Shown here: positions 1 through 64,000 of the stretch, in pieces
Numbering within the stretch: position 1 is the first letter of the stretch
Layout: every line of letters begins with the position of its first letter
Origin: Clostridiales bacterium
Lineage (GTDB): Bacteria > Bacillota > Clostridia > Christensenellales > Pumilibacteraceae
Direction of reading: 5' to 3'
Assembly: GCA_022511445.1 (NCBI GenBank)
Contig: JAFLVE010000011.1
Location: 1 to 64,000 of the forward strand
DNA: 64,000 nucleotides
Made by a program: the position numbers and the translations under genes
The notes under the pieces: model-generated
What the model saw: only the letters and a program-made list of their open reading frames with translations
What the model was told of the DNA's origin: nothing
Database searches by the model: none

Positions 1-41
1 TATAGTGTATATAAAAAAGCAATCGGGTAATAATCGTAAGC

Positions 42-563
42 ATGAAAACGAACAAATTGTATGTTAAAATCCTGTCCTTTGTGTTGTCTTTCTGCATGAT
101 TATTTGTTTACCTATAATAATTTTGTCGTGTAAGGAAAATAATACATACAGCGGAGAACTGCTTCGACTGCATATACGCGCCAACTCGAACAGCGAGCCC
201 GACCAAGCCGTCAAGCTGAAGGTGCGCGACAGCATCAATCAATACCTTGCGGAAAATATCACAGCAACCTCGTTTGCGGCGGCGTACGCCGAAATAGGGT
301 TGAGACTCAAAAAGATTTCCGATATTGCGGACAACGTACTGCAAGCCAACGGTTTTTACTACGGCGCAAAGGCGGAATTAGCTAACGAGTATTTCCCGAC
401 AAGAGTGTACGGCAACGTGGAGGTCAAGGAAGGATTCTACGACGCGCTCATTGTTAAGCTCGGCGAAGGGAAGGGGGATAACTGGTGGTGCGTTGTATAT
501 CCGCCGTTATGCTACGGCGACAAGTTCGAGTACAAGTCGATATTTGCGGAGCTGTTCGGCTAA
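42..563 (+). CDS. spoIIR: Stage II sporulation protein R (SpoIIR)
   Basis: This 173-residue secreted signalling protein is made in the forespore. In the family it triggers SpoIIGA to process pro-sigma-E in the mother cell. It has a short basic N-terminus and a hydrophobic segment at residues 9-29, which ends in LSC and could serve as a signal anchor or lipobox. The family block LRLHIRANSN (41-50) follows, then DQAVKLKVRD, and near the C-terminus GEGKGDNWWCVVYPPLC (141-157), which is diagnostic. Length is slightly below the usual 200 or so residues. No strong Shine-Dalgarno precedes the ATG. It lies 24 bp upstream of sleB, so this end of the window is a sporulation/germination cluster. Identification is by motif and is firm. 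Confidence 0.93.
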   Translation: MKTNKLYVKILSFVLSFCMIICLPIIILSCKENNTYSGELLRLHIRANSNSEPDQAVKLKVRDSINQYLAENITATSFAAAYAEIGLRLKKISDIADNVLQANGFYYGAKAELANEYFPTRVYGNVEVKEGFYDALIVKLGEGKGDNWWCVVYPPLCYGDKFEYKSIFAELFG

Positions 564-587
564 AAAAATAATTACGGAAAAACGGAA

Positions 588-1712
588 ATGACAAAGGTTT
601 TAAGACGACAGGTTATAGCGATTTTATTTGCTCTCATTATGCTTGCGGCGCTGGTATCTTACGCGCCGATCGCGCATGCGGAGGTAGCCGCGGGCAACAG
701 TTTCGGCAACGTAGCGGCGGTGCAGGCGCGGCTTAAAACGCTCGGCTACTACACGTCGAGCGTAGACGGCGTGTGGGGAAGCGGAACGACGTCCGCGGTT
801 AAGCGTTACCAAAGCGCAAAAGGGCTTACCTCGGACGGCGTTGTGGGCAGCAAAACGGCAAGCGCGCTCGGCATAAAGCTCCCTATATCGGGCGGAATTT
901 CGTACGGGAAAACGACGGCAAACGTTGCGGCGTTGCAGGCTCGGCTGCGTACTCTCGGCTACTACAAGTCGAAGGTTGACGGCGTCTGGGGCAACAAAAC
1001 GCTTGCCGCGGTTCTTTCCTACCAGTCGGCGGCGGGTCTGACCGTAGACGGCGTGGTGGGCGCGGGCACGTGCGGTAGGCTTGGAATAACAATGTCAGGC
1101 TCCGCGCGCTCGGGCGGTATAAGTAAGGGTAAAACCTCCGACAACATTAAAAAGGTGCAGACCGCGCTTAAAAACGCGGGGTACTATACTTCGAGTGTGG
1201 ACGGGCTGTGGGGCAACAATACTATGTGCGCCGTAATGGCGTTTCAGTCCGATAAAGGGCTTACCGTGGACGGCACGGTGGGCGCCTCTACGGAGCGTGC
1301 GCTCGGAATAACGCTTTCTTCGGGCTCTACCGGCACGGGCGGCGGAGCGGGCGGACTGTCCGACTCCGATCTTACTCTTCTTGCTCGGTGTGTGTACGGC
1401 GAATCGCGCGGGGAGCCGTATACCGGTCAGGTCGCGGTGGCGGCGGTCGTCCTTAACAGGGTGCGTTCGTCCAAATTCCCCAACACGATTTACGGCGTTA
1501 TTTATCAGGCGGGCGCCTTTACCGCGGTTTCCGACGGGCAGATAAATCTAACGCCCAACGAGTCGGCGTACAGAGCGGCGCGCGACGCCGTAAACGGCTG
1601 GGATCCCACGGGCGGTTGCTTGTACTATTACAATCCCGCAACCGCAACGTCGAGCTGGATTTGGTCGCTTACAGTTCATTTGAAAATAGGAAAGCACAAT
1701 TTCGCGCTTTAA
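588..1712 (+). CDS. sleB: Spore cortex-lytic enzyme SleB with three peptidoglycan-binding repeats
   Basis: This 374-residue cell-wall hydrolase would act on spore cortex peptidoglycan during germination. A signal peptide covers residues 1-31, ending in AHA. Three peptidoglycan-binding repeats follow at about 41-96, 111-167 and 185-241, each carrying a GYY..S.VDG.WG core. A Gly/Ser linker then leads to the SleB catalytic domain (about 259-374). That domain contains YGESRGEPYTGQVAVAAVVL, with the conserved catalytic Glu at about 272, and ends in IGKHNFAL. Typical SleB has one binding domain, so three is an expanded arrangement. The next gene is ypeB, the usual operon partner needed for SleB stability, which supports SleB over another SleB-domain hydrolase. 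Confidence 0.93.
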   Translation: MTKVLRRQVIAILFALIMLAALVSYAPIAHAEVAAGNSFGNVAAVQARLKTLGYYTSSVDGVWGSGTTSAVKRYQSAKGLTSDGVVGSKTASALGIKLPISGGISYGKTTANVAALQARLRTLGYYKSKVDGVWGNKTLAAVLSYQSAAGLTVDGVVGAGTCGRLGITMSGSARSGGISKGKTSDNIKKVQTALKNAGYYTSSVDGLWGNNTMCAVMAFQSDKGLTVDGTVGASTERALGITLSSGSTGTGGGAGGLSDSDLTLLARCVYGESRGEPYTGQVAVAAVVLNRVRSSKFPNTIYGVIYQAGAFTAVSDGQINLTPNESAYRAARDAVNGWDPTGGCLYYYNPATATSSWIWSLTVHLKIGKHNFAL

Positions 1713-1751
1713 TATATAACGGGAAAAACATAATTAAAAGGATAAAAAACT

Positions 1752-2861
1752 ATGACAAACAATCTCAACGAAAAAAGAGGAATGATAATTTCCGTCTCGA
1801 TAATCGTGTCGCTTCTGTACGCTTTGGCGGTGCTTACCGTCGGAATGGTGTTTGCGGTACGCAACAAAATTATCGACGACAAGAAAGAGGAGTCAAAAGT
1901 GTCGGCGCAATTATTGGTCGACGCGAGCAGCGGATTAAAGAACAAGGCGTCCGCTCTGCGCCTTTGCAATAACGAGGAAACCGCCGATAAACTCCTTGAC
2001 GAGGCGCTTATCTACGCCGTACGTGCGGAGACCGCTCTCGAGTGCGACCACGGCGTTTGGTGCGAATGCAGGGCAAAGGAGGCGTTTCTGAACGACGCGT
2101 GCGCCCTTCTTTCGGGAAAGACGAGCGAAGCGATGAAAAAATCGGACTTGCTTTACGCGTACTCGTCGGCGCTTTTGGACTCGCTGTCTAACTCGACCGA
2201 GTTCGAATATAACGGCGAGCTTTTTGAGCAAAAGGACGAGGACGATCACAGCGAGCCGACAGATGAGGATATCGAAAAAGCAAAGGCGCAAATCGACAAG
2301 ATACTGTCCGCGGACAGCGCCGAATATGCGGGTGCGTACCACGGTAAAATTTCGTTCGAGATAACCTCGGGCGGACGGCACGGCTATGCGGTAGTCAAGG
2401 GCGACAAAATATACGAGTTCGCGTTCAGCGGCGGAGCGGGCGACAAGGGCGAGGAAAAAGAGGACGCCGAGAATATTGCTTTATCAACCGCTGAGAAGTG
2501 CGGTTTCGACGGGCTTACGGTCTACTCCTCGTCGAGCGTCGGCGGCGTTACCACGGTTAAGATGTGCCACGAGATAGACGGCGCGGCGTGCCGCGACGAG
2601 TGCGCGAGCGTTACGATAGAGGGCGGCGAGGCGATAGGCTTTACTGCGGGCGAGTGCGAGCATAATCATAAGCTCCCCTCCGTCAAGGTAAAGGAAGCCG
2701 ACGCGCGCAAAAATTCGGGCTCGGAGTCAGAGGGCAGGCTTGTAACCACCTTCGACGGCACGCGCGACAGAGTGTGCTACGAGTACGTTGTAGAATGCGA
2801 GGACGGGATTCACTACGTTTACGTTTGTGCCGAAAACGGCGAACAAATGCAAATAAGATAA
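1752..2861 (+). CDS. ypeB: Germination protein YpeB-like
   Basis: This 369-residue membrane-anchored protein sits directly after sleB with a 39-bp gap and an AAGGA-type ribosome site. A single membrane segment lies at about residues 10-36. A helical region follows (36-160), then an acidic Glu/Asp linker, then two beta-rich segments that look like the PepSY repeats of YpeB. In the family YpeB binds SleB and keeps it stable and correctly placed in the spore. The protein is shorter than the usual 450 residues, and the middle repeat region is reduced. Sequence similarity visible by eye is moderate; the call rests on domain layout plus the sleB neighbour. Confidence 0.8.
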   Translation: MTNNLNEKRGMIISVSIIVSLLYALAVLTVGMVFAVRNKIIDDKKEESKVSAQLLVDASSGLKNKASALRLCNNEETADKLLDEALIYAVRAETALECDHGVWCECRAKEAFLNDACALLSGKTSEAMKKSDLLYAYSSALLDSLSNSTEFEYNGELFEQKDEDDHSEPTDEDIEKAKAQIDKILSADSAEYAGAYHGKISFEITSGGRHGYAVVKGDKIYEFAFSGGAGDKGEEKEDAENIALSTAEKCGFDGLTVYSSSSVGGVTTVKMCHEIDGAACRDECASVTIEGGEAIGFTAGECEHNHKLPSVKVKEADARKNSGSESEGRLVTTFDGTRDRVCYEYVVECEDGIHYVYVCAENGEQMQIR

Positions 2862-2871
2862 CCGAAAAAGG

Positions 2872-2900
2872 TTGCAAAAAATAATATAAAGTGATACAAT
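2872..2900 (+). promoter_or_regulatory. Sigma-A promoter of the corA leader
   Basis: TTGCAA at 2872-2877 and TACAAT at 2895-2900 are separated by exactly 17 bp. The predicted start, about 2907, falls on the AGGAGG that precedes the short leader ORF, so the mRNA would begin almost at the ribosome site. Confidence 0.7.
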
Positions 2901-2917
2901 GAATGTAGGAGGACACA

Positions 2918-2950
2918 ATGGACAGTTCCGACAGTAGTTGTAGAGAATAA
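2918..2950 (+). CDS. Ten-codon leader peptide upstream of corA
   Basis: A ten-codon ORF (MDSSDSSCRE) starts at an ATG preceded by a near-perfect AGGAGG at ideal spacing, five bases after it. It is the first ORF on the predicted corA mRNA. Salmonella corA is known to be controlled by a short leader ORF (corL) coupled to Rho, so a regulatory leader here has precedent. There is no homology to corL, only a similar arrangement. Whether it is translated is an inference from the strong ribosome site. The magnesium-transporter gene itself has no visible Shine-Dalgarno. Confidence 0.5.
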   Translation: MDSSDSSCRE

Positions 2951-2952
2951 AC

Positions 2953-2987
2953 AAGCGCCTTTGGATTAAACCGGGCGCTTTGGCCCG
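2953..2987 (+). promoter_or_regulatory. Two mutually exclusive hairpins between leader ORF and corA
   Basis: Hairpin A pairs AAGCGCC (2953-2959) with GGCGCTT (2974-2980). Hairpin B pairs CGGGC (2972-2976) with GCCCG (2983-2987). They share bases 2974-2976, so only one can form at a time. Neither is followed by a clear T-run, which favours translational or Rho-type control over a simple intrinsic terminator. Confidence 0.45.
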
Positions 2988-3001
2988 TTGTAAAAAGCGT
3001 T

Positions 3002-3940
3002 ATGTTAAAAATCTATGCAATGGAAAGCGGAAAACGCGAGTTATCGGAGTGTGAGGAAATCGCCAAGGGTTGCTGGATTAATTTGTCCAACCCGTCCGAC
3101 CTCGAGGTTCAGCAGGTCTGCGAAAAAACTAATATACCGGAAGATATGATAAAAGCGGCGCTCGACGAGGAAGAACGCGCTCATATCGACGTTGACGACG
3201 ATAATACCCTTATCGTTATAGATATACCTGTCATAAACGAGGAGAAGGACGCGTACGTATATTCTACGCTCCCTCTCGCTGTTTTGTTTAATACGGATTA
3301 TTTTATCACCGTATGTCTGCGCGAGACAATCGTCCTCGAGCGGTTTATTAATAACACAATAAGAAACTTCGACGTTAATAAGCGCACGCGGTTTATTTAT
3401 CAGATTCTCTACACCAACGCGACCATGTATCTCCACTATCTTAAGATGATAGACCGCACAGCTAACCGCATACAGTCGGCGCTGCACCGCTCGCTTAAAA
3501 ATACCGAACTGTTACAGCTTCTCGACCTCGACAAAGCGCTTGTTTACTTTTCTACGTCGCTAAACGCCAATCAGATTGTTATAGACAGATTGAGACAGCT
3601 TAATACCGTTAAGCACTACGAGGACGACAACGACCTCCTCGACGACGTAATCATTGAGAACAAGCAGGCGATAGAGATGGCGTCAATACACCGCGAGGTT
3701 TTGTCGGGCACAATGGACGCGTTCGCCTCGGTTATTAGCAACAACCAAAACATCGTTATGAAGCTCCTTACGGCTATAACCATTTTGCTGACTATCCCTA
3801 CTCTTATTTCCGGTCTTTGGGGAATGAACGTGGGCGTACCGCTTGCCGACAATCCGTACGGGTTTTGGATAATAATAGGAATCATCGCCGCAATACTTAT
3901 CCCCGTTACAATTATCATGATAAAGAAAAAAATGTTTTAG
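3002..3940 (+). CDS. corA: CorA-family divalent cation transporter
   Basis: This 312-residue protein would move Mg2+ (or Co2+/Ni2+) across the inner membrane as a pentameric channel. A long cytoplasmic domain (1-250, acidic and helical) is followed by two membrane segments near the C-terminus (about 253-272 and 288-306). The signature GMN at 274-276, in GLWGMNVGVP, sits between them. The C-terminus is basic (IKKKMF), as is usual. Length matches the family. The start at 3002 gives MLKIYAM, typical of clostridial CorA, although no ribosome site is visible. It is preceded by the leader ORF and hairpins described separately. Substrate preference cannot be read from sequence. Confidence 0.92.
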   Translation: MLKIYAMESGKRELSECEEIAKGCWINLSNPSDLEVQQVCEKTNIPEDMIKAALDEEERAHIDVDDDNTLIVIDIPVINEEKDAYVYSTLPLAVLFNTDYFITVCLRETIVLERFINNTIRNFDVNKRTRFIYQILYTNATMYLHYLKMIDRTANRIQSALHRSLKNTELLQLLDLDKALVYFSTSLNANQIVIDRLRQLNTVKHYEDDNDLLDDVIIENKQAIEMASIHREVLSGTMDAFASVISNNQNIVMKLLTAITILLTIPTLISGLWGMNVGVPLADNPYGFWIIIGIIAAILIPVTIIMIKKKMF

Positions 3941-3988
3941 CTGCGCGGAAATACGGTACTTCAAAATTAATTATTAACGAGGTGAATT

Positions 3989-4543
3989 ATGACAGCAAAG
4001 GAATGTATGCTATCGCGCCGCAGTACGCGCGCCTTTAAGCCCGACAAGGTGGATAAAGCGCTTTTGGAGCAAATAGCGGAAGCCGGACTTTATGCTCCGT
4101 CCGCCATGAACGAACAGCCCTGGACGCTTACCGTCGTGACCAACGCCCAAAAGCTTGCCGCCGTTAACGCCGCGGTTAAAAAGTATTTCGCCTCCACGGG
4201 GGACGAGCGTCTTGCCGCCCGTGCCGCCGACAAAAATTACTGCTGTTACTACGGCGCGCCCGTTCTTATTATAGTGTCCTGCGAGGCGGGCTCGCTGTAT
4301 CCCGTAGAGGACGCGTCGTGCGCGCTCCAAAACATATTCCTCTCCGCGCACGAATTGGGGCTTGGCAGTTGCTGGATAAATCAGCTCGGCGGCGCCGCGT
4401 GCGACTATCCCGCGGTGCGCGAGCTTCTCGACGGCTTCGGAGTGCCGTCCGCCGACAAGGTGTACGGCTGTGCCGCAATCGGTTATATCGCGTCGGAAAC
4501 GGAGACAAAGCCTCGGCGCGGAAAGGTAAAATTCGTAGATTAA
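3989..4543 (+). CDS. Nitroreductase-family flavoprotein
   Basis: This 184-residue FMN-dependent oxidoreductase is of nitroreductase fold. The N-terminus has the family pattern (RRSTRAF, about residues 9-15) where the flavin phosphate is bound. APSAMNEQPW follows, and a C-terminal half holds the ELGLGSCWI segment typical of the group. A good GAGGTG ribosome site lies seven bases upstream. It stands alone between corA and the next promoter. Proteins of this size reduce nitro-aromatics, quinones or flavins in anaerobes. The physiological substrate is not predictable. Confidence 0.88.
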   Translation: MTAKECMLSRRSTRAFKPDKVDKALLEQIAEAGLYAPSAMNEQPWTLTVVTNAQKLAAVNAAVKKYFASTGDERLAARAADKNYCCYYGAPVLIIVSCEAGSLYPVEDASCALQNIFLSAHELGLGSCWINQLGGAACDYPAVRELLDGFGVPSADKVYGCAAIGYIASETETKPRRGKVKFVD

Positions 4544-4597
4544 CGATTAAAATACCATATATTTACAGTCGTTTTTGTATAATTTCCCTCTCTGTTA

Positions 4598-4632
4598 TTG
4601 ACAAAACCCAATCGCGGTTGTATAATTGACCT
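4598..4632 (+). promoter_or_regulatory. Promoter giving a leaderless mRNA
   Basis: TTGACA (4598-4603), 17 bp, TATAAT (4621-4626), then six bases and the ATG at 4633. Transcription would start on or next to the A of ATG, and there is no room for a Shine-Dalgarno. Confidence 0.75.
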
Positions 4633-6816
4633 ATGGGTGTTTTTGATTTTTCCAAAGTCGAAAATATAATATTCGTAGCGTCGACTGGCGTAGCGTCTTT
4701 ACTTATGCTCGTTTTTCTGTTGACGGCTATCATTAAAGGCAAACACAAGACGGGCGCTTTCGATATTATTGCACGAATTCTTGCCGTGCTCGTGTTTATT
4801 GCGGCGCTTGCGCTTTCTGCCGCCGCCGTTCTTTCCATGCTTAACGGCGCTTACCGCATTGACGCAACCGCGGAGGAAGCCTCGCTTGTTTTCGGCGAGA
4901 CCGTTATAGCTCTCCCGTTACCTCAATATTTCGTCATTCTCAAGGATCTTATAGGCGACGTGCTGTGTTTTGCGCCCGCGCTTTTGTCGCTGTTGGTGCT
5001 TATCGTGGACGGCGCACTCGCGCGTAAAAACTACGAAGCTCCCGCAAAGGGCAAAGCCAAAAAGCCCGCCGTGGACAACCGTACCCCCGAGCAGAAAAAG
5101 CGCGACGCGGAGATAGAAAGAATTCGTCGCCTCGCTTCTTCCGCAGTTAAAAAGACTTCGGCGGCGGCAGGCGATACCGCAAGGGATTCCGCAAAGGACA
5201 AAGCGGAGCCCGCAAAGACAGAGGCGCCCGCGGCGGCGCAGGAAAAGGAAGAGTCCGCCGATTTCGATTGGCGCGTAAGTCCTCCGCCTAAACCCCAACA
5301 GACCGAGTTTGTCGGGCTTTCCGAGGAGAGCGGCAACGACTCGTTCGATTCGTTCGACAGCGATTTCGAGGAAACGGCTTCGCCCAAGGGCGACGGCGCG
5401 TTCGACAGCTTTACCGTTTCGGAAAGCGGCGGCGACGAGGAGGAAAAGCCCGTCGATTCCTTCGAGAGCGAGTCCGAGGAAAACAACGAGTATGTCGTGG
5501 AGGAAGAGGAGCCCGAACAAGACTCTTACGACGAGACTGTTTCAAGCGAAGCCGATCAAACGGAAGATATCGGAGAATCGGTCGGCGGCTACGACGAGCA
5601 AGTAGCGGAAGGCGAAACCGAGGAACAATACGAAACCGAGGAAGAGGAAGCCGAGCAAGATACATACGACGAGCAAGACGCTTACGACGAAGAGGAAACG
5701 GATAGCGAAGCCGAGCAGGGCGAGTTTACCGAGACCGTCGACACTCTTTACAACCCCGACGAGACGGATATACCAAATGCCGAGAGCGCTCAAAACGTTG
5801 AGCCTTACTCCGTAAACGATACCGAAGACGTGGAATCGCTCTACAATCCTAACGAGACCGATATCTACGGCGACGAGCAATACGGTAACAGCGACGACGC
5901 CGCAGAAGAGTCGGACGACAACGTAGAGGAAGTCGCAATCGGCGGCGAGAGCGATATTGACGAGTATGAGGAATACGATGACTCCGACGAAACGGACGGC
6001 GTTTCCGAACAGTCTTACGACGAGACGGTTGCGGACGGCTACGACGAGACCGAGGATTTCGGTATCGGGTCGGACGACGATATTGAGCCGAACAGGGATA
6101 TTTACATTCCCGAAATTCGTACTATAACAAGACAGCGCACCGATTCGACCGAACAGGAGCCCGAGACGGCGTACTCTCAAGAGGACGAAAGCGACGAGCC
6201 GCTTGTGCTCGACGAGCCCGTTCTCGACGAGCCGATTATACCGGAGGAGCCTACGGTCGAAGAGCCCGCAGTCGAGGTGCCCGAACGACCTGTTTATACC
6301 GCACCCGAAAAGCCGGTATACGAGGAGCCTGTTAAGCCGGTAAAACCCGCGGAGCCTGTACGGCATACGCCTCCGCCCGCGCGGCCCGAGCCTCCTCGAC
6401 CCGCCGCGGAGACAAAGCGCCCCGAAAGGCGAGTAGGTCCCGACCCGAATGCAAAGAGCGCGCACGACGAAACCGTCAAAAAGAAGATAGAGCAGGTTAG
6501 GCTGGCGCACGAAACGGAGGCGGCAAAGCGCCGTGAATCGGTTAAAAAGCCGACGGAAAAGGTTGAGCCGAAGGCGGCAAGACCGAGCGGCAGGAGCGCG
6601 ATTCCCGTCGACGTGCCCAAAAAGACCGTTTCTTCGTCAAGGCAAACGGGCGGCGCGAGGACTACTGGTGAGACGAGCGACAAGAAAAAGCTTCCGCTTA
6701 CCCGCCGCTACGTAATTATCAACAGGACCAATGCGGTCAACGTTTTCAACGATTATCTTAAAGAGCGCGGAAAAGAAAAGCTCGATTCAATGGTCACCAC
6801 AATCATACTCAAATAG
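4633..6816 (+). CDS. Large acidic membrane protein of unknown function
   Basis: I do not recognise this 727-residue protein. Three hydrophobic segments lie in the first 120 residues (about 10-35, 45-70 and 95-125), followed by a Lys-rich stretch. A very acidic, probably disordered region (about 200-520) is rich in Glu, Asp, Ser and Tyr, with recurring YDET and two copies of an LYNP.ETDI motif. A Pro/Glu/Val-rich section then leads to a basic tail. The last 40 residues look folded and end in LDSMVTTIILK. This is the layout of a membrane-anchored scaffold with a long flexible arm and a C-terminal binding module, but that is inference. It is read from a promoter that leaves no leader and is followed 15 bp later by the ROK kinase gene. 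Confidence 0.8.
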   Translation: MGVFDFSKVENIIFVASTGVASLLMLVFLLTAIIKGKHKTGAFDIIARILAVLVFIAALALSAAAVLSMLNGAYRIDATAEEASLVFGETVIALPLPQYFVILKDLIGDVLCFAPALLSLLVLIVDGALARKNYEAPAKGKAKKPAVDNRTPEQKKRDAEIERIRRLASSAVKKTSAAAGDTARDSAKDKAEPAKTEAPAAAQEKEESADFDWRVSPPPKPQQTEFVGLSEESGNDSFDSFDSDFEETASPKGDGAFDSFTVSESGGDEEEKPVDSFESESEENNEYVVEEEEPEQDSYDETVSSEADQTEDIGESVGGYDEQVAEGETEEQYETEEEEAEQDTYDEQDAYDEEETDSEAEQGEFTETVDTLYNPDETDIPNAESAQNVEPYSVNDTEDVESLYNPNETDIYGDEQYGNSDDAAEESDDNVEEVAIGGESDIDEYEEYDDSDETDGVSEQSYDETVADGYDETEDFGIGSDDDIEPNRDIYIPEIRTITRQRTDSTEQEPETAYSQEDESDEPLVLDEPVLDEPIIPEEPTVEEPAVEVPERPVYTAPEKPVYEEPVKPVKPAEPVRHTPPPARPEPPRPAAETKRPERRVGPDPNAKSAHDETVKKKIEQVRLAHETEAAKRRESVKKPTEKVEPKAARPSGRSAIPVDVPKKTVSSSRQTGGARTTGETSDKKKLPLTRRYVIINRTNAVNVFNDYLKERGKEKLDSMVTTIILK

Positions 6817-6831
6817 ATAAGAGGTAAAACT

Positions 6832-7782
6832 ATGTATTGCGTCGGAGTGGATATCGGCGGAATGTCGATAAAAGCCGGTGTTGTAGACGCCAAAGGCAAT
6901 ATTTTAAAGAAAGAAAGCATTCCTACCGTAGTAGATGACGGTCCCGATAAAATTATCGCCGATATGGGCGAGCTCATTTTGCGCCTTGCCGACCCCAAGG
7001 ACAGGGATTTTGTGGGCATAGGCTTGGGTTGTCCGGGCGCTATCAATTCGGCGGCGGGAACGGTCGATCAGGCGTACAACCTTAAGTGGACGAAAGTTCC
7101 GCTTGCCGAAAAGCTGTCGAGATATATAAGCCGCCCCATAGTCGTAAGCAACGACGCCAATGTAGCGGCGCTCGGCGAAACCATGTTCGGCGTAGGTAGA
7201 ACGTACAGTAACACGGTAATGATTACGCTCGGTACCGGCGTAGGCGGCGGAATAATCATAGACAACAAGCTGTACGAGGGCAACGAGAGCAAGGGCGGCG
7301 AACTCGGACATATGGTTATTTCCGTGGACGGCGAGCAGTGTACCTGCGGGCGCAAGGGCTGTCTCGAGGCGTATTGCAGTGCGACCGCGCTTATACACGA
7401 TACTCAAAAGGCTATGAAGGCGGACAAGTCCTCCAAAATGTGGGAGTACGCTCAAGGCTCGCTCGACAAGGTCAGCGGAAAAACGGCGTTTGAATGCAGT
7501 AAGCTGGGCGACGAGAGCGCGATTAAGGTAGTAGACCGCTTTGTTAAATATCTCGGCGAGGGCATGCTCAATTTCGCAAACATATTCAGACCGCAGGCGA
7601 TTATACTCGGCGGCGGAATTTGCGCTCAGGGCGCGTACCTTATAAACAAGCTTAAGGACTACTGCGTAGAACGCGATTACGGCTTTGCCGGTATGCCGCG
7701 CTTTGATATCCTTACCGCGCAGCTCGGCAACGACGCGGGCATAATCGGAGCGGCGGCGCTCATTTTTTCCAACAATCAGTAA
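6832..7782 (+). CDS. glcK: ROK-family glucokinase
   Basis: This 316-residue sugar kinase would phosphorylate glucose with ATP. The N-terminal phosphate loop VDIGGMSIKAG (6-16) has Met where Thr is usual. The catalytic Asp lies in SNDAN (106-110). The ATP-binding GTGVGGG spans 134-140. The ROK zinc site is present: His160 plus CTCGRKGC (170-177). Length and motif order match bacterial glucokinases such as GlcK. An AGAGG ribosome site lies just upstream. It may be cotranscribed with the acidic membrane protein. A ROK kinase for another hexose (for example N-acetylmannosamine or fructose) cannot be excluded. Confidence 0.88.
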   Translation: MYCVGVDIGGMSIKAGVVDAKGNILKKESIPTVVDDGPDKIIADMGELILRLADPKDRDFVGIGLGCPGAINSAAGTVDQAYNLKWTKVPLAEKLSRYISRPIVVSNDANVAALGETMFGVGRTYSNTVMITLGTGVGGGIIIDNKLYEGNESKGGELGHMVISVDGEQCTCGRKGCLEAYCSATALIHDTQKAMKADKSSKMWEYAQGSLDKVSGKTAFECSKLGDESAIKVVDRFVKYLGEGMLNFANIFRPQAIILGGGICAQGAYLINKLKDYCVERDYGFAGMPRFDILTAQLGNDAGIIGAAALIFSNNQ

Positions 7783-7815
7783 TATCTCGGGGAAACCCGA
7801 AAAGGAGACAATATT

Positions 7816-8355
7816 ATGAAAGATTTAAAAGGCACCAAAACCGAACAGAACCTCATGTCCGCTTTCTCGGGCGAGAGTATGGCTCGCAACAAGTACGACT
7901 ATTATGCTTCTCAGGCCAAAAAGGACGGCTACGAGCAGATAGCCGCTATTTTTGCCGAGACCGCTCTTAACGAAAAGGAGCACGCCAAGCTTTGGTACAA
8001 GCTTCTTAACGGCGGCATTAACGACACGCTTACCAACCTTAAGGACGCCGCAGGCGGCGAAAACTACGAGTGGACCGAGATGTACAAGACGTTTGCCGAG
8101 GAAGCCGAAAAGGAAGGCTTTACTCAAATCGCAACCCTTTTCCGCAAGGTCGCCGCAATCGAAAAGACGCACGAAGAGCGTTACCTTAAGCTCGCCATGA
8201 ACGTCGAAAACGACGGCGTGTTCAAAAAGGGCACGCAGGTTGTTTGGGTGTGCATGAACTGCGGTCACATGCTCGTAGGCCCTGAGGCGCCCGCGGCTTG
8301 CCCCGTCTGCGCTCATCCCCGTTCCTTCTTCGCGATGAAGCCCGAAAACTATTAA
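7816..8355 (+). CDS. rbr: Rubrerythrin
   Basis: This 179-residue non-heme iron protein detoxifies hydrogen peroxide in anaerobes. The first 140 residues form the ferritin-like di-iron domain, with Glu ligands in [10 protein letters not shown] and the [10 protein letters not shown] and [11 protein letters not shown] segments. The C-terminus carries a rubredoxin-type iron site with two Cys pairs, CMNCG and CPVC. An AAAGGAG ribosome site precedes it, and a strong hairpin terminator follows. Length and motif order are canonical. Confidence 0.95.
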
Positions 8356-8380
8356 TTAGCTTACTTAAACAAAAGATGAA

Positions 8381-8420
8381 AAAAGGAATTGACTTTTTAT
8401 CGGTCAATTCCTTTTGTTTT
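8381..8420 (+). terminator. Rho-independent terminator after rubrerythrin
   Basis: A 13-bp perfect stem pairs 8381-8393 (AAAAGGAATTGAC) with 8403-8415 around a nine-base loop, followed by a T-rich tract. The A-rich left flank could let it act on the other strand too. Confidence 0.85.
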
Positions 8421-8424
8421 ATGC

Positions 8425-8453
8425 TTGAAAAATCCAAGCAACTGTGTTACAAT
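8425..8453 (+). promoter_or_regulatory. Promoter of the aldo/keto reductase operon
   Basis: TTGAAA (8425-8430) and TACAAT (8448-8453) are 17 bp apart. The start would be near 8460, leaving a leader of about 57 bases with a GGAGAG ribosome site before the ATG at 8517. Confidence 0.65.
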
Positions 8454-8516
8454 ATAGACAGTTACGATTGTGATAAAATATAAAATATTAAAAGGCGGTT
8501 CGAGAGGATAGGAGAG

Positions 8517-9629
8517 ATGATTTTTAAGGAAGTACATAAAAACTTCGGATTCGGGTGTATGCGCCTTCCCAAACGGGACGGCAAGATAGACTATACCGAA
8601 TTCAATAAGATGATAGATAGATTTATCGAGAGCGGGTTTAACTACTTCGACACGGCGCACGGCTACCACGACGGGCTAAGCGAAACATCTATCCGCGACT
8701 GTCTTACCTCGCGCTATCCTCGCGAAAAGTATTTGCTTACAAACAAGCTTACCGAGCCGTATTTTAAAACTCAAGCGGACATTCGTCCCTTTTTCGAAAG
8801 TCAGTTATCTCTTTGCGGCGTGGAGTATTTCGACTTTTATTTAATGCACGCGCAAAACAAAGACAACTACGAGCATTTTAAGCGTTGCCGCGCGTACGAA
8901 ACGGCCTTGGAGCTAAAGAAGGAAGGCAAAATCAAACACTTCGGAATTTCATTTCACGACACGCCCGAGGTGCTCGATAAAATCCTTACCGAGTATCCGC
9001 AGGTGGAAGCGGTGCAGATACAGTTTAACTACCTAGATTACGACGATCCCGCCATTGCCTCGCGCAAATGCTACGAGGTGTGTAGGGCGCACAATAAGCC
9101 GGTCATCGTAATGGAGCCCGTAAAGGGCGGAAGCCTTGTCAATCTTCCCGAGGCGGCTAAAAAACACCTCGACGCGCTTAACGGCGGCAGTGAGGCAAGC
9201 TATGCGCTTCGCTTTGCCGCGGGGTTCGACGGCGTGTTTATGGTGCTTTCCGGAATGAGCGATTTGGCGCAGATGGAAGATAACATTTCGACCATGGTCG
9301 ACTTTAAGCCGCTTAACTCGGCGGAGAGAAACGCGGTGGCGCAGGTGTGCGCCGTGTTTAAGAAAATGGATATTATCGCGTGCACGGCGTGCAGATACTG
9401 CACCGCAGGCTGCCCCAAAAAGATATCTATTCCCGATCTTTTCGCGTGCTTGAACACCAAAAACGTTCACCACGACTGGAACGCCGATTATTACTACACC
9501 GACGTTCACACCAAGTCGGGCGGAAAGGCGTCCGAGTGTATCGAGTGCGGTAAGTGCGAAAACGCGTGCCCGCAGCATCTGCCTATTCGCGCGCTCCTAA
9601 AAGACGTTGCGGCGGAGTTCGAAAAGTAA
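8517..9629 (+). CDS. Aldo/keto reductase with C-terminal 2[4Fe-4S] domain (first copy)
   Basis: This 370-residue protein has an aldo/keto-reductase barrel (about 1-280) and a ferredoxin-like tail. The barrel has FGFGCMRLP at the N-terminus, YFDTAHGYHDG (catalytic Asp/Tyr region) and LMHAQ. The tail holds two clusters, CTACRYCTAGCP and CIECGKCENACP. Such proteins are common in Clostridia and are thought to link NAD(P)H-type chemistry with an iron-sulfur relay; their substrates are mostly unknown. It begins a five-gene operon and is followed two bases later by a paralogous gene. Confidence 0.88.
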   Translation: MIFKEVHKNFGFGCMRLPKRDGKIDYTEFNKMIDRFIESGFNYFDTAHGYHDGLSETSIRDCLTSRYPREKYLLTNKLTEPYFKTQADIRPFFESQLSLCGVEYFDFYLMHAQNKDNYEHFKRCRAYETALELKKEGKIKHFGISFHDTPEVLDKILTEYPQVEAVQIQFNYLDYDDPAIASRKCYEVCRAHNKPVIVMEPVKGGSLVNLPEAAKKHLDALNGGSEASYALRFAAGFDGVFMVLSGMSDLAQMEDNISTMVDFKPLNSAERNAVAQVCAVFKKMDIIACTACRYCTAGCPKKISIPDLFACLNTKNVHHDWNADYYYTDVHTKSGGKASECIECGKCENACPQHLPIRALLKDVAAEFEK

Positions 9630-9631
9630 TT

Positions 9632-10735
9632 ATGGAATATCGGGTGTTACCGCGCGGCGGCGAAAAAATAAGCGTAATAGGGCTCGGTACGGGCGGCATG
9701 CAGGTCACTCCGCCGAGCGAGATTCAAGCGATTATAAGTAAGGCAATCGACGGCGGTATTAACTATTTCGATATGTGCGCGGGCGGAATAAGCGTGTACG
9801 AGCCGTTCGGTAAAGCGATAAAGGGCAGGCGGGATAAGATCTACATTCAGCTCCACTTCGGCGCGGTGTACAACGCTAACGGCGAATACGGATTTTCGCG
9901 CGACCTTAAAGTCATCAAAGACACCTTCGAGTGGGAGATGAAAACGCTTGGCACCGACTACGCAGACTTTGGGTTTTTGCATTGCGTAGACGAGGAAAGC
10001 GACGTAAAAGCCTTAAATGAAAACGGCATTTTCGATTTTGTAAAAGAGCTTAAAAGTCGCGGCGTAGTTAAACACCTGTGCTTTTCCTCGCACACGCCCA
10101 AGGTGGCCAATATTCTTCTCGACACGGGCGTTATGGACCTTATGATGTTTTCGGTCAATCCCGCGTACGACCTTGAGCGCGGCGACGAGTACGGTATAGG
10201 CACTACGGCAGAGCGTGCCGAGCTGATGCGCCGCTGTGAAAAGGAGGGGGTTGGTATTTCGGTCATGAAGCCCTTCCACGGCGGACAGCTTTTAAGCGAA
10301 AAAACCTCGCCGTTTAAAAAGGCTATGACCGTCAATCAATGCTTACAGTACAGTCTCGACCGTCCCGCGGTAGTTACCGTGCTGCCCGGGGCGCTGACTT
10401 TGGCCGAGCTCGACGTGCTTCTTAAATACCCGTCCTCTACGGCGGAGGAGCGCGACTACTCGATAATAGGCGAATTCACTCCCGAAGCGGCGGTAGGTAA
10501 CTGCGTGTACTGCAACCACTGTCAGCCGTGCCCCGCCGGAATAGATATCGGGCTTATAAATAAGTATTACGACCTGTCGCTTGCGGGAGATAAGCTGGCG
10601 TTTAACCACTACGACAAGCTTGCCGTAAAAGCTGACAAATGCATAAAGTGCGGACATTGCGTTTCCCGCTGCCCGTTTAAGGTAAACCAGCAGGACAAAA
10701 TGCAAAAAATAGAAAAATACTTTAAAGGAGTTTAG
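9632..10735 (+). CDS. Aldo/keto reductase with C-terminal 2[4Fe-4S] domain (second copy)
   Basis: This 367-residue paralog lies two bases after the first copy, and translation is probably coupled. I chose the ATG at 9632 (MEYRVLPRGGE) because it gives the normal family N-terminus; an in-frame upstream start at 9554 would lie inside the previous gene. The barrel contains GLGTGGMQ, NYFDMCAGG (Cys-Ala-Gly where Ala-x-x-Tyr is common) and FLHCVDEESD. The tail has the two clusters CVYCNHCQPCP and CIKCGHCVSRCP. The altered active-site region suggests a substrate different from that of its neighbour. Identity is firm; the reaction is unknown. Confidence 0.86.
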   Translation: MEYRVLPRGGEKISVIGLGTGGMQVTPPSEIQAIISKAIDGGINYFDMCAGGISVYEPFGKAIKGRRDKIYIQLHFGAVYNANGEYGFSRDLKVIKDTFEWEMKTLGTDYADFGFLHCVDEESDVKALNENGIFDFVKELKSRGVVKHLCFSSHTPKVANILLDTGVMDLMMFSVNPAYDLERGDEYGIGTTAERAELMRRCEKEGVGISVMKPFHGGQLLSEKTSPFKKAMTVNQCLQYSLDRPAVVTVLPGALTLAELDVLLKYPSSTAEERDYSIIGEFTPEAAVGNCVYCNHCQPCPAGIDIGLINKYYDLSLAGDKLAFNHYDKLAVKADKCIKCGHCVSRCPFKVNQQDKMQKIEKYFKGV

Positions 10736-10736
10736 T

Positions 10737-11339
10737 ATGATAGAAAATGTGCTCGTAAGGAAGGGCTATTCCTTCAAAATGAAGATCACCGTAAAAAGCC
10801 TTGTGTCTCTCGGGCTTGTGGTGCTTGCCGTGGCGCTTCCGCAGATTATTCACGCGGCGACAGGTCAAGCGGGCGGCGTTCAGTGGCTGCCTATGTATCT
10901 GCCCGTGCTTTTGGGCGGGTGCCTGCTTGGGGCTTGGTGGGGACTCGGAATCGGCGTAATGTCTCCTATCGTCAGCTTTTTGATAACGCTCGCCTTAGGT
11001 AATCCCATGCCCGCCGCGGCAAGGCTTCCGTTTATGATTGTCGAGCTTTCGGTGTTCGCGGCAGTTTCGGGGCTTTTCAGCAAAAAGATTTCCGCAAACG
11101 GCTGGATGGCGTTCCCCGCGGTGCTTCTTGCGGCGGTTGCGGGAAGAGCGACGTTTATGCTTCTCGTGGTTATTTTCCAAGCCGTGACTCCGTTTACTCC
11201 TCAGCTTATTTGGTCGCAGATACAGACCGGTCTTATCGGACTCGTTTTGCAGGCTGTGCTTGTGCCGTTTATCGTAATGGGCTTAAAGCTTCTTATAGAC
11301 AGAGACAATCGTGAAAGACTTAACGACGGCAAAGAATAA
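10737..11339 (+). CDS. ECF-transporter S-component-like membrane protein
   Basis: This 200-residue integral membrane protein has about five to six hydrophobic segments. The LPMYLPVLLGGCLLGAWWG segment and a later PFMIVEL stretch resemble the substrate-binding S component of energy-coupling-factor vitamin transporters. It starts one base after the preceding stop codon, so it is part of the aldo/keto reductase operon. No ECF ATPase or T-component is present in the window; it would have to share a module encoded elsewhere. The ligand is not recognisable, but co-transcription with redox enzymes suggests a cofactor or cofactor precursor. That is inference. Confidence 0.75.
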   Translation: MIENVLVRKGYSFKMKITVKSLVSLGLVVLAVALPQIIHAATGQAGGVQWLPMYLPVLLGGCLLGAWWGLGIGVMSPIVSFLITLALGNPMPAAARLPFMIVELSVFAAVSGLFSKKISANGWMAFPAVLLAAVAGRATFMLLVVIFQAVTPFTPQLIWSQIQTGLIGLVLQAVLVPFIVMGLKLLIDRDNRERLNDGKE

Positions 11340-11733
11340 TCTCGGCGCGCACACCATCTGCCTTTGTAAGGGCGGGGAATGTCTTACCGACGACAAGCGC
11401 GGCATTGCGCCCATGGTTGGATTTATTTCGCGCGGGCTCGATCTAAACGGATATTCGGTCGCCGACAGAATGGTGGGGAAGGCGGTGGCGCTGCTCTTTG
11501 TTAAATGCGGGATTTCCGCCGTGTATGCCAAAACGCTCTCCTTAAGCGGAAAGGCGGTTTTGGAAAAGTTCGGTATTCCCGTGGAGTACGGCGCGCTCGT
11601 CGAAAAGGTGATTAACCGCGACGGCACCGATATTTGCCCGATGGAAAAAACGCTGAAGGACTGCTCCGATCCCGAAGAGGCATACGTTTTAATTAAAAAC
11701 AAACTCGCGGAATTAACCGCGAAAAATCAATAA
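11311..11733 (+). CDS. DUF1893-domain protein
   Basis: This 140-residue protein reads from a GTG that overlaps the preceding gene by 29 bases. It matches my memory of the DUF1893 family: a short N-terminus with ICLCKGGECLTDDKRGIAPM, then RMVGKAVALLFVKCG and a tail with CPMEKTLKDCSDPEEAY. The fold is thought to be deaminase-like, but no activity is established. These proteins recur next to Fe-S aldo/keto reductases and membrane proteins in Clostridia, as here. A later start is possible because the GTG lies inside the upstream gene. Confidence 0.78.
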   Translation: MKDLTTAKNNLGAHTICLCKGGECLTDDKRGIAPMVGFISRGLDLNGYSVADRMVGKAVALLFVKCGISAVYAKTLSLSGKAVLEKFGIPVEYGALVEKVINRDGTDICPMEKTLKDCSDPEEAYVLIKNKLAELTAKNQ

Positions 11734-11754
11734 CAGATAAAAAAGAGGAATACT

Positions 11755-12411
11755 ATGAAGCTTCTTGTTGTTTTCTACTCCAAACACGGATACGTTAAGC
11801 GTTACGTCGATATTATCGGCAACGCCATCGGCTGTGACGCCGTTCCCGTCGAAAAGCTTAAAGCCGACATGCTCGGAAAGTACGATAAGATTTTGTATAT
11901 CGCGTCAGTAAAAGGCTACGCGCTTAACGGTCTGAAAAAGTTTGCCGACCTGTACGACATCTGCTACAAAAAGCTCGTCATGTGCGGCGTAGGTCTCTCG
12001 CCGTACCGCAACTATATTCCGAGCCGAGTAAAACAGGCGTCGATTAGCGTTGCGTACGAAAAGTTTATACCCGTTTTCTATATGCAGGGCGGATTCGATA
12101 TCGACGAGCTGTCCCGCACCGAAAAGTTTTCGGTTGCTCTCCGCGTCCGCTCGATCAAGATGAACGAGGTGCTCGAGGACCAAGATAAATTCTTCCTCGA
12201 CGCCGTAAACGCTCCCGTCGACGAGGTAAAGCTCGAAAACGCCCAAACGCTTATCGACTATCTCGAGGGGCGGGAAGTGGACGAAACGCTGTATTCTCCG
12301 CCCGAAATAACCGATCCCGAGGAAGAGAAAAAGTTCTTCGAGGAGCTCGAGGCGGCGGGCAAAGCGCCCGAAAACAAGGAGCGCGCGCTTAAGAAAAAGC
12401 TTACAAAATAG
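11755..12411 (+). CDS. Flavodoxin-like protein
   Basis: This 218-residue protein begins with a flavodoxin-type strand-loop (MKLLVVFYSKHGYVKRYVDI), where the phosphate of FMN would bind. The rest continues with alternating strands and helices up to about residue 170. A charged Glu/Lys-rich tail follows, which ordinary flavodoxins lack. It resembles the HemG/protoporphyrinogen-oxidase-like flavodoxin group more than short electron-carrier flavodoxins. It ends the redox operon and is followed by a hairpin terminator. Electron transfer to or from the Fe-S aldo/keto reductases is a reasonable guess, not shown. Confidence 0.7.
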   Translation: MKLLVVFYSKHGYVKRYVDIIGNAIGCDAVPVEKLKADMLGKYDKILYIASVKGYALNGLKKFADLYDICYKKLVMCGVGLSPYRNYIPSRVKQASISVAYEKFIPVFYMQGGFDIDELSRTEKFSVALRVRSIKMNEVLEDQDKFFLDAVNAPVDEVKLENAQTLIDYLEGREVDETLYSPPEITDPEEEKKFFEELEAAGKAPENKERALKKKLTK

Positions 12412-12492
12412 TCTTTTTCACCGCTTAAAGCGCGCGCCGCATTTCGGCGCAAAATCTTAAGACAAAGCACAACATATACGGCAAAACATAAT

Positions 12493-12526
12493 ACGCGGCG
12501 GAATACCTTTTTCGCCGCGTTTTTTT
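12493..12526 (+). terminator. Terminator of the redox operon
   Basis: ACGCGGCG (12493-12500) pairs with CGCCGCGT (12513-12520) and is followed by a run of T. It lies 80 bp after the flavodoxin-like gene. Confidence 0.85.
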
Positions 12527-12570
12527 GTGCGAAATTATTTATTTTTTCGACAAATCGGGCGTCAAAAGAT

Positions 12571-12599
12571 TTGACAATAGGGTGATTATATAGTATACT
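12571..12599 (+). promoter_or_regulatory. Promoter of the polyamine regulator/potABCD region
   Basis: TTGACA (12571-12576) and TATACT (12594-12599) are 17 bp apart. This is the only strong promoter seen upstream of the regulator and the transport genes. Confidence 0.7.
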
Positions 12600-12668
12600 C
12601 CATAATCGCACGGTTTAATATAACTAAACAAAAAACTTAAATAAATTTAACTTTTTAGAGGCGACATT

Positions 12669-13223
12669 TTGGCAATCGACGGAAACACACATACGATAGG
12701 CTCAAAGCTTAGGGATTTGCGGCTTAAAAACGGACTTACGCAGGAAGAGCTTGCGGACAGGGCGGAGCTATCTAAGGGCTTTATAAGTCAGCTCGAAAAC
12801 GACTTAACTTCGCCGTCCATTGCGACGCTTATCGACATACTACAGCTGCTCGGCTCGAGCTTAAGGGAATTCTTTTCGGACAGCGACGACAGTCAGCTTA
12901 CGTTTACCCAAGAGGACTATTTCCGAAAGGAATCGGACGGCACGGTCGTTACCTGGATTGTCCCCACCGCGCAGAAAAACGCGCTCGAGCCCATTATACT
13001 CGAGCTTGACGCGGGCGTTTCCACGGACCCCGACTACCCGCACTAGGGCGAGGAATTCGGCTACGTGCTCGAGGGCGAAGTGGAGGTTGTGGTAGGCGAC
13101 AGGAAATCGGTTGCAAAACAGGGCGACTCGTTCTACTTCACGTCCGACAGGCAGCATTTTATTCGAAACATTGCGGATAAAAAAAGTAAGATATTGTGGG
13201 TGTCGTGCCCGCCTACCTTTTAA
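12669..13223 (+). pseudogene. XRE-cupin regulator of polyamine transport, split by an in-frame TAG
   Basis: A TTG start at 12669, seven bases after AGAGG, opens an XRE-type helix-turn-helix (residues about 12-66, with LRLKNGLTQEELADRAELSK). The frame then stops at a TAG (13044-13046) after 125 residues. The same frame continues straight past it with GEEFGYVLEGEVEVVVGD and a complete cupin domain, ending at a TAA at 13221-13223. Full length would be 184 codons, the normal size for PuuR/SinR-cupin regulators found directly upstream of potABCD. TAG is used as a normal stop elsewhere here (corA, the acidic membrane protein). This is therefore a nonsense mutation, a sequencing error, or programmed read-through. 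The truncated product would keep the DNA-binding domain and lose the sensor. Confidence 0.8.
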
Positions 13224-13236
13224 GGCGTATCTATTA

Positions 13237-13306
13237 GACGGCGTATATATCGCACGAATATTTCGTCAGCCGTCGCGCCGCCCTCGGTCATTTAGTTCTG
13301 ACTAAA
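13237..13306 (+). promoter_or_regulatory. Structured leader upstream of potA
   Basis: The 203-bp spacer before potA holds two clean hairpins. One pairs GACGGC (13237-13242) with GCCGTC (13269-13274), with an inner ACGAA/TTCGT stem. The second pairs TTTAGT (13291-13296) with ACTAAA (13301-13306) around TCTG. No T-run follows either. A role in expression of the transport operon is possible but unproven. Confidence 0.4.
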
Positions 13307-13426
13307 CTCCCGTCGGTCGCCGCTTTGGTCTCCGCTCTCGCGCGCATCTACGCCGCCTATACGATATAGTTTCTCATCGATTCTTTTCTGATAAAAGCTT
13401 TGTTACAAGGAGGTAATGTCATTATT

Positions 13427-14935
13427 ATGGCAAACGCTACGGTAAGCAAGTTCGATAACATTATCGAAATTAAAAACGTAACCAAGGTTTTCGACGGCAT
13501 AACGGTTGTCGACGACGTTAACCTTGCGGTGCGCCGCGGAGAGTTTGTAACCCTTCTCGGTCCGTCCGGCTGCGGTAAGACTACGCTTCTTCGCATGATT
13601 GCCGGATTCGAGATTCCCACCAAGGGCTCGATATATCTCGAAAAGCAGGACGTTACCACCATTCCGCCTCACCTCCGTCCCATAAACACGGTGTTCCAAA
13701 AGTATGCGCTTTTCCCGCATCTCAACGTATTTAAAAACATAGCGTTCGGACTTAAGCTTAAAAAAATTCCGACGGGCGAGGTGGATAAAAAGGGTAAGCC
13801 TATTTTCCGCAAGTTTACCAAGGACGAGATTCAAGAAAAGGTGGAGCGCGTTCTTAAGCTTGTAAACCTCGAGGCGTACGGCTACCGCGATATAACGGGG
13901 CTTTCGGGCGGTCAGCAGCAGCGCGTAGCCATTGCGCGCGCTATCGTGTGCGAGCCCAAAGTTCTTCTTCTCGACGAGCCGCTCGGTGCGCTTGACCTTA
14001 AGATGCGAAAGGAAATGCAGCTTGAGCTTGCCGCAATGCACAAGAACATAGGCATAACGTTTATCTACGTTACGCACGACCAGGAGGAGGCGCTCACCAT
14101 GTCGGACAAGGTGGTGGTGCTTACCGACGGCGCCGTTCAGCAGTACGGCACGCCCAAAACCATTTACGACGAGCCCGCAAACGCCTTTGTCGCGGACTTT
14201 ATCGGCGAGAGTAATATTCTGTCCGGCGTAATGCACGCCGACTACCGCGTCGAGTTTTGCGGTGCGGAGTTCGAGTGTCTCGATAAGGGCTTCAGTAAGG
14301 ACGAACATGTCGACCTTGTAATTCGTCCCGAGGATATTAAGATAAGCCGCAAAAAAGGTACGCTTTGCGGCAAGGTCGTTTCCACCGTGTTCAAGGGCAC
14401 CTATTACGAAATGGAGGTGCTTGCCGAAAACTACGAGTTTACCGTCCAGAACACCGAAGAGTTTACCGCAGGGGAAACGGTGTACCTTTCCGTCGAGCCG
14501 AACGGCATACACATAATGAAAAAGCTTAAGGTCGTCAACGAGTTTATAGGCACGGTGACCTCCGAGGATACCGTCGAGTTTTGCGGCGGCGAGTTCGAGT
14601 TTAAAAACACGCTCGGGCTCGAAAAGGGCGACAAGGTGCGCGTAAAGATTCCGTTTAGCAAGATAGAGCTTACCGACGACGAGGACGACGGCGTTATAGG
14701 CGCAAACGTAACGCAGGCGTTTTACAAGGGCAGCTACTACCAGGTCCAGGTGTACACCGACGACGACAACGAGTTCTTTATCGATACCGCGGACGAGTGG
14801 GATATGAACGACCGCGTAGGCATTAAGATAAAGCCCGAGGATATCGAGATAGTAAAAGTCGAAGTCGACGAGGACGGGAACGTTCTTTCCGAAGAGGCTG
14901 TCTCCGATACCGAAAAGTCCGAGGAGGTGGAATAA
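13427..14935 (+). CDS. potA: Spermidine/putrescine ABC transporter ATP-binding protein PotA with extra C-terminal TOBE domain
   Basis: This 502-residue ATPase powers polyamine import. Walker A is GPSGCGKT (about 45-52). The signature LSGGQQQRVAIARA and Walker B LLLDEPLGALD follow. I chose the ATG at 13427 because it gives a normal N-terminus 13 bases after AAGGAGG. PotA is usually 350-380 residues. Here the C-terminal TOBE region appears twice: VEFCGAEFE...FKGTYYEMEV and VEFCGGEFE...YKGSYYQVQV repeat about 130 residues apart. A short acidic tail ends the protein. The stop abuts the potB ATG. Function is firm from motifs and operon; the duplicated regulatory domain is unusual. Confidence 0.93.
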   Translation: MANATVSKFDNIIEIKNVTKVFDGITVVDDVNLAVRRGEFVTLLGPSGCGKTTLLRMIAGFEIPTKGSIYLEKQDVTTIPPHLRPINTVFQKYALFPHLNVFKNIAFGLKLKKIPTGEVDKKGKPIFRKFTKDEIQEKVERVLKLVNLEAYGYRDITGLSGGQQQRVAIARAIVCEPKVLLLDEPLGALDLKMRKEMQLELAAMHKNIGITFIYVTHDQEEALTMSDKVVVLTDGAVQQYGTPKTIYDEPANAFVADFIGESNILSGVMHADYRVEFCGAEFECLDKGFSKDEHVDLVIRPEDIKISRKKGTLCGKVVSTVFKGTYYEMEVLAENYEFTVQNTEEFTAGETVYLSVEPNGIHIMKKLKVVNEFIGTVTSEDTVEFCGGEFEFKNTLGLEKGDKVRVKIPFSKIELTDDEDDGVIGANVTQAFYKGSYYQVQVYTDDDNEFFIDTADEWDMNDRVGIKIKPEDIEIVKVEVDEDGNVLSEEAVSDTEKSEEVE

Positions 14936-15796
14936 ATGGCAAAGCTCGACAGTTCCGCCGTACTCGAAAACGGCGCGCCTCCTCCCGAGGGGAAAGTAAA
15001 AAAGCGTAAAATGCGCGGAATAAAACGCACGGCGTTTTCCGTTCCGTACCTTGCGCTGTCCATTATCTTTGTCGTTATACCGCTGTTTATAATGCTGTAC
15101 TACGCGTTTACCGACCTTGACGGCAATTTTTCGTTTGCCAACTTCGCGCATTTCTTTTCGCGCCCGAACATTATGAAGGTTATGGGTCGATCCTTCCTCG
15201 TCGCGCTTATTACAACCGTGCTTTGCTTTTTGCTCGCGTACCCACTTGCTCTTGCGCTGTCGTCCTCGACCCTTAACAGAAACGCGATACTCGTTATGCT
15301 GTTTATTCTTCCCATGTGGATAAACTCGCTTCTTCGCACGTACGCGATGAAGATTGTATTAAACATTCTCGAGGTGACCAATCCGTGGGTGGCGGTGACA
15401 ACCGGCATGGTGTACGACTTTTTCCCGTTTATGCTTATGCCGTTGTACTCCATACTTTCGGGTATGGACAAAAACGTTCTCGAGGCGTCGCAGGATCTCG
15501 GCGCGTCGCCCATAAGAACGCTGTTTACCGTTAAATTACCGCTGTCGCTTCCAGGTATCGTGTCGGGCGTACTTATGGTGTTTATGCCGACGGTATCAAC
15601 GTTTGCGATATCGGATATTTTGGGTAACACCGATACCTACCTTTTCGGTAACGTAATCGACCAGTGGTTCAGAAACAGCGGCGGATGGCATATCGGCTCG
15701 GCATACTCGTTTATACTGCTCGTACTTATCGCGGTGACCGTACTTATCGCCAACAAGGTGACAAAGGGTCGTACCGAAGTGGGGGGTGTGCTGTGA
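14936..15796 (+). CDS. potB: Spermidine/putrescine ABC transporter permease PotB
   Basis: This 286-residue inner-membrane permease has six hydrophobic segments. The ABC permease EAA loop is visible as EASQDLGASPIRTLFTVKLPLS near residue 180, written here only as the conserved DLGAS core. The N-terminal 30 residues are basic and cytoplasmic. Its ATG follows the potA stop with no gap, and GAGGAGG lies at the end of potA, so translation is probably coupled. It pairs with PotC to form the membrane channel. Confidence 0.92.
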   Translation: MAKLDSSAVLENGAPPPEGKVKKRKMRGIKRTAFSVPYLALSIIFVVIPLFIMLYYAFTDLDGNFSFANFAHFFSRPNIMKVMGRSFLVALITTVLCFLLAYPLALALSSSTLNRNAILVMLFILPMWINSLLRTYAMKIVLNILEVTNPWVAVTTGMVYDFFPFMLMPLYSILSGMDKNVLEASQDLGASPIRTLFTVKLPLSLPGIVSGVLMVFMPTVSTFAISDILGNTDTYLFGNVIDQWFRNSGGWHIGSAYSFILLVLIAVTVLIANKVTKGRTEVGGVL

Positions 15797-16593
15797 ATAA
15801 AACCGTTAAAAGCGTACTCATCTGGGCGTTTGTCGGCGTCATGCTCGCCTTTATGTACCTGCCCATTATAATTCTTATCGTATATTCGTTTACGGACGCA
15901 AAGGCGCTCGGCGTGTGGAGCGGGTTTTCCATGGAGCTTTACGTCAACCTGTTTACCGATTCGGAGATTTTGTCCGCGCTCGGTAACTCCATGATTCTTG
16001 CGGCTTCCTCCGCAACGCTTGCGACAATTCTCGGCACGACCGCCGCGGTAGGCATTTTCTACCTCCGCAAATGGAAAAAGACCGCCGCAGATTTTATCGC
16101 GAACATCACTATGGAAAACGCCGAAATCGTAACGGGCGTTGCGTTTATGATGTTCTTCCTCGCAATCAATCTCGGCTACGGCTGGCCCGCGCTTATTATA
16201 GCGCACACCATGATAACCGTGCCGTACGTCATTCTGTCGGTAACGCCGCGCCTTAACCAAATTAACCCCAATCTGTACGAGGCGGGGTTGGATCTCGGCG
16301 CGTCGCCAATCCGCTCACTCGTGACCGTGGTCATTCCGCAGCTTCTTCCCGGCATGATAAGCGGCTTTATTATGGCGTTTACGCTGTCGCTCGACGACTT
16401 TATTATAAGCAAGTTTATAAACGGCGGGGTGGAGACCATACCTATTTATTTGTACAACGCGCTCGCTAAGCGCGGCGCCGACCCGACTCTTAGAGCATTG
16501 TCGTCCGTGCTGTTTATAGCCGTACTCACGGTGCTTATCGTTATGAACGTTGTGTCCGCTAAGAGAAAAAAGCAAGCGGCTAAGGCGGTGTAA
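15793..16593 (+). CDS. potC: Spermidine/putrescine ABC transporter permease PotC
   Basis: This 266-residue permease begins at a GTG that overlaps the potB stop codon (GTGA). I preferred this start because it gives MNKTVKS followed directly by the first membrane segment, as in other PotC proteins; an earlier in-frame ATG lies inside potB. Six membrane segments and the EAA loop (EAGLDLGASPIRSLVTVVIP region) are present. The protein forms the second half of the channel for the PotABCD importer. Confidence 0.92.
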   Translation: MNKTVKSVLIWAFVGVMLAFMYLPIIILIVYSFTDAKALGVWSGFSMELYVNLFTDSEILSALGNSMILAASSATLATILGTTAAVGIFYLRKWKKTAADFIANITMENAEIVTGVAFMMFFLAINLGYGWPALIIAHTMITVPYVILSVTPRLNQINPNLYEAGLDLGASPIRSLVTVVIPQLLPGMISGFIMAFTLSLDDFIISKFINGGVETIPIYLYNALAKRGADPTLRALSSVLFIAVLTVLIVMNVVSAKRKKQAAKAV

Positions 16594-16594
16594 C

Positions 16595-17854
16595 ATGATT
16601 GTATCTAAGATTAAAAAAGCGTTCTGCACTTTGCTTGCCGCGGCGGTGGCTGTCGCTCCGTTTTCGCTTACGGCGTGCGCGCCTCGTGACGAGGTGCTTA
16701 AAATCTATAACTGGGGCGACTATATCGAGGAGAGCCTTATCGAGGAGTTTGAGGCGTGGTACGAGGAAGAAACGGGCGAGAGGATAATCGTTCAGTACGA
16801 TACCTTCGATACCAACGAGACAATGCTAACCCGCATCGAGACACAGCGCGCCGACTACGATCTTGTGTGCCCGTCCGACTACATAGCGGAGCGCATGATA
16901 CGCGAAGGGCTTGCGCAAAAGGTTAATCCCGATATATTCGATATAAAAGAGGAAGGTTTGTTTTACGACTCCCTTCTCGAAATGGTACGAGAATCTATCG
17001 ACGAATATAACGAATACTTTACGCCGTACGTTTGGGGTACGGTAGGGATAATGTACGACGTGGACCACATAGACCCTAACGGCGAATTCGGCGAGCTGTG
17101 CGAAAGCTGGGAAGCGATGTGGAGCGATAAGTGGGAGAAAAAAACGGGCAAAAAGCGCGTGCTTATGAAGGACAGCGTGCGCGACGCGTACTCCGTCGCT
17201 TGCATCTACGCAAACCGCGATAAGCTTTCCGAGATGACGGACGGATTTACGAACTACGACAGTCAGGATTACAGAGAGGCGTTGGTATCGTACTTTTCGA
17301 CCGTCAGCGACGAGAGCATCGCTCTTGCCCAAAAAACTCTTATCGACCAAAAAAAGGTGACTTATAAATACGAGGTGGACGACGGTAAAATGGATATGGT
17401 CGCGGGTACGACGGAAGCATGGCTAGGCGTGTTTTGGTCGTGCGACCCCGAGCTTATAATGATAGAGGACGGCGGCGATCATTTTTACTACACCGTGCCA
17501 AAAGAGGGCAGTAACGTTTGGATAGACGGCTGGCTTATCCCCAAGTATGCAAAAAACACCAAAGCGGCAAACTACTTCCTTAAGTTTATAAACACCTACG
17601 ACTATGCGTACACCAACTTCGATTATCTCGGCTCGTCCATCGCGGTGGTGGACGTTATGGAGGACGCCAAGGCGTATTACGAAGAGGACGAGGACGGTTT
17701 CTTCGACGACTATTACGACGGTTTTAAGGAAATGTATATCGAAATGCTTTTCCCCTCCGACGAAGTGCTTTCCCGTTGCGCCATAATGCGCGACTTCGGG
17801 CTTAAAAGAAATACCGATCTCGACAGCATGTGGATTGACGTAAAGACGGCGTAG
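16595..17854 (+). CDS. potD: Spermidine/putrescine-binding lipoprotein PotD
   Basis: This 419-residue extracellular solute-binding protein carries a lipoprotein signal, with a basic start, a hydrophobic stretch and LTAC as lipobox. The mature part starts with LKIYNWGDYIEESLIEEF, the family signature of PotD/PotF proteins. Tyr- and Trp-containing segments such as YVWGTVGIMYD match the polyamine pocket. The ATG at 16595 is one base after the potC stop. It captures polyamine and delivers it to PotBC. Confidence 0.93.
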   Translation: MIVSKIKKAFCTLLAAAVAVAPFSLTACAPRDEVLKIYNWGDYIEESLIEEFEAWYEEETGERIIVQYDTFDTNETMLTRIETQRADYDLVCPSDYIAERMIREGLAQKVNPDIFDIKEEGLFYDSLLEMVRESIDEYNEYFTPYVWGTVGIMYDVDHIDPNGEFGELCESWEAMWSDKWEKKTGKKRVLMKDSVRDAYSVACIYANRDKLSEMTDGFTNYDSQDYREALVSYFSTVSDESIALAQKTLIDQKKVTYKYEVDDGKMDMVAGTTEAWLGVFWSCDPELIMIEDGGDHFYYTVPKEGSNVWIDGWLIPKYAKNTKAANYFLKFINTYDYAYTNFDYLGSSIAVVDVMEDAKAYYEEDEDGFFDDYYDGFKEMYIEMLFPSDEVLSRCAIMRDFGLKRNTDLDSMWIDVKTA

Positions 17855-18036
17855 TTTATATTCGCCTCTGCACAAGCTCGTGCACCAATCTTACTGTAAA
17901 TTTGCACGCTACGTGCGTCTATACGTTTTGCCGTAGGGCTTCGGCTACGACTGCAACGTATATCCTTCGTATCGCACAAATTTCCTACGCAATCTCGGCG
18001 CGTCGCTTGTGCATCGTCTCATTTTGACAGGAATAT
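17855..18036 (+). other. Structured intergenic segment before mnmG
   Basis: This 182-bp spacer contains a nested hairpin: TATACGTT (17920-17927) pairs with AACGTATA (17955-17962), enclosing CGTAG/CTACG around GGCTTCGG. A small GCAC/GTGC hairpin precedes it. GCACAAGC near 17870 is complementary to GCTTGTGC near 18010, so the whole stretch could fold together. A short similarity to the potA leader (TATCGCAC followed by an A/T-rich run and TTC) hints at a dispersed element. No coding potential. Confidence 0.4.
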
Positions 18037-19884
18037 ATGACTAAAATTATTTTTGACGCAATTGTAATAGGAACGGGGCACGCAGGCATAGAAGCGGCGC
18101 TCGCGTTATCGAAGACGGGTGCAAAAACGCTCGCCTTATCGATAACGCTTGATAACGTCGGCTACATGGCGTGCAACCCGTCGATAGGCGGAACGGGCAA
18201 GGGGCACCTTGTGCGCGAGCTTGACGCGATGGGCGGGTTTATGGGTATCGCCGCGGATAATGCCGCGACGCAGATTCGTATGCTCAATTCGTCCAAGGGT
18301 CTTGCCGTACGCTCGCTCCGCGCCCAGGCCGACAAGTACAAATACCACGAGTTTACAAAAGCGGCTTTGGAAAATGCGGATAACCTCGTGCTTCGCCAGG
18401 ACGAAGTAAAGTCTGTTATTAAGTCGGACGGCGGCTTTACCGTCGAGTGCGTTACGGGCATGGAATACTATTGCCGCGCGGTAGTCGTCGCTTCGGGCGT
18501 GTACCTCGACAGCACGATTATTTGCGGTAAGACCGTACAAAAACGCGGTCCCGTATGCTTTCCGAGAAGCGACTATTTAGCTAAAAGCTTAACCGCGCTC
18601 GGGTTTAAATTAAGGCGGTTTAAAACGGGTACGCCCGCAAGACTGCTCGGCAAGACAATTGATTTTTCGGCGCTCGAAATTCAGTACGGCGATACCGTTC
18701 CGTACACCTTTTCGGCGCTCACGAAACGTCAGCCTAAAAACAGCTCGGTGTGCTACCTCGGCTACACCAACGAAACTACGCACGAGATTATCCGCGCGGC
18801 GTTATCGTCGTCGCCCCGAAGCCTCGGGCTGATAACGGGCACGGGCGCAAGGTACTGCCCGTCGATTGAGGACAAAATAGTGCGGTTTGCGGACAAGCCG
18901 CGCCACACCTTTTTCCTCGAGCCGGAGGGCGCTTTTACCGACGAATGGTATATTCAGGGAATTTCGACCTCCCTTCCGCCCGAAGTCCAGCGCGATATGT
19001 ACCGCTCGATTAGGGGCTTAGACCGCGTTGAGATTGCGCGCGACGCGTATGCCATAGAATACGAGTGCATTGACGCCAGGGAGCTTTTTGCAAGCCTTAT
19101 GAGTAAACGCGTTCCCGGATTGTTCTTTGCCGGCCAGATAAACGGCACGAGCGGCTACGAGGAGGCGGCGGCGCAGGGGCTTGTAGCGGGCATAAACGCT
19201 TCGGCGTATCTTAGGGGCAAGGACCCGCTCATTCTCGACAGGACAAACAGCTATATCGGCGTTATGATAGACGATCTCGTTACGGTGGGAAGCGACGAGC
19301 CGTACCGTATGCTTACGGGCAGGGCGGAGTGCAGATTGAGCTTAAGGCAGGACAACGCCGACCTTAGGCTTACCGAGCTTGCATATCCCTACGGCACGGT
19401 GAGCGAAGAAAGAATAAAAGCGCTTAACAAAAAGAAAAAGGAAACCGAAAAGTGCAAAGCGCTGTTTTCGACAAAGCTCGACATGGAAACCGTCGAGCGA
19501 ATTTTCGAGGCGGCTAAAGAGGAAAGTCCCAAGCCCATGACGGCGGAGGAGGTTTTGCGCCGTCCGGGCGTCACGCTCGACCTGTTTAATAAATACTCGG
19601 ACGTGCTGAAAAGCGTATCGAGCGCGGCGCAATTGGAGGCGTACGCGGCTATAAGGTACGACAGCTACTTAAAACGCCAAACCGCCGAGCTTAACGAAAA
19701 ATCTCGGCTCGAAAATATGCGCCTTTCCGCCGACGCGGATTATACTAAAGTGGAGGGGTTGCGCCTCGAAGCGAGGGAAAAGCTTAACGCCGCAAAGCCG
19801 CTGTCTATCGGTCAGGCGTCGAGAGTATCGGGCGTAACTCCCGCCGACGTGTGGGTGCTTATCAAGCATTTCGGCGAAGAATAG
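18037..19884 (+). CDS. mnmG: tRNA uridine-5-carboxymethylaminomethyl modification enzyme MnmG
   Basis: This 615-residue FAD enzyme works with MnmE to modify U34 of several tRNAs. The FAD-binding loop GTGHAGIEA lies at residues 8-16. The conserved GTGARYCPSIEDKI region and the GISTSLPPEVQ block are typical. The C-terminal helical tail that contacts MnmE is present. An AGGA ribosome site lies five bases before the ATG. Length matches the family (about 620). The MnmA gene, which thiolates the same tRNA position, is 9 kb downstream. Confidence 0.96.
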   Translation: MTKIIFDAIVIGTGHAGIEAALALSKTGAKTLALSITLDNVGYMACNPSIGGTGKGHLVRELDAMGGFMGIAADNAATQIRMLNSSKGLAVRSLRAQADKYKYHEFTKAALENADNLVLRQDEVKSVIKSDGGFTVECVTGMEYYCRAVVVASGVYLDSTIICGKTVQKRGPVCFPRSDYLAKSLTALGFKLRRFKTGTPARLLGKTIDFSALEIQYGDTVPYTFSALTKRQPKNSSVCYLGYTNETTHEIIRAALSSSPRSLGLITGTGARYCPSIEDKIVRFADKPRHTFFLEPEGAFTDEWYIQGISTSLPPEVQRDMYRSIRGLDRVEIARDAYAIEYECIDARELFASLMSKRVPGLFFAGQINGTSGYEEAAAQGLVAGINASAYLRGKDPLILDRTNSYIGVMIDDLVTVGSDEPYRMLTGRAECRLSLRQDNADLRLTELAYPYGTVSEERIKALNKKKKETEKCKALFSTKLDMETVERIFEAAKEESPKPMTAEEVLRRPGVTLDLFNKYSDVLKSVSSAAQLEAYAAIRYDSYLKRQTAELNEKSRLENMRLSADADYTKVEGLRLEAREKLNAAKPLSIGQASRVSGVTPADVWVLIKHFGEE

Positions 19885-19982
19885 ATTACAAACCAAAGGT
19901 TTGACGAATGTCGTGTGTAAACTGCACAGCGCATTCGACATTTCACCCGACTAATTGCTTTCCTAAAAGAAAATTATTAAGG

Positions 19983-20004
19983 ACCGCTTCGCGGTTTTTT
20001 TTTT
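19983..20004 (+). terminator. Terminator after mnmG
   Basis: ACCGC (19983-19987) pairs with GCGGT (19991-19995) around TTC, followed by a run of ten T. Confidence 0.8.
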
Positions 20005-20040
20005 ACGCTTAAAGCGCGTTTAATCTCATTATAAAAACTC

Positions 20041-20075
20041 TTTACAATAATCGGGTAAAGTTGTATAATTTAATT
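20041..20075 (+). promoter_or_regulatory. Promoter giving a leaderless mRNA (DUF1624 gene)
   Basis: TTTACA (20041-20046), 17 bp, TATAAT (20064-20069), then six bases before the ATG at 20076. No Shine-Dalgarno can fit between start site and ATG. Confidence 0.72.
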
Positions 20076-20930
20076 ATGGTTAAGACGGCGGTGGTAAATC
20101 CGATATACAGGGACAAAAAGAACAGAGCGTGGGAGCTTGACTTTTTGCGTGGCGTCGCCGTTATAGCTATGTGCTTCGACCATCTTATGTACGACTTTGC
20201 TTCTTGCAAAGGCTGGTTTTCTAACGGCAGGGAGCCCAATGCTTTTATCGACGCGCTGTCAAAGTTCGCCGTCGCGTATTGGAACACGTCCAAAGTGACG
20301 GAGATGGGCTTTAGGTTTTGGGCGCATCATATATTCGTATTTTTCTTTTTGTTTTTGGTGGGAGTAAGCTGTTCGTTTTCGCGCGACAACGTAAAGCGGG
20401 GAAGCCTGCTTGCGGTTGTTTCCATTGCGTTTACCGGCGTAACGCTATTAATGGGAAGCTTTATGAAGCCAATCGTTTTCGGCATACTTCACTGCATTGC
20501 GCTTTCCGTTCTTTGCGTGGCGGCGGTCGATATAGCGACGAAAAAGGTTAAATGGCTTAACGTTTACCTTCCGCTCGTCATCGGTGTTGTTATCCTTTTT
20601 TTTGCGATTCACCTGCGGACTTGGGACACCGCCGCGATAGTCGATAGGGATTTTAACGCAGAACACATGCTCGGCTATATACTCGGCGGCAATGCGTACG
20701 GCTCGGACTGGTTCGGGCTGTTCCCCAACGTCGGCATGGTTTTTCTCGGCATGTACTGGGGAAAGAGCATGTACCCGGTGCGCCGATCGCTGCTTCCTTT
20801 CTTTGACAAAAAGTGGCATAAGCCGGTTACGTTCGTGGGACGGCACGCGCTTATATTTTACCTTGCGCATCAGGTCGTTATGGCGCTTATAGTCGGCGCT
20901 ATCTGCCTTATGGCGGGTTACAGATTTTAG
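20076..20930 (+). CDS. DUF1624/HGSNAT-type acyltransferase-like membrane protein
   Basis: This 284-residue protein of several membrane segments starts with WELDFLRGVAVIAMCFDHLMYDF, the signature of the heparan-alpha-glucosaminide acetyltransferase-like (DUF1624) group. A His-Asp-bearing first membrane helix is typical of enzymes that move acyl groups across a membrane. A TTG start five codons earlier would overlap the -10 box, so I chose the ATG at 20076. It is followed 15 bp later by an acyl-CoA-ligase-like gene. A substrate cannot be named. Confidence 0.78.
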   Translation: MVKTAVVNPIYRDKKNRAWELDFLRGVAVIAMCFDHLMYDFASCKGWFSNGREPNAFIDALSKFAVAYWNTSKVTEMGFRFWAHHIFVFFFLFLVGVSCSFSRDNVKRGSLLAVVSIAFTGVTLLMGSFMKPIVFGILHCIALSVLCVAAVDIATKKVKWLNVYLPLVIGVVILFFAIHLRTWDTAAIVDRDFNAEHMLGYILGGNAYGSDWFGLFPNVGMVFLGMYWGKSMYPVRRSLLPFFDKKWHKPVTFVGRHALIFYLAHQVVMALIVGAICLMAGYRF

Positions 20931-20945
20931 TTAAGAGGAACTACA

Positions 20946-22541
20946 ATGCTGCTTTACGATATGATAAAAACCCATACGAAGTTCGATACGAAGATTCCGG
21001 CGTTATACTATATGGGAAAATACTTTTCGTACGACACGCTTTACCGCTCGATAGACGACGCGGCGGCGCGGCTTTCTTCGCTTGTAAAAGCGGGAGACGT
21101 TGCGACTATTTGCATGCCCAATACGCCCGAATGCGTGTACTGCTTTTACGCACTGAACAGACTCGGCGTCATTGCGCACATGGTGCACCCGTTGGCGCCT
21201 CTGAATCAGCTTAAAAAATTTATGACGGCGGCAAAGTCGAAGCTGCTTATAACTCTATCCATAAACCTCGAAAAGTACGGCGAGATAGCAAAGGACGTGC
21301 CGATAATATCAGTTCACCCCGCGCGCTCGCTTTCTCCCGTTCTGCGCTTTTTGTTCGATATAAAAAACAAGCCGTACAAGGGCGATATGACAAATATCAT
21401 TCCGTTCGACTCTCTCAAGGCGGGTGTTGTGCCCGAAAAGTTCGAGCGCGACGACAACGAGACGGGCGTGTATCTCCACAGCGGCGGAACGGGCGGCGAG
21501 CCCAAAATAATCGAGCTGTCGGATAGGAGCATTAACTGCCTCGCTTCACGCGGACTGGAAATTCTCGGCATAGAGGACGGCGTGGGCACCTACATGCTTG
21601 CCGCGCTTCCAATGTTTCACGGTTTCGGACTCGCTATGAGCATACACACCATTCTTTGCCACGGCGCAGTCAGCGTGATGATGCCGAAGTTCGACCCCAA
21701 GCTTACCGTAAAGCTGCTGAAAAAGAATAAAATGCATTATATCATAGGCGTTCCCAATCTCTTTAGAGCGTTACTAAAGCAAAAGGACTTTAGAGGCGAC
21801 GCGCTCAAAAATCTTTATATTGCGTTTGTGGGCGGCGACTGCGCGCCGCAGGATTTACTCGACGAGTTCAACTCGCACATGGAAAAAGCGGGCGCAAAGG
21901 GGAGACTGTTCGAGGGCTACGGACTTACCGAAACGGTAACGGTGTGCGCCGTAAACAGCTACGCGCATTCCCGCCGTACTTCCATGGGAATGATGCTCTC
22001 CGGGCTTAAGGCGGCGGTTGTGGAGCCGGAAGGAGTTACGCCGCTCCCTGCGGGGGAAAAGGGCGAGATTGTCGTTGCGGGCGATACGCTTATGAACGGA
22101 TATCTCGACAACCCCGAGGAAAACGCAAGGGTGTTTTTCGATATGGACGGAGAAAAGTACGTCCGCACAGGCGACTTCGGCTACATGGACGAGGACGGAT
22201 TTTTGTACTTCGTTCAGCGACTGAAAAGAATAATCAAAATCGCGGGGATAAGCGTTTATCCCAAGGAGATAGAGTCGTCCGCGCTCGAAATCGAGGGCGT
22301 AACAGGCTCGTGCGCCGTCGAGTACAAGGACGGCGGCAAAACCAAAATCGCGCTGTTTCTTACCGGCGCGCCGCAGGACGACGGAAAGGTTAAGGCTAAA
22401 ATCGAACAAGATCTGTCGCACTACGCCGTGCCGACAATAGTGCGCGTAATCGACGCAATACCCGTTACGCCGGTAATGAAGGCGGACACAATCGCGCTTA
22501 CCGCCGTTGCCGAAAAAATCGCAAGAGGAGAAAACTTATGA
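20946..22541 (+). CDS. AMP-forming acyl-CoA synthetase-like ligase
   Basis: This 531-residue adenylate-forming enzyme activates a carboxylic acid with ATP. The phosphate-binding motif is LHSGGTGGEPKI (a variant of the usual SGTTGxPK). GYGLTET and RTGDFGYMDEDG supply the adenylation core and hinge. The C-terminal catalytic Lys is likely that in PVMKAD. It lies in an operon with the DUF1624 membrane protein upstream and an MBL hydrolase whose ATG overlaps its stop by four bases (ATGA). The acid substrate is unknown; fatty or aromatic acids are both possible. Confidence 0.88.
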   Translation: MLLYDMIKTHTKFDTKIPALYYMGKYFSYDTLYRSIDDAAARLSSLVKAGDVATICMPNTPECVYCFYALNRLGVIAHMVHPLAPLNQLKKFMTAAKSKLLITLSINLEKYGEIAKDVPIISVHPARSLSPVLRFLFDIKNKPYKGDMTNIIPFDSLKAGVVPEKFERDDNETGVYLHSGGTGGEPKIIELSDRSINCLASRGLEILGIEDGVGTYMLAALPMFHGFGLAMSIHTILCHGAVSVMMPKFDPKLTVKLLKKNKMHYIIGVPNLFRALLKQKDFRGDALKNLYIAFVGGDCAPQDLLDEFNSHMEKAGAKGRLFEGYGLTETVTVCAVNSYAHSRRTSMGMMLSGLKAAVVEPEGVTPLPAGEKGEIVVAGDTLMNGYLDNPEENARVFFDMDGEKYVRTGDFGYMDEDGFLYFVQRLKRIIKIAGISVYPKEIESSALEIEGVTGSCAVEYKDGGKTKIALFLTGAPQDDGKVKAKIEQDLSHYAVPTIVRVIDAIPVTPVMKADTIALTAVAEKIARGENL

Positions 22542-23374
22542 AGCTGAAATTTCTCGGTACCGCGGCGGCGGAGGGTGTGCCCGCGGTGTTTTGCAACTGC
22601 GACAACTGTAAGCGCGCTCGGCTTTTGGGCGGAAAGGATATCCGCACCCGCAGTCAGATTTTAATAGACGCCGACACTCTTTTCGATTTTCCCATGGACA
22701 CTTATATGCACGCGCTTATGCACGGCGTGGACCTTTCGGCGGTAAAGCACGTGCTTATCTCGCACAGTCACATGGACCACTGCTATCCGCAGGAATTTAT
22801 TATGCGCGGCGGACCGTTCGCGCACGAGCTTACCGAGAAAATAGTCGAGGTTATTTGCAACGACAAGGTGCGCGAAATGTTCCTTGCCGACACGGCAAGA
22901 GAGATTCGTCCCGAAGTGCGGGAAAACATATCCGTAACTCGTGTGCGCCCGTTTGAGCGGCTTAATCGCGGTGATATGACAATAATCCCGCTCCCCGCGG
23001 CTCATACCGCAAACGAGGAGTGTCTTGTCTACTACGTCGAACGCGGCGGCGTAGGCGCGCTGCTGTTAAACGATACGGGCGTACTCGACGGCGACGTTTA
23101 CGCGCGGCTTTACGATATGGGCGGAAGGGCAAAGGCGGTCACGTTCGACTGCACTTACGGCGTTAAGCGCCACGGTCCCGGCAGGCACATGGGGCTTTTG
23201 GACGACGTCGACCAAGCCGAGCTTTTGTTGAAAAAAGGAGTTATCGACAGCCGTACAAAGCTTATATGCACGCACCTCAGCCACAACAACGCGCATGATT
23301 ACGCCGCCATGCAGGTGGAGGCGGACCCGTTCGGGTTTACCGTAGCCTACGACGGAATGGAAATTACGATATAG
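22538..23374 (+). CDS. PhnP-like metallo-beta-lactamase-fold hydrolase
   Basis: This 278-residue MBL hydrolase has the metal motif HSHMDH near residue 80 and a further His in LSHNNAHDY near the C-terminus. The start GTAAAEGVPAVFCNCDNC, with its Cys cluster, is like that of PhnP-type phosphodiesterases. It shares an ATGA overlap with the ligase gene before it and is followed by a strong terminator. A phosphodiester substrate is likely from the family, but the natural one is unknown. Confidence 0.82.
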   Translation: MKLKFLGTAAAEGVPAVFCNCDNCKRARLLGGKDIRTRSQILIDADTLFDFPMDTYMHALMHGVDLSAVKHVLISHSHMDHCYPQEFIMRGGPFAHELTEKIVEVICNDKVREMFLADTAREIRPEVRENISVTRVRPFERLNRGDMTIIPLPAAHTANEECLVYYVERGGVGALLLNDTGVLDGDVYARLYDMGGRAKAVTFDCTYGVKRHGPGRHMGLLDDVDQAELLLKKGVIDSRTKLICTHLSHNNAHDYAAMQVEADPFGFTVAYDGMEITI

Positions 23375-23392
23375 CCTTAAACGTTATAAACT

Positions 23393-23421
23393 AAAAAACG
23401 GAACACCAAGTTCCGTTTTTT
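23393..23421 (+). terminator. Terminator after the MBL hydrolase gene
   Basis: A 12-bp perfect stem pairs AAAAAACGGAAC (23393-23404) with 23410-23421 around a five-base loop. A-rich and T-rich flanks allow bidirectional action, which suits the converging gene at 23483. Confidence 0.85.
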
Positions 23422-23482
23422 GTGTCGAATTTATTTAGTTTATATCGAAAGTATTATAGTATTATACGGGGGATGAGTCGGT

Positions 23483-23716
23483 TTAGCGCAGTATCCCCAG
23501 CGCCTCGCCTATAATACCGTGTTCTCGTATGAACTCGTCGACAAGCGGGAATGATTCCTCGATTGTGTCGTAGCTTTTTACTATCTCGCGGAGCACCGCT
23601 ATATTTTCGGGCGTGGTGGGGAGATCGCCGAGCTTTTCTAGGAGCAACGCCTTTTTCTTTTCTTCCCGGGTCATTATATTCCAATACGGATTTTCGAGCA
23701 CTCTTTTTATATCCAT
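23483..23716 (-). CDS. Small hypothetical protein
   Basis: I do not recognise this 77-residue protein. It has a strong AAGGAG ribosome site and its own promoter, so it is probably expressed. Composition is charged and helical, with no membrane segment. YWNIMTREEKKKALLLEKLG in the first half suggests an amphipathic helix. It lies convergent to the MBL hydrolase and divergent from gluQ. Confidence 0.7.
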   Translation of the reverse strand: MDIKRVLENPYWNIMTREEKKKALLLEKLGDLPTTPENIAVLREIVKSYDTIEESFPLVDEFIREHGIIGEALGILR

Positions 23717-23739
23717 TTTTTCTCCTTGCGTATGTAATA

Positions 23740-23768
23740 ATTATATCACGGGTTTGCCGTAAAATCAA
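23740..23768 (-). promoter_or_regulatory. Promoter of the 77-residue minus-strand gene
   Basis: On the minus strand TTGATT (23768-23763) and TATAAT (23745-23740) are 17 bp apart, leading into a leader of about 17 bases with AAGGAG. Confidence 0.7.
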
Positions 23769-23797
23769 GGTTATTTACAAATTATAAATTTCGCGGG

Positions 23798-23826
23798 TTG
23801 ATTTACCGTGCGGTATATGATACAAT
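23798..23826 (+). promoter_or_regulatory. Promoter of gluQ
   Basis: TTGATT (23798-23803) and TACAAT (23821-23826) lie 17 bp apart, giving a start near 23833 and a 33-base leader that contains GGCGGAG. Confidence 0.6.
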
Positions 23827-23865
23827 AAAGACGGGGCGGAGCTTTACTTTCCCGTCGATATTAAA

Positions 23866-24801
23866 ATGAACGAAGCACACAACATAAAATCGAGCGTTGT
23901 CGGGCGGTTTGCGCCAACGCCGAGCGGCGACATGCACCTCGGCAATCTTTTGTGCGCGCTTGTCGCTTACCTTTCGGCAAAGAGCAAGGGCGGCAAGTTT
24001 ATCGTAAGGATAGAGGATCTCGACCCGATTAGAAGTCCGAGGGCGGGCGGCGAAAAAATACTCGATACCCTATGCCGCTTTGGGCTTGTGTCCGACGAGC
24101 CGCCGATTTTTCAGAGCGACAGGAGCGAGCTTTACCGCGAAAAGGCGCTTGTTTTAGAGCGCATGGGGCTTACTTACCCTTGCTATTGCAGCCGCGCAGA
24201 GCTTCACGCCGCGGAAGCGCCGAGGGTGTGCGACGGCGCCGTCGTGTATTCGAGAAAGTGCTTTTTTTTGTCCGCGGAGGAAAAGGCGAAAAAAGAACTC
24301 GTCCGCAAGCCGTGCTTAAGGGTTAAAGTCCCTAACGAGGTTATTTCCTTTACAGACGCTGTGTACGGAGATTACTCTCAAAATCTCGAAACGGAATGCG
24401 GCGACTTTATAATTCGCCGTTCGGACGGGGTGTACGCCTATCAGCTTGCCGTCACCGTAGACGACGGCGAACAGGGCGTAACCGAGGTTGTTCGCGGCGA
24501 GGACCTTTTATCGAGCACTCCGCGCCAGATATATTTAATGCGGCTATTAGGCTATATGGAGCCTAAGTATTTGCACATTCCGCTTGTGTGCGACAGTTTC
24601 GGGCGAAAGCTGAGTAAAACGGAGGGCGATCGCATTGCGGAAAGCTTAAAGCGCTTGCCGAAGGAGCGCATACTCGGTGCGCTCGGCTACGCGATAGGTA
24701 TAATCGAAAGAGACAGGGCGGCGGACCTATCCGAGCTTACGGGATTATTCTCGGCGGACAAGATCACCCGCGGCGCCGTCAGGCTTCCCGAATCGCTGTA
24801 A
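23866..24801 (+). CDS. gluQ: Glutamyl-Q tRNA(Asp) synthetase
   Basis: This 311-residue protein resembles the catalytic half of glutamyl-tRNA synthetase and lacks the anticodon-binding domain. GRFAPTPSGDMHLGN carries the HIGH-type motif (HLGN, 24-27), RIEDLD follows, and KLSKT is the second signature. A Cys pair in YPCYCSR with a later Cys fits the zinc site. In this family the enzyme charges the queuosine base of tRNA(Asp) with glutamate. The start has no close ribosome site, but the ATG gives a normal N-terminus. Confidence 0.9.
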   Translation: MNEAHNIKSSVVGRFAPTPSGDMHLGNLLCALVAYLSAKSKGGKFIVRIEDLDPIRSPRAGGEKILDTLCRFGLVSDEPPIFQSDRSELYREKALVLERMGLTYPCYCSRAELHAAEAPRVCDGAVVYSRKCFFLSAEEKAKKELVRKPCLRVKVPNEVISFTDAVYGDYSQNLETECGDFIIRRSDGVYAYQLAVTVDDGEQGVTEVVRGEDLLSSTPRQIYLMRLLGYMEPKYLHIPLVCDSFGRKLSKTEGDRIAESLKRLPKERILGALGYAIGIIERDRAADLSELTGLFSADKITRGAVRLPESL

Positions 24802-24836
24802 AAGCCGAGTAAGTTTTTGACGGTAAAGGAGTAGGT

Positions 24837-25103
24837 ATGATTCATTCGTTAAGCGGCGGCGTTATTAAGGATTACGGCGCTTACACATTTGTTAAGGTTG
24901 TTTTCGAGGACGAGGAACGCCCGTACTGGTATATATCCGATTTTCCCGTAGAGGAGGGCGACAAGGTGTTTGCGCCGTTCGGAAAGGCGGACATGCCGCG
25001 AGAGGCAACCGTCGTTAAGGTGGAACGCAACGTCAGCGGACAAGTAACGCCCATTCCGCTAAAGACCGCAAAAAAGCTATTGGGTCCCGTTCTTCAGCAT
25101 TAA
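24837..25103 (+). CDS. Small hypothetical protein with an OB-like N-terminus
   Basis: This is an 88-residue soluble protein. Strand-rich segments TFVKVVFEDEERPYWYISDF and EGDKVFAPFGKADMP resemble the N-terminal domain of PriA-type proteins (protein-DNA contact fold), but the similarity is weak. An AAAGGAGTAGGT ribosome site is present. It follows gluQ by 35 bp and probably shares its transcript. I cannot assign a function. Confidence 0.65.
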   Translation: MIHSLSGGVIKDYGAYTFVKVVFEDEERPYWYISDFPVEEGDKVFAPFGKADMPREATVVKVERNVSGQVTPIPLKTAKKLLGPVLQH

Positions 25104-25111
25104 CCTTACGC

Positions 25112-25146
25112 TTGACAAAGTCGATTCGATTATATATAATTCAGTT
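25112..25146 (+). promoter_or_regulatory. Promoter giving a leaderless mRNA
   Basis: TTGACA (25112-25117), 17 bp, TATAAT (25135-25140), six bases, ATG at 25147. It has the same layout as the promoters at 4598 and 46397. Confidence 0.75.
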
Positions 25147-25533
25147 ATGTTTTTGAGCCTTTCCCAACCGGTTATAATAACACTTGTCGTCGTAATTGCC
25201 GCGCAGTACGGCTTTGCGACGTTTTGCCTGATGAAGCTTGCGACTATCGATTTGCCGCGCAAAAACTACGCGCTGTGGAACGTGTTTATTATTCTCGTGT
25301 TTTTTATCGGCGGCATAGTTTTTCTTATCTATTATTCCAAGGTGAAGGAATCTTTGCGTATCCCGCCGTACGTGCCGACCGGCGAAAGCGAGGGCGGCGC
25401 CGACGCAGAAAACGCTACAATAGAGAACGAAAACGCCGAAGACTCGCGCGAGGATATTTTCGAGGAAGCGCCTTCGTCCGTAGACGGTGAGGATGGCGAC
25501 GGTAATGCCGACATTCCGGAAGGCGAGGCGTAA
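25147..25533 (+). CDS. Small membrane protein with a PLDc_N-like segment and acidic tail
   Basis: This 128-residue protein has two membrane helices (about 5-28 and 42-64). The second is preceded by YALWNVFII and followed by YYSKV, like the PLDc_N (phospholipase D N-terminal) membrane anchor found alone in many small proteins. The rest is an acidic, Glu/Asp/Gly-rich tail without structure. No ribosome site precedes the ATG, since the promoter lies just upstream. Function is unknown. Confidence 0.7.
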   Translation: MFLSLSQPVIITLVVVIAAQYGFATFCLMKLATIDLPRKNYALWNVFIILVFFIGGIVFLIYYSKVKESLRIPPYVPTGESEGGADAENATIENENAEDSREDIFEEAPSSVDGEDGDGNADIPEGEA

Positions 25534-25563
25534 AGGTGACTTTAATTCCGCCAAACAACCACT

Positions 25564-25593
25564 AAAAAAGGACCGCGAAACGTTCCTCTTTTT
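25564..25593 (+). terminator. Terminator between the PLDc_N-like gene and the SLOG-SLATT gene
   Basis: An AGGA.CG/CG.TCCT hairpin with one mismatch lies between an A-run and a CTCTTTTT tail. It separates two converging genes. Confidence 0.6.
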
Positions 25594-25635
25594 ATATCTA
25601 ATTTAATTTTATCTTAGCCCCTTAGCGGCGTGTTT

Positions 25636-27657
25636 TTATATGTTAAGCTCCAGACCGTTTTCGTTTACGTACGAGCACCAGTTTCCGTTTTCGATTATTT
25701 CCTCGCGGGCAATCTCTTTAAAGAATTTTTCCTTTTCTCTCGGCGTGCGGTCTATCGCGTCTTCCCACCGCGTTACGGCGGCGGAGTAGAAGCGGAGCAT
25801 TCTTACGTTGTCGTCCGTTTTGCGGTCGAACGACAGCTTTCCCCAATAGCTCGACAGTAGGAGAGACGCCGCGGTGCCTATTCCGAGGATAATCGCTCCG
25901 ATGTTGCGCCAAGCTATATGTGCAAAAGCGATGTTTTCCCAAAACAAAGAGTAATTAAAAGCGTGGCATATATACGTAACAATCTCCAATCCCAATACCA
26001 AAGCGTACAGTCCGATTGCGATATACTTGAATATGTCGGACAGCTTTTTGTGGAGTTCGGACGTTTTTTTGTTGGGCGGCAATTTTCTGCTGTGGTAGTT
26101 TTCCTGCCCCTCGGGACCGCCTATTCCCTTATTGTTTCTTTCGAGCCATACAAACATTATTTTGTCTGCGTCGATATTAAGCTTGTGGGTTTCGTTGACT
26201 ACCGCGAGCGCCTGAATGGCTTTGTGGATCCACAGTATGCCTACTTTTTGAGTCCACGGGCATAAATCGCAGACGTTTGTAATTGTAATTTCCTCGTCTA
26301 TGCAAGAGGACAAGTAAAACTGTATTCTCAGCGCTTCCGCAAAGGTGCGGTACACGGTGTAGTATTTGTGGTATCCCCGTTGTCTTCCGATTCGGAGCAT
26401 GATTATTATTGCCACAATCGCGGCGGTGCAGGGGATTATCATAAACGGTAGCGCCGCGTCGTCGTAAATAAGGAAAAACAGCGCTACGGCGGTACCGAGT
26501 ATCGCGATAATAAATAGAATCCTGCTGTATGCGGCTTGGTGTACGCTGTACGAAAGATAGTCCGTCTTGGCGTAATGATAACAAAGGCTTTTTCTGTACT
26601 CGTCGAGCTCGGTTGTTTTTCCGTCGTCTATCCACAGTTTTTGAATTATCTTTTCCTCTTTAACGCCGCAAGATAGATTATTGTACTCGACCGTTTGGGC
26701 GATAAGCGTTTGAATGTACTCAGGCGGTTTTTCAGAAAAGGTGTAATATACCAATTTAGTGACGTCTTTTTCTTCTTTAACGTCGCTGCATGCTTGTTGG
26801 GCGGCGGAATCATCGTCTTCCTTAGGCTCGAGCGTTATTTTTATTTCCTTACGGTCTCTGTTTTCGGCTTTATCGGCAGGGACGGGATAGTTGTTTTCGG
26901 GGTCGGGCTTTTTTTCGAAATTTACTTCCGTATCCTCGTCCGCGTTTTTTGCTTTTTTATTAAGGAACTCTCTGTGTCCCTCTTTTTCTTTAACGGTCGG
27001 AACGTGCGCAATCATCCATTGCTTTTTGATTTCCCGTTCGGGCTGACCCTCTCTCCGCGCGTTTATGTAAATAACGGCGGCGGAATCGTTAACGGCGCCC
27101 GGCTTAAACATTCCGTCGTGGTCTAAATAATTGTGAGCCAAAGCGAATTTTATTACCTCTACCGTGCCGCAGCCGTATTGTTCCGAAGGAGACTTTCCAT
27201 CCCACAGCGCCAACAGTATGTGCGAGTGCTCGGCTATATATATGCCGGTCTGGCGGTATTCGTAGTTTTCACGGCTCAACTTCATAAAGTCCCGACACTG
27301 TTCGATATCGGGCGCGACAAATCGGCGCTTTGTTTTGGCGAGATTGGAGAGGAGGTTTTTTTTGTCGTCTCCGTCGTCAAAGCTATTAATGTACTCGTCC
27401 TCGGGTCGGGGGAGAACGGCGTACACGTCTATCCCCAGATCGAACGCCGCCTCGGCGCACAGCGTGTCGGCGCCTTGAGCAAAAGCGTTTAGCATAACGA
27501 TGGGCGTATCTTCTCCGCCCGATTTCGACTCGCAAAGCTTCTTGATTTCCTCGAGGCTTTCTATAATGCGCTTTTTTATTTCGGGCTTGTCCGCCTCGGC
27601 AATGTTTCTGTGACCCGTCACGCCCACTATAATCGGGATTTTTTCGCTTACAGGCAT
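25636..27657 (-). CDS. SLOG domain fused to SLATT-like four-helix membrane region
   Basis: This 673-residue protein starts with a Rossmann-like SLOG domain. IPIIVGVTGHRNI (residues 7-19) is the nucleotide-loop signature, followed by AFAQGADTLCAEAAFDLGIDV and VLPRP. The middle (about 235-300) is a charged linker. Four membrane helices occur in two pairs, about 380-398 with 403-423 and about 543-565 with 585-605, each pair attached to helical segments (YHKYYTVYRTFAEALRIQFYL and KLSFDRKTDDNVRMLRFYSAAV). This is the SLATT arrangement. In computational surveys of immunity genes, SLOG domains are proposed to sense nucleotide-derived signals and SLATT to act as a pore-forming effector. No CD-NTase gene is beside it, so it would work alone or with a distant signal source. 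Promoter and ribosome site (AGAGGTAGGA) are strong. Confidence 0.8.
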   Translation of the reverse strand: MPVSEKIPIIVGVTGHRNIAEADKPEIKKRIIESLEEIKKLCESKSGGEDTPIVMLNAFAQGADTLCAEAAFDLGIDVYAVLPRPEDEYINSFDDGDDKKNLLSNLAKTKRRFVAPDIEQCRDFMKLSRENYEYRQTGIYIAEHSHILLALWDGKSPSEQYGCGTVEVIKFALAHNYLDHDGMFKPGAVNDSAAVIYINARREGQPEREIKKQWMIAHVPTVKEKEGHREFLNKKAKNADEDTEVNFEKKPDPENNYPVPADKAENRDRKEIKITLEPKEDDDSAAQQACSDVKEEKDVTKLVYYTFSEKPPEYIQTLIAQTVEYNNLSCGVKEEKIIQKLWIDDGKTTELDEYRKSLCYHYAKTDYLSYSVHQAAYSRILFIIAILGTAVALFFLIYDDAALPFMIIPCTAAIVAIIIMLRIGRQRGYHKYYTVYRTFAEALRIQFYLSSCIDEEITITNVCDLCPWTQKVGILWIHKAIQALAVVNETHKLNIDADKIMFVWLERNNKGIGGPEGQENYHSRKLPPNKKTSELHKKLSDIFKYIAIGLYALVLGLEIVTYICHAFNYSLFWENIAFAHIAWRNIGAIILGIGTAASLLLSSYWGKLSFDRKTDDNVRMLRFYSAAVTRWEDAIDRTPREKEKFFKEIAREEIIENGNWCSYVNENGLELNI

Positions 27658-27693
27658 TATCCTACCTCTTGCTTTCGGTTTAGAGTTAGGGAC

Positions 27694-27722
27694 ATTATAT
27701 CACGCGTGGGGCTGTTTGTCAA
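27694..27722 (-). promoter_or_regulatory. Promoter of the SLOG-SLATT gene
   Basis: On the minus strand TTGACA (27722-27717) and TATAAT (27699-27694) are 17 bp apart, the consensus arrangement. Confidence 0.75.
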
Positions 27723-27875
27723 CCTTGCCGTTTTGCGGTGCGTTGACATATATACATATTAGCATTCGTGCGATAAAACCCCAAAAAACGGCTTCGGATT
27801 ACGTTATGTGTGCAATCGTGCATATATAAAATCGATTTACAAAGCGGATTTTTGACTTTTTCGCGAAAAATCCCC
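27723..27875. other. Spacer between divergent SLOG-SLATT and CDF promoters
   Basis: The 320-bp gap between 27658 and 27977 holds two divergent promoters and leaders. The remaining 150 bp between them is A/T-rich with no clear hairpin, repeat or ORF that I can support. Confidence 0.5.
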
Positions 27876-27904
27876 TTGAACGAAGGCCGCAATTGTGATA
27901 TACT
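27876..27904 (+). promoter_or_regulatory. Promoter of the CDF transporter gene
   Basis: TTGAAC (27876-27881) and TATACT (27899-27904) are 17 bp apart. The start near 27911 lies after any earlier in-frame ATG, which supports the GTG start at 27978. Confidence 0.65.
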
Positions 27905-27977
27905 GTATTATCGGACAGTAAAAGCGAGAGAAAGAATTCGAGTTAAGTTCGAGAATCTAAGGAATCAATCTGTTATT

Positions 27978-29072
27978 GTGACGGAAAAAGGCAGAAACAA
28001 AAGTGCGGTTATAACGCTTATAATAGGTCTTGCGCTGAATCTGGCGCTCGGCGGGGCAAAGCTTGCCGCGGGGATTATATCCGACTCGGTGTCGGTTATG
28101 TCGGACGCGTTTAACAATCTGTCCGACGCTGGCGTGTCGATGGTAACTATCGTCGCGGTGTGGTTAAGCGCGCGCGCCGCGGATCACGACCATCCGTACG
28201 GGCACGGCAGGTACGAGTATATAGCAACCTTTATACTCGGCGCGGTTATCGCCATGGTGGGCGTAGAGGTGTGCATAAGCGGGGTGCAGAGGATAATCAC
28301 ACCCGTCGACGTGGAGTTCGGCGCGGTGGTTTGGGCGGCGCTCGGCGCGTCGGTCGGGATAAAAGCGTTTATGGCGGTGTTCTATGCGGTGCGCGGAAAA
28401 AAGGTCGGCTCGGACACCATTAAGGCGGCGGCGGTCGATTCTGCGTCCGACTGCGTGGTGACCGCCGTAGTTCTTGCCTGCGCCGTTGCCGAAATGTTCA
28501 CGGGCGCGCATATCGACGGGTACGCGTCGATTGCGGTTGCGATCTTTGTTCTTGTGTTTGCGGTCAGAATACTGAAAAACACCGTAAACAGACTGCTCGG
28601 TACGCGCCCCTCCCAAAACCTAATCGAAAGTGTAAAAATGCTTATTCTGTCCGAGCAAGCGGTTGTATCATTGCACGATCTTATAATAAACGACTACGGC
28701 GAAAAGAGCAAGCTTGCCGAGGTGGACGTTGTGTTTCCCGCAAAGATGAGCTTTGTCGAAGTCCACGCGGTGTGCGACAGGATAGAGAGCGCGGCGCGCG
28801 ATACGCTCGGGGTAAAGCTGTGCATTCACGCCGACCCGTTTATCACAGACGACGAGCGGCTTAACGAGCTGAGGACAAGGATAGATGCGCTTCTTAAGCC
28901 GTTCGGTGCGAGCGCGCACGATATAGGGATAGACGACTGCAAAAAGCGTGTGGCGCTCGACGTGCTCATTTCGGGCGACGGTCAGCCTGTGGACGAGATC
29001 GCGGGGCTTATAAACGCCGAATCGGAAACCCTCCTCGGCTACGGCGCGGACGTCAATGTGGATTACATTTAA
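27978..29072 (+). CDS. Cation diffusion facilitator (CDF) metal transporter
   Basis: This 364-residue membrane protein exports Zn2+, Fe2+ or Mn2+ in exchange for protons. Six membrane helices are followed by a cytoplasmic domain. MSDAFNNLSDAG in helix 2 and ADHDHPYGHGRYEY are the family signatures. I chose the GTG at 27978 because the promoter lies after the upstream in-frame ATG and because it gives a short N-terminus before helix 1. The C-terminal domain is longer than in minimal CDF proteins. The metal cannot be assigned. The stop abuts mnmA. Confidence 0.88.
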   Translation: MTEKGRNKSAVITLIIGLALNLALGGAKLAAGIISDSVSVMSDAFNNLSDAGVSMVTIVAVWLSARAADHDHPYGHGRYEYIATFILGAVIAMVGVEVCISGVQRIITPVDVEFGAVVWAALGASVGIKAFMAVFYAVRGKKVGSDTIKAAAVDSASDCVVTAVVLACAVAEMFTGAHIDGYASIAVAIFVLVFAVRILKNTVNRLLGTRPSQNLIESVKMLILSEQAVVSLHDLIINDYGEKSKLAEVDVVFPAKMSFVEVHAVCDRIESAARDTLGVKLCIHADPFITDDERLNELRTRIDALLKPFGASAHDIGIDDCKKRVALDVLISGDGQPVDEIAGLINAESETLLGYGADVNVDYI

Positions 29073-29073
29073 T

Positions 29074-30153
29074 ATGGCTAACGGAAAAAAGAAAAAGGTT
29101 ATAATAGGCATGTCGGGCGGGGTCGATTCCGCCGTTGCCGCATACTTGCTTAAGCGGGACGGATACGATACCGTCGGACTGTTTATGCATAATTGGGAGG
29201 AGGAAGGCTGTCCGTCTACCGACGATTGGCGGGACGTCGAGCGCGTGTGCGCCGCGATTGGAATCGATTGCTATTCGGTCAACTTCGCCAAGGAATATGC
29301 GGACGGCGTGTTCGAGTATTTTTTGAAGGAGTATAAAGCGTACCGCACGCCCAATCCCGACGTTTTGTGTAACCGCGTCGTTAAGTTCGGCGTTTTCCGC
29401 GACTACGCGCTCTCGCTCGGCGCGGACTTTATCGCGACGGGGCACTATTGCAAGGCGGGCATTTTCGGCAGCGCGCCCGCGCTGTTTCGCGCCGCGGACG
29501 AAAATAAGGACCAGACCTACTTTTTGAATCAAGTAAAAACCGAACAGCTCGGTGGCGTGCTGTTTCCGCTTGCCGACTTAATTAAGCCGCGCGTCAGAGA
29601 GATAGCGGCGGAGCTTAATCTGCCCGTCGCCGCAAAAAAGGACAGCACGGGGATATGCTTTATCGGCGAGCGAAAGTTTAAGCAGTTTCTTAAGCAGTAT
29701 CTCCCCGCGCAAAGCGGAGATATTGTAGATATAAACGGCAACGTCGTAGGCCGTCACGACGGGCTTATGTACTACACGCTCGGTCAGCGCCGCGGACTCG
29801 GCATAGGCGGAGTTAAGGGCGAGGCGGGCAGGTGGTTTGTTCTCGATAAGGACGTAAAAAACAACAGGCTTGTCGTCTCGTGCGGCGACGAATCGGAGCT
29901 TTATTCTTCCGCGCTCGAGGGTAGCGGGTTTAACGTTATAGGAAGTTTCGACATGCCGAGTAAACTTATCTGCACGGCTAAAACGCGTTACCGCCAGCCC
30001 GATTTTCCCGCTACGCTTTATCTTAAAAAGGACGGAGCGTTCACGCTCGAGTTTGAAACAAAGCAACGCGCAGTAACGCCCGGGCAGTACGCCGTAATAT
30101 ATGCGGGAGAGCGCTGCATCGGCGGCGGGGTGATAGAGCGCGCAATAAAATAA
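29074..30153 (+). CDS. mnmA: tRNA-specific 2-thiouridylase MnmA
   Basis: This 359-residue enzyme adds sulfur to U34 of tRNA(Lys/Glu/Gln). The PP-loop SGGVDS spans residues 14-19, the first catalytic Cys lies in LCNRVVKFG, and the second in STGICFIGE. An in-frame ATG six codons earlier (29056) is equally possible; I prefer 29074 because it gives MANGKKKKV. It begins two bases after the CDF stop. Together with MnmG upstream it accounts for both modifications of the same wobble base. Confidence 0.95.
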   Translation: MANGKKKKVIIGMSGGVDSAVAAYLLKRDGYDTVGLFMHNWEEEGCPSTDDWRDVERVCAAIGIDCYSVNFAKEYADGVFEYFLKEYKAYRTPNPDVLCNRVVKFGVFRDYALSLGADFIATGHYCKAGIFGSAPALFRAADENKDQTYFLNQVKTEQLGGVLFPLADLIKPRVREIAAELNLPVAAKKDSTGICFIGERKFKQFLKQYLPAQSGDIVDINGNVVGRHDGLMYYTLGQRRGLGIGGVKGEAGRWFVLDKDVKNNRLVVSCGDESELYSSALEGSGFNVIGSFDMPSKLICTAKTRYRQPDFPATLYLKKDGAFTLEFETKQRAVTPGQYAVIYAGERCIGGGVIERAIK

Positions 30154-30220
30154 AGTGAAAACCTTTACCGAATTGCTTTTTCGGTATATAATATATACAG
30201 ACCGATAGGAGACTTTTTTA

Positions 30221-30961
30221 ATGATTTGGGATTACTTTACCGACCCCGAATACATGCTGTACGCGATTTCGATTGTGCTTATTATCCCGGTGTTCATCTT
30301 TGGGATAGTCGCTTCCGCACGCGTTAACTCGGTGTTTAATAAGTATAACGGCATACGCGTCAGTTCGGGAATCAATGCCGAAACGTACGTAAGGAATTTT
30401 CTTATAAACAGCGGGGTAAACGGTATTCGCTTCGCCGCGGTAAGAGGCTCGCTCACCGATAACTTTAACCCCACAAACAACACCATAAGTCTGTCCGACA
30501 CCGTGCGCGGCGCGGCGACGATCGGCGCGATAGGGGTTGCGTGTCACGAGGCGGGGCATGCCGTTCAGCACGCAAAAAAATACTTCTTTTCTTCGGCGCG
30601 GCTTAAGCTTGTTCCTATCGTCAACTTTGCAAGCGGAATGATTTGGCCGATATTCATTATCGGTTACGTTTTTGGACTCGGGACAATGCACGGAGGTATA
30701 GGCAATATCTTTATATATGCCGGGCTTGCCGTAATGGGGCTCTCGTTGCTGTTTTCGCTCGTTACGCTCCCCACCGAGTTTAATGCGAGCGCAAGGGCGT
30801 ACGCCTATCTTAAAACGTGCCTGCTCCCCGAAGAGGCTGTCGGCGTAAGAAAGGTGCTTACAGCCGCCGCTATGACTTACGTCGCGTCGTTTATGATGAC
30901 CTCTTTACACTTCCTGCGATTCTTGGCGCTGTTCCTTATAAACACAAGGCGCCGCCGCTAA
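30221..30961 (+). CDS. yugP: YugP-type zinc metallopeptidase
   Basis: This 246-residue membrane protease belongs to the YugP family. The zinc motif HEAGHAVQHA lies near residue 107, with a third-ligand region in LPTEFNASARAY. Membrane helices occur at the N-terminus (about 9-30) and around 140-185. Start and promoter are clear, with TATAAT upstream and a TAGGAGAC ribosome site. The substrate is unknown. A bidirectional terminator separates it from the converging gene. Confidence 0.9.
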   Translation: MIWDYFTDPEYMLYAISIVLIIPVFIFGIVASARVNSVFNKYNGIRVSSGINAETYVRNFLINSGVNGIRFAAVRGSLTDNFNPTNNTISLSDTVRGAATIGAIGVACHEAGHAVQHAKKYFFSSARLKLVPIVNFASGMIWPIFIIGYVFGLGTMHGGIGNIFIYAGLAVMGLSLLFSLVTLPTEFNASARAYAYLKTCLLPEEAVGVRKVLTAAAMTYVASFMMTSLHFLRFLALFLINTRRRR

Positions 30962-30975
30962 AAACAAATAAAAGA

Positions 30976-31005
30976 AAAAATCGGGCGTATCTCGGCCCGA
31001 TTTTT
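30976..31005. terminator. Bidirectional terminator
   Basis: AAAAATCGGGC (30976-30986) pairs perfectly with GCCCGATTTTT (30995-31005). It lies between converging genes and can serve both. Confidence 0.88.
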
Positions 31006-31016
31006 GTTTGCGGTTT

Positions 31017-31568
31017 TTATACGGAGGAATCAATTTCCTCGATATTGTCTATCAGCCCGCCGTCGAGCGTGTACTTGTTTAGGTGCGCTACCTCGTTCGT
31101 ATCTATGAGATAAAAGAGCGGCTCCGTTTTCCAAAAGCATTCCTCTATTCTGTCGTACCCCTCGAAAAACGCGACGAGTGCGCGTTTATCCACGGTTTCT
31201 TTAAGCGACTCGCTCAGCATAGCGTACGCCGAAAACACGTCGCCGTTTTTTATAAGCGAAAACAGCCGCATTACAGGCGAGGGCTGCACCGCGGTTTCCT
31301 GACGTGAAAAGCCGTACACCGTCATGTGCCGAGGCTCGAGCGTAAGAAGATAATTGTTTTTGTCGAGTCTTATTCCGTTATATAGCTCGGCCTTGGTGTT
31401 ACGCGCGCCCTCGAGCTTTACCGTATACGGGAGAAGAGTGTGCCTAATAGGCAGCACCGTTACGTACAGCACGTCGAATTCGGAAAAGGCGAGGCTGTCC
31501 GCTCGCTCGAAAAAATCGCCGTTTATTTGGTACACGCAATCGAATTTGCTTTTAATATGCAGTTCCAT
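31017..31568 (-). CDS. Hypothetical protein
   Basis: I do not recognise this 183-residue protein. It has no membrane segment or signal. The first 110 residues are strand-rich (MELHIKSKFDCVYQINGDFF) and the rest is helical. It converges on yugP and is divergent from the Myb-like gene. There is no clear ribosome site before its ATG. Codon use matches the neighbours, so it is probably a real gene. Confidence 0.6.
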   Translation of the reverse strand: MELHIKSKFDCVYQINGDFFERADSLAFSEFDVLYVTVLPIRHTLLPYTVKLEGARNTKAELYNGIRLDKNNYLLTLEPRHMTVYGFSRQETAVQPSPVMRLFSLIKNGDVFSAYAMLSESLKETVDKRALVAFFEGYDRIEECFWKTEPLFYLIDTNEVAHLNKYTLDGGLIDNIEEIDSSV

Positions 31569-31646
31569 ACAATATATTTATGACGGGCTTTAGCTTAGTA
31601 TGTATATTATGAGCGGCAAAAGGCAATCATTGTTTCGGAGGCTAAT

Positions 31647-32213
31647 ATGAACAACAGCAATTGGACAATAGAACAAACAAAACGCCTTTTTTCGCTCTGC
31701 GACAAGGCAAAAAAATCGGGGAAAAGTCTCGGCGAGGCGTTTGCCGTTTCGGCGGCGGAGACGGGACGCTCGGTAAACTCGGTAAGAAATTATTACTACG
31801 CTCAAACAAAAATTTTCGAGCTCGTGCCCGACGTTGCGAAAAAGCTTGGCGTTACGTTATGCGAGGTAAAACGCGAGGCGTTTGTGCCGTTTAGCGGCGA
31901 CGAGGTAAAATCTCTTATCGAGCACATTCTCGTAAAAAAGGGCGAGGGCGTTTCCGTCCGCGCGGCGATAGCGGAAATATCCCCCGACCCGAAAACCGCG
32001 CTCCGCTATCAAAACAAATATCGCTCGTACCTTCGCTCGCACAGAAGCGAGGTGGAGGCCATTATGGCGGATTTAAGCAGCCGCGGCATAAAATACTTCG
32101 ACCCGTACAAAAAGTCGGGTGCGGATAACTTCGAGCGGCTTACGCGCTACCTTGCCGCTCTCGACCAGAAAAGCGTGGGTAAATTCCTTTCTATTATCGA
32201 AAAGATAACCTGA
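31647..32213 (+). CDS. Myb/SANT-like DNA-binding protein
   Basis: This is a 188-residue protein with a Myb-like helix-turn-helix at the N-terminus: NWTIEQTKRLFSLCDKAKKS, then SVNSVRNYYYAQTK. The spacing resembles RsfA-type prespore regulators of Firmicutes, though the similarity is visible only in this part. The second half is charged and helical. A GGAGG ribosome site is present. A role in spore-stage transcription is a guess. A hairpin terminator follows. Confidence 0.7.
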   Translation: MNNSNWTIEQTKRLFSLCDKAKKSGKSLGEAFAVSAAETGRSVNSVRNYYYAQTKIFELVPDVAKKLGVTLCEVKREAFVPFSGDEVKSLIEHILVKKGEGVSVRAAIAEISPDPKTALRYQNKYRSYLRSHRSEVEAIMADLSSRGIKYFDPYKKSGADNFERLTRYLAALDQKSVGKFLSIIEKIT

Positions 32214-32237
32214 TTGCTTTCGGCGTAGTTCAGAACG

Positions 32238-32273
32238 AAAAGAATCCGACCTTAACGCGGTCGGGTTCTTTTT
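32238..32273 (+). terminator. Terminator after the Myb-like gene
   Basis: A 14-bp stem (32238-32251 with 32259-32272, one G-T pair) is followed by T-rich sequence. Confidence 0.82.
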
Positions 32274-32390
32274 GTCGTTGAGAAAAAGCGTGCGTATAAC
32301 GTTATATAACCGTTTGGATATGTCGAAATTCGCTTGCATTTTCGACGGCGGAGATATATAATATGAGTAGTAATATTTAGAGGCACTCTC

Positions 32391-33005
32391 ATGGACGGTA
32401 TTAAAAAAAGTGGGAAGCTTGATAAAAACGGAAAGACTCTCGAGGAGTTTTTGCGTTCTTACGACGTTACCGAATATTTTCGTCCGTCCGTGACGGTGGA
32501 CGCCGTTTTGTTAAGTAAAACCGCGTGCGGCGGAAAGGTGCTTTTAATTAAGCGCGGCGGGCATCCGTACATAGGCGACTGGGCGTTCCCCGGCGGGTTT
32601 GTGGAAGCGGACGAGTCGTGCGAGGAAGCGGTAGCCCGCGAGCTGTGCGAGGAGACCGGCATAACGAAGATTCCGCTGTATCAAGCGGTTACCGTTTCGA
32701 CACCCGACAGAGATCCGCGCTGGCGCAATATTACCGTTGTGTACTGCGCGCTTACGGACGAGGTTAAAGCCGTGGGCGGCGACGACGCCGACGAAGCGTG
32801 CTGGTTCGATTTTACATACGCCGATTCGGGGAAATTCGTAACGCTTGATTTTTCGGGCGACGAAAGCTTTACCGTAAAATTAAAGGTCGTGCGCGACGGG
32901 CGGGGTAAGATAGATATAAACAAAACCGAAATTGTCGAAAGCGGAAAGACGGCGTTCGACCATGCCAAAGTACTGTGCTACTTATACGAGGAGTATTTGA
33001 AATGA
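32391..33005 (+). CDS. NUDIX hydrolase
   Basis: This 204-residue protein has a complete Nudix box at residues 69-91: [20 protein letters not shown] begins it and the EETGI end follows. The family hydrolyses nucleoside diphosphate derivatives such as ADP-ribose. The N-terminal 30 residues and the C-terminal 90 are longer than in minimal enzymes. Its TGA overlaps the ATG of the asparaginase gene (ATGA), so the two are coupled. The substrate is not predictable. Confidence 0.88.
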
Positions 33006-33907
33006 AGATTGCCCTTGTTGCTACGGGCGGCACGATAGGAAGCCGCAAAAATCAGGACGGCATAATTAAGCTGAGCGATTCGGCTACGACGCATATAGCG
33101 TCCATTGTCGGCGCCGATTCGGTATTCGATTCTCTTACTACGCACAGCGAGAGAATGCAGTTCTCCGACCTTAACGAGCTTAGGAAAATCGTTAGGAGCG
33201 CGCTTGCGACAAACCCCGACGGCGTTATAATAACGCACGGCACCGACACGCTTGCTTCCACCTCGTCCTACCTTGCGTACGCCTTTTGCGATACCAAGGT
33301 ACCTATCGTAATGTGCTCGGCGGACCTTCCGCTGACAGAGCCCGAAAGCAACGGCTTTGCGGTGCTCAATTCCGCCAAAATCTTTCTCGAGCACGGAAAG
33401 CCCGGCGTGTACGTTGTGTACAAAAACCCCGACTGCGCGCCCGCAATTCACCATGCGGCAAGGCTGCTCCCCGCGCACCTTCACGACCACTATTATAAGT
33501 CGATAGGCGGCGATTGCGAGTTTAAAGATACAGGGCTTATGCACGGGCTCGACTTTAACCTCGTAGAGCACAAGGTGCTTTGCATAATCCCGTACGTAGG
33601 GCTCGATTACTCGGTGTTTAATCTCGACGGATATTCAGCTGTCGTTCACTCGGCGTACCATTCCGGCACGGTCAACGCGGCGCACTTTAACGCCTTTGCG
33701 GCGGCGCACCCCGATATACCCATGTTCATGACGGCGGGGCGGAAAAAGTACGACGGGCAGGTTTTTGTAAACAACGTAGTGCAGTGCCACGGCATAACGC
33801 GCCCCGCGCTTTACATGAAGGTGCTTATAGGTCTTAACAACAACATAAAGGACCTCGCCGCGTTTGTAAGGAAAAACGCCTGCGGCGAAATTGTCGAAAA
33901 ATATTAA
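33002..33907 (+). CDS. ansA: L-asparaginase family protein
   Basis: This 301-residue enzyme hydrolyses asparagine to aspartate and ammonia. The two catalytic Thr motifs are present: ATGGTIGS at the N-terminus and [14 protein letters not shown] about 75 residues later. Length is at the short end for type I enzymes. The start at 33002 overlaps the NUDIX stop and gives [12 protein letters not shown] terminator follows. Confidence 0.88.
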
Positions 33908-33925
33908 GCTTTAAAAATCATAAAT

Positions 33926-33959
33926 AAAAACCCGTCGCAAATAAATGCGTCGGGTTTTT
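33926..33959. terminator. Terminator between asparaginase and the giant surface protein
   Basis: AAAAACCCG..CGCA (33926-33939) pairs with the TGCG..CGGGTTTTT arm at 33946-33959, with one mismatch. A-run and T-run allow use from both sides. Confidence 0.85.
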
Positions 33960-33990
33960 GTTATGTGCATTTGATTTATAAGCAGTAGTA

Positions 33991-36900
33991 TTATAATCCG
34001 TACTGCCAGGGGTTGGAGGACGAGCCGGCAATCGGAAGCTCGCCGAGAAGCAGCGACATTATATCGGGGTAGGATACGTTTTTGCCTACGTCCTTTTTGT
34101 TGTTGTCGAGATACACGTCGTGGATCGTGTACGAGGTAAGACCTTTACTTTTAATCATTCTTATGCCTTCCTCGCTCGTATATTCCTGCACGTTCCTGAG
34201 CGTTGCCGTAAGGTCGATTTTCACGTTGGCGGCGGATACGCCTATCGCGCCCGTCGTTATTTGCGCCGCGGTTACATAGTTATCGAGTATGTTGTCGTCG
34301 CCGTCGTTTGCGCCTGTGAGCGATACCGTAATGTCGGATAGGGCGGTAGAGCCTGTAAGCTCCTTGAGCCCGACGGAAACGGTGTGCTTTGCGCCGTCGT
34401 AATCGTAGCCCTTGAACACCGTGGCTATCGTCGGGTTTTTGTCCGTTTCCTCCGTTGCGCTCTTTGCTACCTCGTCGATTATTACCTGCTGCATATTAAT
34501 TCCGAGTATGCTTGTGGAAAGGGGGACGAGTAAGAACAGGAAGTCGTTAAAGAAGGTCGTTAAGGTCGGATCGGCGAACATTGCGGAAAGGTCGTCGAGA
34601 GTGTAGACTCTGTACTCGCGCTTACAGTCGAAGAAGGACGTGCCGCCGATACCCCATAATCCGCCGCGCGTAACCTTTTCCCAGCTTCTTACGCCGTCTA
34701 TATAGATAAGGTCGTCGAAGAAGTAAAGCCTCGTCGTGCAATCGCCTACGGCTTGTTGCAGTACGATTTTGCAGTCATCGTAGATAAGCTCGACGAACGC
34801 CGCCGTCTTAACCTCCGGCTCGTCGTCCGTTACGGTAAGCCCCATAGCTCTGCGGTCGGATTTGGTAAGCAGCTTAACCTTTACGTTGTACTTAATGGAT
34901 ATAGAGTCGTTTATTATACCTATAAGCGAGAGCGAGAGCTTAATTCTGTCGCTCGTGCTGCCGCCGCCTATTTCGAACTCGGCAAGGTTGGCGGTGTTCA
35001 TTACGTCGAACAGAAGGTGTTTTATGTTGCCGAGGTCGGAATAGTCGACCTTTGCCTTGTATTGGTCCTTAGTGGGGATAGGGGACATCTCTACCGTGCC
35101 GCCGGCTACAAACTTAACGTCCATATCCACTCGCGCCGTCTTTGCGTCGAGGTTGGTTACCGAAACCTCGTTAAGCACGTTGCCGTCCGAGAATACTGCG
35201 ACTTTTGCGGTGCCGTCCGCGCCCGTCGTTATCTCGTTAGCAATATCCGCCCAAAGGTTGTTGTCCTCGTAGCCGAACGCAATGCCGCTGACAATGCGCT
35301 TAAACATGGACCCGTCGATAGCGGCGCCGACGTACTCCGATTCGTTATCGTCGTCTACGGAAATTCCGAACAGCTCGATTGCGTTGGCGATATGTCGTTT
35401 AACGTCGTCGAGCGAGTTTTTAAGTCCGTCGAAGCTTCCCGCGTTTGTTACAATATCCAGCGCGGACTTTACTTCGTCTAACGCCGCCGTAGCGTTATTA
35501 ATAGTGGAAGCCAAGTCGTTAAGAATAGTCTTTACTTTATCAAGCCCCACGATGTTCATGTACCCGAACACCGTCTTATCAATCGGCAAGCGGTACGGTC
35601 CGACAAGCGCCTCGACCGTCTCGTCGTCCACGCCGATTATATCCATGGCGGCGGCTACAATCTGCATTACCGACGTAAAGTCGATAGATACAAGCTCGCC
35701 GTAGCCGGTGCCGTTTTCCACGTATCCGAGGTAGGCGACGGGAGATTCGGGGTAGCGGTCGATTATGTAAAGGTCGATATCTATTACGCCCGTCGTGGAG
35801 GCGGCGGAGACCATGTCGAGCGAAATGTGCGCTTCGAGCGCTACGGAGAAGGTGCTCGATTCGTTTCCGCTTTCGTCCGTTTCTACGTGCTTTGTGAATT
35901 TGCCCTTAAGCGCGCTGTTCTCTCTTCCCGTAACCTTGATTGTGTCGGCGGGCTCTGTTTCGGTCGCGTACACGTCGTATGTGAAAGAGAACGACGGAAT
36001 GTCGAATGTTATCTCGTCCTTTTCGAGCGGGTTTACCGTCGTGAAGGTGGAAATAGCCATGTCCGCGACCTGAACGAATTCCATTACGGAAACGTACTGT
36101 CTGTCGTCGGGCGGGTAGATTGCCGTTTCCGTTGTATGCGATACTACGTCGGTCGCTTTAACGACTATGATCATTCCGAAAAGCTCGGTGGAAATTTCCG
36201 CGCCGACAAGCCGTAATTCGGTTGTCTCGTCGGTTTTAACTTCCGTAAGCAGCGGCGTTACCTTAAGCGTTATGCCCATTACCGTCGCGTGAATAACGGG
36301 GGTGCCGTCATATTCCGAAAGCTCTATCATGTCGAGCAGGGTGAGCGCCGCGCTCTTTCCGTGTAGCGCGCCGAGGTCGGTGAACAGCCCTTTGAATACG
36401 CTGTCGAAGGTGGGATTTTCCACCATTGCTTTTATGCGGTCCGCAATAAGCCCTATCTCGCTGAACGAGCTTGTGCCGTCGCCCAGCCCCAACAGGTTTT
36501 TAAGCTCCTCGGCAAGGTATGCGGGCAGGTATTTTTCGAGCACCGAGTAAATGCGCTCGATGTCGGCAGTCGTGTCGAAGGACAGGGCGATAGAGCCCGC
36601 TTCGATATAAATCACGCCGTCGACGAATGTTATCGTTACGTCCTGCGCCGCCTCCGTCGTGGAGAACAGAGTCACCGTTGCGCGGAGAGCTATTTTTTCG
36701 CCGAACGATACGGTAAGATTTTTGCAGGTAATGTCAACATAGTTGCCCGTCGACTTTTCGGTAAGCGACGCGTTGATGTCGAGCGACACAGTCTTTGCGT
36801 CGCCGTGTGTTTCTATAAGCGACAGGATAGGGGAAATAAGCTGCGAGTACGTCGCAATGCTTATACAGTTTTCTTTGGGTGATACGGACTGCCGAGCGAG

Positions 36901-39732
36901 GCTGTCCACCGAAACGGTGAAAGACGCGACCTCGTCAATATCAGCCGTAAGAGATTTAAGCGCGCCGTCCTCGCCGAGCGCGGTGATAATTTCCGCCGTA
37001 ACCGATTTTCCGAGCGCGTCGACGGTAAGCGACAGAGCGGTTAGGCCGCCGTCGAGCTTTATCTTTATTTGGGCGGCAAGCTCCGCTCCGACAGAGTTAA
37101 AGTCTGCGCCGAGCGTAAAACCGTCCTCCTCGGGTACGCCGTACAGCGCGCCGATTATATCGGAGATTTGGGCGGAAGAGAAAACGTTTATTAAATCGGT
37201 AATTGCGATAAGCGCGTCGCTTGTTTCGCTTCCGTTCGGTACCGCTTCCTTAATCTCGTTGATTAAAGAGTCGAGCTCGCCGTTTTCTATTCCGCACGAG
37301 ACCGAAATAGTGTCGGGAATAACTACGTACAGCACTCCGCCGGCAAGGGTTACGGATACTCCTTTTACGTCGGCGATATCGAGCTCGAGCGATAAGCCGA
37401 GGGAGTTTTCTCCGTCGGGCAGGGCGACGGTTATTCCGCCCACGATGGTGGCGCCGAGAAGGGTGCCGTTAAACGAAAGCTTATAGCCTTCGGCGGTCGC
37501 AAGGGGAAGCACCGCGTCCAATACGGTGGAAAGATTTTGCGCGGGGATAAACGCGCCGACAGGCTTTACGATTGCCTGCGAGCCGGCGGTCACATTTCCG
37601 AGATCGATACGTACGTTTGTGTTTTCTACGGTGAAGTTAAGCGCGGTGCGGGATAGGTCGGTATTCATATCGAGCTTGGCGGTTATTCCGTTTATATCGA
37701 GCTTGACGGAAATTATACCCTTGTTTACGCTTAGCTCTTTAATAGCGGATATTATCGATTCCGCCGTGTCTTTTACATCTATTTTGTCGAGCGAGGACAG
37801 CATTTCGCCTATGCCGCTCGGGAGAACGGGATCGAGCGAGGAAATTAGGCTGTTTAGTCCCGCTTCGTCGCACGATATTTTTATTCCGCCGAGCGTTATG
37901 TATACCGTGCCGTCCGTGTATACGACGGAAAGCGGGAAGTTTGTGCCGTCAAGCTTGACTGCAAGCCCGTTTTTGAATCCGAGCGAAAGCAGCGCGGACA
38001 GGGTGAAGTCTCCCGCCGATATGGATATCGGCGCGGACAAGCCTTTCGCCCTGACTACGTCCAGCACTTTTTCGAGCATTGCGGTAAGGTCGTTGATATC
38101 TATTTTCTTTTCGCCCGGGGTGTCGAGTAGGTCGGACACAATGTCGAGCGCACCCGAAATATCTTTGTAGCTGTCGTCTACCGCGGGGAACTCGGTCGAT
38201 TTAGGTACGGCGCTGATTTCAATCATCGTGCCGTTAAGGTTGATTGAGGCGGTGACGGCGTTAAGCTTCATTCCGTCGCCTATTATAAGCGCCGCGTCTA
38301 CGTCGACGCCGTCGGTAAGCGAGAAGGGAATACGAACGGTCGTTAAATCGCCGTCGGTCGTCATCTCGCAGTTGCTCATTACCGTGCCGAGAATGTCGTC
38401 GCCCAATAGGTTGTCGAAGTCGAGTTCGCCGAGCAGCGAGCTTAATGCTTCGTGCTTGAGAAGGGCTTTTGCTTTGTCTGTCGATATGTAACCTTTTAAG
38501 TTATTTGCGGAGACGTACAGCCTGTCGCCGCCGTACTGAACGAACAGCGCGCCCAGCTTGGCTTTGATCACCATTGTGTCGAGGTTTACCGATATGTTGA
38601 GCGCGCCGCCTACGTCCTTGCCGTTTATCGCTATATTGGCTTCGAGGTCGAGATCCTTGCCCGCAAGGTAGGGTCCGAACGCCTCGGCGAGGTAGTCCGA
38701 CGGTCCGAGCGTGGAGGGGAGGTCGCCTTCGGTAACGTCGGCGTTAAAATGATTGGAAAAGAAGTCGTACTCCGGAATTTCGCCGTCCTTGTCGATATCC
38801 GTAAAAGTCTCGGTGAGCGACGACCGCATCGTCATCACTCCCAAAAACGACATCGAGGGAATGGATATCTCGTACGTCTCGTTGGATTCGACGGAGATAG
38901 GATACCAGTTTTCGTCTATCGTAAAGGAAAGCTTTACCGACTTAAACGAGATGTAATTAGCGCCCGCGAGCGTCATTACCTCGTTGCGGTAGAACTTTGT
39001 AGCTCCGTCGGGATCGAGATTAAGCGTAAACCTGTAATAGCCGTCGTCGCCTTGCATGAGCTTTTCGGGTACTTCTAAAAGAACGCCGTCATCTTCTCCG
39101 TCCGAATTTGCCGCGGGTTTGACTAAGGCGTTGTCGTCCTGTATGGACTGAATTACTTCGGTGTTTATTATGTGCTTTGTTATCTCGTTGGGGATAACGC
39201 CGTAGCTTGAATAAAAGTCGTCAAGCCCCATCCTACTGCATTTGTCCGAGAACGTGGCGACTCCGTCTCCCACCTTGGTGGCGGGGCGGTACAGTATCGT
39301 ATCCTTGCCCGCGAAAAACTTTTGCTCGCCGACGCTCTTGAGCGTGGAGGAAGAAATCGCCTCGGCAAAAATATAGCCTCCCTTTACGACGCGTATGTTG
39401 TGTACGTTTTGAAGATGCTTAATAAGTCCTACGTCGGAAATGACGGTGCCTATCGTTTCGCCTTTAAAGTAGCTCGAGGAATAGATTCTTTCCGCCGCGT
39501 AGGAAAGGCTTTCCAGCGCGTTGTGGTCGGACGGGCGCGAGCCGTCGGTGGGAACTGCGGTGTGCATTATATTGGGAGTGTCGCCGTCGGGGACGTAAAC
39601 GGTCGTCCCGTCCATTGCGCTCATGGAAAATCCCATAAGCACAAACAAAGCGGCTATTGTCAAAAGTATAAATATTATGGAAAGATGCCTTCTCGAAAAC
39701 GGCGCTCTTTTTTTAATAAGCGGTCTTGCCAT
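33991..39732 (-). CDS. Giant membrane-anchored repeat protein, 1913 residues
   Basis: I do not recognise this protein by family. It starts with a basic cytoplasmic stub and one membrane segment (about 18-40), so the remaining 1870 residues face outward. From about residue 380 it is built of repeating beta-rich units of about 200 residues, each with a core such as VYITLGGIKIS or VIYIEAGSIALS followed by a helix ending in LP. Cores begin near 395, 601, 795 and 1033. This resembles LolA/LppX-like lipid-binding folds only loosely. A Lys/Asp-rich linker and a long C-terminal half without obvious repeats follow, ending in NPWQYGL. No cell-wall sorting signal is visible at the C-terminus. Its own consensus promoter lies upstream. 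Confidence 0.8.
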   Translation of the reverse strand: MARPLIKKRAPFSRRHLSIIFILLTIAALFVLMGFSMSAMDGTTVYVPDGDTPNIMHTAVPTDGSRPSDHNALESLSYAAERIYSSSYFKGETIGTVISDVGLIKHLQNVHNIRVVKGGYIFAEAISSSTLKSVGEQKFFAGKDTILYRPATKVGDGVATFSDKCSRMGLDDFYSSYGVIPNEITKHIINTEVIQSIQDDNALVKPAANSDGEDDGVLLEVPEKLMQGDDGYYRFTLNLDPDGATKFYRNEVMTLAGANYISFKSVKLSFTIDENWYPISVESNETYEISIPSMSFLGVMTMRSSLTETFTDIDKDGEIPEYDFFSNHFNADVTEGDLPSTLGPSDYLAEAFGPYLAGKDLDLEANIAINGKDVGGALNISVNLDTMVIKAKLGALFVQYGGDRLYVSANNLKGYISTDKAKALLKHEALSSLLGELDFDNLLGDDILGTVMSNCEMTTDGDLTTVRIPFSLTDGVDVDAALIIGDGMKLNAVTASINLNGTMIEISAVPKSTEFPAVDDSYKDISGALDIVSDLLDTPGEKKIDINDLTAMLEKVLDVVRAKGLSAPISISAGDFTLSALLSLGFKNGLAVKLDGTNFPLSVVYTDGTVYITLGGIKISCDEAGLNSLISSLDPVLPSGIGEMLSSLDKIDVKDTAESIISAIKELSVNKGIISVKLDINGITAKLDMNTDLSRTALNFTVENTNVRIDLGNVTAGSQAIVKPVGAFIPAQNLSTVLDAVLPLATAEGYKLSFNGTLLGATIVGGITVALPDGENSLGLSLELDIADVKGVSVTLAGGVLYVVIPDTISVSCGIENGELDSLINEIKEAVPNGSETSDALIAITDLINVFSSAQISDIIGALYGVPEEDGFTLGADFNSVGAELAAQIKIKLDGGLTALSLTVDALGKSVTAEIITALGEDGALKSLTADIDEVASFTVSVDSLARQSVSPKENCISIATYSQLISPILSLIETHGDAKTVSLDINASLTEKSTGNYVDITCKNLTVSFGEKIALRATVTLFSTTEAAQDVTITFVDGVIYIEAGSIALSFDTTADIERIYSVLEKYLPAYLAEELKNLLGLGDGTSSFSEIGLIADRIKAMVENPTFDSVFKGLFTDLGALHGKSAALTLLDMIELSEYDGTPVIHATVMGITLKVTPLLTEVKTDETTELRLVGAEISTELFGMIIVVKATDVVSHTTETAIYPPDDRQYVSVMEFVQVADMAISTFTTVNPLEKDEITFDIPSFSFTYDVYATETEPADTIKVTGRENSALKGKFTKHVETDESGNESSTFSVALEAHISLDMVSAASTTGVIDIDLYIIDRYPESPVAYLGYVENGTGYGELVSIDFTSVMQIVAAAMDIIGVDDETVEALVGPYRLPIDKTVFGYMNIVGLDKVKTILNDLASTINNATAALDEVKSALDIVTNAGSFDGLKNSLDDVKRHIANAIELFGISVDDDNESEYVGAAIDGSMFKRIVSGIAFGYEDNNLWADIANEITTGADGTAKVAVFSDGNVLNEVSVTNLDAKTARVDMDVKFVAGGTVEMSPIPTKDQYKAKVDYSDLGNIKHLLFDVMNTANLAEFEIGGGSTSDRIKLSLSLIGIINDSISIKYNVKVKLLTKSDRRAMGLTVTDDEPEVKTAAFVELIYDDCKIVLQQAVGDCTTRLYFFDDLIYIDGVRSWEKVTRGGLWGIGGTSFFDCKREYRVYTLDDLSAMFADPTLTTFFNDFLFLLVPLSTSILGINMQQVIIDEVAKSATEETDKNPTIATVFKGYDYDGAKHTVSVGLKELTGSTALSDITVSLTGANDGDDNILDNYVTAAQITTGAIGVSAANVKIDLTATLRNVQEYTSEEGIRMIKSKGLTSYTIHDVYLDNNKKDVGKNVSYPDIMSLLLGELPIAGSSSNPWQYGL

Positions 39733-39787
39733 TTTGCACGTCCCGGCAGATTGTATTATTGTTAGCTATATATAATATAGTAATTAT

Positions 39788-39816
39788 ATTTTAACTTCTC
39801 GAAAGTTCCATGTCAA
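39788..39816 (-). promoter_or_regulatory. Promoter of the giant protein gene
   Basis: On the minus strand TTGACA (39816-39811) and TAAAAT (39793-39788) are 17 bp apart, about 60 bp before the ATG. Confidence 0.68.
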
Positions 39817-40019
39817 TATTTATCCGACATTTTAACTGACAAATGTCCAAAAAATAGGTATTTTTACATAATCCTTACAATTAAAATGGGTTTCGGCGTC
39901 GGACAAGTATATTTATAAAGTACAAATATTCGATATAAAAATACTTAAAAACACAATTTTCACGCAGTCAAAACGGTTGACAGCGGCATATTCATATAGT
40001 ATAATGTACAAACAATTGA

Positions 40020-40088
<69 letters not shown>

Positions 40089-40097
<9 letters not shown>

Positions 40098-40142
40098 AAA
40101 TAAATGGGTGTCCCTAAGGACACCCATTTATTTTGGTAGCGG
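40089..40142. terminator. Palindrome overlapping the tRNA 3' end; likely terminator
   Basis: Two 25-base arms (40089-40113 and 40118-40142) are perfect reverse complements around CTAA. The core GGGTGTCC/GGACACCC is followed by ATTTATTTT, which can act as an intrinsic terminator. The outer part repeats the tRNA 3' end (CCGCTACCA) in inverted form, so the transcript could pair back onto the acceptor strand. Confidence 0.7.
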
Positions 40143-40221
40143 CTGAAGGATTGGAGCGCGCCGAAGAAATTTATGACTGCTAGCCGCTTGGCGCTTGCGC
40201 GTTAAGCGGTGCATTTTTCTC

Positions 40222-40250
40222 TTGACAAACCTCTCGCTACGGTATATAAT
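40222..40250 (+). promoter_or_regulatory. Promoter of the lexA-like SOS cassette
   Basis: TTGACA (40222-40227) and TATAAT (40245-40250) are 17 bp apart, a full consensus promoter. Confidence 0.8.
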
Positions 40251-40256
40251 ATCTAA

Positions 40257-40275
40257 AACGGACAAGTTGTCCGTT
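40257..40275 (+). promoter_or_regulatory. Palindromic operator at the lexA-like start site
   Basis: AACGGACAAGTTGTCCGTT is a perfect 9+1+9 palindrome beginning exactly at the predicted +1. It differs from the Bacillus SOS box (CGAAC-N4-GTTCG). It is well placed for autorepression by the downstream LexA-like protein. Confidence 0.65.
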
Positions 40276-40290
40276 AATACGAGGTGCGCC

Positions 40291-40896
40291 GTGCGGGTTA
40301 AAAGCGAGGAGCTTATTGTTAAAATCAAAGGGTGTATAGAAAGGTTTTATTTCGAACGCGGGTATTTGCCTGCTGTTAGAGAGATAGCGGCGATTTTAAG
40401 TGTATCCAAAAGCAACGTTCAGCAGTATTTAACGGCTATGGCGGAGCGGGGTATTGCCGTAAAAACGGAGGACGGCTACGCGACGGAAAACACGATGCGC
40501 TCTTCCCGCGATATCGTTTTTGTGCCAAAGGTGGGGCGGGTGCCGTGCGGTCCGCTTACCGAGGAGTACGAGGACGTAGAAGAGTATATCCCGCTGCCCG
40601 CAGCGCTTATCGGCAGGGGCGAGTATTTTTTACTCACCGCGTTCGGTGATTCCATGATAAACGCGGGGATATCGAGCGGCGACCTTTTGCTTATAAAACG
40701 ACAGCAATTTGCACATAACGGAGATATAGCGGTTGCGCTTGTTAACGGCGAAGTTACGCTTAAGCGCTTTTACCGCGACGAGGCGCTCGGCGCAGTAGTT
40801 CTCCATCCCGAAAACGATAATATGGACGATATCGTCGTTAAGGACTGCGCGGTGCAGGGCGTTGCCGTAAAGGTCATCAAGGATCTCACCTTATGA
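40291..40896 (+). CDS. lexA: LexA-like S24-family repressor
   Basis: This 201-residue repressor opens at a GTG after GAGG; the promoter and operator lie upstream of it, ruling out the earlier in-frame ATG at 40195. A winged helix-turn-helix occupies about 1-65. The self-cleavage site is likely C86-G87 in VPCGP. The catalytic Ser121 is in FGDSM and Lys158 in EVTLKRF. The family represses DNA-damage genes and cleaves itself when RecA is activated. The next two genes, a Y-family polymerase and a YolD-like protein, are standard SOS targets. Confidence 0.88.
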   Translation: MRVKSEELIVKIKGCIERFYFERGYLPAVREIAAILSVSKSNVQQYLTAMAERGIAVKTEDGYATENTMRSSRDIVFVPKVGRVPCGPLTEEYEDVEEYIPLPAALIGRGEYFLLTAFGDSMINAGISSGDLLLIKRQQFAHNGDIAVALVNGEVTLKRFYRDEALGAVVLHPENDNMDDIVVKDCAVQGVAVKVIKDLTL

Positions 40897-42164
40897 TAAA
40901 AGACAGAACTTACATGTGCATAGACATGAAGTCGTTTTTTGCGTCGGTCGAGTGCGTGGAGCGCGGGCTCAACCCCATGACGACCAATCTCGTAGTTGCG
41001 GATTCCACCCGCGGCACGGGAACGATTTGTCTTGCCGTTTCGCCGAGCATGAAGGCGCTCGGCGTAAAAAACAGGTGCAGGGTTTTTCAGATTCCCAAGA
41101 ATATAGAGTACATTACGGCGCCGCCGCGCATGCAAAAATATATCGACTACGCCGCCGAAATCTACGGGATTTACCTCGAGGTTATCGACAAGGACGACAT
41201 TCACGTATATTCGATTGACGAGAGTTTTATAGACGTTACCGATTATCTCGTGCTGTACAAAAAGACGGCGCGGGAGTTTGCGAAACAGCTGACGGGCGAG
41301 ATAGCAAGGCGGCTGGGAATCCCCGCGACGGTGGGTATAGGCACCAATCTGTATCTTGCCAAAATCGCGCTCGACATAACCGCCAAAAAATCGCCCGAGC
41401 ATATCGGCTACCTCGACGAGGCGACGTATATCGAAACGCTGTCGCACCACCGCCCTATAACCGATTTTTGGGGGATAGCGGGCGGCACGGCGCGGCGGCT
41501 CGAAAAGTACGGCATATTCGACATGGCGGGCGTAGCCAAGTGCCCGGAGGATCTTTTATACCGCGAGTTCGGGGTAAACGCCGAGCTTATAATCGACCAT
41601 TCGCACGGGAAAGAAAGCTGTCTTATGCGCGACATTAAAAACTACAAGACAAAGAGCAGGTCCATTTCGAACAGTCAGATACTGTTCCGCGACTACACGG
41701 CAGAAGAGGCGCGGCTTGTAGTGGAGGAAATGGTGCGAAGCGGCTGTCAGGAGCTTATGCGGCGTGGCGTTATAACCGATAACGTCAATCTCTACGTCGG
41801 GTATTCGGGGCGCGACGTCGACTCGGTGCACGCGCACAAGCGCATGAACATTCGCACCAATCTGCCCCAAAAGATAATGCCGTTCGTAATGGAGCTTTAC
41901 GACAAAAAGGTGGATAAGTCGCTTACAGTCCGTCGGCTCGGCATAGGCTTCGACGACGTGGTGGATTCAAGGCTGGAGGGCTACGACCTATTTACCGATA
42001 TCGCGCAGGTCGAAAAGGAAAAAAGCGTGTCTAAAACGATACTCGACCTTCAGCAGAAGTTCGGAAGAAACGCCGTCGTCATGGCGTCCGATCTTCAGTC
42101 GCACGCAACGCTTATGGAACGCAACAGACTTATAGGAGGGCACCGCGCAAATGATGAGTCGTGA
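40893..42164 (+). CDS. Y-family DNA polymerase (UmuC/DinB-like)
   Basis: This 423-residue translesion polymerase has an N-terminal metal site in CIDMKSFFASVE and the second in YSIDESFIDVTDY. A helix-hairpin-helix region (GGTARRLEKYG) and the little-finger domain follow. Start and lexA stop overlap as ATGA. In Firmicutes such genes are followed by a yolD-like gene, as here. It would copy past damaged bases during SOS. Exact subtype (UvrX/YqjW-like) is likely but not certain. Confidence 0.9.
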   Translation: MIKDRTYMCIDMKSFFASVECVERGLNPMTTNLVVADSTRGTGTICLAVSPSMKALGVKNRCRVFQIPKNIEYITAPPRMQKYIDYAAEIYGIYLEVIDKDDIHVYSIDESFIDVTDYLVLYKKTAREFAKQLTGEIARRLGIPATVGIGTNLYLAKIALDITAKKSPEHIGYLDEATYIETLSHHRPITDFWGIAGGTARRLEKYGIFDMAGVAKCPEDLLYREFGVNAELIIDHSHGKESCLMRDIKNYKTKSRSISNSQILFRDYTAEEARLVVEEMVRSGCQELMRRGVITDNVNLYVGYSGRDVDSVHAHKRMNIRTNLPQKIMPFVMELYDKKVDKSLTVRRLGIGFDDVVDSRLEGYDLFTDIAQVEKEKSVSKTILDLQQKFGRNAVVMASDLQSHATLMERNRLIGGHRANDES

Positions 42165-42492
42165 GGACAGAGCCAAGCAGTTCGCCCCGTTCGAGGCGCT
42201 GACGGGGCTACGTAAAGCGTTAAGGCAAAAGGAAATAGAACACGAGCGCACCGAAAAGATAGAATTGTCCGAGGCGCGCGCGGAAAAGCTCGACCGAATG
42301 CTGAAAAAGCTGGAGCGCGGCACGCTTGTCCGTGTTACGTACTACAACGCCGGATATTATATCGACGTGGAGGGCGAGGTGTCCGCAGTCGACAAGGTAA
42401 GCGGCTGCATAAAAATAGGCGGCGGGAAAATATTTTTCGACGATTTGTACGATATAAAAACAGTCGGCGCCGCCGAGGACGGCGACGAGTAA
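42151..42492 (+). CDS. YolD-like protein
   Basis: This is a 113-residue protein with the YolD start MMSREDRAKQFAPFEALTG and a C-terminal strand-rich half. It overlaps the polymerase gene by 14 bases, so it is translationally coupled. In Bacillus the UvrX/YqjW polymerases also have YolD-like partner genes. A role in controlling the polymerase is plausible, but unproven. Confidence 0.85.
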   Translation: MMSREDRAKQFAPFEALTGLRKALRQKEIEHERTEKIELSEARAEKLDRMLKKLERGTLVRVTYYNAGYYIDVEGEVSAVDKVSGCIKIGGGKIFFDDLYDIKTVGAAEDGDE

Positions 42493-42602
42493 ATAGGTTT
42501 TAGAAGTCGATAGGTCGATCTTCAATAATAGAAAATACCGTATAAGCTGTACTTTTTTCTTTAATTGTGATATAGTTAAAAAAAATACCGATAGGAGAGG
42601 GC

Positions 42603-43586
42603 ATGACAAAAGATACGAATAACATGATACGCGGTACGGAAGAGTTTTACATAGACAGCGGAGTGCTTGTTGAATATACGGGAAGCAATCCCGTCGTTGT
42701 CGTGCCGTCCGGCGTTACGGGAATTGTGAACGCGGCATTCCAAAACGCCGAGTTTATAACAAGCGTGACTATTCCCGCGAGCGTTACCGATATTTCCTTC
42801 GGTATTTTCGCGCAATGTCCGCTTCTTGATGAATTGTCGGTCGACGAACAAAACCCCAAGTATTACAGCGTGGATAACTGCATAATAAACAAAAAAACAA
42901 AAGCTCTTATCGCGGGGTGCAAAAACAGCGTTATTCCAAATGACGTTACGAGTATCGGCGATTATGCGTTTTCACGTTGCGGCGGGCTGAAAAACGCTGA
43001 TATTCCCGACGGCGTAAAAAGTATCGGTAATTTCGCGTTTAGAGTTTGCGGCGGGCTGAAAAGCGTGACTATTCCCGACTCGGTGAAAAGTATCGGGATA
43101 GACGCGTTTCAGGAATGTACCGCGCTTAAGAACATAACTGTCCCGAACGGCGTTACGGTAATAGAAGAGGGCGCGTTTTTTGGCTGCAAGGCTTTAAAGA
43201 GCGTCGTTCTTCCTAGCGGCGTTACAAGCATAGGCGAAACCTCGTTCCACAGTTGCGCGGCTCTTAAAAGCATAGATATTCCCGATAGCGTTACGGAAAT
43301 CAGTCACGGCGCGTTTACGGGTTGTAAAAGTCTTACGAGCGTAGTACTTCCGAACGGCGTTACTTTTATCGGCGACAGCGCGTTTGAAAACTGTATCGGA
43401 CTTAAGGAAATAAACATTCCCGACAGCGTAAAAAGTATCGGCGTTTACGCGTTTAAAAAATGCACGGCGCTTACAAGCATAATTTTTAACGGTACGACGG
43501 AAAAGTGGAACGCAATCGAAAAAGGCGAGGATTGGGATATTAAAACGGGGAAGTACACCGTTCGTTGTACCGACGGAGAGGCGTAA
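42603..43586 (+). CDS. BspA-type leucine-rich-repeat protein
   Basis: This 327-residue protein is built of about ten LRR_5 units of 23 residues, each with a core like IPDSVKSIGxxAFxxCxxL. It lacks a signal peptide and membrane anchor, so it would be cytoplasmic, whereas BspA proteins are usually secreted. The last unit ends with the common FNGTTEKWNAI cap. A GGAGAGG ribosome site is present. Binding of a protein partner is likely. Repeats are very uniform, a sign of recent expansion. Confidence 0.85.
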   Translation: MTKDTNNMIRGTEEFYIDSGVLVEYTGSNPVVVVPSGVTGIVNAAFQNAEFITSVTIPASVTDISFGIFAQCPLLDELSVDEQNPKYYSVDNCIINKKTKALIAGCKNSVIPNDVTSIGDYAFSRCGGLKNADIPDGVKSIGNFAFRVCGGLKSVTIPDSVKSIGIDAFQECTALKNITVPNGVTVIEEGAFFGCKALKSVVLPSGVTSIGETSFHSCAALKSIDIPDSVTEISHGAFTGCKSLTSVVLPNGVTFIGDSAFENCIGLKEINIPDSVKSIGVYAFKKCTALTSIIFNGTTEKWNAIEKGEDWDIKTGKYTVRCTDGEA

Positions 43587-43601
43587 AAAACCACAGTTAA
43601 T

Positions 43602-43652
43602 TTGCCTTACGGCAAGTGATATGCCTACGGCGTGATATTCGCCTATCGGCGA
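43602..43652. repeat. Three tandem short hairpins with GTGATAT spacers
   Basis: TTGCCttacGGCAA, GCCtacGGC and TCGCCtatcGGCGA follow each other, separated by two copies of GTGATAT. This layout is known to me from intergenic regions of gut Clostridia. It lies between the LRR gene and a terminator. Confidence 0.6.
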
Positions 43653-43708
43653 GCGAGAGGTGCGGAGACGCTTTAGAGTATTTGTCCGCTAAGTGGATTA
43701 AGACAAAT

Positions 43709-43736
43709 AAAAACGACCTGATATTAGGTCGTTTTT
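43709..43736. terminator. Bidirectional terminator between the LRR and M29 genes
   Basis: An 11-bp perfect stem (43709-43719 with 43726-43736) with A-run and T-run flanks separates the two converging genes. Confidence 0.9.
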
Positions 43737-43759
43737 CAGTGCCGGTTTCGTATAGCGCG

Positions 43760-44995
43760 TTACTCGAAATCTTTTGTAAAGTTGCCGTTTTCGAAAACCT
43801 TAAAGGTTTTGCCGTCCTCCGTTTCGGCGGTAATCTCGAGGTCCTTGGTACCCACCATAAAGTCGACGTGGACGTCGGAATCGTTAATGCCCAATTTGTC
43901 GAGCTTGTCTTTACTCATCTTATCGCCGCCCTTTACGCAGGTGGGGTAGGCCTTGCCTATTGCGAAATGGCAGGAAGCGTTCTCGTCGAACAGCGTTTCG
44001 TAAAAGAGTACGCCCAGCTTGCTTATGGGCGAATCGTAGGGCACAAGCGCTACTTCGCCCAGCCTTTTCGCGCCGTCGTCCGATTCGATAATACCTTTAA
44101 GGACGTCGCGGTTTGTCTTTGCGTCGTAGTCGACTATCTCGCCGTCCTTTAGCGTTAAGGACAAATCCTTTATAATCTTGCCGTTGTAGCACAGCGGGAG
44201 GGAGGCTTTAATTACGCCGTTCACATTGTTGCAGTCGGGCGCCGAAAAAACCTCTTCGGTAGGCATATTCGCATTGAAAGACACGCCGTTGCAGTCCTCG
44301 GCGCCGCCGCCGAAAACGTAGCCTTTGGGAAGTCCGACGGTTACGTCGGTGCCCAGCTTATTTTTGTAGTGCAGGGTTTTTATCTTTGCGGCGTTCAGCT
44401 TTTCACAGCGCACGCTTAACCGCTCCGAGTGCTTTTTCCATTCCTTAACGGGATCGTCGCAGTCGACGCGCGTCGTCTTGGCAATGTACTTGCCGAGTTT
44501 TTTCATTGCGTCCTTTTCATCGAGGTCGGGGAACATCAGCTTCGCCCACTCGGGGTGAGGGTAGGCGATAATCGACCACTTTATCTTGTTGGACATAGCC
44601 ATGTCGTAGTAGGGCGTAAGACCGCGCATGTCCGTACGGCGGGACGCGGTTATTTTGTCGGAGTCCGCGCCGCTCAGTCCGTTGGGGTCGTCGCAGATTA
44701 TGTTTATAACGCAGCCGCCGTCTTTTGCAAAGTAGTTGCGCTCGTCGTATAAAAACGCAGGCTTGTTCGTAAGGGTTTCCTCGGTCTGGTATTTAAAGTC
44801 GAGCTTGTTAAGCTCGTCGTCGCGGTAACGGACGTGCACGCGCTTTGCGCCGCGCTCGTACGCGAGGCGGACCACCTCGCGCGTAAGCTCTACCGCATAC
44901 ACCGACGAGAGGACGAATACTTCCTCTCCCTCTTGAACGTTGACGCCCGACTTGACGACGGCCGCCGCGAGATTTTTGATAAGCTTTTTATTCAT
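43760..44995 (-). CDS. M29-family aminopeptidase (AmpS/PepS-like)
   Basis: This 411-residue metallo-aminopeptidase removes N-terminal residues from peptides. The N-terminus has VKSGVNVQEGEEVFV and the middle the family NVFSAPDCNNVNG-like stretch (here EVFSAPDCN), then HFAIGKAYP and the C-terminal HVDFMVGTKDLEI. These carry the metal ligands in this group. Length is typical (about 410). It is cytosolic. It is probably read from a short promoter before 44995. The downstream terminator is shared with the LRR gene. Confidence 0.9.
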   Translation of the reverse strand: MNKKLIKNLAAAVVKSGVNVQEGEEVFVLSSVYAVELTREVVRLAYERGAKRVHVRYRDDELNKLDFKYQTEETLTNKPAFLYDERNYFAKDGGCVINIICDDPNGLSGADSDKITASRRTDMRGLTPYYDMAMSNKIKWSIIAYPHPEWAKLMFPDLDEKDAMKKLGKYIAKTTRVDCDDPVKEWKKHSERLSVRCEKLNAAKIKTLHYKNKLGTDVTVGLPKGYVFGGGAEDCNGVSFNANMPTEEVFSAPDCNNVNGVIKASLPLCYNGKIIKDLSLTLKDGEIVDYDAKTNRDVLKGIIESDDGAKRLGEVALVPYDSPISKLGVLFYETLFDENASCHFAIGKAYPTCVKGGDKMSKDKLDKLGINDSDVHVDFMVGTKDLEITAETEDGKTFKVFENGNFTKDFE

Positions 44996-45034
44996 AATAT
45001 AATCCTAAGTATATTTTGTGTTGTTTTCGATTAA

Positions 45035-45535
45035 TTAAACTATCCCGACGACTGCGGGGAAATCCTCTATCTCGAGCTTGTATACCGCCTCGCATCCGAG
45101 GTCGGGATAGGCGATAAGCTGAGAGGAGCGTACCTTGCTCTGATACAGAGCCGCCGCGCCGCCGATTGCGGTAAGATACACCGCGCCCCGTTTTTTTATT
45201 GCGGATATAACCTCGGCGTTCCTGACGCCTTTTCCTATCATTACCGAAAGTCCGTTCTCGATTAAAAGCGGAGTGTAAGCGTCCATTCGTCCGCTCGTGG
45301 TAGGACCGCACGCGCCTATTATATTTCCGTTTGCGGGCGTGGGACCGCAGTAGTATACCGCGGCGCCGCGTAAATCGAATGGAAGCTTTTCGCCCGATTT
45401 TATCGCCGCGGCTATTCGCTTGTGCGCCTGATCGCGCGCCGTATAAACCGTGCCGTAAAGGGATACGACGTCTCCCACGTGTAAATCTTTTATATGCGCC
45501 GTATCGCTCGGCACTATAAATTTTTTTGCGCTCAT
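45035..45535 (-). CDS. fumB: Fumarate hydratase class I, beta subunit
   Basis: This is the 166-residue smaller subunit. I chose the ATG at 45535, which overlaps the alpha stop (ATGA) and gives MSAKKFIVPS. Conserved blocks GDVVSLYGTVYTARDQAHKR, YYCGPT and GPTTSGRMD match the swivelling subunit of two-part fumarase/L-tartrate dehydratase. With the alpha subunit it would interconvert fumarate and malate. L-tartrate dehydratase (ttdB) is the main alternative. Confidence 0.88.
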   Translation of the reverse strand: MSAKKFIVPSDTAHIKDLHVGDVVSLYGTVYTARDQAHKRIAAAIKSGEKLPFDLRGAAVYYCGPTPANGNIIGACGPTTSGRMDAYTPLLIENGLSVMIGKGVRNAEVISAIKKRGAVYLTAIGGAAALYQSKVRSSQLIAYPDLGCEAVYKLEIEDFPAVVGIV

Positions 45536-46350
45536 AGCTTCACCGTCCCGTGTCTTAGACTGTGACACTGAAGATTAACCGCGACGGGCAGCATTCCTAT
45601 GTGCGTGGGCGCAAGCTCGATATTGACCGCAAGCGCGGTATTGTTCCCGCCGAACGCCGCAACGCCTATTCCGAGCGCGTTCACCTTTTCGAGCGCGATT
45701 TTTTCGAGCCGAGCCGCGTCGGCGCGCGCGTTTGACTGTCCTATCGGGCGGAGCAGGGCGCGCTTTGAAAGCATGCACGCCGTTTCCGCAACGCCGCCGA
45801 TTCCTACTCCAACGACAAGCGGCGGACAGGCGTTCGCCCCGCCCGAGCTTACCGCGTCGACGATAGAAGATATTATTCCGTCCTCGCCGTCGGCGGGCTT
45901 AAGCATGTACAGCTTTGCCATGTTTTCGCTGCCCGCGCCTTTAGCAAGGAATGATATTTCGAGCCCGTCGCCCGAGACGATTTCCGTTTCGATAATGGGC
46001 GGAGTGTTGTCCTTTGTATTAAGACGGGTAAGTGGATCCGCAACCGATTTTCTCGCGGGCGAGTATGCGGCGCGCACCGCCTCTTCGAGCGCGAGCCGAA
46101 GCCCCGGGCAATACGCCTCGTCTCCGAGGCGGACCATGATTAGAGCTTGACCTGTGTCCTGACAGGCAAAAACCTTCTTTTCCTTAGCGATACGGTTGTT
46201 TTCGGCAATGAGCTTTGCCGCGTACGAAGCAAGCGGTGCGTCGCAAAGGTTTTCGAGTTTTTCGGTTACGGCTCGGTCGGGCTCTATAAGACAGCGCTCT
46301 ATAAGCGAGGTAACCTCGCGTTTGACCGTTACGGTGTCGATGTTTCTCAT
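45532..46350 (-). CDS. fumA: Fumarate hydratase class I, alpha subunit
   Basis: This 272-residue subunit carries the [4Fe-4S] cluster. VFACQDTGQALIMVRLG provides the first Cys ligand, SSGGANACPPLVVGVGIGG the second, and a third Cys (ETACMLSKRALLRPIG region) follows. The family converts fumarate to malate in the anaerobic half-cycle; L-tartrate dehydratase is the alternative. It begins at an ATG just six bases after TATAAT, so its mRNA is leaderless, with a divergent twin promoter next to it. Confidence 0.9.
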   Translation of the reverse strand: MRNIDTVTVKREVTSLIERCLIEPDRAVTEKLENLCDAPLASYAAKLIAENNRIAKEKKVFACQDTGQALIMVRLGDEAYCPGLRLALEEAVRAAYSPARKSVADPLTRLNTKDNTPPIIETEIVSGDGLEISFLAKGAGSENMAKLYMLKPADGEDGIISSIVDAVSSGGANACPPLVVGVGIGGVAETACMLSKRALLRPIGQSNARADAARLEKIALEKVNALGIGVAAFGGNNTALAVNIELAPTHIGMLPVAVNLQCHSLRHGTVKL

Positions 46351-46385
46351 GCCCTTATTATATCATATAACGCTACGCATTACAA
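46351..46385 (-). promoter_or_regulatory. Promoter of fumA giving a leaderless mRNA
   Basis: On the minus strand TTGTAA (46385-46380), 17 bp, TATAAT (46362-46357), six bases, ATG at 46350. Confidence 0.72.
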
Positions 46386-46396
46386 ACATTTTTCGC

Positions 46397-46431
46397 TTGA
46401 TTATAGTACCGTTAAGTGATATAATAAGGCT
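46397..46431 (+). promoter_or_regulatory. Promoter of the YycJ-like gene giving a leaderless mRNA
   Basis: TTGATT (46397-46402), 17 bp, TATAAT (46420-46425), six bases, ATG at 46432. Its -35 box is 11 bp from that of the fumA promoter, back to back. Confidence 0.72.
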
Positions 46432-47196
46432 ATGAGTTTAAGCTTATGTTGTATCGCGTCGGGCTCCAAGGGGAATTGCACCTTTGTTACCGACAGGAAG
46501 AGCCGTATCGTAATAGACCTCGGCATTTCGGCGTCGAGAGCGGAGAATTCACTTTCCGCGCTCGGTGCGGATTGCGATTGCGATATTATCGTTACGCACT
46601 CTCATACCGATCACATAAACGGAATCAAAACGTTTTTAAAACGGCATCCCGGCGCGAGAGTGCACTGTCAAAAGGAATGTGCCCGCGCCGTCGGATCGTT
46701 CGTCGGCTTTAACCCCCTTATAGAGAACAGGGATTTTTATTTGGGCGATATCCGAGTTACGGCGATCCCCGTTCCGCACGACGTGCCCTGCTTCGGATAT
46801 ATAATCGAGTGCGGGGGGAAGCGCGCCGCCGTGGTTACCGATATAGGCGCGGTGGAGGATAACGCGCTTAAAGCGCTCTCCGGCGTGGATCTTCTTGTAA
46901 TAGAGGCAAACCACGACGTGGAAATGCTCCGCTCGAGCGTGAAATACTCGCCGCAGTTAAAGGCGAGAATTTTGTCTCGGCACGGACACCTCTCTAACGC
47001 CGACTGCGCTTCCGTATGCGCTTTTCTCGCGACCGGCGGAGTGAGAAATTTTGTGCTCGCGCATCTGTCCGAGGAGAACAACACGCCAGAAATAGCGCGG
47101 CGCGAGGTGGAGAGCGCGATTACTGACGCGGGCGCGCATGCAAACATCGTTGTGGCGAGTCAAAACGCAATGACGGGATTGTTCGAAATATGTTAG
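46432..47196 (+). CDS. yycJ: YycJ/WalJ-like MBL-fold hydrolase
   Basis: This 254-residue MBL hydrolase begins with LCCIASGSKGNC and the metal motif HSHTDH (about 58-63), typical of YycJ/WalJ exonuclease-like proteins near walR genes in Firmicutes. Later metal ligands (a Glu-Ala-Asn-His stretch, then SRHGHLSN) are present. It heads an operon with two CPBP proteases and rlmH; rlmH is commonly near yycJ. A role in DNA processing is suggested from the family. Confidence 0.88.
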   Translation: MSLSLCCIASGSKGNCTFVTDRKSRIVIDLGISASRAENSLSALGADCDCDIIVTHSHTDHINGIKTFLKRHPGARVHCQKECARAVGSFVGFNPLIENRDFYLGDIRVTAIPVPHDVPCFGYIIECGGKRAAVVTDIGAVEDNALKALSGVDLLVIEANHDVEMLRSSVKYSPQLKARILSRHGHLSNADCASVCAFLATGGVRNFVLAHLSEENNTPEIARREVESAITDAGAHANIVVASQNAMTGLFEIC

Positions 47197-48263
47197 AGAA
47201 TAAGCTGAAAAATTACAAGCCGTACGACTTTTCCGCGTCATGCTCGTTCTACCTCGGCGCGATTATCGTAACGCTTATTATGCAGGGCGTTGCGGGGATT
47301 GTGTCGGCGGCGCTTGCAGGCTCCGTGCCCGATATAGCGGACAACGGCGACTTTAACACCGCGTTCATGATACTCTTTCAGGTTGCGAACGCCGGGTTTA
47401 TCGTGCTGTATTCGTACGTTAAAAAGAACAAGTTTTCGTTTACTTTCGTCCGCGACGGGGAAAGCGGCAAGGGCTTAAACGCAATGTGTTTTATAGTGCC
47501 GATTATAGGTGCCGCCGTACTTATGGCGGCTATGTATCTTCCCACAATGTGGTACGGCTACCTTACCGAGGCTATCGGCTTTCCGTCCGACAAGGGCAAT
47601 ATTAGCCTGACCACGCCGTCGTCAATCGTGATGATAGTAACGGCGTCCGTTTTTCTCGCGCCGATTTTCGAGGAAACCATTTACCGCGGCGTGCTCTTCC
47701 GCGGTCTTAGGGAAAACGGCTCGACGTTAAAGGCGGTAATGCTGTCCGCGCTTGCGTTTATGCTTATGCACATGAGCCCGCTCCAGGTTGTGTTTCAGTT
47801 TGCGTTAGGCGTTGCAAGCGCGTACCTTGCCCTAAAAAGCGGCAGGCTTCTTCCGTCCGTAATAATGCACGCGGCGGCAAACGCGCTTGCGCTCGTAATG
47901 CAAATGACCGCGTTCGGCGACGTGCTTTGGGGCTGGCAGGTTTGGCTTACCGAGCATATCGCCGCGGCGGTCTTTATAACGCTCGGGCTGTTTGTCGCAG
48001 GCTTTGCGGCTATATATTTCCTTGTTCCGCTTGCATTCGGAAAGGGCTTGCCGTTCGGTAAGAGAAACGCTGAAATAACGGAGGCGCCCGATATAAGCGG
48101 CGACGGAGCTTCGCAAAAAACGGTTGCCGCCGATATAAACGCTGTGCGCGACGAGACGATGGCGGAGCTTCGCAAAAAGGAAGGGCGGATAAGATATTTT
48201 ATAGCGCTCGGAATTTCCCTCGCTATGTTTATAATCAATCTTGTGGCGGGGATACTTTCATGA
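47190..48263 (+). CDS. CPBP-family intramembrane metalloprotease (first)
   Basis: This 357-residue membrane protein has the CPBP motif FEETIYRGVLF (EExxxR) and a second motif FMLMHMSPLQVV carrying His. About eight hydrophobic segments are present. The start overlaps the yycJ stop by seven bases. CPBP proteins cleave membrane-bound substrates or protect against self-bacteriocins. The C-terminal cytoplasmic section (about 290-335) is charged. The substrate is unknown. Confidence 0.85.
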   Translation: MLENKLKNYKPYDFSASCSFYLGAIIVTLIMQGVAGIVSAALAGSVPDIADNGDFNTAFMILFQVANAGFIVLYSYVKKNKFSFTFVRDGESGKGLNAMCFIVPIIGAAVLMAAMYLPTMWYGYLTEAIGFPSDKGNISLTTPSSIVMIVTASVFLAPIFEETIYRGVLFRGLRENGSTLKAVMLSALAFMLMHMSPLQVVFQFALGVASAYLALKSGRLLPSVIMHAAANALALVMQMTAFGDVLWGWQVWLTEHIAAAVFITLGLFVAGFAAIYFLVPLAFGKGLPFGKRNAEITEAPDISGDGASQKTVAADINAVRDETMAELRKKEGRIRYFIALGISLAMFIINLVAGILS

Positions 48264-49372
48264 TGGCGCCGCTTACTCCCGCTCTTAAACGCGACTACCG
48301 CGCCGTGTCGTACGCGCTTACCTCCGCGGCGGTCGGGCTTATAATAATGCGTATACTCGTGTACTTTTTGCCGATAGACACGAGCACGTACGGCGGCGAG
48401 CTGTCGAGTAACGCCTTTTTTACGCTTATCACTCAGCTTGTGTTTTTCCTTGCCGTTCCGTTTTGCGTGTATAAATTCTACGGCAAGCGCACCGTAAAGG
48501 AAACGCTTGAATTCAGCTCGGTGCACGGATTTAAAAAGTATCATCTTTTGGCGATTCCGCTCGGGTTTTGCGCGCTTGTTCTCACTATCGGCATCTCGTC
48601 GAGCTGGGCTAATTTTCTCAGAATGACGGGCTACAACATGCCGTCGTCGTCCACAGACAAGCCCGAAACTCTTAACGCAGGTTTTTTAATCGCGGATATA
48701 ATCCTTACCGCGGCGATACCCGCGGTGTGCGAGGAGTTTGTAATGCGCGGCGGACTTCTTACAACCGCTAAGTCGACCTTCGGAACCGTGGGGTGCGTAG
48801 TGCTGTGCGGAGTGGCGTTCGGACTGTTCCACCAAAACGTAAAGCAGGTTTTTTACACGGCGCTTTTCGGCGCGGCGGCGGGATTTCTCACGTTAAAGCT
48901 GAAAAGCATTTTTCCCGCCATGATAATGCACTTTTCCAATAATTTCTTTTCGGTGCTTTTAGACTACGCCACCGACTATAACTGGGCGGTAGGCGGCAAT
49001 ACCTACAACTTTATCAATACCGTTGCGGCTACGCGGCCGTGGGCGCTTTTCCTTATATTCTTTTCGGTACTCGGAATTGCCGTCGGGCTTGTATTGATTA
49101 TGCTGTACATGCGCGAAAAGGCGGTCATAAAGCGCAAGATAGAAACGCTTAAGGATTCGGCTTTCGACACGACCAAAAAACGCGTGGTTTTAATGGGCGA
49201 GTTCGACGAGGAAAGGGTGAGAGAGCTCGAGATGGAAAGGCAGGTCTACGGCGCCGACTATCAGGAGGAAAAGTACAAGCCCGCCCCGCGCGACGTTATG
49301 ATTATAATTGCGGTCGGAGTCGTAACCTTACTGACAACGGTATTTACTTATGTGTGGGGGTTTTTCTATTGA
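48260..49372 (+). CDS. CPBP-family intramembrane metalloprotease (second)
   Basis: This 370-residue paralog of the preceding gene overlaps its stop by four bases (ATGA). CEEFVMRGGLLTTAK is the EExxxR motif and GLFHQNVKQV the His motif. It has several membrane segments and a long cytoplasmic tail (about 290-345). A tandem pair of CPBP proteins in one operon may act on the same substrate or as a heteromer. The stop overlaps rlmH. Confidence 0.85.
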   Translation: MMAPLTPALKRDYRAVSYALTSAAVGLIIMRILVYFLPIDTSTYGGELSSNAFFTLITQLVFFLAVPFCVYKFYGKRTVKETLEFSSVHGFKKYHLLAIPLGFCALVLTIGISSSWANFLRMTGYNMPSSSTDKPETLNAGFLIADIILTAAIPAVCEEFVMRGGLLTTAKSTFGTVGCVVLCGVAFGLFHQNVKQVFYTALFGAAAGFLTLKLKSIFPAMIMHFSNNFFSVLLDYATDYNWAVGGNTYNFINTVAATRPWALFLIFFSVLGIAVGLVLIMLYMREKAVIKRKIETLKDSAFDTTKKRVVLMGEFDEERVRELEMERQVYGADYQEEKYKPAPRDVMIIIAVGVVTLLTTVFTYVWGFFY

Positions 49373-49809
49373 AAAAGATCAGGTTGCTTTGCGTCGGAAA
49401 GGCGAGTAAGTCTTTTTGCCGCGACGGAATAGACGAGTACCTGAAGCGGCTTAAAAGCTTTTACGACGTGTCGGTCGTCGAAATCCCCGAACAGCCGACG
49501 GTCAGAAAGGAATGCGACGAGCTTATGCGCCGCATGCTCGGGCATGACTGCGTGCTTCTCGATATCGGCGGGGAAATGCTCTCGTCCGAGGGCTTTGCGC
49601 GACTTCTCTACGACGCGCACGCGCGCGGCGACGAGGTGACTTTCGTAATAGGCGGTGCGTCGGGCGTGGACGGCAGCGTTCGGCAGATGTGCAGGCGCAG
49701 GGTGTCCTTCGGCGCGGTCACGTATCCGCACCAAATAGCAAGGCTTCTCCTTGCCGAACAGCTCTACCGCGCGGCGACCATACTTAACAGACTTCCGTAC
49801 CATAAGTAA
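49369..49809 (+). CDS. rlmH: 23S rRNA (pseudouridine1915-N3)-methyltransferase RlmH
   Basis: This 146-residue SPOUT enzyme methylates position 1915 in helix 69 of 23S rRNA. I use the TTG at 49369 overlapping the CPBP stop (TTGA), which gives MKKIRLLCVGKASKS; an upstream GTG would add five residues. The SAM-binding knot is seen in VTFVIGGASGVD and RLLLAEQLYRA, with the Tyr-His tail LPYHK. Length is slightly shorter than the usual 155-160. Confidence 0.93.
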   Translation: MKKIRLLCVGKASKSFCRDGIDEYLKRLKSFYDVSVVEIPEQPTVRKECDELMRRMLGHDCVLLDIGGEMLSSEGFARLLYDAHARGDEVTFVIGGASGVDGSVRQMCRRRVSFGAVTYPHQIARLLLAEQLYRAATILNRLPYHK

Positions 49810-49855
49810 CTCTTAATGTAAATTCGCCCGCAGCCGTTATCATATACTACTGTAT

Positions 49856-50659
49856 ATGGATATAGCGGACTATGTAAAAACGGAATTAACAAAGAGTGGC
49901 GCGGATATTTTTTCTATCGGAAAAAGCGCGGCGGGAGAGGATATGCTTTGCGCGCACCGCGGCGAATACTTCGGCGGTCAGATAATAATTACCTCTGCGA
50001 TACACGCCCGAGAGTGCTGTACGGCGCACGTCGTGATTAGACAAATCGAAAAATATCGGGAACAAAGCGGCGTGTATTTTATTCCGCTCGTCAATCCCGA
50101 CGGGGCGAGATTTTTTTGCGGAGAGCATATACGCGGATTTCCGGTACTCGAAAAGAACGAGGACAAAAGGCCCGTTTGGAAGGCGAATGCCGAGGGCGTC
50201 GACCTTAACACCAACTTCGACGCGAGCTGGGGAAGCGGAAGGCAAAACGTGCTCCTTCCCGGTCCCTCCGACTTTATAGGAAGCTATCCGCTGTGCGCGC
50301 CCGAGTCGCGTGCGCTTGCGGCGTTCACCCAAAAGGTTAAGCCGATATTCACTTTAAGCTATCATTGTATGGGCGGCGAGCTGTACTGGGAATACGGTCA
50401 GAGCGGGGCGCGGCGAGTTCGCGACGAAAAAATCGCCGCGGCGATTGCAAAGCGCATAGACGTAAAAAAGGTTGACGGGCATTTGTTTTCGGCGGGCGGG
50501 TACAAGGACTATTGCATACAAAAACTGAAAATCCCGTCCGTCACTGTGGAGCTTATTAAAAGTGGCTCTCATCCGTTTTACGAAAAGGATATAGCCGAGG
50601 ACAGGGAGAAAAACGCTCTTCTTCCCGAGTATATAACGAAGCTTATGAGGACAATATGA
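49856..50659 (+). CDS. M14-family zinc carboxypeptidase
   Basis: This 267-residue peptidase has the zinc motif HARE (His50, Glu53), a third ligand in SYHCMG and a catalytic Glu in VTVELI. The substrate-binding NPDG and DLNTNFDASW segments are typical of bacterial enzymes that cut gamma-D-Glu-mDAP peptides. There is no signal peptide, so it may act in the cytoplasm on recycled muropeptides, as MpaA does. TATACT lies seven bases before the ATG, so this gene may also be leaderless, but its -35 box is poor. Confidence 0.84.
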   Translation: MDIADYVKTELTKSGADIFSIGKSAAGEDMLCAHRGEYFGGQIIITSAIHARECCTAHVVIRQIEKYREQSGVYFIPLVNPDGARFFCGEHIRGFPVLEKNEDKRPVWKANAEGVDLNTNFDASWGSGRQNVLLPGPSDFIGSYPLCAPESRALAAFTQKVKPIFTLSYHCMGGELYWEYGQSGARRVRDEKIAAAIAKRIDVKKVDGHLFSAGGYKDYCIQKLKIPSVTVELIKSGSHPFYEKDIAEDREKNALLPEYITKLMRTI

Positions 50660-51135
50660 GTAACAACGAAAACATTAAAGAATATAGCGAGCGCGACGAA
50701 GCGTTTATGAAAAAAGCGATAGAACTGCTTTCAGAGTGCCCCGAATGCGAGGTGCCAGTCGCCGCAATAATAGTGTGCGACGGCGAGATTGTGGGACGGG
50801 GCGTGAACAGACGGGAGACGGACAGCGACCCCACGGCGCACGCCGAGGTGGTAGCCATTCGCGACGCGGCAAATAAGCTAGGGCGGTGGAATTTAAGCGG
50901 ATGCGAGCTGTTCGTAACGCTCGAGCCGTGCGTGATGTGCGGCGGAGCAATCGTGTACTCGCGCATTTCGCGCGTCGTGTTCGGCGCGTACGACCTTAGA
51001 TTCGGCGCGTGCGGTACCGCGCTCGACGTTGTGCGGTGCGACAAGCTGAATCACCGAGCGGAGGTTGTGGGCGGCGTTCTCGACAAGGAATGTCTTAAGC
51101 CGATTACCGATTTTTTCAAAGCGCGAAGAAAATGA
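50656..51135 (+). CDS. tadA: tRNA adenosine(34) deaminase TadA
   Basis: This 159-residue zinc deaminase makes inosine at the wobble position of tRNA(Arg). HAE (62-64) and PCVMC (91-95) form the metal site. The start overlaps the M14 stop by four bases (ATGA). Length and motifs are canonical. Guanine deaminase is the closest alternative but usually differs in the C-terminus. Confidence 0.93.
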   Translation: MSNNENIKEYSERDEAFMKKAIELLSECPECEVPVAAIIVCDGEIVGRGVNRRETDSDPTAHAEVVAIRDAANKLGRWNLSGCELFVTLEPCVMCGGAIVYSRISRVVFGAYDLRFGACGTALDVVRCDKLNHRAEVVGGVLDKECLKPITDFFKARRK

Positions 51136-51187
51136 TTAAAATTATATTAGAGTACGATTAAATGTTTCCGATTTGGTTTGTTCTGTA

Positions 51188-51216
51188 TTGACAACGTGTT
51201 TCGTTCGGTATATAAT
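51188..51216 (+). promoter_or_regulatory. Promoter of the 101-residue membrane protein
   Basis: TTGACA (51188-51193) and TATAAT (51211-51216) are 17 bp apart, followed by an AGGTG ribosome site before the ATG at 51240. Confidence 0.75.
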
Positions 51217-51239
51217 TTATCCGAAAAGCGAGGTGAATT

Positions 51240-51545
51240 ATGATAGTCGGGAGATTGCTTAATAAGATTATAAACATCTTTACGGGGCTGTTTGCTATAA
51301 GTACCCTTATTCTTATGCTTGTAAGCTACATTAACTCTTACACTAACGTCTTGGTGCTTGCAGGCGAGGGCGTCGCCGAAACGGTGGAACGGTTTAGAAA
51401 CTACTTCACACTCGCCACCATTTTTTGCGCGGGGATAGAGTTCACGCTTAAGCGCAACATTATTCTCGCCATAATCTTCGCATGCATAGTCGTCGCGGTC
51501 GCGGCGTTTATGATTTACACCGACGTAACTCCGCTTTCCGTATAA
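51240..51545 (+). CDS. Small hypothetical membrane protein
   Basis: I do not recognise this 101-residue protein. It has a membrane helix at about 9-28 and two more near 58-73 and 76-97, joined by a short soluble part. Promoter, ribosome site and terminator are all clear, so it is a stand-alone expressed gene. It lies just upstream of the tandem-TIR gene but is not cotranscribed with it. Confidence 0.75.
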   Translation: MIVGRLLNKIINIFTGLFAISTLILMLVSYINSYTNVLVLAGEGVAETVERFRNYFTLATIFCAGIEFTLKRNIILAIIFACIVVAVAAFMIYTDVTPLSV

Positions 51546-51557
51546 AAAGCATTTATC

Positions 51558-51585
51558 AAGGCGCCTAAAATCGGGCGCCTTTTTC
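51558..51585 (+). terminator. Terminator of the small membrane protein gene
   Basis: AAGGCGCC (51558-51565) pairs with GGCGCCTT (51574-51581), followed by T. Confidence 0.85.
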
Positions 51586-51651
51586 TGTTTTTGCGTAAAG
51601 CGTGCGCCGCGGCGTAATATATTATTTATCGATATAGAAAAGGAGAGTCCT

Positions 51652-54120
51652 ATGGCCAAAAAGAAAAAACCCGTTATGACTTTAGCCGACTACTTAAGCG
51701 AGGAGGGTAACCTCGAAAAGGAATTGAAAGCGCAAGAAAGCCTCGAAGAGGACGAGGATTTCGATCCGAGCATGTTTGCGGGCGTCGTTTCGCTCGAGGA
51801 TTTGCTCGAGGGCGACAGCGAGGTAAGGTATCTTACGCTCGATAATCTCGGAAGCTTATTCGTCGAGCTTAAGGTGAAATCGAAAGACGGCAGGACTTCC
51901 GTGCGCCGACCCAAGGTGTACTTTTCGGCGTACAGGGACGATTACGACAAATACTTCGACCTTATTACGGACGCCGTTGCCGACGAGCTTAACTGCGATA
52001 TTTATTACCTCGAAAAAAACGCCGAGGTGGGGGGCGGGGAGGCTATTTCACAGCGCATTTCGGAGATGAGTCTTTTCGTATTTCCCGTCACACAAAAACT
52101 GCTCTCGTACGACGGGCGCGTTCTCGACGTGGAGCTTAAGGCGGCTATGGAGTACGGCGTTCCCATTATGCCTGTATACATAGACGGCGATATAAACGAG
52201 TTTAACGAAAAGGTGGGGCACTACGAGGTGATTAAATACTCCGCGCCCGATTTTAAGGACAAGCTGAATAAGTTTATAAACAACACTCTGTTCGGCGGCG
52301 AGGACATAAAAAAGATAGAGGGCGAGTTCACCTCCGGCATATTCTTAAGCTACCGTAAAAAAGACGTCGATCACGCCCGCAGGCTTATAAATGTTTTGCG
52401 CCGCGACAGCGAGCTTGACGACGTTGTCATCTGGTACGACAACTATCTTACCGTCGGCGAGGACTATAACGAGGAGATTGCTTCCGCGCTTTCGTCGTGC
52501 GATTTGTTTGCGCTTCTCGTAACGCCCAATCTCGTCGGCGAGGAAAACTACGTGTCCAAGATAGAATACCCCTCCGCCTCCCGCGAAGGCAAAAAGGTGT
52601 TTGCGGTGGAGGCGGTGCCGTCCGACCGTAAGCTTTTGGAAAAGAACTACGCAGGCGATTACCCCGTGTTTTCGCTTGGCGACAAAGCGCTTACGGAATA
52701 TGTAAAGTCCAATCTTAAAAGTGAGCTCGCTTCCGCTCCGCACACGCCCGAGCACAAATACTTTGTCGGCTTGGCGTACTATTTCGGCGTAAAGGTGGAG
52801 GTGAATAGGTCGCTTGGCGGTAGACTGCTACTGGAGAGTGCGGACGAGGGGCATATCCCCGCGCTTATAAGAGTGCTGTCCGTGCGCCGCTACAATCCCG
52901 ATCTTATCGACGACGACAAGCTTATAGAGCTTTGCGAGCGCGCGCTCGCTGCACTCGAAAAGGGCGGGAAGATTAAAGACTCCGACAGCTACGAGGCGAT
53001 TGCCGACAGCCTTGTAAGCGAGTACATAACGAGCTACCAAACGGAAAAAGCGGAGGCGCTTATCGTTAAGATCCTCGGTCTGGTGGAAAAAGCGCCGAGT
53101 CGCCGCGTTACCTATTACGAAAAGTATGCGCGGCTGTACTTCAGGCTTGCCTCCGCGCTCGAAATACGCGGCAGGTACAAGGACGCCGAGCTTTACGCCG
53201 ATTTTGCGCTCGAATACGCGGAAAAGATTTTGGAGTCGGACGTTGCCGATGCGCCCGACGCGCTTTACTACCGCATTCTCGGCGCGGTCGCCTCCGCTAA
53301 GACCAAGTGCGGCAAAACCGACGGCGCGGCGGAGATTTTGGAAAAGGCGAAAAAACGGTTTAACCGCGGCGGCGTAAAAACGAGCGATGACGAAAAGCTC
53401 GCTTACGCGCAGTTTGCGGTTAGCTATGCAACCGCGCTGTACCAAACCGGCAATCCCAACGAGGCGCTCGACCTTGCGTTCGAGACCGAAAAAATGCTCT
53501 CCGCGCTTACCAAAACCGACCTTGTTACCGACACGCTCGCGTCGGTGTACGAAATATTGGGCACGGTGTACTTTACATACGCCAACGGCGATCATAACCT
53601 TCTTAACGCCGCGCTCCACTACCTGGAAAAGGCTGTCGACACCGTCGAGCTGATTAAGGATATGAGTCCGGACGGCAAGGCGCTTCGCAGGGCTAAGTAC
53701 GGGCTTAACTACGGCGCGGCGCTCTCGCAGTGCAATATAGGCGAGGAGGCGGTAAGCGTTTTATGTGACGTTATAGACGCGTGCAAAGACGCCTACTTTG
53801 ACGGCGGGCAAAAATACCTGCTTATAAAAGAGGCGGTCGGCGCTCTCGCTATCGAGCTTGTATCGCAAAAGAAGTACGCCGAAGCGATAGAATACTACGA
53901 CGAGTTTTTCGCGCTCGTCCGAAGGGATGAGATTTCGTCGCCCTCGCAATACTACGACTGTGCGAACTTTTCCTACCGCGCCGCGTACATCTACGTTAAC
54001 ATGATAAAAGACAGGGCGGGCGCGGAAACGTATATCGACAAGGCGTTGGAGTTTATCGGACTTTGCGACATAACCGACGACAACGTCGTATCGCTGTATC
54101 ACTCCGTTAAGGCGCTGTAA
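51652..54120 (+). CDS. Protein with two TIR-like domains and C-terminal TPR/Sel1 repeats
   Basis: This is an 822-residue soluble protein. A Lys/Glu-rich N-terminal section precedes a TIR-like domain at about 88-215 (KVYFSAYRDDYDKYF, with a Glu in DVELKAAMEYG at 161). A second, clearer TIR domain lies at about 228-340, beginning GIFLSYRKKDVDHARRL with WYDN and the putative catalytic Glu305 in YVSKIEYPSAS. From about 365 to the end are helical TPR/Sel1 repeats (for example LYADFALEYAEKIL). TIR domains in bacteria can cleave NAD+, and TPR parts usually sense partners, so an abortive-infection or signalling role is possible. A role outside defence is also common for such proteins. A good AAAGGAGAG ribosome site precedes the ATG. 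Confidence 0.85.
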   Translation: MAKKKKPVMTLADYLSEEGNLEKELKAQESLEEDEDFDPSMFAGVVSLEDLLEGDSEVRYLTLDNLGSLFVELKVKSKDGRTSVRRPKVYFSAYRDDYDKYFDLITDAVADELNCDIYYLEKNAEVGGGEAISQRISEMSLFVFPVTQKLLSYDGRVLDVELKAAMEYGVPIMPVYIDGDINEFNEKVGHYEVIKYSAPDFKDKLNKFINNTLFGGEDIKKIEGEFTSGIFLSYRKKDVDHARRLINVLRRDSELDDVVIWYDNYLTVGEDYNEEIASALSSCDLFALLVTPNLVGEENYVSKIEYPSASREGKKVFAVEAVPSDRKLLEKNYAGDYPVFSLGDKALTEYVKSNLKSELASAPHTPEHKYFVGLAYYFGVKVEVNRSLGGRLLLESADEGHIPALIRVLSVRRYNPDLIDDDKLIELCERALAALEKGGKIKDSDSYEAIADSLVSEYITSYQTEKAEALIVKILGLVEKAPSRRVTYYEKYARLYFRLASALEIRGRYKDAELYADFALEYAEKILESDVADAPDALYYRILGAVASAKTKCGKTDGAAEILEKAKKRFNRGGVKTSDDEKLAYAQFAVSYATALYQTGNPNEALDLAFETEKMLSALTKTDLVTDTLASVYEILGTVYFTYANGDHNLLNAALHYLEKAVDTVELIKDMSPDGKALRRAKYGLNYGAALSQCNIGEEAVSVLCDVIDACKDAYFDGGQKYLLIKEAVGALAIELVSQKKYAEAIEYYDEFFALVRRDEISSPSQYYDCANFSYRAAYIYVNMIKDRAGAETYIDKALEFIGLCDITDDNVVSLYHSVKAL

Positions 54121-54153
54121 AGTATCCGCCGCCTAATTTATTTCCCATAAAAC

Positions 54154-54188
54154 AAACACTCCCTCGGTTTTACCGAAGGAGTGTTTTT
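54154..54188. terminator. Bidirectional terminator
   Basis: AAACACTCC (54154-54162) and GGAGTGTTT (54178-54186), with inner TCGGT/ACCGA and one mismatch, form a strong stem between converging genes. Confidence 0.88.
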
Positions 54189-54199
54189 ATTGCGGAGTT

Positions 54200-54658
54200 T
54201 TATATGTGTAGCATAAGCCGCAGGGCGGCGGAGGTGTGCTCTAAATCTTGATAAGTTCCGAAGTAGTGGAATAGCAGCGCGGCTTCCGTTATTATCGCGA
54301 CCGTAAAGATGAGGACAACAAGGGCGGTGGAGACTATGCCGATAATAAGTCCGGCTTTGGCGAAGTTGTATTTTATTCCGCCGTTCTCCTTTGCGTACTT
54401 AAGTCCTATTGCAGAACACACGATACCCGGCACGGGCGAAACGAACGATAGGATAAACCCGATAAGCGCAATAATGTTTTTGTCGGTGTCGTCGCGGTGA
54501 TCGGGAGCCTTTTTCACTTCCTCTACGGACGGAGCCTTGTGCGTATCCAAGTTTCGCTCCGTCGGTGCATTCTCGCTTTTTTTGGTTAATTTGTATCCGC
54601 AGCTATGGCAAAAGCTTACGTCTTCGCCGAGCTTGGAGCCGCAATTGGGGCAAAACAT
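54200..54658 (-). CDS. Zinc-ribbon/DUF4190 membrane protein (first)
   Basis: This 152-residue protein starts with a zinc ribbon, CPNCGSKLGEDVSFCHSCG (residues 3-21), followed by a Glu/Lys-rich linker. A DUF4190-like part has two membrane helices (around 65-90 and 100-125), with the family SFVSPVPGIVCSAIGLKYA segment. A GAAGGA ribosome site is present. It is a paralog of the next gene, and the two probably form one operon. Function is unknown; such proteins are common in Firmicutes. Confidence 0.85.
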   Translation of the reverse strand: MFCPNCGSKLGEDVSFCHSCGYKLTKKSENAPTERNLDTHKAPSVEEVKKAPDHRDDTDKNIIALIGFILSFVSPVPGIVCSAIGLKYAKENGGIKYNFAKAGLIIGIVSTALVVLIFTVAIITEAALLFHYFGTYQDLEHTSAALRLMLHI

Positions 54659-54697
54659 GTTCCTTCTCCGAATAAAGATTGTGTTATTACGTCGTGA

Positions 54698-55231
54698 TTA
54701 AAAATCGTAAAGCTGATACAGCATTTCAAAGATAAAATTGTAGTAGCCGGTAACAATCATGATGAAGTTTATAAACATCTGCACTGCGCTTATAACTATG
54801 CCGGCGATTGCCATACCCTTACGGTTGCCCGTAGGACCTGCTTTTTTAAGTCCCATAATCGAGCAAATAAGTCCGGCGATGGGAACGAAAAAGGAAAGTA
54901 TAAATCCGACAAGCGCAAGCGTATTGTTATCCTTTGCGGGCGCGCCTGCGTTATTCTGCGGCGGAGGGTTGTTTACATTGTGTTGCGGCGGCGCGTTGTT
55001 GTATTGGCGCATGCTGTCCGGCGTTTCGTACGCCGCGCCGAAGGGCGAGTTGTCCACAGGCTGTTTGGGCTGATTTTCGTACGCCGCGCCGAAAGGAGTG
55101 TTGTCCTCCTTGGGAGTCGATTGGGTCTCGTTCGGTGCGGTGGGCGAATCCTCGTGGGGCAGCACCGCGCCGCACGTGGGGCAGAATTTAGCGTCGTTTT
55201 CGACTACGCTTCCGCAATTGGGGCAAAACAT
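54698..55231 (-). CDS. Zinc-ribbon/DUF4190 membrane protein (second)
   Basis: This 177-residue paralog of the downstream gene has the zinc ribbon CPNCGSVVENDAKFCPTCG at its start. The linker is Pro/Asn/Gln-rich with repeated PFGAAYE. The DUF4190 region (FFVPIAGLICSIMGLKKA) carries two membrane helices. It has the promoter of the pair and a GGAGG ribosome site. Confidence 0.85.
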   Translation of the reverse strand: MFCPNCGSVVENDAKFCPTCGAVLPHEDSPTAPNETQSTPKEDNTPFGAAYENQPKQPVDNSPFGAAYETPDSMRQYNNAPPQHNVNNPPPQNNAGAPAKDNNTLALVGFILSFFVPIAGLICSIMGLKKAGPTGNRKGMAIAGIVISAVQMFINFIMIVTGYYNFIFEMLYQLYDF

Positions 55232-55263
55232 TTACATATCCTCCGTAGTATATTCTAAATTAA

Positions 55264-55292
55264 TTATAATACGGTAAATTTGATTTATCAAG
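55264..55292 (-). promoter_or_regulatory. Promoter of the zinc-ribbon pair
   Basis: On the minus strand TTGATA (55292-55287) and TATAAT (55269-55264) are 17 bp apart. Confidence 0.7.
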
Positions 55293-55328
55293 GGTTTTTT
55301 TTATTATTAACAGTTTTTTAATCATTTT

Positions 55329-56576
55329 TTAATTTTTTGTCATAAATTTTTCCGCGGCTTTCGTTACGTCGCCCGCGCCCATAAAAATAACCGCCTCGGC
55401 TCCGGCGTTTATTGCGATATTAGCCGCTTCGTCGAGAGAGCTCGCGAGATCGGCGCATTTTCCAAGCATAAAAAGCTCGTCTGTTATTATCTCCGAGCTT
55501 ATGCCTTCTATTTGTTTTTCCCTCGCCGCGTATATCGGCGCGAGTATAACCGTCTCCGCGGAGTACAGCGCCGCCGCCGTCTCCTTAAAAAGCGCGGCGG
55601 TGCGCGAATAGGTGTGCGGCTGGAACACGACTGCGACCGATTTATATATCTCGTGCGCCGCCGTTATCGTCGCGGTTATCTCGTCGGGATGGTGCGCGTA
55701 GTCGGAGTATACCGCCTTGCCGTGCGCCTTTCCCAAGTATTCGAACCGCCTCGCTATGCCCCCGAAGTTTTTGATTGCGGCTATGGCGGAATCCATCGGA
55801 ACGTCGAGTAAATGCGAAACGGACAGCGCGGCGAGCGCGTTATATACGTTGTGCTTTCCGTGTACCGAGAGCTCGGCGCGGGCGAGCTTTTTCCCGCCCG
55901 CCGTAAAGTCGAACGAGTAAAGCCCGTTTTTACTCGATAGCTTTTCCGCACGGTAAAAGTTGTTTTTTTCGAGTCCGAAGCTTATACCGCCCGTTTTGGA
56001 TAAATACGGGTCGTCGCCGTTTACGAGCGGGGTTTCCGAGTTTTTGATGAATTTAAGATATGCGCTTTTTAATTCCGCCTCGGTTTTGTAAAAATCGGGG
56101 TGGTCGTACGCCACGTTAAGCACTACTCCTATGTCGGGCGATAAAAAATGAAAGCTTTTGTTATATTCGCACGCTTCTGTGACAAAAATATCTCTGCCGC
56201 CTATTTTCGACGCGCCCAAAGCCCCCACGTGAACGGTGGGGGAAAGAAACTCGAGCGCCGCTCCCGTCATAGCGGTCGAGGTGCTTTTTCCGTGACAGCC
56301 GGATACGGCGACGCACTTATCGTACAGCCTCGATAGATCCCCGAGGAATTCGGCGCGCTCCACCGTTTTTATGCCCAGCTTTTTCGCTTCTTTCAGCTCG
56401 CAGTTGTCCTGTTTGACGGCGTTGGTGTATACGACGAGGTCTGATCCCGTTACGTTTTTGGGGTCGTGACCGAGTAGATCGCGGTCGGAGCCCGACACCG
56501 TGTGTCCGAAAGAGGCGGCAAGCTCCATAAGCGCGCTCATGGAAGCGCCGTTGCACCCTATAAAATGAATTTTCAT
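55329..56576 (-). CDS. murC: UDP-N-acetylmuramate-L-alanine ligase MurC (variant)
   Basis: This 415-residue Mur ligase adds L-Ala to UDP-MurNAc in peptidoglycan synthesis. The nucleotide-binding start HFIGCNGASMSALMEL replaces the usual GIGGxGM. The ATP loop GCHGKSTST (93-101) has Cys where Thr is normal. The rest (EACEYNKSFHFLSPDI, GKHNVYNALAAL, YSDYAHHPDEI) is typical of MurC. It is about 40 residues shorter than most. The start has no clear ribosome site. The changed loops suggest a diverged copy or a second MurC-like enzyme; no other murC is in the window. Confidence 0.85.
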   Translation of the reverse strand: MKIHFIGCNGASMSALMELAASFGHTVSGSDRDLLGHDPKNVTGSDLVVYTNAVKQDNCELKEAKKLGIKTVERAEFLGDLSRLYDKCVAVSGCHGKSTSTAMTGAALEFLSPTVHVGALGASKIGGRDIFVTEACEYNKSFHFLSPDIGVVLNVAYDHPDFYKTEAELKSAYLKFIKNSETPLVNGDDPYLSKTGGISFGLEKNNFYRAEKLSSKNGLYSFDFTAGGKKLARAELSVHGKHNVYNALAALSVSHLLDVPMDSAIAAIKNFGGIARRFEYLGKAHGKAVYSDYAHHPDEITATITAAHEIYKSVAVVFQPHTYSRTAALFKETAAALYSAETVILAPIYAAREKQIEGISSEIITDELFMLGKCADLASSLDEAANIAINAGAEAVIFMGAGDVTKAAEKFMTKN

Positions 56577-56683
56577 ATTAGTGGAATATGCGCTTTTGTC
56601 CGCCGCCGTTACCCATAAAATTCGGAACAGTTAATTAAATTTTACAATTGTATAAAGGTCGGTGAAAAATATGTCGAAAACTA

Positions 56684-56712
56684 TTGCTTTTTGGAATTTG
56701 TTGTGCTACAAT
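56684..56712 (+). promoter_or_regulatory. Promoter of spoVG
   Basis: TTGCTT (56684-56689) and TACAAT (56707-56712) are 17 bp apart. Confidence 0.65.
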
Positions 56713-56747
56713 ATGGTAGTGCCTGCAATTCCAACTGGAGGAAAATT

Positions 56748-57029
56748 GTGGAAATTACCGAGGTAAGGCTTCGTTTGGTAAAAGACCCCGGCAAGTTAAA
56801 GGCTGCGGCATCTATTACCATTGACGGATGCTTTGTCGTTCACGACCTTCGCGTGGTCGAGAATGAGGGGGCGTTGTTTATCGCAATGCCCAACAAGCGC
56901 ATAAACACGGGAGAGTTCCGTGACATAGCGCATCCAATCAATAACGAAACGCGCGACTATATCGCCAAGCTCGTTATCGAGAAATATAAAGAGGAAGCCG
57001 CAAAGGCGGCGCAAGATTCGCAAGACTGA
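56748..57029 (+). CDS. spoVG: Septation/RNA-binding regulator SpoVG
   Basis: This 93-residue protein starts at a GTG after GGAGGAAA, giving MEITEVRLRLV, the canonical SpoVG start. The strand-rich body (FVVHDLRVVENEGALFIAMP, then a Lys/Arg stretch) and the helical tail fit the family. It binds nucleic acid and affects septum formation and later sporulation. The earlier in-frame ATG at 56691 overlaps the promoter and is unlikely. Confidence 0.92.
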   Translation: MEITEVRLRLVKDPGKLKAAASITIDGCFVVHDLRVVENEGALFIAMPNKRINTGEFRDIAHPINNETRDYIAKLVIEKYKEEAAKAAQDSQD

Positions 57030-57313
57030 TTTCACACCTCCGTTAGTACCCAAGCACGACTTTTTACGAGTCTTTTTGTTAGTTTGTGTCGTGTCGCATG
57101 ATAGCGCTACCCTTTGTTAAATTTCCTTTGTGAGACGCTTCGGGAAAAAACCCCCGTCGACGTCTATTTTGTGTTATCGATTAATGCGTATTCCGTTTAA
57201 CTGCGGAGCGTCGGTTTTTTTATGCGGCGGCGCTATTGTTTTTTTTGCGCTATTACTCCTCTGTAAAACGGCGGGGCATAAAGAGTATTTGTCGCTAAAA
57301 ACAGCGCAAAAAC
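57030..57313. other. Spacer between spoVG and secG
   Basis: This stretch holds a weak GACT/AGTC hairpin with a T-run just after spoVG, and a 10-bp inverted repeat (TTTTTGCGCT near 57243 and AGCGCAAAAA near 57303) with a 50-base loop. An ATG-less-context reading frame at 57130-57363 has no ribosome site and overlaps the secG promoter, so I do not call it a gene. Confidence 0.4.
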
Positions 57314-57315
57314 GC

Positions 57316-57344
57316 TTGCTTTTGTTTTATTGTAGTGATATAAT
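57316..57344 (+). promoter_or_regulatory. Promoter of secG
   Basis: TTGCTT (57316-57321) and TATAAT (57339-57344) are 17 bp apart. A small GCGGA/TCCGC hairpin (57364-57377) lies in the leader. Confidence 0.68.
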
Positions 57345-57413
57345 AACAATGCTTTGTTTTTAAGCGGATTTTTCCGCGTTGCAAAAAGTACGGATTTTAG
57401 GAGAAATACGGTT

Positions 57414-57713
57414 ATGCAATTTCTTTCGGCAACAGTAGCGGGCTGGGTCGCAGACTCGTTCCCGATTATAAGACTTGTGATGCTTATACTCATGATTCTT
57501 ATCGGGCTTGCGCTCGTTTTACTTATAATGTTTCAGCCTTCTTCGTCTTCGGGCATGGGCGCGCTCACCGGTCAGCGCGACACATTCTACTCAAAGGACA
57601 AATCAAAGTCGCTTGAGTCGGTCATGAAAAAGATTACGGTCATTCTCGGCGTTATCGAGGGTGTGCTCGCAATCATCTTCTTCGTGACTCTGATTATCTA
57701 CCGCGGAGCATAA
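57414..57713 (+). CDS. secG: Preprotein translocase subunit SecG
   Basis: This 99-residue membrane protein has two helices (about 18-40 and 75-96), with FQPSSSSGMGALTG between, the recognisable SecG loop. The ATG at 57414 follows TAGGAG by ten bases; an earlier in-frame start lies between promoter and leader and is less likely. SecG helps SecYE export proteins. It is followed by rnr, its common neighbour in Firmicutes. Confidence 0.93.
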   Translation: MQFLSATVAGWVADSFPIIRLVMLILMILIGLALVLLIMFQPSSSSGMGALTGQRDTFYSKDKSKSLESVMKKITVILGVIEGVLAIIFFVTLIIYRGA

Positions 57714-57719
57714 AGGAAG

Positions 57720-57742
57720 GGACCGGATAACGGTCCTTTTTT
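57720..57742 (+). terminator. Terminator between secG and rnr
   Basis: GGACCG (57720-57725) pairs with CGGTCC (57731-57736), followed by six T. Some read-through to rnr is likely because no other promoter is obvious. Confidence 0.82.
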
Positions 57743-57799
57743 ATTGGAGAATATACGGTCGGTACGGTAAATTTCGGCAATAATACCATAGGTGAAAAA

Positions 57800-59821
57800 T
57801 TGAAAAAGAACAGTAAGAAAAAGTCTAACGATAGGAAAAAAACCAAAGGAAGAATAAAATCGGAGGTAAAGCACGCCGCCCGCAGGTCTGCCGTAAAAAA
57901 ATCACGTGCGGTAAAACCGACGGGATATGACGGAACTGTCCCGACGGTTGTCGGCGTTATCGATTGCAAGGGCGACCGCTTCGGGTTTATTCCGCACGGT
58001 GACGGCGACGTGTACGTGCACGGACACAATCTTTTCGGCGCGCGCCACGGCGACACCGTTCGCGTGCTTATTACCGATACTCGCCCACTTCGCGAGGGCG
58101 GAGTGCGCGAGGAAGGGCAGGTGATAGAAATTTTGGAGCGCAATCCCATGAATATCGTCGCGACGGTGGTTTATGAGGATAACGCTTTTTTCGCCGTGCC
58201 CGACGACAGACATTTCGGCGACAAGCTCGACGTCGTATCTCTCGGCGGCGCTGCCGAGCACGACAAGGTTATAATCGAAATCGTGCCGAGTAGATTCGGC
58301 GATACCGCAAAGGTGGTCGCCGTGCTCGGACGTTTCGACGAGATCGGCATGGACGTAAAAAGCGTCATTGCGTCGCACAATCTGCGCACCGAATTTCCCC
58401 AGGACGTTTTACTCGAGTGCGAGGCGTTCCCCGATACGATAGACGAGAGCGAGGCGGAAAAGCCGTACCGAGCGGATTTTCGCGGTAGCATTATTTTTAC
58501 AATCGACGGCGCGGACAGCAAGGACTTTGACGACGCCGTGTCGATAGAGCGCACGCCGACGGGCGGATATAAGCTCGGCGTGTACATTGCGGACGTAGCG
58601 GAGTACGTTAAAAAGGGCGCGCCCCTTGACAGGGAGGCGTACCTTCGCGGTACCAGTGTGTACCTTGCCGACCGCGTTATTCCCATGCTGCCCGAAAAGC
58701 TGAGTAACGGGCTTTGCTCGCTTAACGAGGGCGAGGACAGGCTCACGCTTGCGGTGCTTATGGATTTTGACGGAAGCGGAAACATGCTCGATTACGAGAT
58801 AACGGAGGGGGTGATACGCTCCTCGGCGCGCCTTACCTATACGGGCGTTCAGGCAATGCTTGACGGCGACGAGGCGTTAAGAGCGCGCTACGCCGCCGTC
58901 GTCCCGTCGCTCGAGGCAATGAAGGAGCTTGCGCTAAAGCGCATAAAGCTTAGGAAAGAGCGCGGCTCGATAGACTTTACTCTTACCGAAACGCAGATTA
59001 AATTCGATTCGGTGGGGCACGTCGTCGATATAGAAAAGCGCCCCTCGCTTTTAAGCATGAAGATTATCGAGGAGTTTATGATTGCCGCCAACTGTGCCGT
59101 TGCGGAAAAGTTCAGCAAACTCAAAATCCCGTTCGTATACAGGGTGCACGAGCGGCCGTCCGGCGAAAAGCTTCAAAACCTTAACGCGTTTTTGGAGGCT
59201 GTCGGCGTGCGCGCGCGCATTTCCCTTACGCCTAACCCGAAGCAGGTGGCTTCGCTCCTTAGCGGTATAGACGAGGACATATCGGCGGCGGTAAACAAAA
59301 TCGCGCTCCGCTCCATGGCAAAGGCGACCTACGAGCCGAGAAACGAGGGGCACTTCGGGCTTAACGAGGAATACTACTGTCACTTTACTTCGCCCATACG
59401 CCGCTATCCCGACCTTATGATTCACAGGATTATAAAAACGTGTTTAAGAGAGGGAGTAAAGGCGACGAAAAAATTCCGCGACGATACCGTTTCCGCCGCA
59501 AAGCAAAGCTCCAAAACCGAGCGCGTCGCGCAGGACTGCGAGCGCAAGGTAGACGACTGTAAAAAGGCTGAGTACATGTCGCACCATATCGGAGAAAAAT
59601 ACACCGGCGTAATAAGCTCGGTGACCGACTTCGGCTATTTTGTGGAGCTGCCTAATTCGGCGGAGGGGCTTGTCCGCATGGGACATCTTCCGCCCGCAGC
59701 CTCGTTTGACAAGCGGCGTATGTGCATAGTGTGCGGAAGAAAGCAATATCGTCTCGGCGACAAGGCGGACGTTATCGTCGAAAAGGTCGAGGGCGACAGA
59801 ATCGATTTCCGCCCGGTGTAG
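57800..59821 (+). CDS. rnr: Ribonuclease R
   Basis: This 673-residue 3'-5' exoribonuclease degrades structured RNA. A Lys-rich N-terminus is followed by cold-shock-like domains. The RNB catalytic region begins DGADSKDFDDAVSIE (Asp cluster) and a C-terminal S1 domain includes YTGVISSVTDFGYFVEL. The final Cys-containing tail replaces the usual Lys-rich end. TTG is the start, with AGGTGAAA upstream. Length is slightly short of the 700-800 typical. Confidence 0.95.
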   Translation: MKKNSKKKSNDRKKTKGRIKSEVKHAARRSAVKKSRAVKPTGYDGTVPTVVGVIDCKGDRFGFIPHGDGDVYVHGHNLFGARHGDTVRVLITDTRPLREGGVREEGQVIEILERNPMNIVATVVYEDNAFFAVPDDRHFGDKLDVVSLGGAAEHDKVIIEIVPSRFGDTAKVVAVLGRFDEIGMDVKSVIASHNLRTEFPQDVLLECEAFPDTIDESEAEKPYRADFRGSIIFTIDGADSKDFDDAVSIERTPTGGYKLGVYIADVAEYVKKGAPLDREAYLRGTSVYLADRVIPMLPEKLSNGLCSLNEGEDRLTLAVLMDFDGSGNMLDYEITEGVIRSSARLTYTGVQAMLDGDEALRARYAAVVPSLEAMKELALKRIKLRKERGSIDFTLTETQIKFDSVGHVVDIEKRPSLLSMKIIEEFMIAANCAVAEKFSKLKIPFVYRVHERPSGEKLQNLNAFLEAVGVRARISLTPNPKQVASLLSGIDEDISAAVNKIALRSMAKATYEPRNEGHFGLNEEYYCHFTSPIRRYPDLMIHRIIKTCLREGVKATKKFRDDTVSAAKQSSKTERVAQDCERKVDDCKKAEYMSHHIGEKYTGVISSVTDFGYFVELPNSAEGLVRMGHLPPAASFDKRRMCIVCGRKQYRLGDKADVIVEKVEGDRIDFRPV

Positions 59822-59854
59822 TTCGTATAGGATATATATAGCATATAACTTCGG

Positions 59855-59883
59855 TTGACAAGGAAGCGTTATTGTAGTAAAAT
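59855..59883 (+). promoter_or_regulatory. Promoter of ychF
   Basis: TTGACA (59855-59860) and TAAAAT (59878-59883) are 17 bp apart, 30 bp before the ATG. Confidence 0.72.
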
Positions 59884-59913
59884 ATCGGCTGAAGTCAGAG
59901 CGATGGAGTGGAT

Positions 59914-61005
59914 ATGAAAATAGGCGTTGTTGGACTCCCCAACGTGGGGAAAAGTACGCTGTTTAACGCGATAACGGAAGCGGGCGCGGAATGCGCCAAC
60001 TATCCGTTTTGCACAATCGAGCCCAACGTGGGCGTCGTTGCCGTTCCCGACGAGCGGCTATCCGTGCTCGAAAAGATGTATTCTTCCAAGCGCGTAGTGC
60101 CCGCCACAATCGAGTTTGTCGATATTGCGGGGCTTGTAAAGGGCGCAAGCCACGGCGAGGGGCTCGGCAATAAGTTCCTGTCGCACATACGCGAGGTGGA
60201 CGCAATACTTATGGTCGTACGTTGCTTCGACGACGAGAATATAATAAACGTGTCCGATACGGTCGACCCCGTTCGCGACGCGGAGACGATAAACACCGAG
60301 CTGTGCCTTGCCGACCTCGAGAGTATAGAAAAGCGGCGCGCGCGGTTTGAAAAGATAGTAAAAAGCGGCGATCCCAAAGCCGCCGCCGCGCTTAAAACTT
60401 TGCAGGATATGACGGAGTGCGTAAACTCGGGAAAGTCGTTGCGCTCTCTTCACCTCGACTATGAAACGCTGTCCGCGGTCGACGGACAGTTTTTGCTGTC
60501 CACAAAACCGATTATCTACGTCGCCAACATTTCGGAAAGCGATATCGGCGCGGCGGAAAATAAATACGTTAAAGCGCTTAAGGACTTTGCCGCGGCGGAC
60601 GGTGCGGCTTGCATCGATATCTGCGCCAAGGCCGAGCAGGAAATTTCCGCTCTTCCCAAAGAGGAGCGTGCGGAATACCTCGAGGCGTTGGGACTTACTA
60701 AGTCCGGGCTCGAGCGCATTATAACCTCCGGCTACGACCTACTCGGGCTGATGAGTTTTCTCACCGCGGGCGAAAAGGAAGTTCGCGCCTGGACGATAGA
60801 AAAGGGCACCACCGCGCCAAAGGCGGCTGGCAAGATTCACACCGACTTCGAGCGCGGCTTTATCCGCGCCGAAATAGTGTCGTACGACGACCTTGTTACT
60901 TGCGGAAGCATTGCCGCGGTCAAGGCGGCGGGCAAACTCCGCAGCGAGGGTAAGGACTACGTTATGCGCGACGGCGACGTCGTCGAATTTAAATTTAACG
61001 TGTAG
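59914..61005 (+). CDS. ychF: Redox-regulated ATPase YchF (Obg family)
   Basis: This 363-residue P-loop ATPase has GLPNVGKSTLFNAIT at residues 8-22, the switch region FVDIAGLVKGAS and a C-terminal TGS domain ending in GDVVEFKFNV. It associates with ribosomes and affects stress responses. The ATG at 59914 gives MKIGVVGLPNVGK; GTG at 59908 is also in frame but gives a non-standard start. GGAG lies eight bases before the ATG. Confidence 0.95.
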   Translation: MKIGVVGLPNVGKSTLFNAITEAGAECANYPFCTIEPNVGVVAVPDERLSVLEKMYSSKRVVPATIEFVDIAGLVKGASHGEGLGNKFLSHIREVDAILMVVRCFDDENIINVSDTVDPVRDAETINTELCLADLESIEKRRARFEKIVKSGDPKAAAALKTLQDMTECVNSGKSLRSLHLDYETLSAVDGQFLLSTKPIIYVANISESDIGAAENKYVKALKDFAAADGAACIDICAKAEQEISALPKEERAEYLEALGLTKSGLERIITSGYDLLGLMSFLTAGEKEVRAWTIEKGTTAPKAAGKIHTDFERGFIRAEIVSYDDLVTCGSIAAVKAAGKLRSEGKDYVMRDGDVVEFKFNV

Positions 61006-61033
61006 TAAACGAGATACGATTTAAGAGGACAAT

Positions 61034-62683
61034 ATGCTTGATTTTAAGAAGATAATTTACGACGAGGCGGTTAAGGCGCTTGACGGGCTCGAGATAACCG
61101 ACGTAGCGCCGAGCGACGCGTTTTGCGACTACTGCGTTCCGTGCTTTAAGTTTGCAAAGCTTTTGCGTAAAGCGCCCAAGATTATTGCCGAGGAAGCGGC
61201 AAGCAGAATTAAAATCGACGGAATAAAAACGGAGGCGCTTAACGGCTACCTTAACTTCACGATAGAGCGCGACACGCTTACAAAGCTGTTGTTTTCCACT
61301 GTGCTCGGCGCCGATAAGCCGCTCAAGGGCAAGACGGTGTGTATCGATTACTCGTCCGTAAATATCGCAAAGCCGTTCCATATCGGGCATTTGATGACGA
61401 CCGTCATAGGCGGCTCGCTGTACAAAATGTACGCCGCGCTCGGCGCAAAGGCGGTTGGTATAAACCACCTCGGCGATTGGGGCACGCAGTTCGGCGGGCT
61501 TATTTCCGCGTTCCGCAAATGGGGAAGCGAGGAAAGACTTAACGCGCGCGGGCTTGACGAGCTCCTCGAGCTTTACGTTAAGTTTCACGCCGAGGAGAAA
61601 AACGACCCGTCGCTTAAGGACGAGGCGCGCGGCTGGTCCAAAAAGATAGAGTCCGGCGATCCTTACGCCGTGGGGCTTTTCGAAAAGTTTAAGGCAATCA
61701 CGCTCGAGCAAGCCAAAAAGGTTTACCGTCGGCTTAATATAGAGTTCGACAGCTATCTCGGCGAAAGCTTTTACGTCGACAAGGTTGGCGGCGTAGAGGA
61801 TAAACTAAAAACGAAAAACCTTCTCGAAACGAGCGACGGCGCGGAGATAGTTACGGTAGGCGAGGATATGCCGCCCGCTATCATACGGCGCAGCGACGGC
61901 GCGTCGCTGTACGTAGCGCGCGACCTTGCCGCCGCGTACTACCGTCACGAAACCTACAACTTCGATAAATGCCTGTATGTTGTGGCGTCGCACCAGGCGC
62001 TGCACTTTAAGCAGTTTTTTAAGGTGCTCGAGCTTCTCGGCGAGCCGTGGGCAAAGGACATGGTGCACGTAAGCTACGGCATGGTATCAGTCGAGGGCGC
62101 GGCGCTTTCCACCCGCGAGGGCAACGTTCTGTTCTTAAACGACGTGCTCGATTCGGCGGTAAGTAAGGCGGCGGGTATAATCGAGGAGCGCAATCCCTCG
62201 CTCGAGGGTAAGGAAAAGGTGTCCGAAAGCGTGGGCGTCGGCGCGGTCGTTTTCGGCGCGCTGTACGACGGCAGGCTAAAGGATAAGAATTTCTCGCTGG
62301 AAGCGGCGCTCAACTTCGACGGCGAAACGGGGCCGTACGTTCAGTACACGCACGCGCGCTGCCGTTCCGTGCTCTCTAAGGCAGGAAAGTTTAACCGCAA
62401 AGTGGACGTGAAACATCTTTCTGACGACGCCGCGTACGAGACGGTAAAGCTCCTTTACGACTTCGATTCGGTCGTGTATAACGCCGCAACCAAGTACGAG
62501 CCGTCCGTGGTTTCGAGGCGGCTTGTTAAAATCTGCCAGGCGTTTAACAGGTTTTATAACGCGGACAGAATCATGTGCGGCGGGGAAGTGCAGGACGCAC
62601 GTCTCGCGCTTACCGAAAAGGTCGCGGACACGCTTAAGTACGGCTTGTCCTTGCTCCTTCTCGACGCACCCGAAAGAATGTGA
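61034..62683 (+). CDS. argS: Arginyl-tRNA synthetase
   Basis: This 549-residue class I synthetase carries the HIGH motif at 116-119 in NIAKPFHIGHL, then NHLGDWGTQFG, and the GMVSVEGAALSTREGN stretch replacing KMSKS, as in ArgS. The C-terminal DALR anticodon domain ends in LLLLDAPERM. It charges tRNA(Arg). An AGAGGA ribosome site lies six bases before the ATG. No T-box is present upstream. Confidence 0.95.
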   Translation: MLDFKKIIYDEAVKALDGLEITDVAPSDAFCDYCVPCFKFAKLLRKAPKIIAEEAASRIKIDGIKTEALNGYLNFTIERDTLTKLLFSTVLGADKPLKGKTVCIDYSSVNIAKPFHIGHLMTTVIGGSLYKMYAALGAKAVGINHLGDWGTQFGGLISAFRKWGSEERLNARGLDELLELYVKFHAEEKNDPSLKDEARGWSKKIESGDPYAVGLFEKFKAITLEQAKKVYRRLNIEFDSYLGESFYVDKVGGVEDKLKTKNLLETSDGAEIVTVGEDMPPAIIRRSDGASLYVARDLAAAYYRHETYNFDKCLYVVASHQALHFKQFFKVLELLGEPWAKDMVHVSYGMVSVEGAALSTREGNVLFLNDVLDSAVSKAAGIIEERNPSLEGKEKVSESVGVGAVVFGALYDGRLKDKNFSLEAALNFDGETGPYVQYTHARCRSVLSKAGKFNRKVDVKHLSDDAAYETVKLLYDFDSVVYNAATKYEPSVVSRRLVKICQAFNRFYNADRIMCGGEVQDARLALTEKVADTLKYGLSLLLLDAPERM

Positions 62684-62730
62684 TTGTTGCTTAGATAAGA
62701 GATAAAAGATAAGTTTAGACGATTTTAAAG

Positions 62731-62754
62731 TCCCCGCTATGCGGGGATTTTTTA
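62731..62754 (+). terminator. Terminator of argS
   Basis: TCCCCGC (62731-62737) pairs with GCGGGGA around TAT, followed by TTTTTT. Confidence 0.9.
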
Positions 62755-62755
62755 C

Positions 62756-62865
62756 AGAGATGAGATTCTTCGGCGAAGCCTCAGAATGACAAAAAAGGGA
62801 ATAAGTAAGAGACAAACATTTTTTGTCATTCTGAACAAGCGCGAAGCGCGCCGTGAAGAATCTCT
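62756..62865. repeat. Imperfect palindromic element with CAGAATGACA ends
   Basis: Left arm 62756-62796 and right arm 62819-62865 share AGAGAT..ATTCTTC and TCAGAATGACAAAAAA as inverted sequences around a 22-base loop. This type of TGTCATTCTGA..GAAGAATCT element is scattered in many bacterial genomes and is probably a non-coding mobile or MITE-like repeat. A GCCGC/GCGGC hairpin follows at 62874-62886. Confidence 0.75.
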
Positions 62866-62936
62866 ACCTTAATGCCGCGAAGCGGCTTATTATTAATTTT
62901 AAATTATTCGATTTTATCTTAGCAACGAAGTCGGCG

Positions 62937-63116
62937 CTAAAACGTGTAGCCTTCGTCTCTGCCGCAGTTATTCCGCGAGTCGCCGTCCCCGAAAAGATTG
63001 CCGTTACGCGACTGCATCATTAGGAACATAATAAGTATTTGGTTTATATCCTCGGTACCGTTCGACTCCGTAAGCAGCAGAATAAGCATAAGTATCGAAA
63101 AAATATCTTCACGCAT
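62937..63116 (-). CDS. Small hypothetical protein of 59 residues
   Basis: This short gene has an ideal GGAGG ribosome site seven bases before its ATG (63116) and ends at TAG (62937). The product begins MREDIFSILMLILLLTES, a hydrophobic helix, and ends in a polar Gly/Asn/Asp/Arg-rich tail (GDGDSRNNCGRDEGYTF). I do not recognise it. Strength of the ribosome site supports expression. It is divergent from the ArsR gene. Confidence 0.65.
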   Translation of the reverse strand: MREDIFSILMLILLLTESNGTEDINQILIMFLMMQSRNGNLFGDGDSRNNCGRDEGYTF

Positions 63117-63274
63117 GGCACGTCCTCCGATATGTTGTTATATATGCGGTCTGCGTTTTTTGCGTTACTTTTTTTACTGCGGGATGAGTAAAAGAAAAAA
63201 AGAGTGTAACCCAATCGTTTTAAAAAATTCGACAAATTTTTTAAGACGGCGTAAAAAAAGCGGATTTTTCGGCA

Positions 63275-63303
63275 TTGACACACACTTTTATATATGTTAA
63301 ACT
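63275..63303 (+). promoter_or_regulatory. Promoter of the ArsR-type gene, near-leaderless
   Basis: TTGACA (63275-63280) and TAAACT (63298-63303) are 17 bp apart. The ATG at 63312 is eight bases after the -10 box, leaving at most about two bases of leader. Confidence 0.62.
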
Positions 63304-63311
63304 ATGCATAT

Positions 63312-63662
63312 ATGAACACGATGCTTCTTGACGCCGTAACCGCCGGCGAAATCACGGCGCAGCTGCCGAGCGAAACCGCATTAAACTGCTTATCCGATTA
63401 TTTTTCGGCGCTTGCGGACGTTACGCGGCTGAAAATTTTATCGGCGCTGTCGGTGTCTACGCTTTGCGTGACCGATATTTCGGCGCTGACTGGAATAAAC
63501 CAGACTACTGTGTCGCACCAGCTCCGCCACTTAAAATCGGTGCGGCTCGTAAAGTCTACGCGTCAAGGCAAGGTCATGTTCTACTCACTCGGAGATAAAG
63601 GATTTTCGACTATCATGGGGTGCGCCGTCACGTCGGTATTCGAAAGGGAGAGCTTATGGTAA
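63312..63662 (+). CDS. ArsR-family transcriptional regulator
   Basis: This 116-residue winged-helix repressor has a core SDYFSALADVTRLKILSAL, then the recognition helix LTGINQTTVSHQLRHLKSV and a wing RQGKVMFYSLGD. The ATG at 63312 is preferred over 63294, which lies inside the promoter. A Cys in TLCVTDI could bind metal as in ArsR/SmtB proteins, but other Cys ligands are scarce. Its stop overlaps the ung start by seven bases. Confidence 0.86.
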   Translation: MNTMLLDAVTAGEITAQLPSETALNCLSDYFSALADVTRLKILSALSVSTLCVTDISALTGINQTTVSHQLRHLKSVRLVKSTRQGKVMFYSLGDKGFSTIMGCAVTSVFERESLW

Positions 63663-64000
63663 TAACCGAAAAATGGGACGAGGTTTTGTCCGAAGAATAC
63701 AAAAAGCCGTATTTCTCCAAGCTTATGGAGGAGGTCGAACGCGAGTATGCGCATTACACGGTGTACCCGCCGCGCGAATGCGTTTTCGCGGCGTTAAGGC
63801 TTGTGGACTACGACAAGGTGCGAGTTGTCATTCTCGGTCAGGATCCATACCACGGCGCAGGTCAGGCAAACGGGCTCGCCTTTGCCGTAAACAACGGGAT
63901 AACTCCGCCCCCGTCGCTCGTCAATATTTTTAACGAGCTTCGCTCCGACCTCGGCGTTAACGTGTCGGACGACACCTCGCTTATTGGCTGGGCAAATCAA
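63656..64000 (+). CDS. ung: Uracil-DNA glycosylase (partial, runs off the window)
   Basis: The first 115 residues of this enzyme are visible and the frame is open to the last base. The catalytic motif GQDPYHG lies at 61-67, followed by GLAFAV and PPPSLVNIF, both diagnostic of Ung. It removes uracil from DNA. The ATG overlaps the ArsR stop, and GGGAGAG lies five bases upstream. The C-terminus is outside the window. Confidence 0.93.
   Translation, partial: MVITEKWDEVLSEEYKKPYFSKLMEEVEREYAHYTVYPPRECVFAALRLVDYDKVRVVILGQDPYHGAGQANGLAFAVNNGITPPPSLVNIFNELRSDLGVNVSDDTSLIGWANQ

Follow-up and report, generated by a model that had tools for sequence, protein, structure and literature searches.

A candidate translation-responsive leader peptide before corA in a clostridial genus and related acidic leaders before Mg2+ transporter genes

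The Mg2+ transporter gene corA in the stretch of clostridial DNA analysed here (64,000 nucleotides, hereafter the window) is preceded by a ten-codon ORF, and we put the probability at roughly 0.5 that this ORF belongs to a translation-responsive cis-regulatory leader akin to MgtL and MgtQ, in which low Mg2+ would abort translation of the leader and lead the RNA to switch corA on. The leader ORF, its Shine-Dalgarno (SD) sequence, two RNA pairings referred to below as hairpin A and helix C, and the missing SD of corA itself are conserved in the genus, and leaders of the same class are linked to Mg2+ transporter genes in other bacteria. That corA might be under an independent, non-enteric form of leader-peptide control had been proposed in an earlier, sequence-only reading of this DNA; retention of the leader at 11 of the 12 corA loci of the genus strongly supports such control as a prediction.

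The assignment of the downstream gene (Table 1) is straightforward: its product matches the Pfam CorA domain over residues 22–308 (E 5e-55), which places it among the CorA transporters, and the GMN motif can be read in the sequence. It is the single CorA-family gene found in the assembly that holds the window (1.86 Mb in 118 contigs, about 92% complete), and a search for MgtE in the same assembly found none. The stop codon of the leader and the start of corA are 51 nt apart. The SD of the leader, described as near-perfect in the sequence-only reading, proved to be perfect. The same reading had noted that corA lacks a visible ribosome site, which holds true not only for the window but for every one of the 11 leader-bearing loci in the genus. 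At the other loci of the genus, −35 and −10 boxes comparable to those in the window lie directly 5′ of the leader, as judged by eye.

Table 1. Positions in the window of the leader, the RNA pairings and corA.
Feature	Position	Strand	Remarks
Promoter TTGCAA-17-TACAAT, sigma-70-type	2872-2900	+	9/12 consensus positions; consensus match only
Leader SD AGGAGG	2907-2912	+	perfect; sole SD in leader region; 5 nt spacer to ATG
Helix C, 5′ side ACAAUGG	2915-2921	+	contains leader start codon; RNAalifold consensus
Leader ORF MDSSDSSCRE, ten codons	ATG 2918 to TAA 2950	+	Asp2, Asp5, AGU serine codons
Extended B, long hairpin pairing corA start region	2952-3005	+	lowest-energy fold of this stretch in the window
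Hairpin A	2953-2959/2974-2980	+	begins two bases past leader stop; conserved
Hairpin B core	2972-2976/2983-2987	+	cannot form together with A or C
Helix C, 3′ side CCGUUGU	2985-2991	+	ends 10 nt before corA AUG
corA ORF, 312 aa, Mg2+ transporter	3002-3940	+	without SD of its own

Among 20 genomes of the genus, 12 carry corA; the eight without a CorA match (G002, G003, G009–G011, G013–G015) either take up Mg2+ by other means or are represented by incomplete assemblies. Eleven of the 12 corA loci have kept the leader ORF in the form MD[SLG]SD[SGD]S, after which the peptide varies up to the stop codon. Asp2, Asp5 and Ser7 are invariant, Ser4 shows synonymous changes only (TCC/TCA/TCG), and an SD is found at the same place in all 11 (GGAGG, or AGGAG in L005). 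At the twelfth locus, L010, there is no leader, and GGGAGG stands ten bases ahead of the corA start codon. This distribution of leader and SD over the 12 loci is as one would expect if translation of corA requires the leader. The sequence-only reading had staked its case on close relatives keeping the ORF or the stems, and they keep the ORF as well as hairpin A.

The RNA upstream of corA is predicted to adopt mutually exclusive folds, for which hairpin A is well supported and extended B and helix C are moderately so. Hairpin A is more stable than dinucleotide-shuffled sequences both in the window (p 0.017) and over the 11 sequences of the genus (mean z −3.3). The two competing hairpins of the sequence-only reading correspond to A and core B: they do exclude each other, because positions 2974–2976 are used by both, but core B as originally drawn is no better than shuffles (mean z −0.4 in 11 sequences) and was replaced by extended B. 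The latter is significant over all 11 sequences together (Fisher p about 1e-4; about 5e-4 once two near-duplicates are removed) and reaches p < 0.05 singly in 4 of the 11 (p 0.098 in the window). It extends over the corA start by means of species-specific sequences such as GGCGCUUAAAC:GUUUGAGUGCU in L008 and GCAUA/CGUAA:UUACG/UAUGC in L005. The leader of the window as a whole is not unusually stable (z −0.87).

The hairpin pair had been taken to be the switch, and it would indeed form part of one, but the pairing of the leader start codon with a strand shortly before corA, here called helix C, had been overlooked. Its seven pairs are unbroken in 11/11 sequences (RNAalifold), and the distance from its 3′ side to the corA AUG is 9–12 nt in all of them. 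Helix C is compatible with A, and A and C each exclude B. Covariation of helix C within the genus is weak because changes are one-sided only, with no pair altered on both sides, and taken one by one, most sequences do not show significant complementarity. In L005, an altered 3′ side gives a longer helix (p 0.042 to 0.003). An unrelated helix occupies the place of helix C in another genus, g6 (p 0.005 in L031 and 0.19 in L034), and leader-bearing corA genes without an SD essentially come from these two genera, both of which have helix C. The predicted energies of A plus C and of B lie within about 2.5 kcal/mol of each other in 5 of the 11 sequences (L003, L005, L006, L012, L013); B is favoured by 5 kcal/mol in the window and by 9 in L008, and A plus C in L004, L007, L009 and L011.

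From these elements a mechanism can be sketched by analogy with the enteric leaders. We infer that Mg2+ is the signal and is read through ribosome drop-off, which of the folds turns corA on, and that corA is served by the SD of the leader. A ribosome would load at the leader SD and synthesize an acidic peptide containing Asp2 and Asp5, partly from AGU codons. With enough Mg2+, it would get to the stop codon abutting hairpin A and open A, whereupon the freed strand could form extended B, burying the corA start and keeping corA off. With little Mg2+, ribosomes would be lost or arrested within the first part of the leader, leaving A closed and preventing B. Helix C might then pair the leader start codon with the strand before corA, which would hide the leader start, leave the corA start accessible and bring the leader SD beside it, turning corA on. 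In this state corA would be served by the SD left free beside helix C, with about 2 nt, the helix and a further 9–12 nt between this SD and the AUG in all 11 sequences. The SD at 2907–2912 is thus possibly common to leader and corA, and an SD-less corA that borrows the SD of its leader would represent an unusual route to mutually exclusive reading frames.

Support for a connection with Mg2+ comes from a survey of 80 named corA loci, nearly all from Clostridia and Bacilli with a few from methanogens, in which the starts of leaders and transporters in relatives were assigned by script. Short SD-led ORFs beginning M[DE]x[DEGV]P precede 30 of the 80 corA genes (shuffle mean 0.07; 3/1926 control windows), and the wider motif M[DE]xx[DP] precedes 43 (shuffles 0.6; control windows 11/1926), leaving 37 loci without a leader of the latter type. 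Since the motif had been set on corA, mgtE offered a fair and independent test: 15 of 30 clostridial mgtE loci, chosen by Pfam family, have M[DE]xx[DP] leaders (shuffles 0.34; control 1/466). A nucleotide pattern scan of 291 genomes gave no more total matches than its reversed control, the pattern being too loose, and was informative only through sorting by SD and ORF length; among 30 scan loci examined in this way, all seven short SD-led ORFs precede corA (4), mgtE (2) or the gene for a CorC/HlyC-type membrane protein (1). The leader-bearing loci scanned in other genera of the family have different leaders (MDDYPS.., MEDGHSPRK.., MEDPGRSKH..) followed by intrinsic terminators, and corA leaders of Geobacillus, Anoxybacillus and Bacillus have EPEPE or EPDP further into the peptide. 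Throughout Bacillota, the peptide motif is constant and the RNA structures vary. The leaders of the window's genus have lost the proline found in most others, and two spaced aspartates without proline may destabilize the ribosome weakly.

The part of the peptide that follows the acidic residues has a codon signature. At residues 6–10 of 65 distinct leaders, the serine codon AGU occurs 61 times versus 7.4 expected and the arginine codon CGA 21 times versus 3.3, the expectation being the transporter ORFs' own usage; z-scores for these codons overstate significance because the leader sequences are related. UUA and UGU are over-used more mildly at the same residues. The AGU/CGA bias persists when this genus is left out, when each distinct N-terminus is represented by a single leader, and when the mgtE leaders are taken by themselves. 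As the two codons can swap order and vary in position but are always in frame, reading of codons is favoured over an RNA motif, and these wobble-read codons may be slow or Mg2+-sensitive.

The nearest analogues are probably the acidic enteric leaders MgtQ and MgtL rather than corL, with MgtQ as the best precedent; two features of their type, an SD-led short ORF before an Mg2+ transporter gene and acidic residues in its first codons, are found here. In Salmonella, MgtQ is an 8-aa ORF with AGGAGG whose Asp2 and Glu5 cause ribosome drop-off, and alternative stem-loops hide the mgtB RBS (PMC8092293). The leader in the window shares with this element of the mgtC–mgtB intergenic region the very short ORF, the AGGAGG, Asp2, an acidic residue 5 and, as predicted, alternative stem-loops by which the transporter start region is hidden or freed. 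It differs in phylum, in the transporter (corA or mgtE, not mgtB), in the missing SD of corA, in a helix that takes up the leader start codon and in the AGU/CGA signature. MgtL, the mgtA leader of E. coli and Salmonella, contains a destabilizing EPDP (PMC11282234); an N-terminus with acidic or proline residues is common to it and the Bacillota leaders, with a literal EPDP in the Bacillus corA leader L121, but MgtL works through Rho-accessible RNA, and Rho was not found in 20 genomes of the window's genus. Structured RNA before corA is also known as the gammaproteobacterial corA motif, reported only from Gammaproteobacteria and metagenomes (PMC6429828). The M-box (RF00380) likewise controls Mg2+ transporter genes in cis, but the leader of the window is an ORF and has no RF00380 match.

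Enteric corL/corA, where a leader ORF before corA is combined with two exclusive RNA folds (PMC11552253), resembles the window in this arrangement and in the gene concerned; the sequence-only reading had pointed to corL and Rho of Salmonella. In contrast to the leader described here, CorL has a UUG start, depends on Rho and differs in sequence and structure. The RNA-binding domain of Rho (Rho_RNA_bind) scored above cut-off in 0/20 genomes of the genus, as against 9 of 14 control genomes, and the single sub-threshold match, in G001, looks like RNase R. Rho has apparently been lost across the whole genus, the lack of a match above cut-off in these 20 genomes makes a Salmonella-type mechanism unlikely, and we consider Rho-dependent control of corA extremely improbable; in its mechanism, the analogy was not supported. 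No intrinsic terminator was found between leader and corA in the window, and the remainder of the genus yielded weak candidates only, in L012 and L013. An RNA-only Mg2+ riboswitch whose conserved sequence is merely ORF-like also appears very unlikely: the strong nucleotide conservation of CAATGGACAGTTCCGAC, the metal-transporter context and helix C would suit it, but relatives whose flanking structure is unrelated still have the start codon, the SD and the frame, the leader varies only synonymously or conservatively at Ser4 and the Asp positions, and the constancy of the peptide motif amid differing RNA structures argues against it as well. A search of Rfam for known riboswitches gave nothing credible and no family match, including for the M-box, which was absent from window positions 1–7000 even at E up to 10.

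Two further explanations were weighed. The leader might control corA by ribosome-coverage attenuation or coupling and respond to a signal other than Mg2+, such as the charging of serine or arginine tRNAs or the speed of elongation over AGU and CGA. An extreme, in-frame and order-swappable bias is typical of codon-reading attenuators, yet the leaders from the pattern scan precede Mg2+-linked genes only, and sensing of tRNAs leaves unexplained the fixed placing of acidic residues and proline at positions 2 and 5, so that we regard this explanation as unlikely. Alternatively, the leader could sense nothing and merely boost corA through reinitiation or as a standby SD. This would agree with a corA gene that lacks an SD and begins 51 nt after the leader stop, but it accounts neither for the acidic residues, the codon bias and the competing hairpins nor for the link to Mg2+ transporters whose genes have their own SD, and it seems rather improbable.

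Within the papers that could be searched, Mg2+ sensing by ribosome-destabilizing leader peptides is documented in enteric bacteria, and a search of the open-access literature found no earlier description in Bacillota. It is possible, if doubtful, that Bacillota harbour a widespread, undescribed class of Mg2+-sensing leaders that combine an acidic and proline-containing chain with slow AGU and CGA codons, and that helix C in the window's genus hands one SD from leader to corA. The leaders across Clostridia suggest that Mg2+ is gauged by how well the ribosome completes a peptide; together with the other form in Bacilli, their presence before corA and mgtE would make this a general bacterial strategy, probably one that arose more than once. 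The many natural leader sequences would then provide material on what enables a nascent chain to destabilize the ribosome, and the AGU/CGA signature is a new and directly testable clue.

CNNM/CorC genes were considered as a third target class, but the survey found that leaders are not general there; at L143, a CNNM/CorC-like protein whose ORF starts at locus position 239 has MDADPLS as its own N-terminus, including a serine encoded by AGU, and in this resembles the leaders. Upstream of mgtE, the loci L146, L163 and L178 have M[DE]xx[DP] leader ORFs. An M-box riboswitch is present in L146, directly upstream of the leader, and in L178, where, as in L146, two Mg2+-linked layers of control may be combined within one mRNA. 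Upstream of mgtE in L184 and L185, a hairpin, AGACCGCCU..AGGAGGUCU, is followed by UUUUU; it hides the mgtE SD and resembles a terminator. In the window, the region 5′ of the leader encodes stage II sporulation protein R (42–563), a SleB-like cell-wall hydrolase with PG_binding and Hydrolase_2 domains (588–1712) and, after it, a product without a Pfam match (1752–2861), which by position might be a YpeB-like spore protein.
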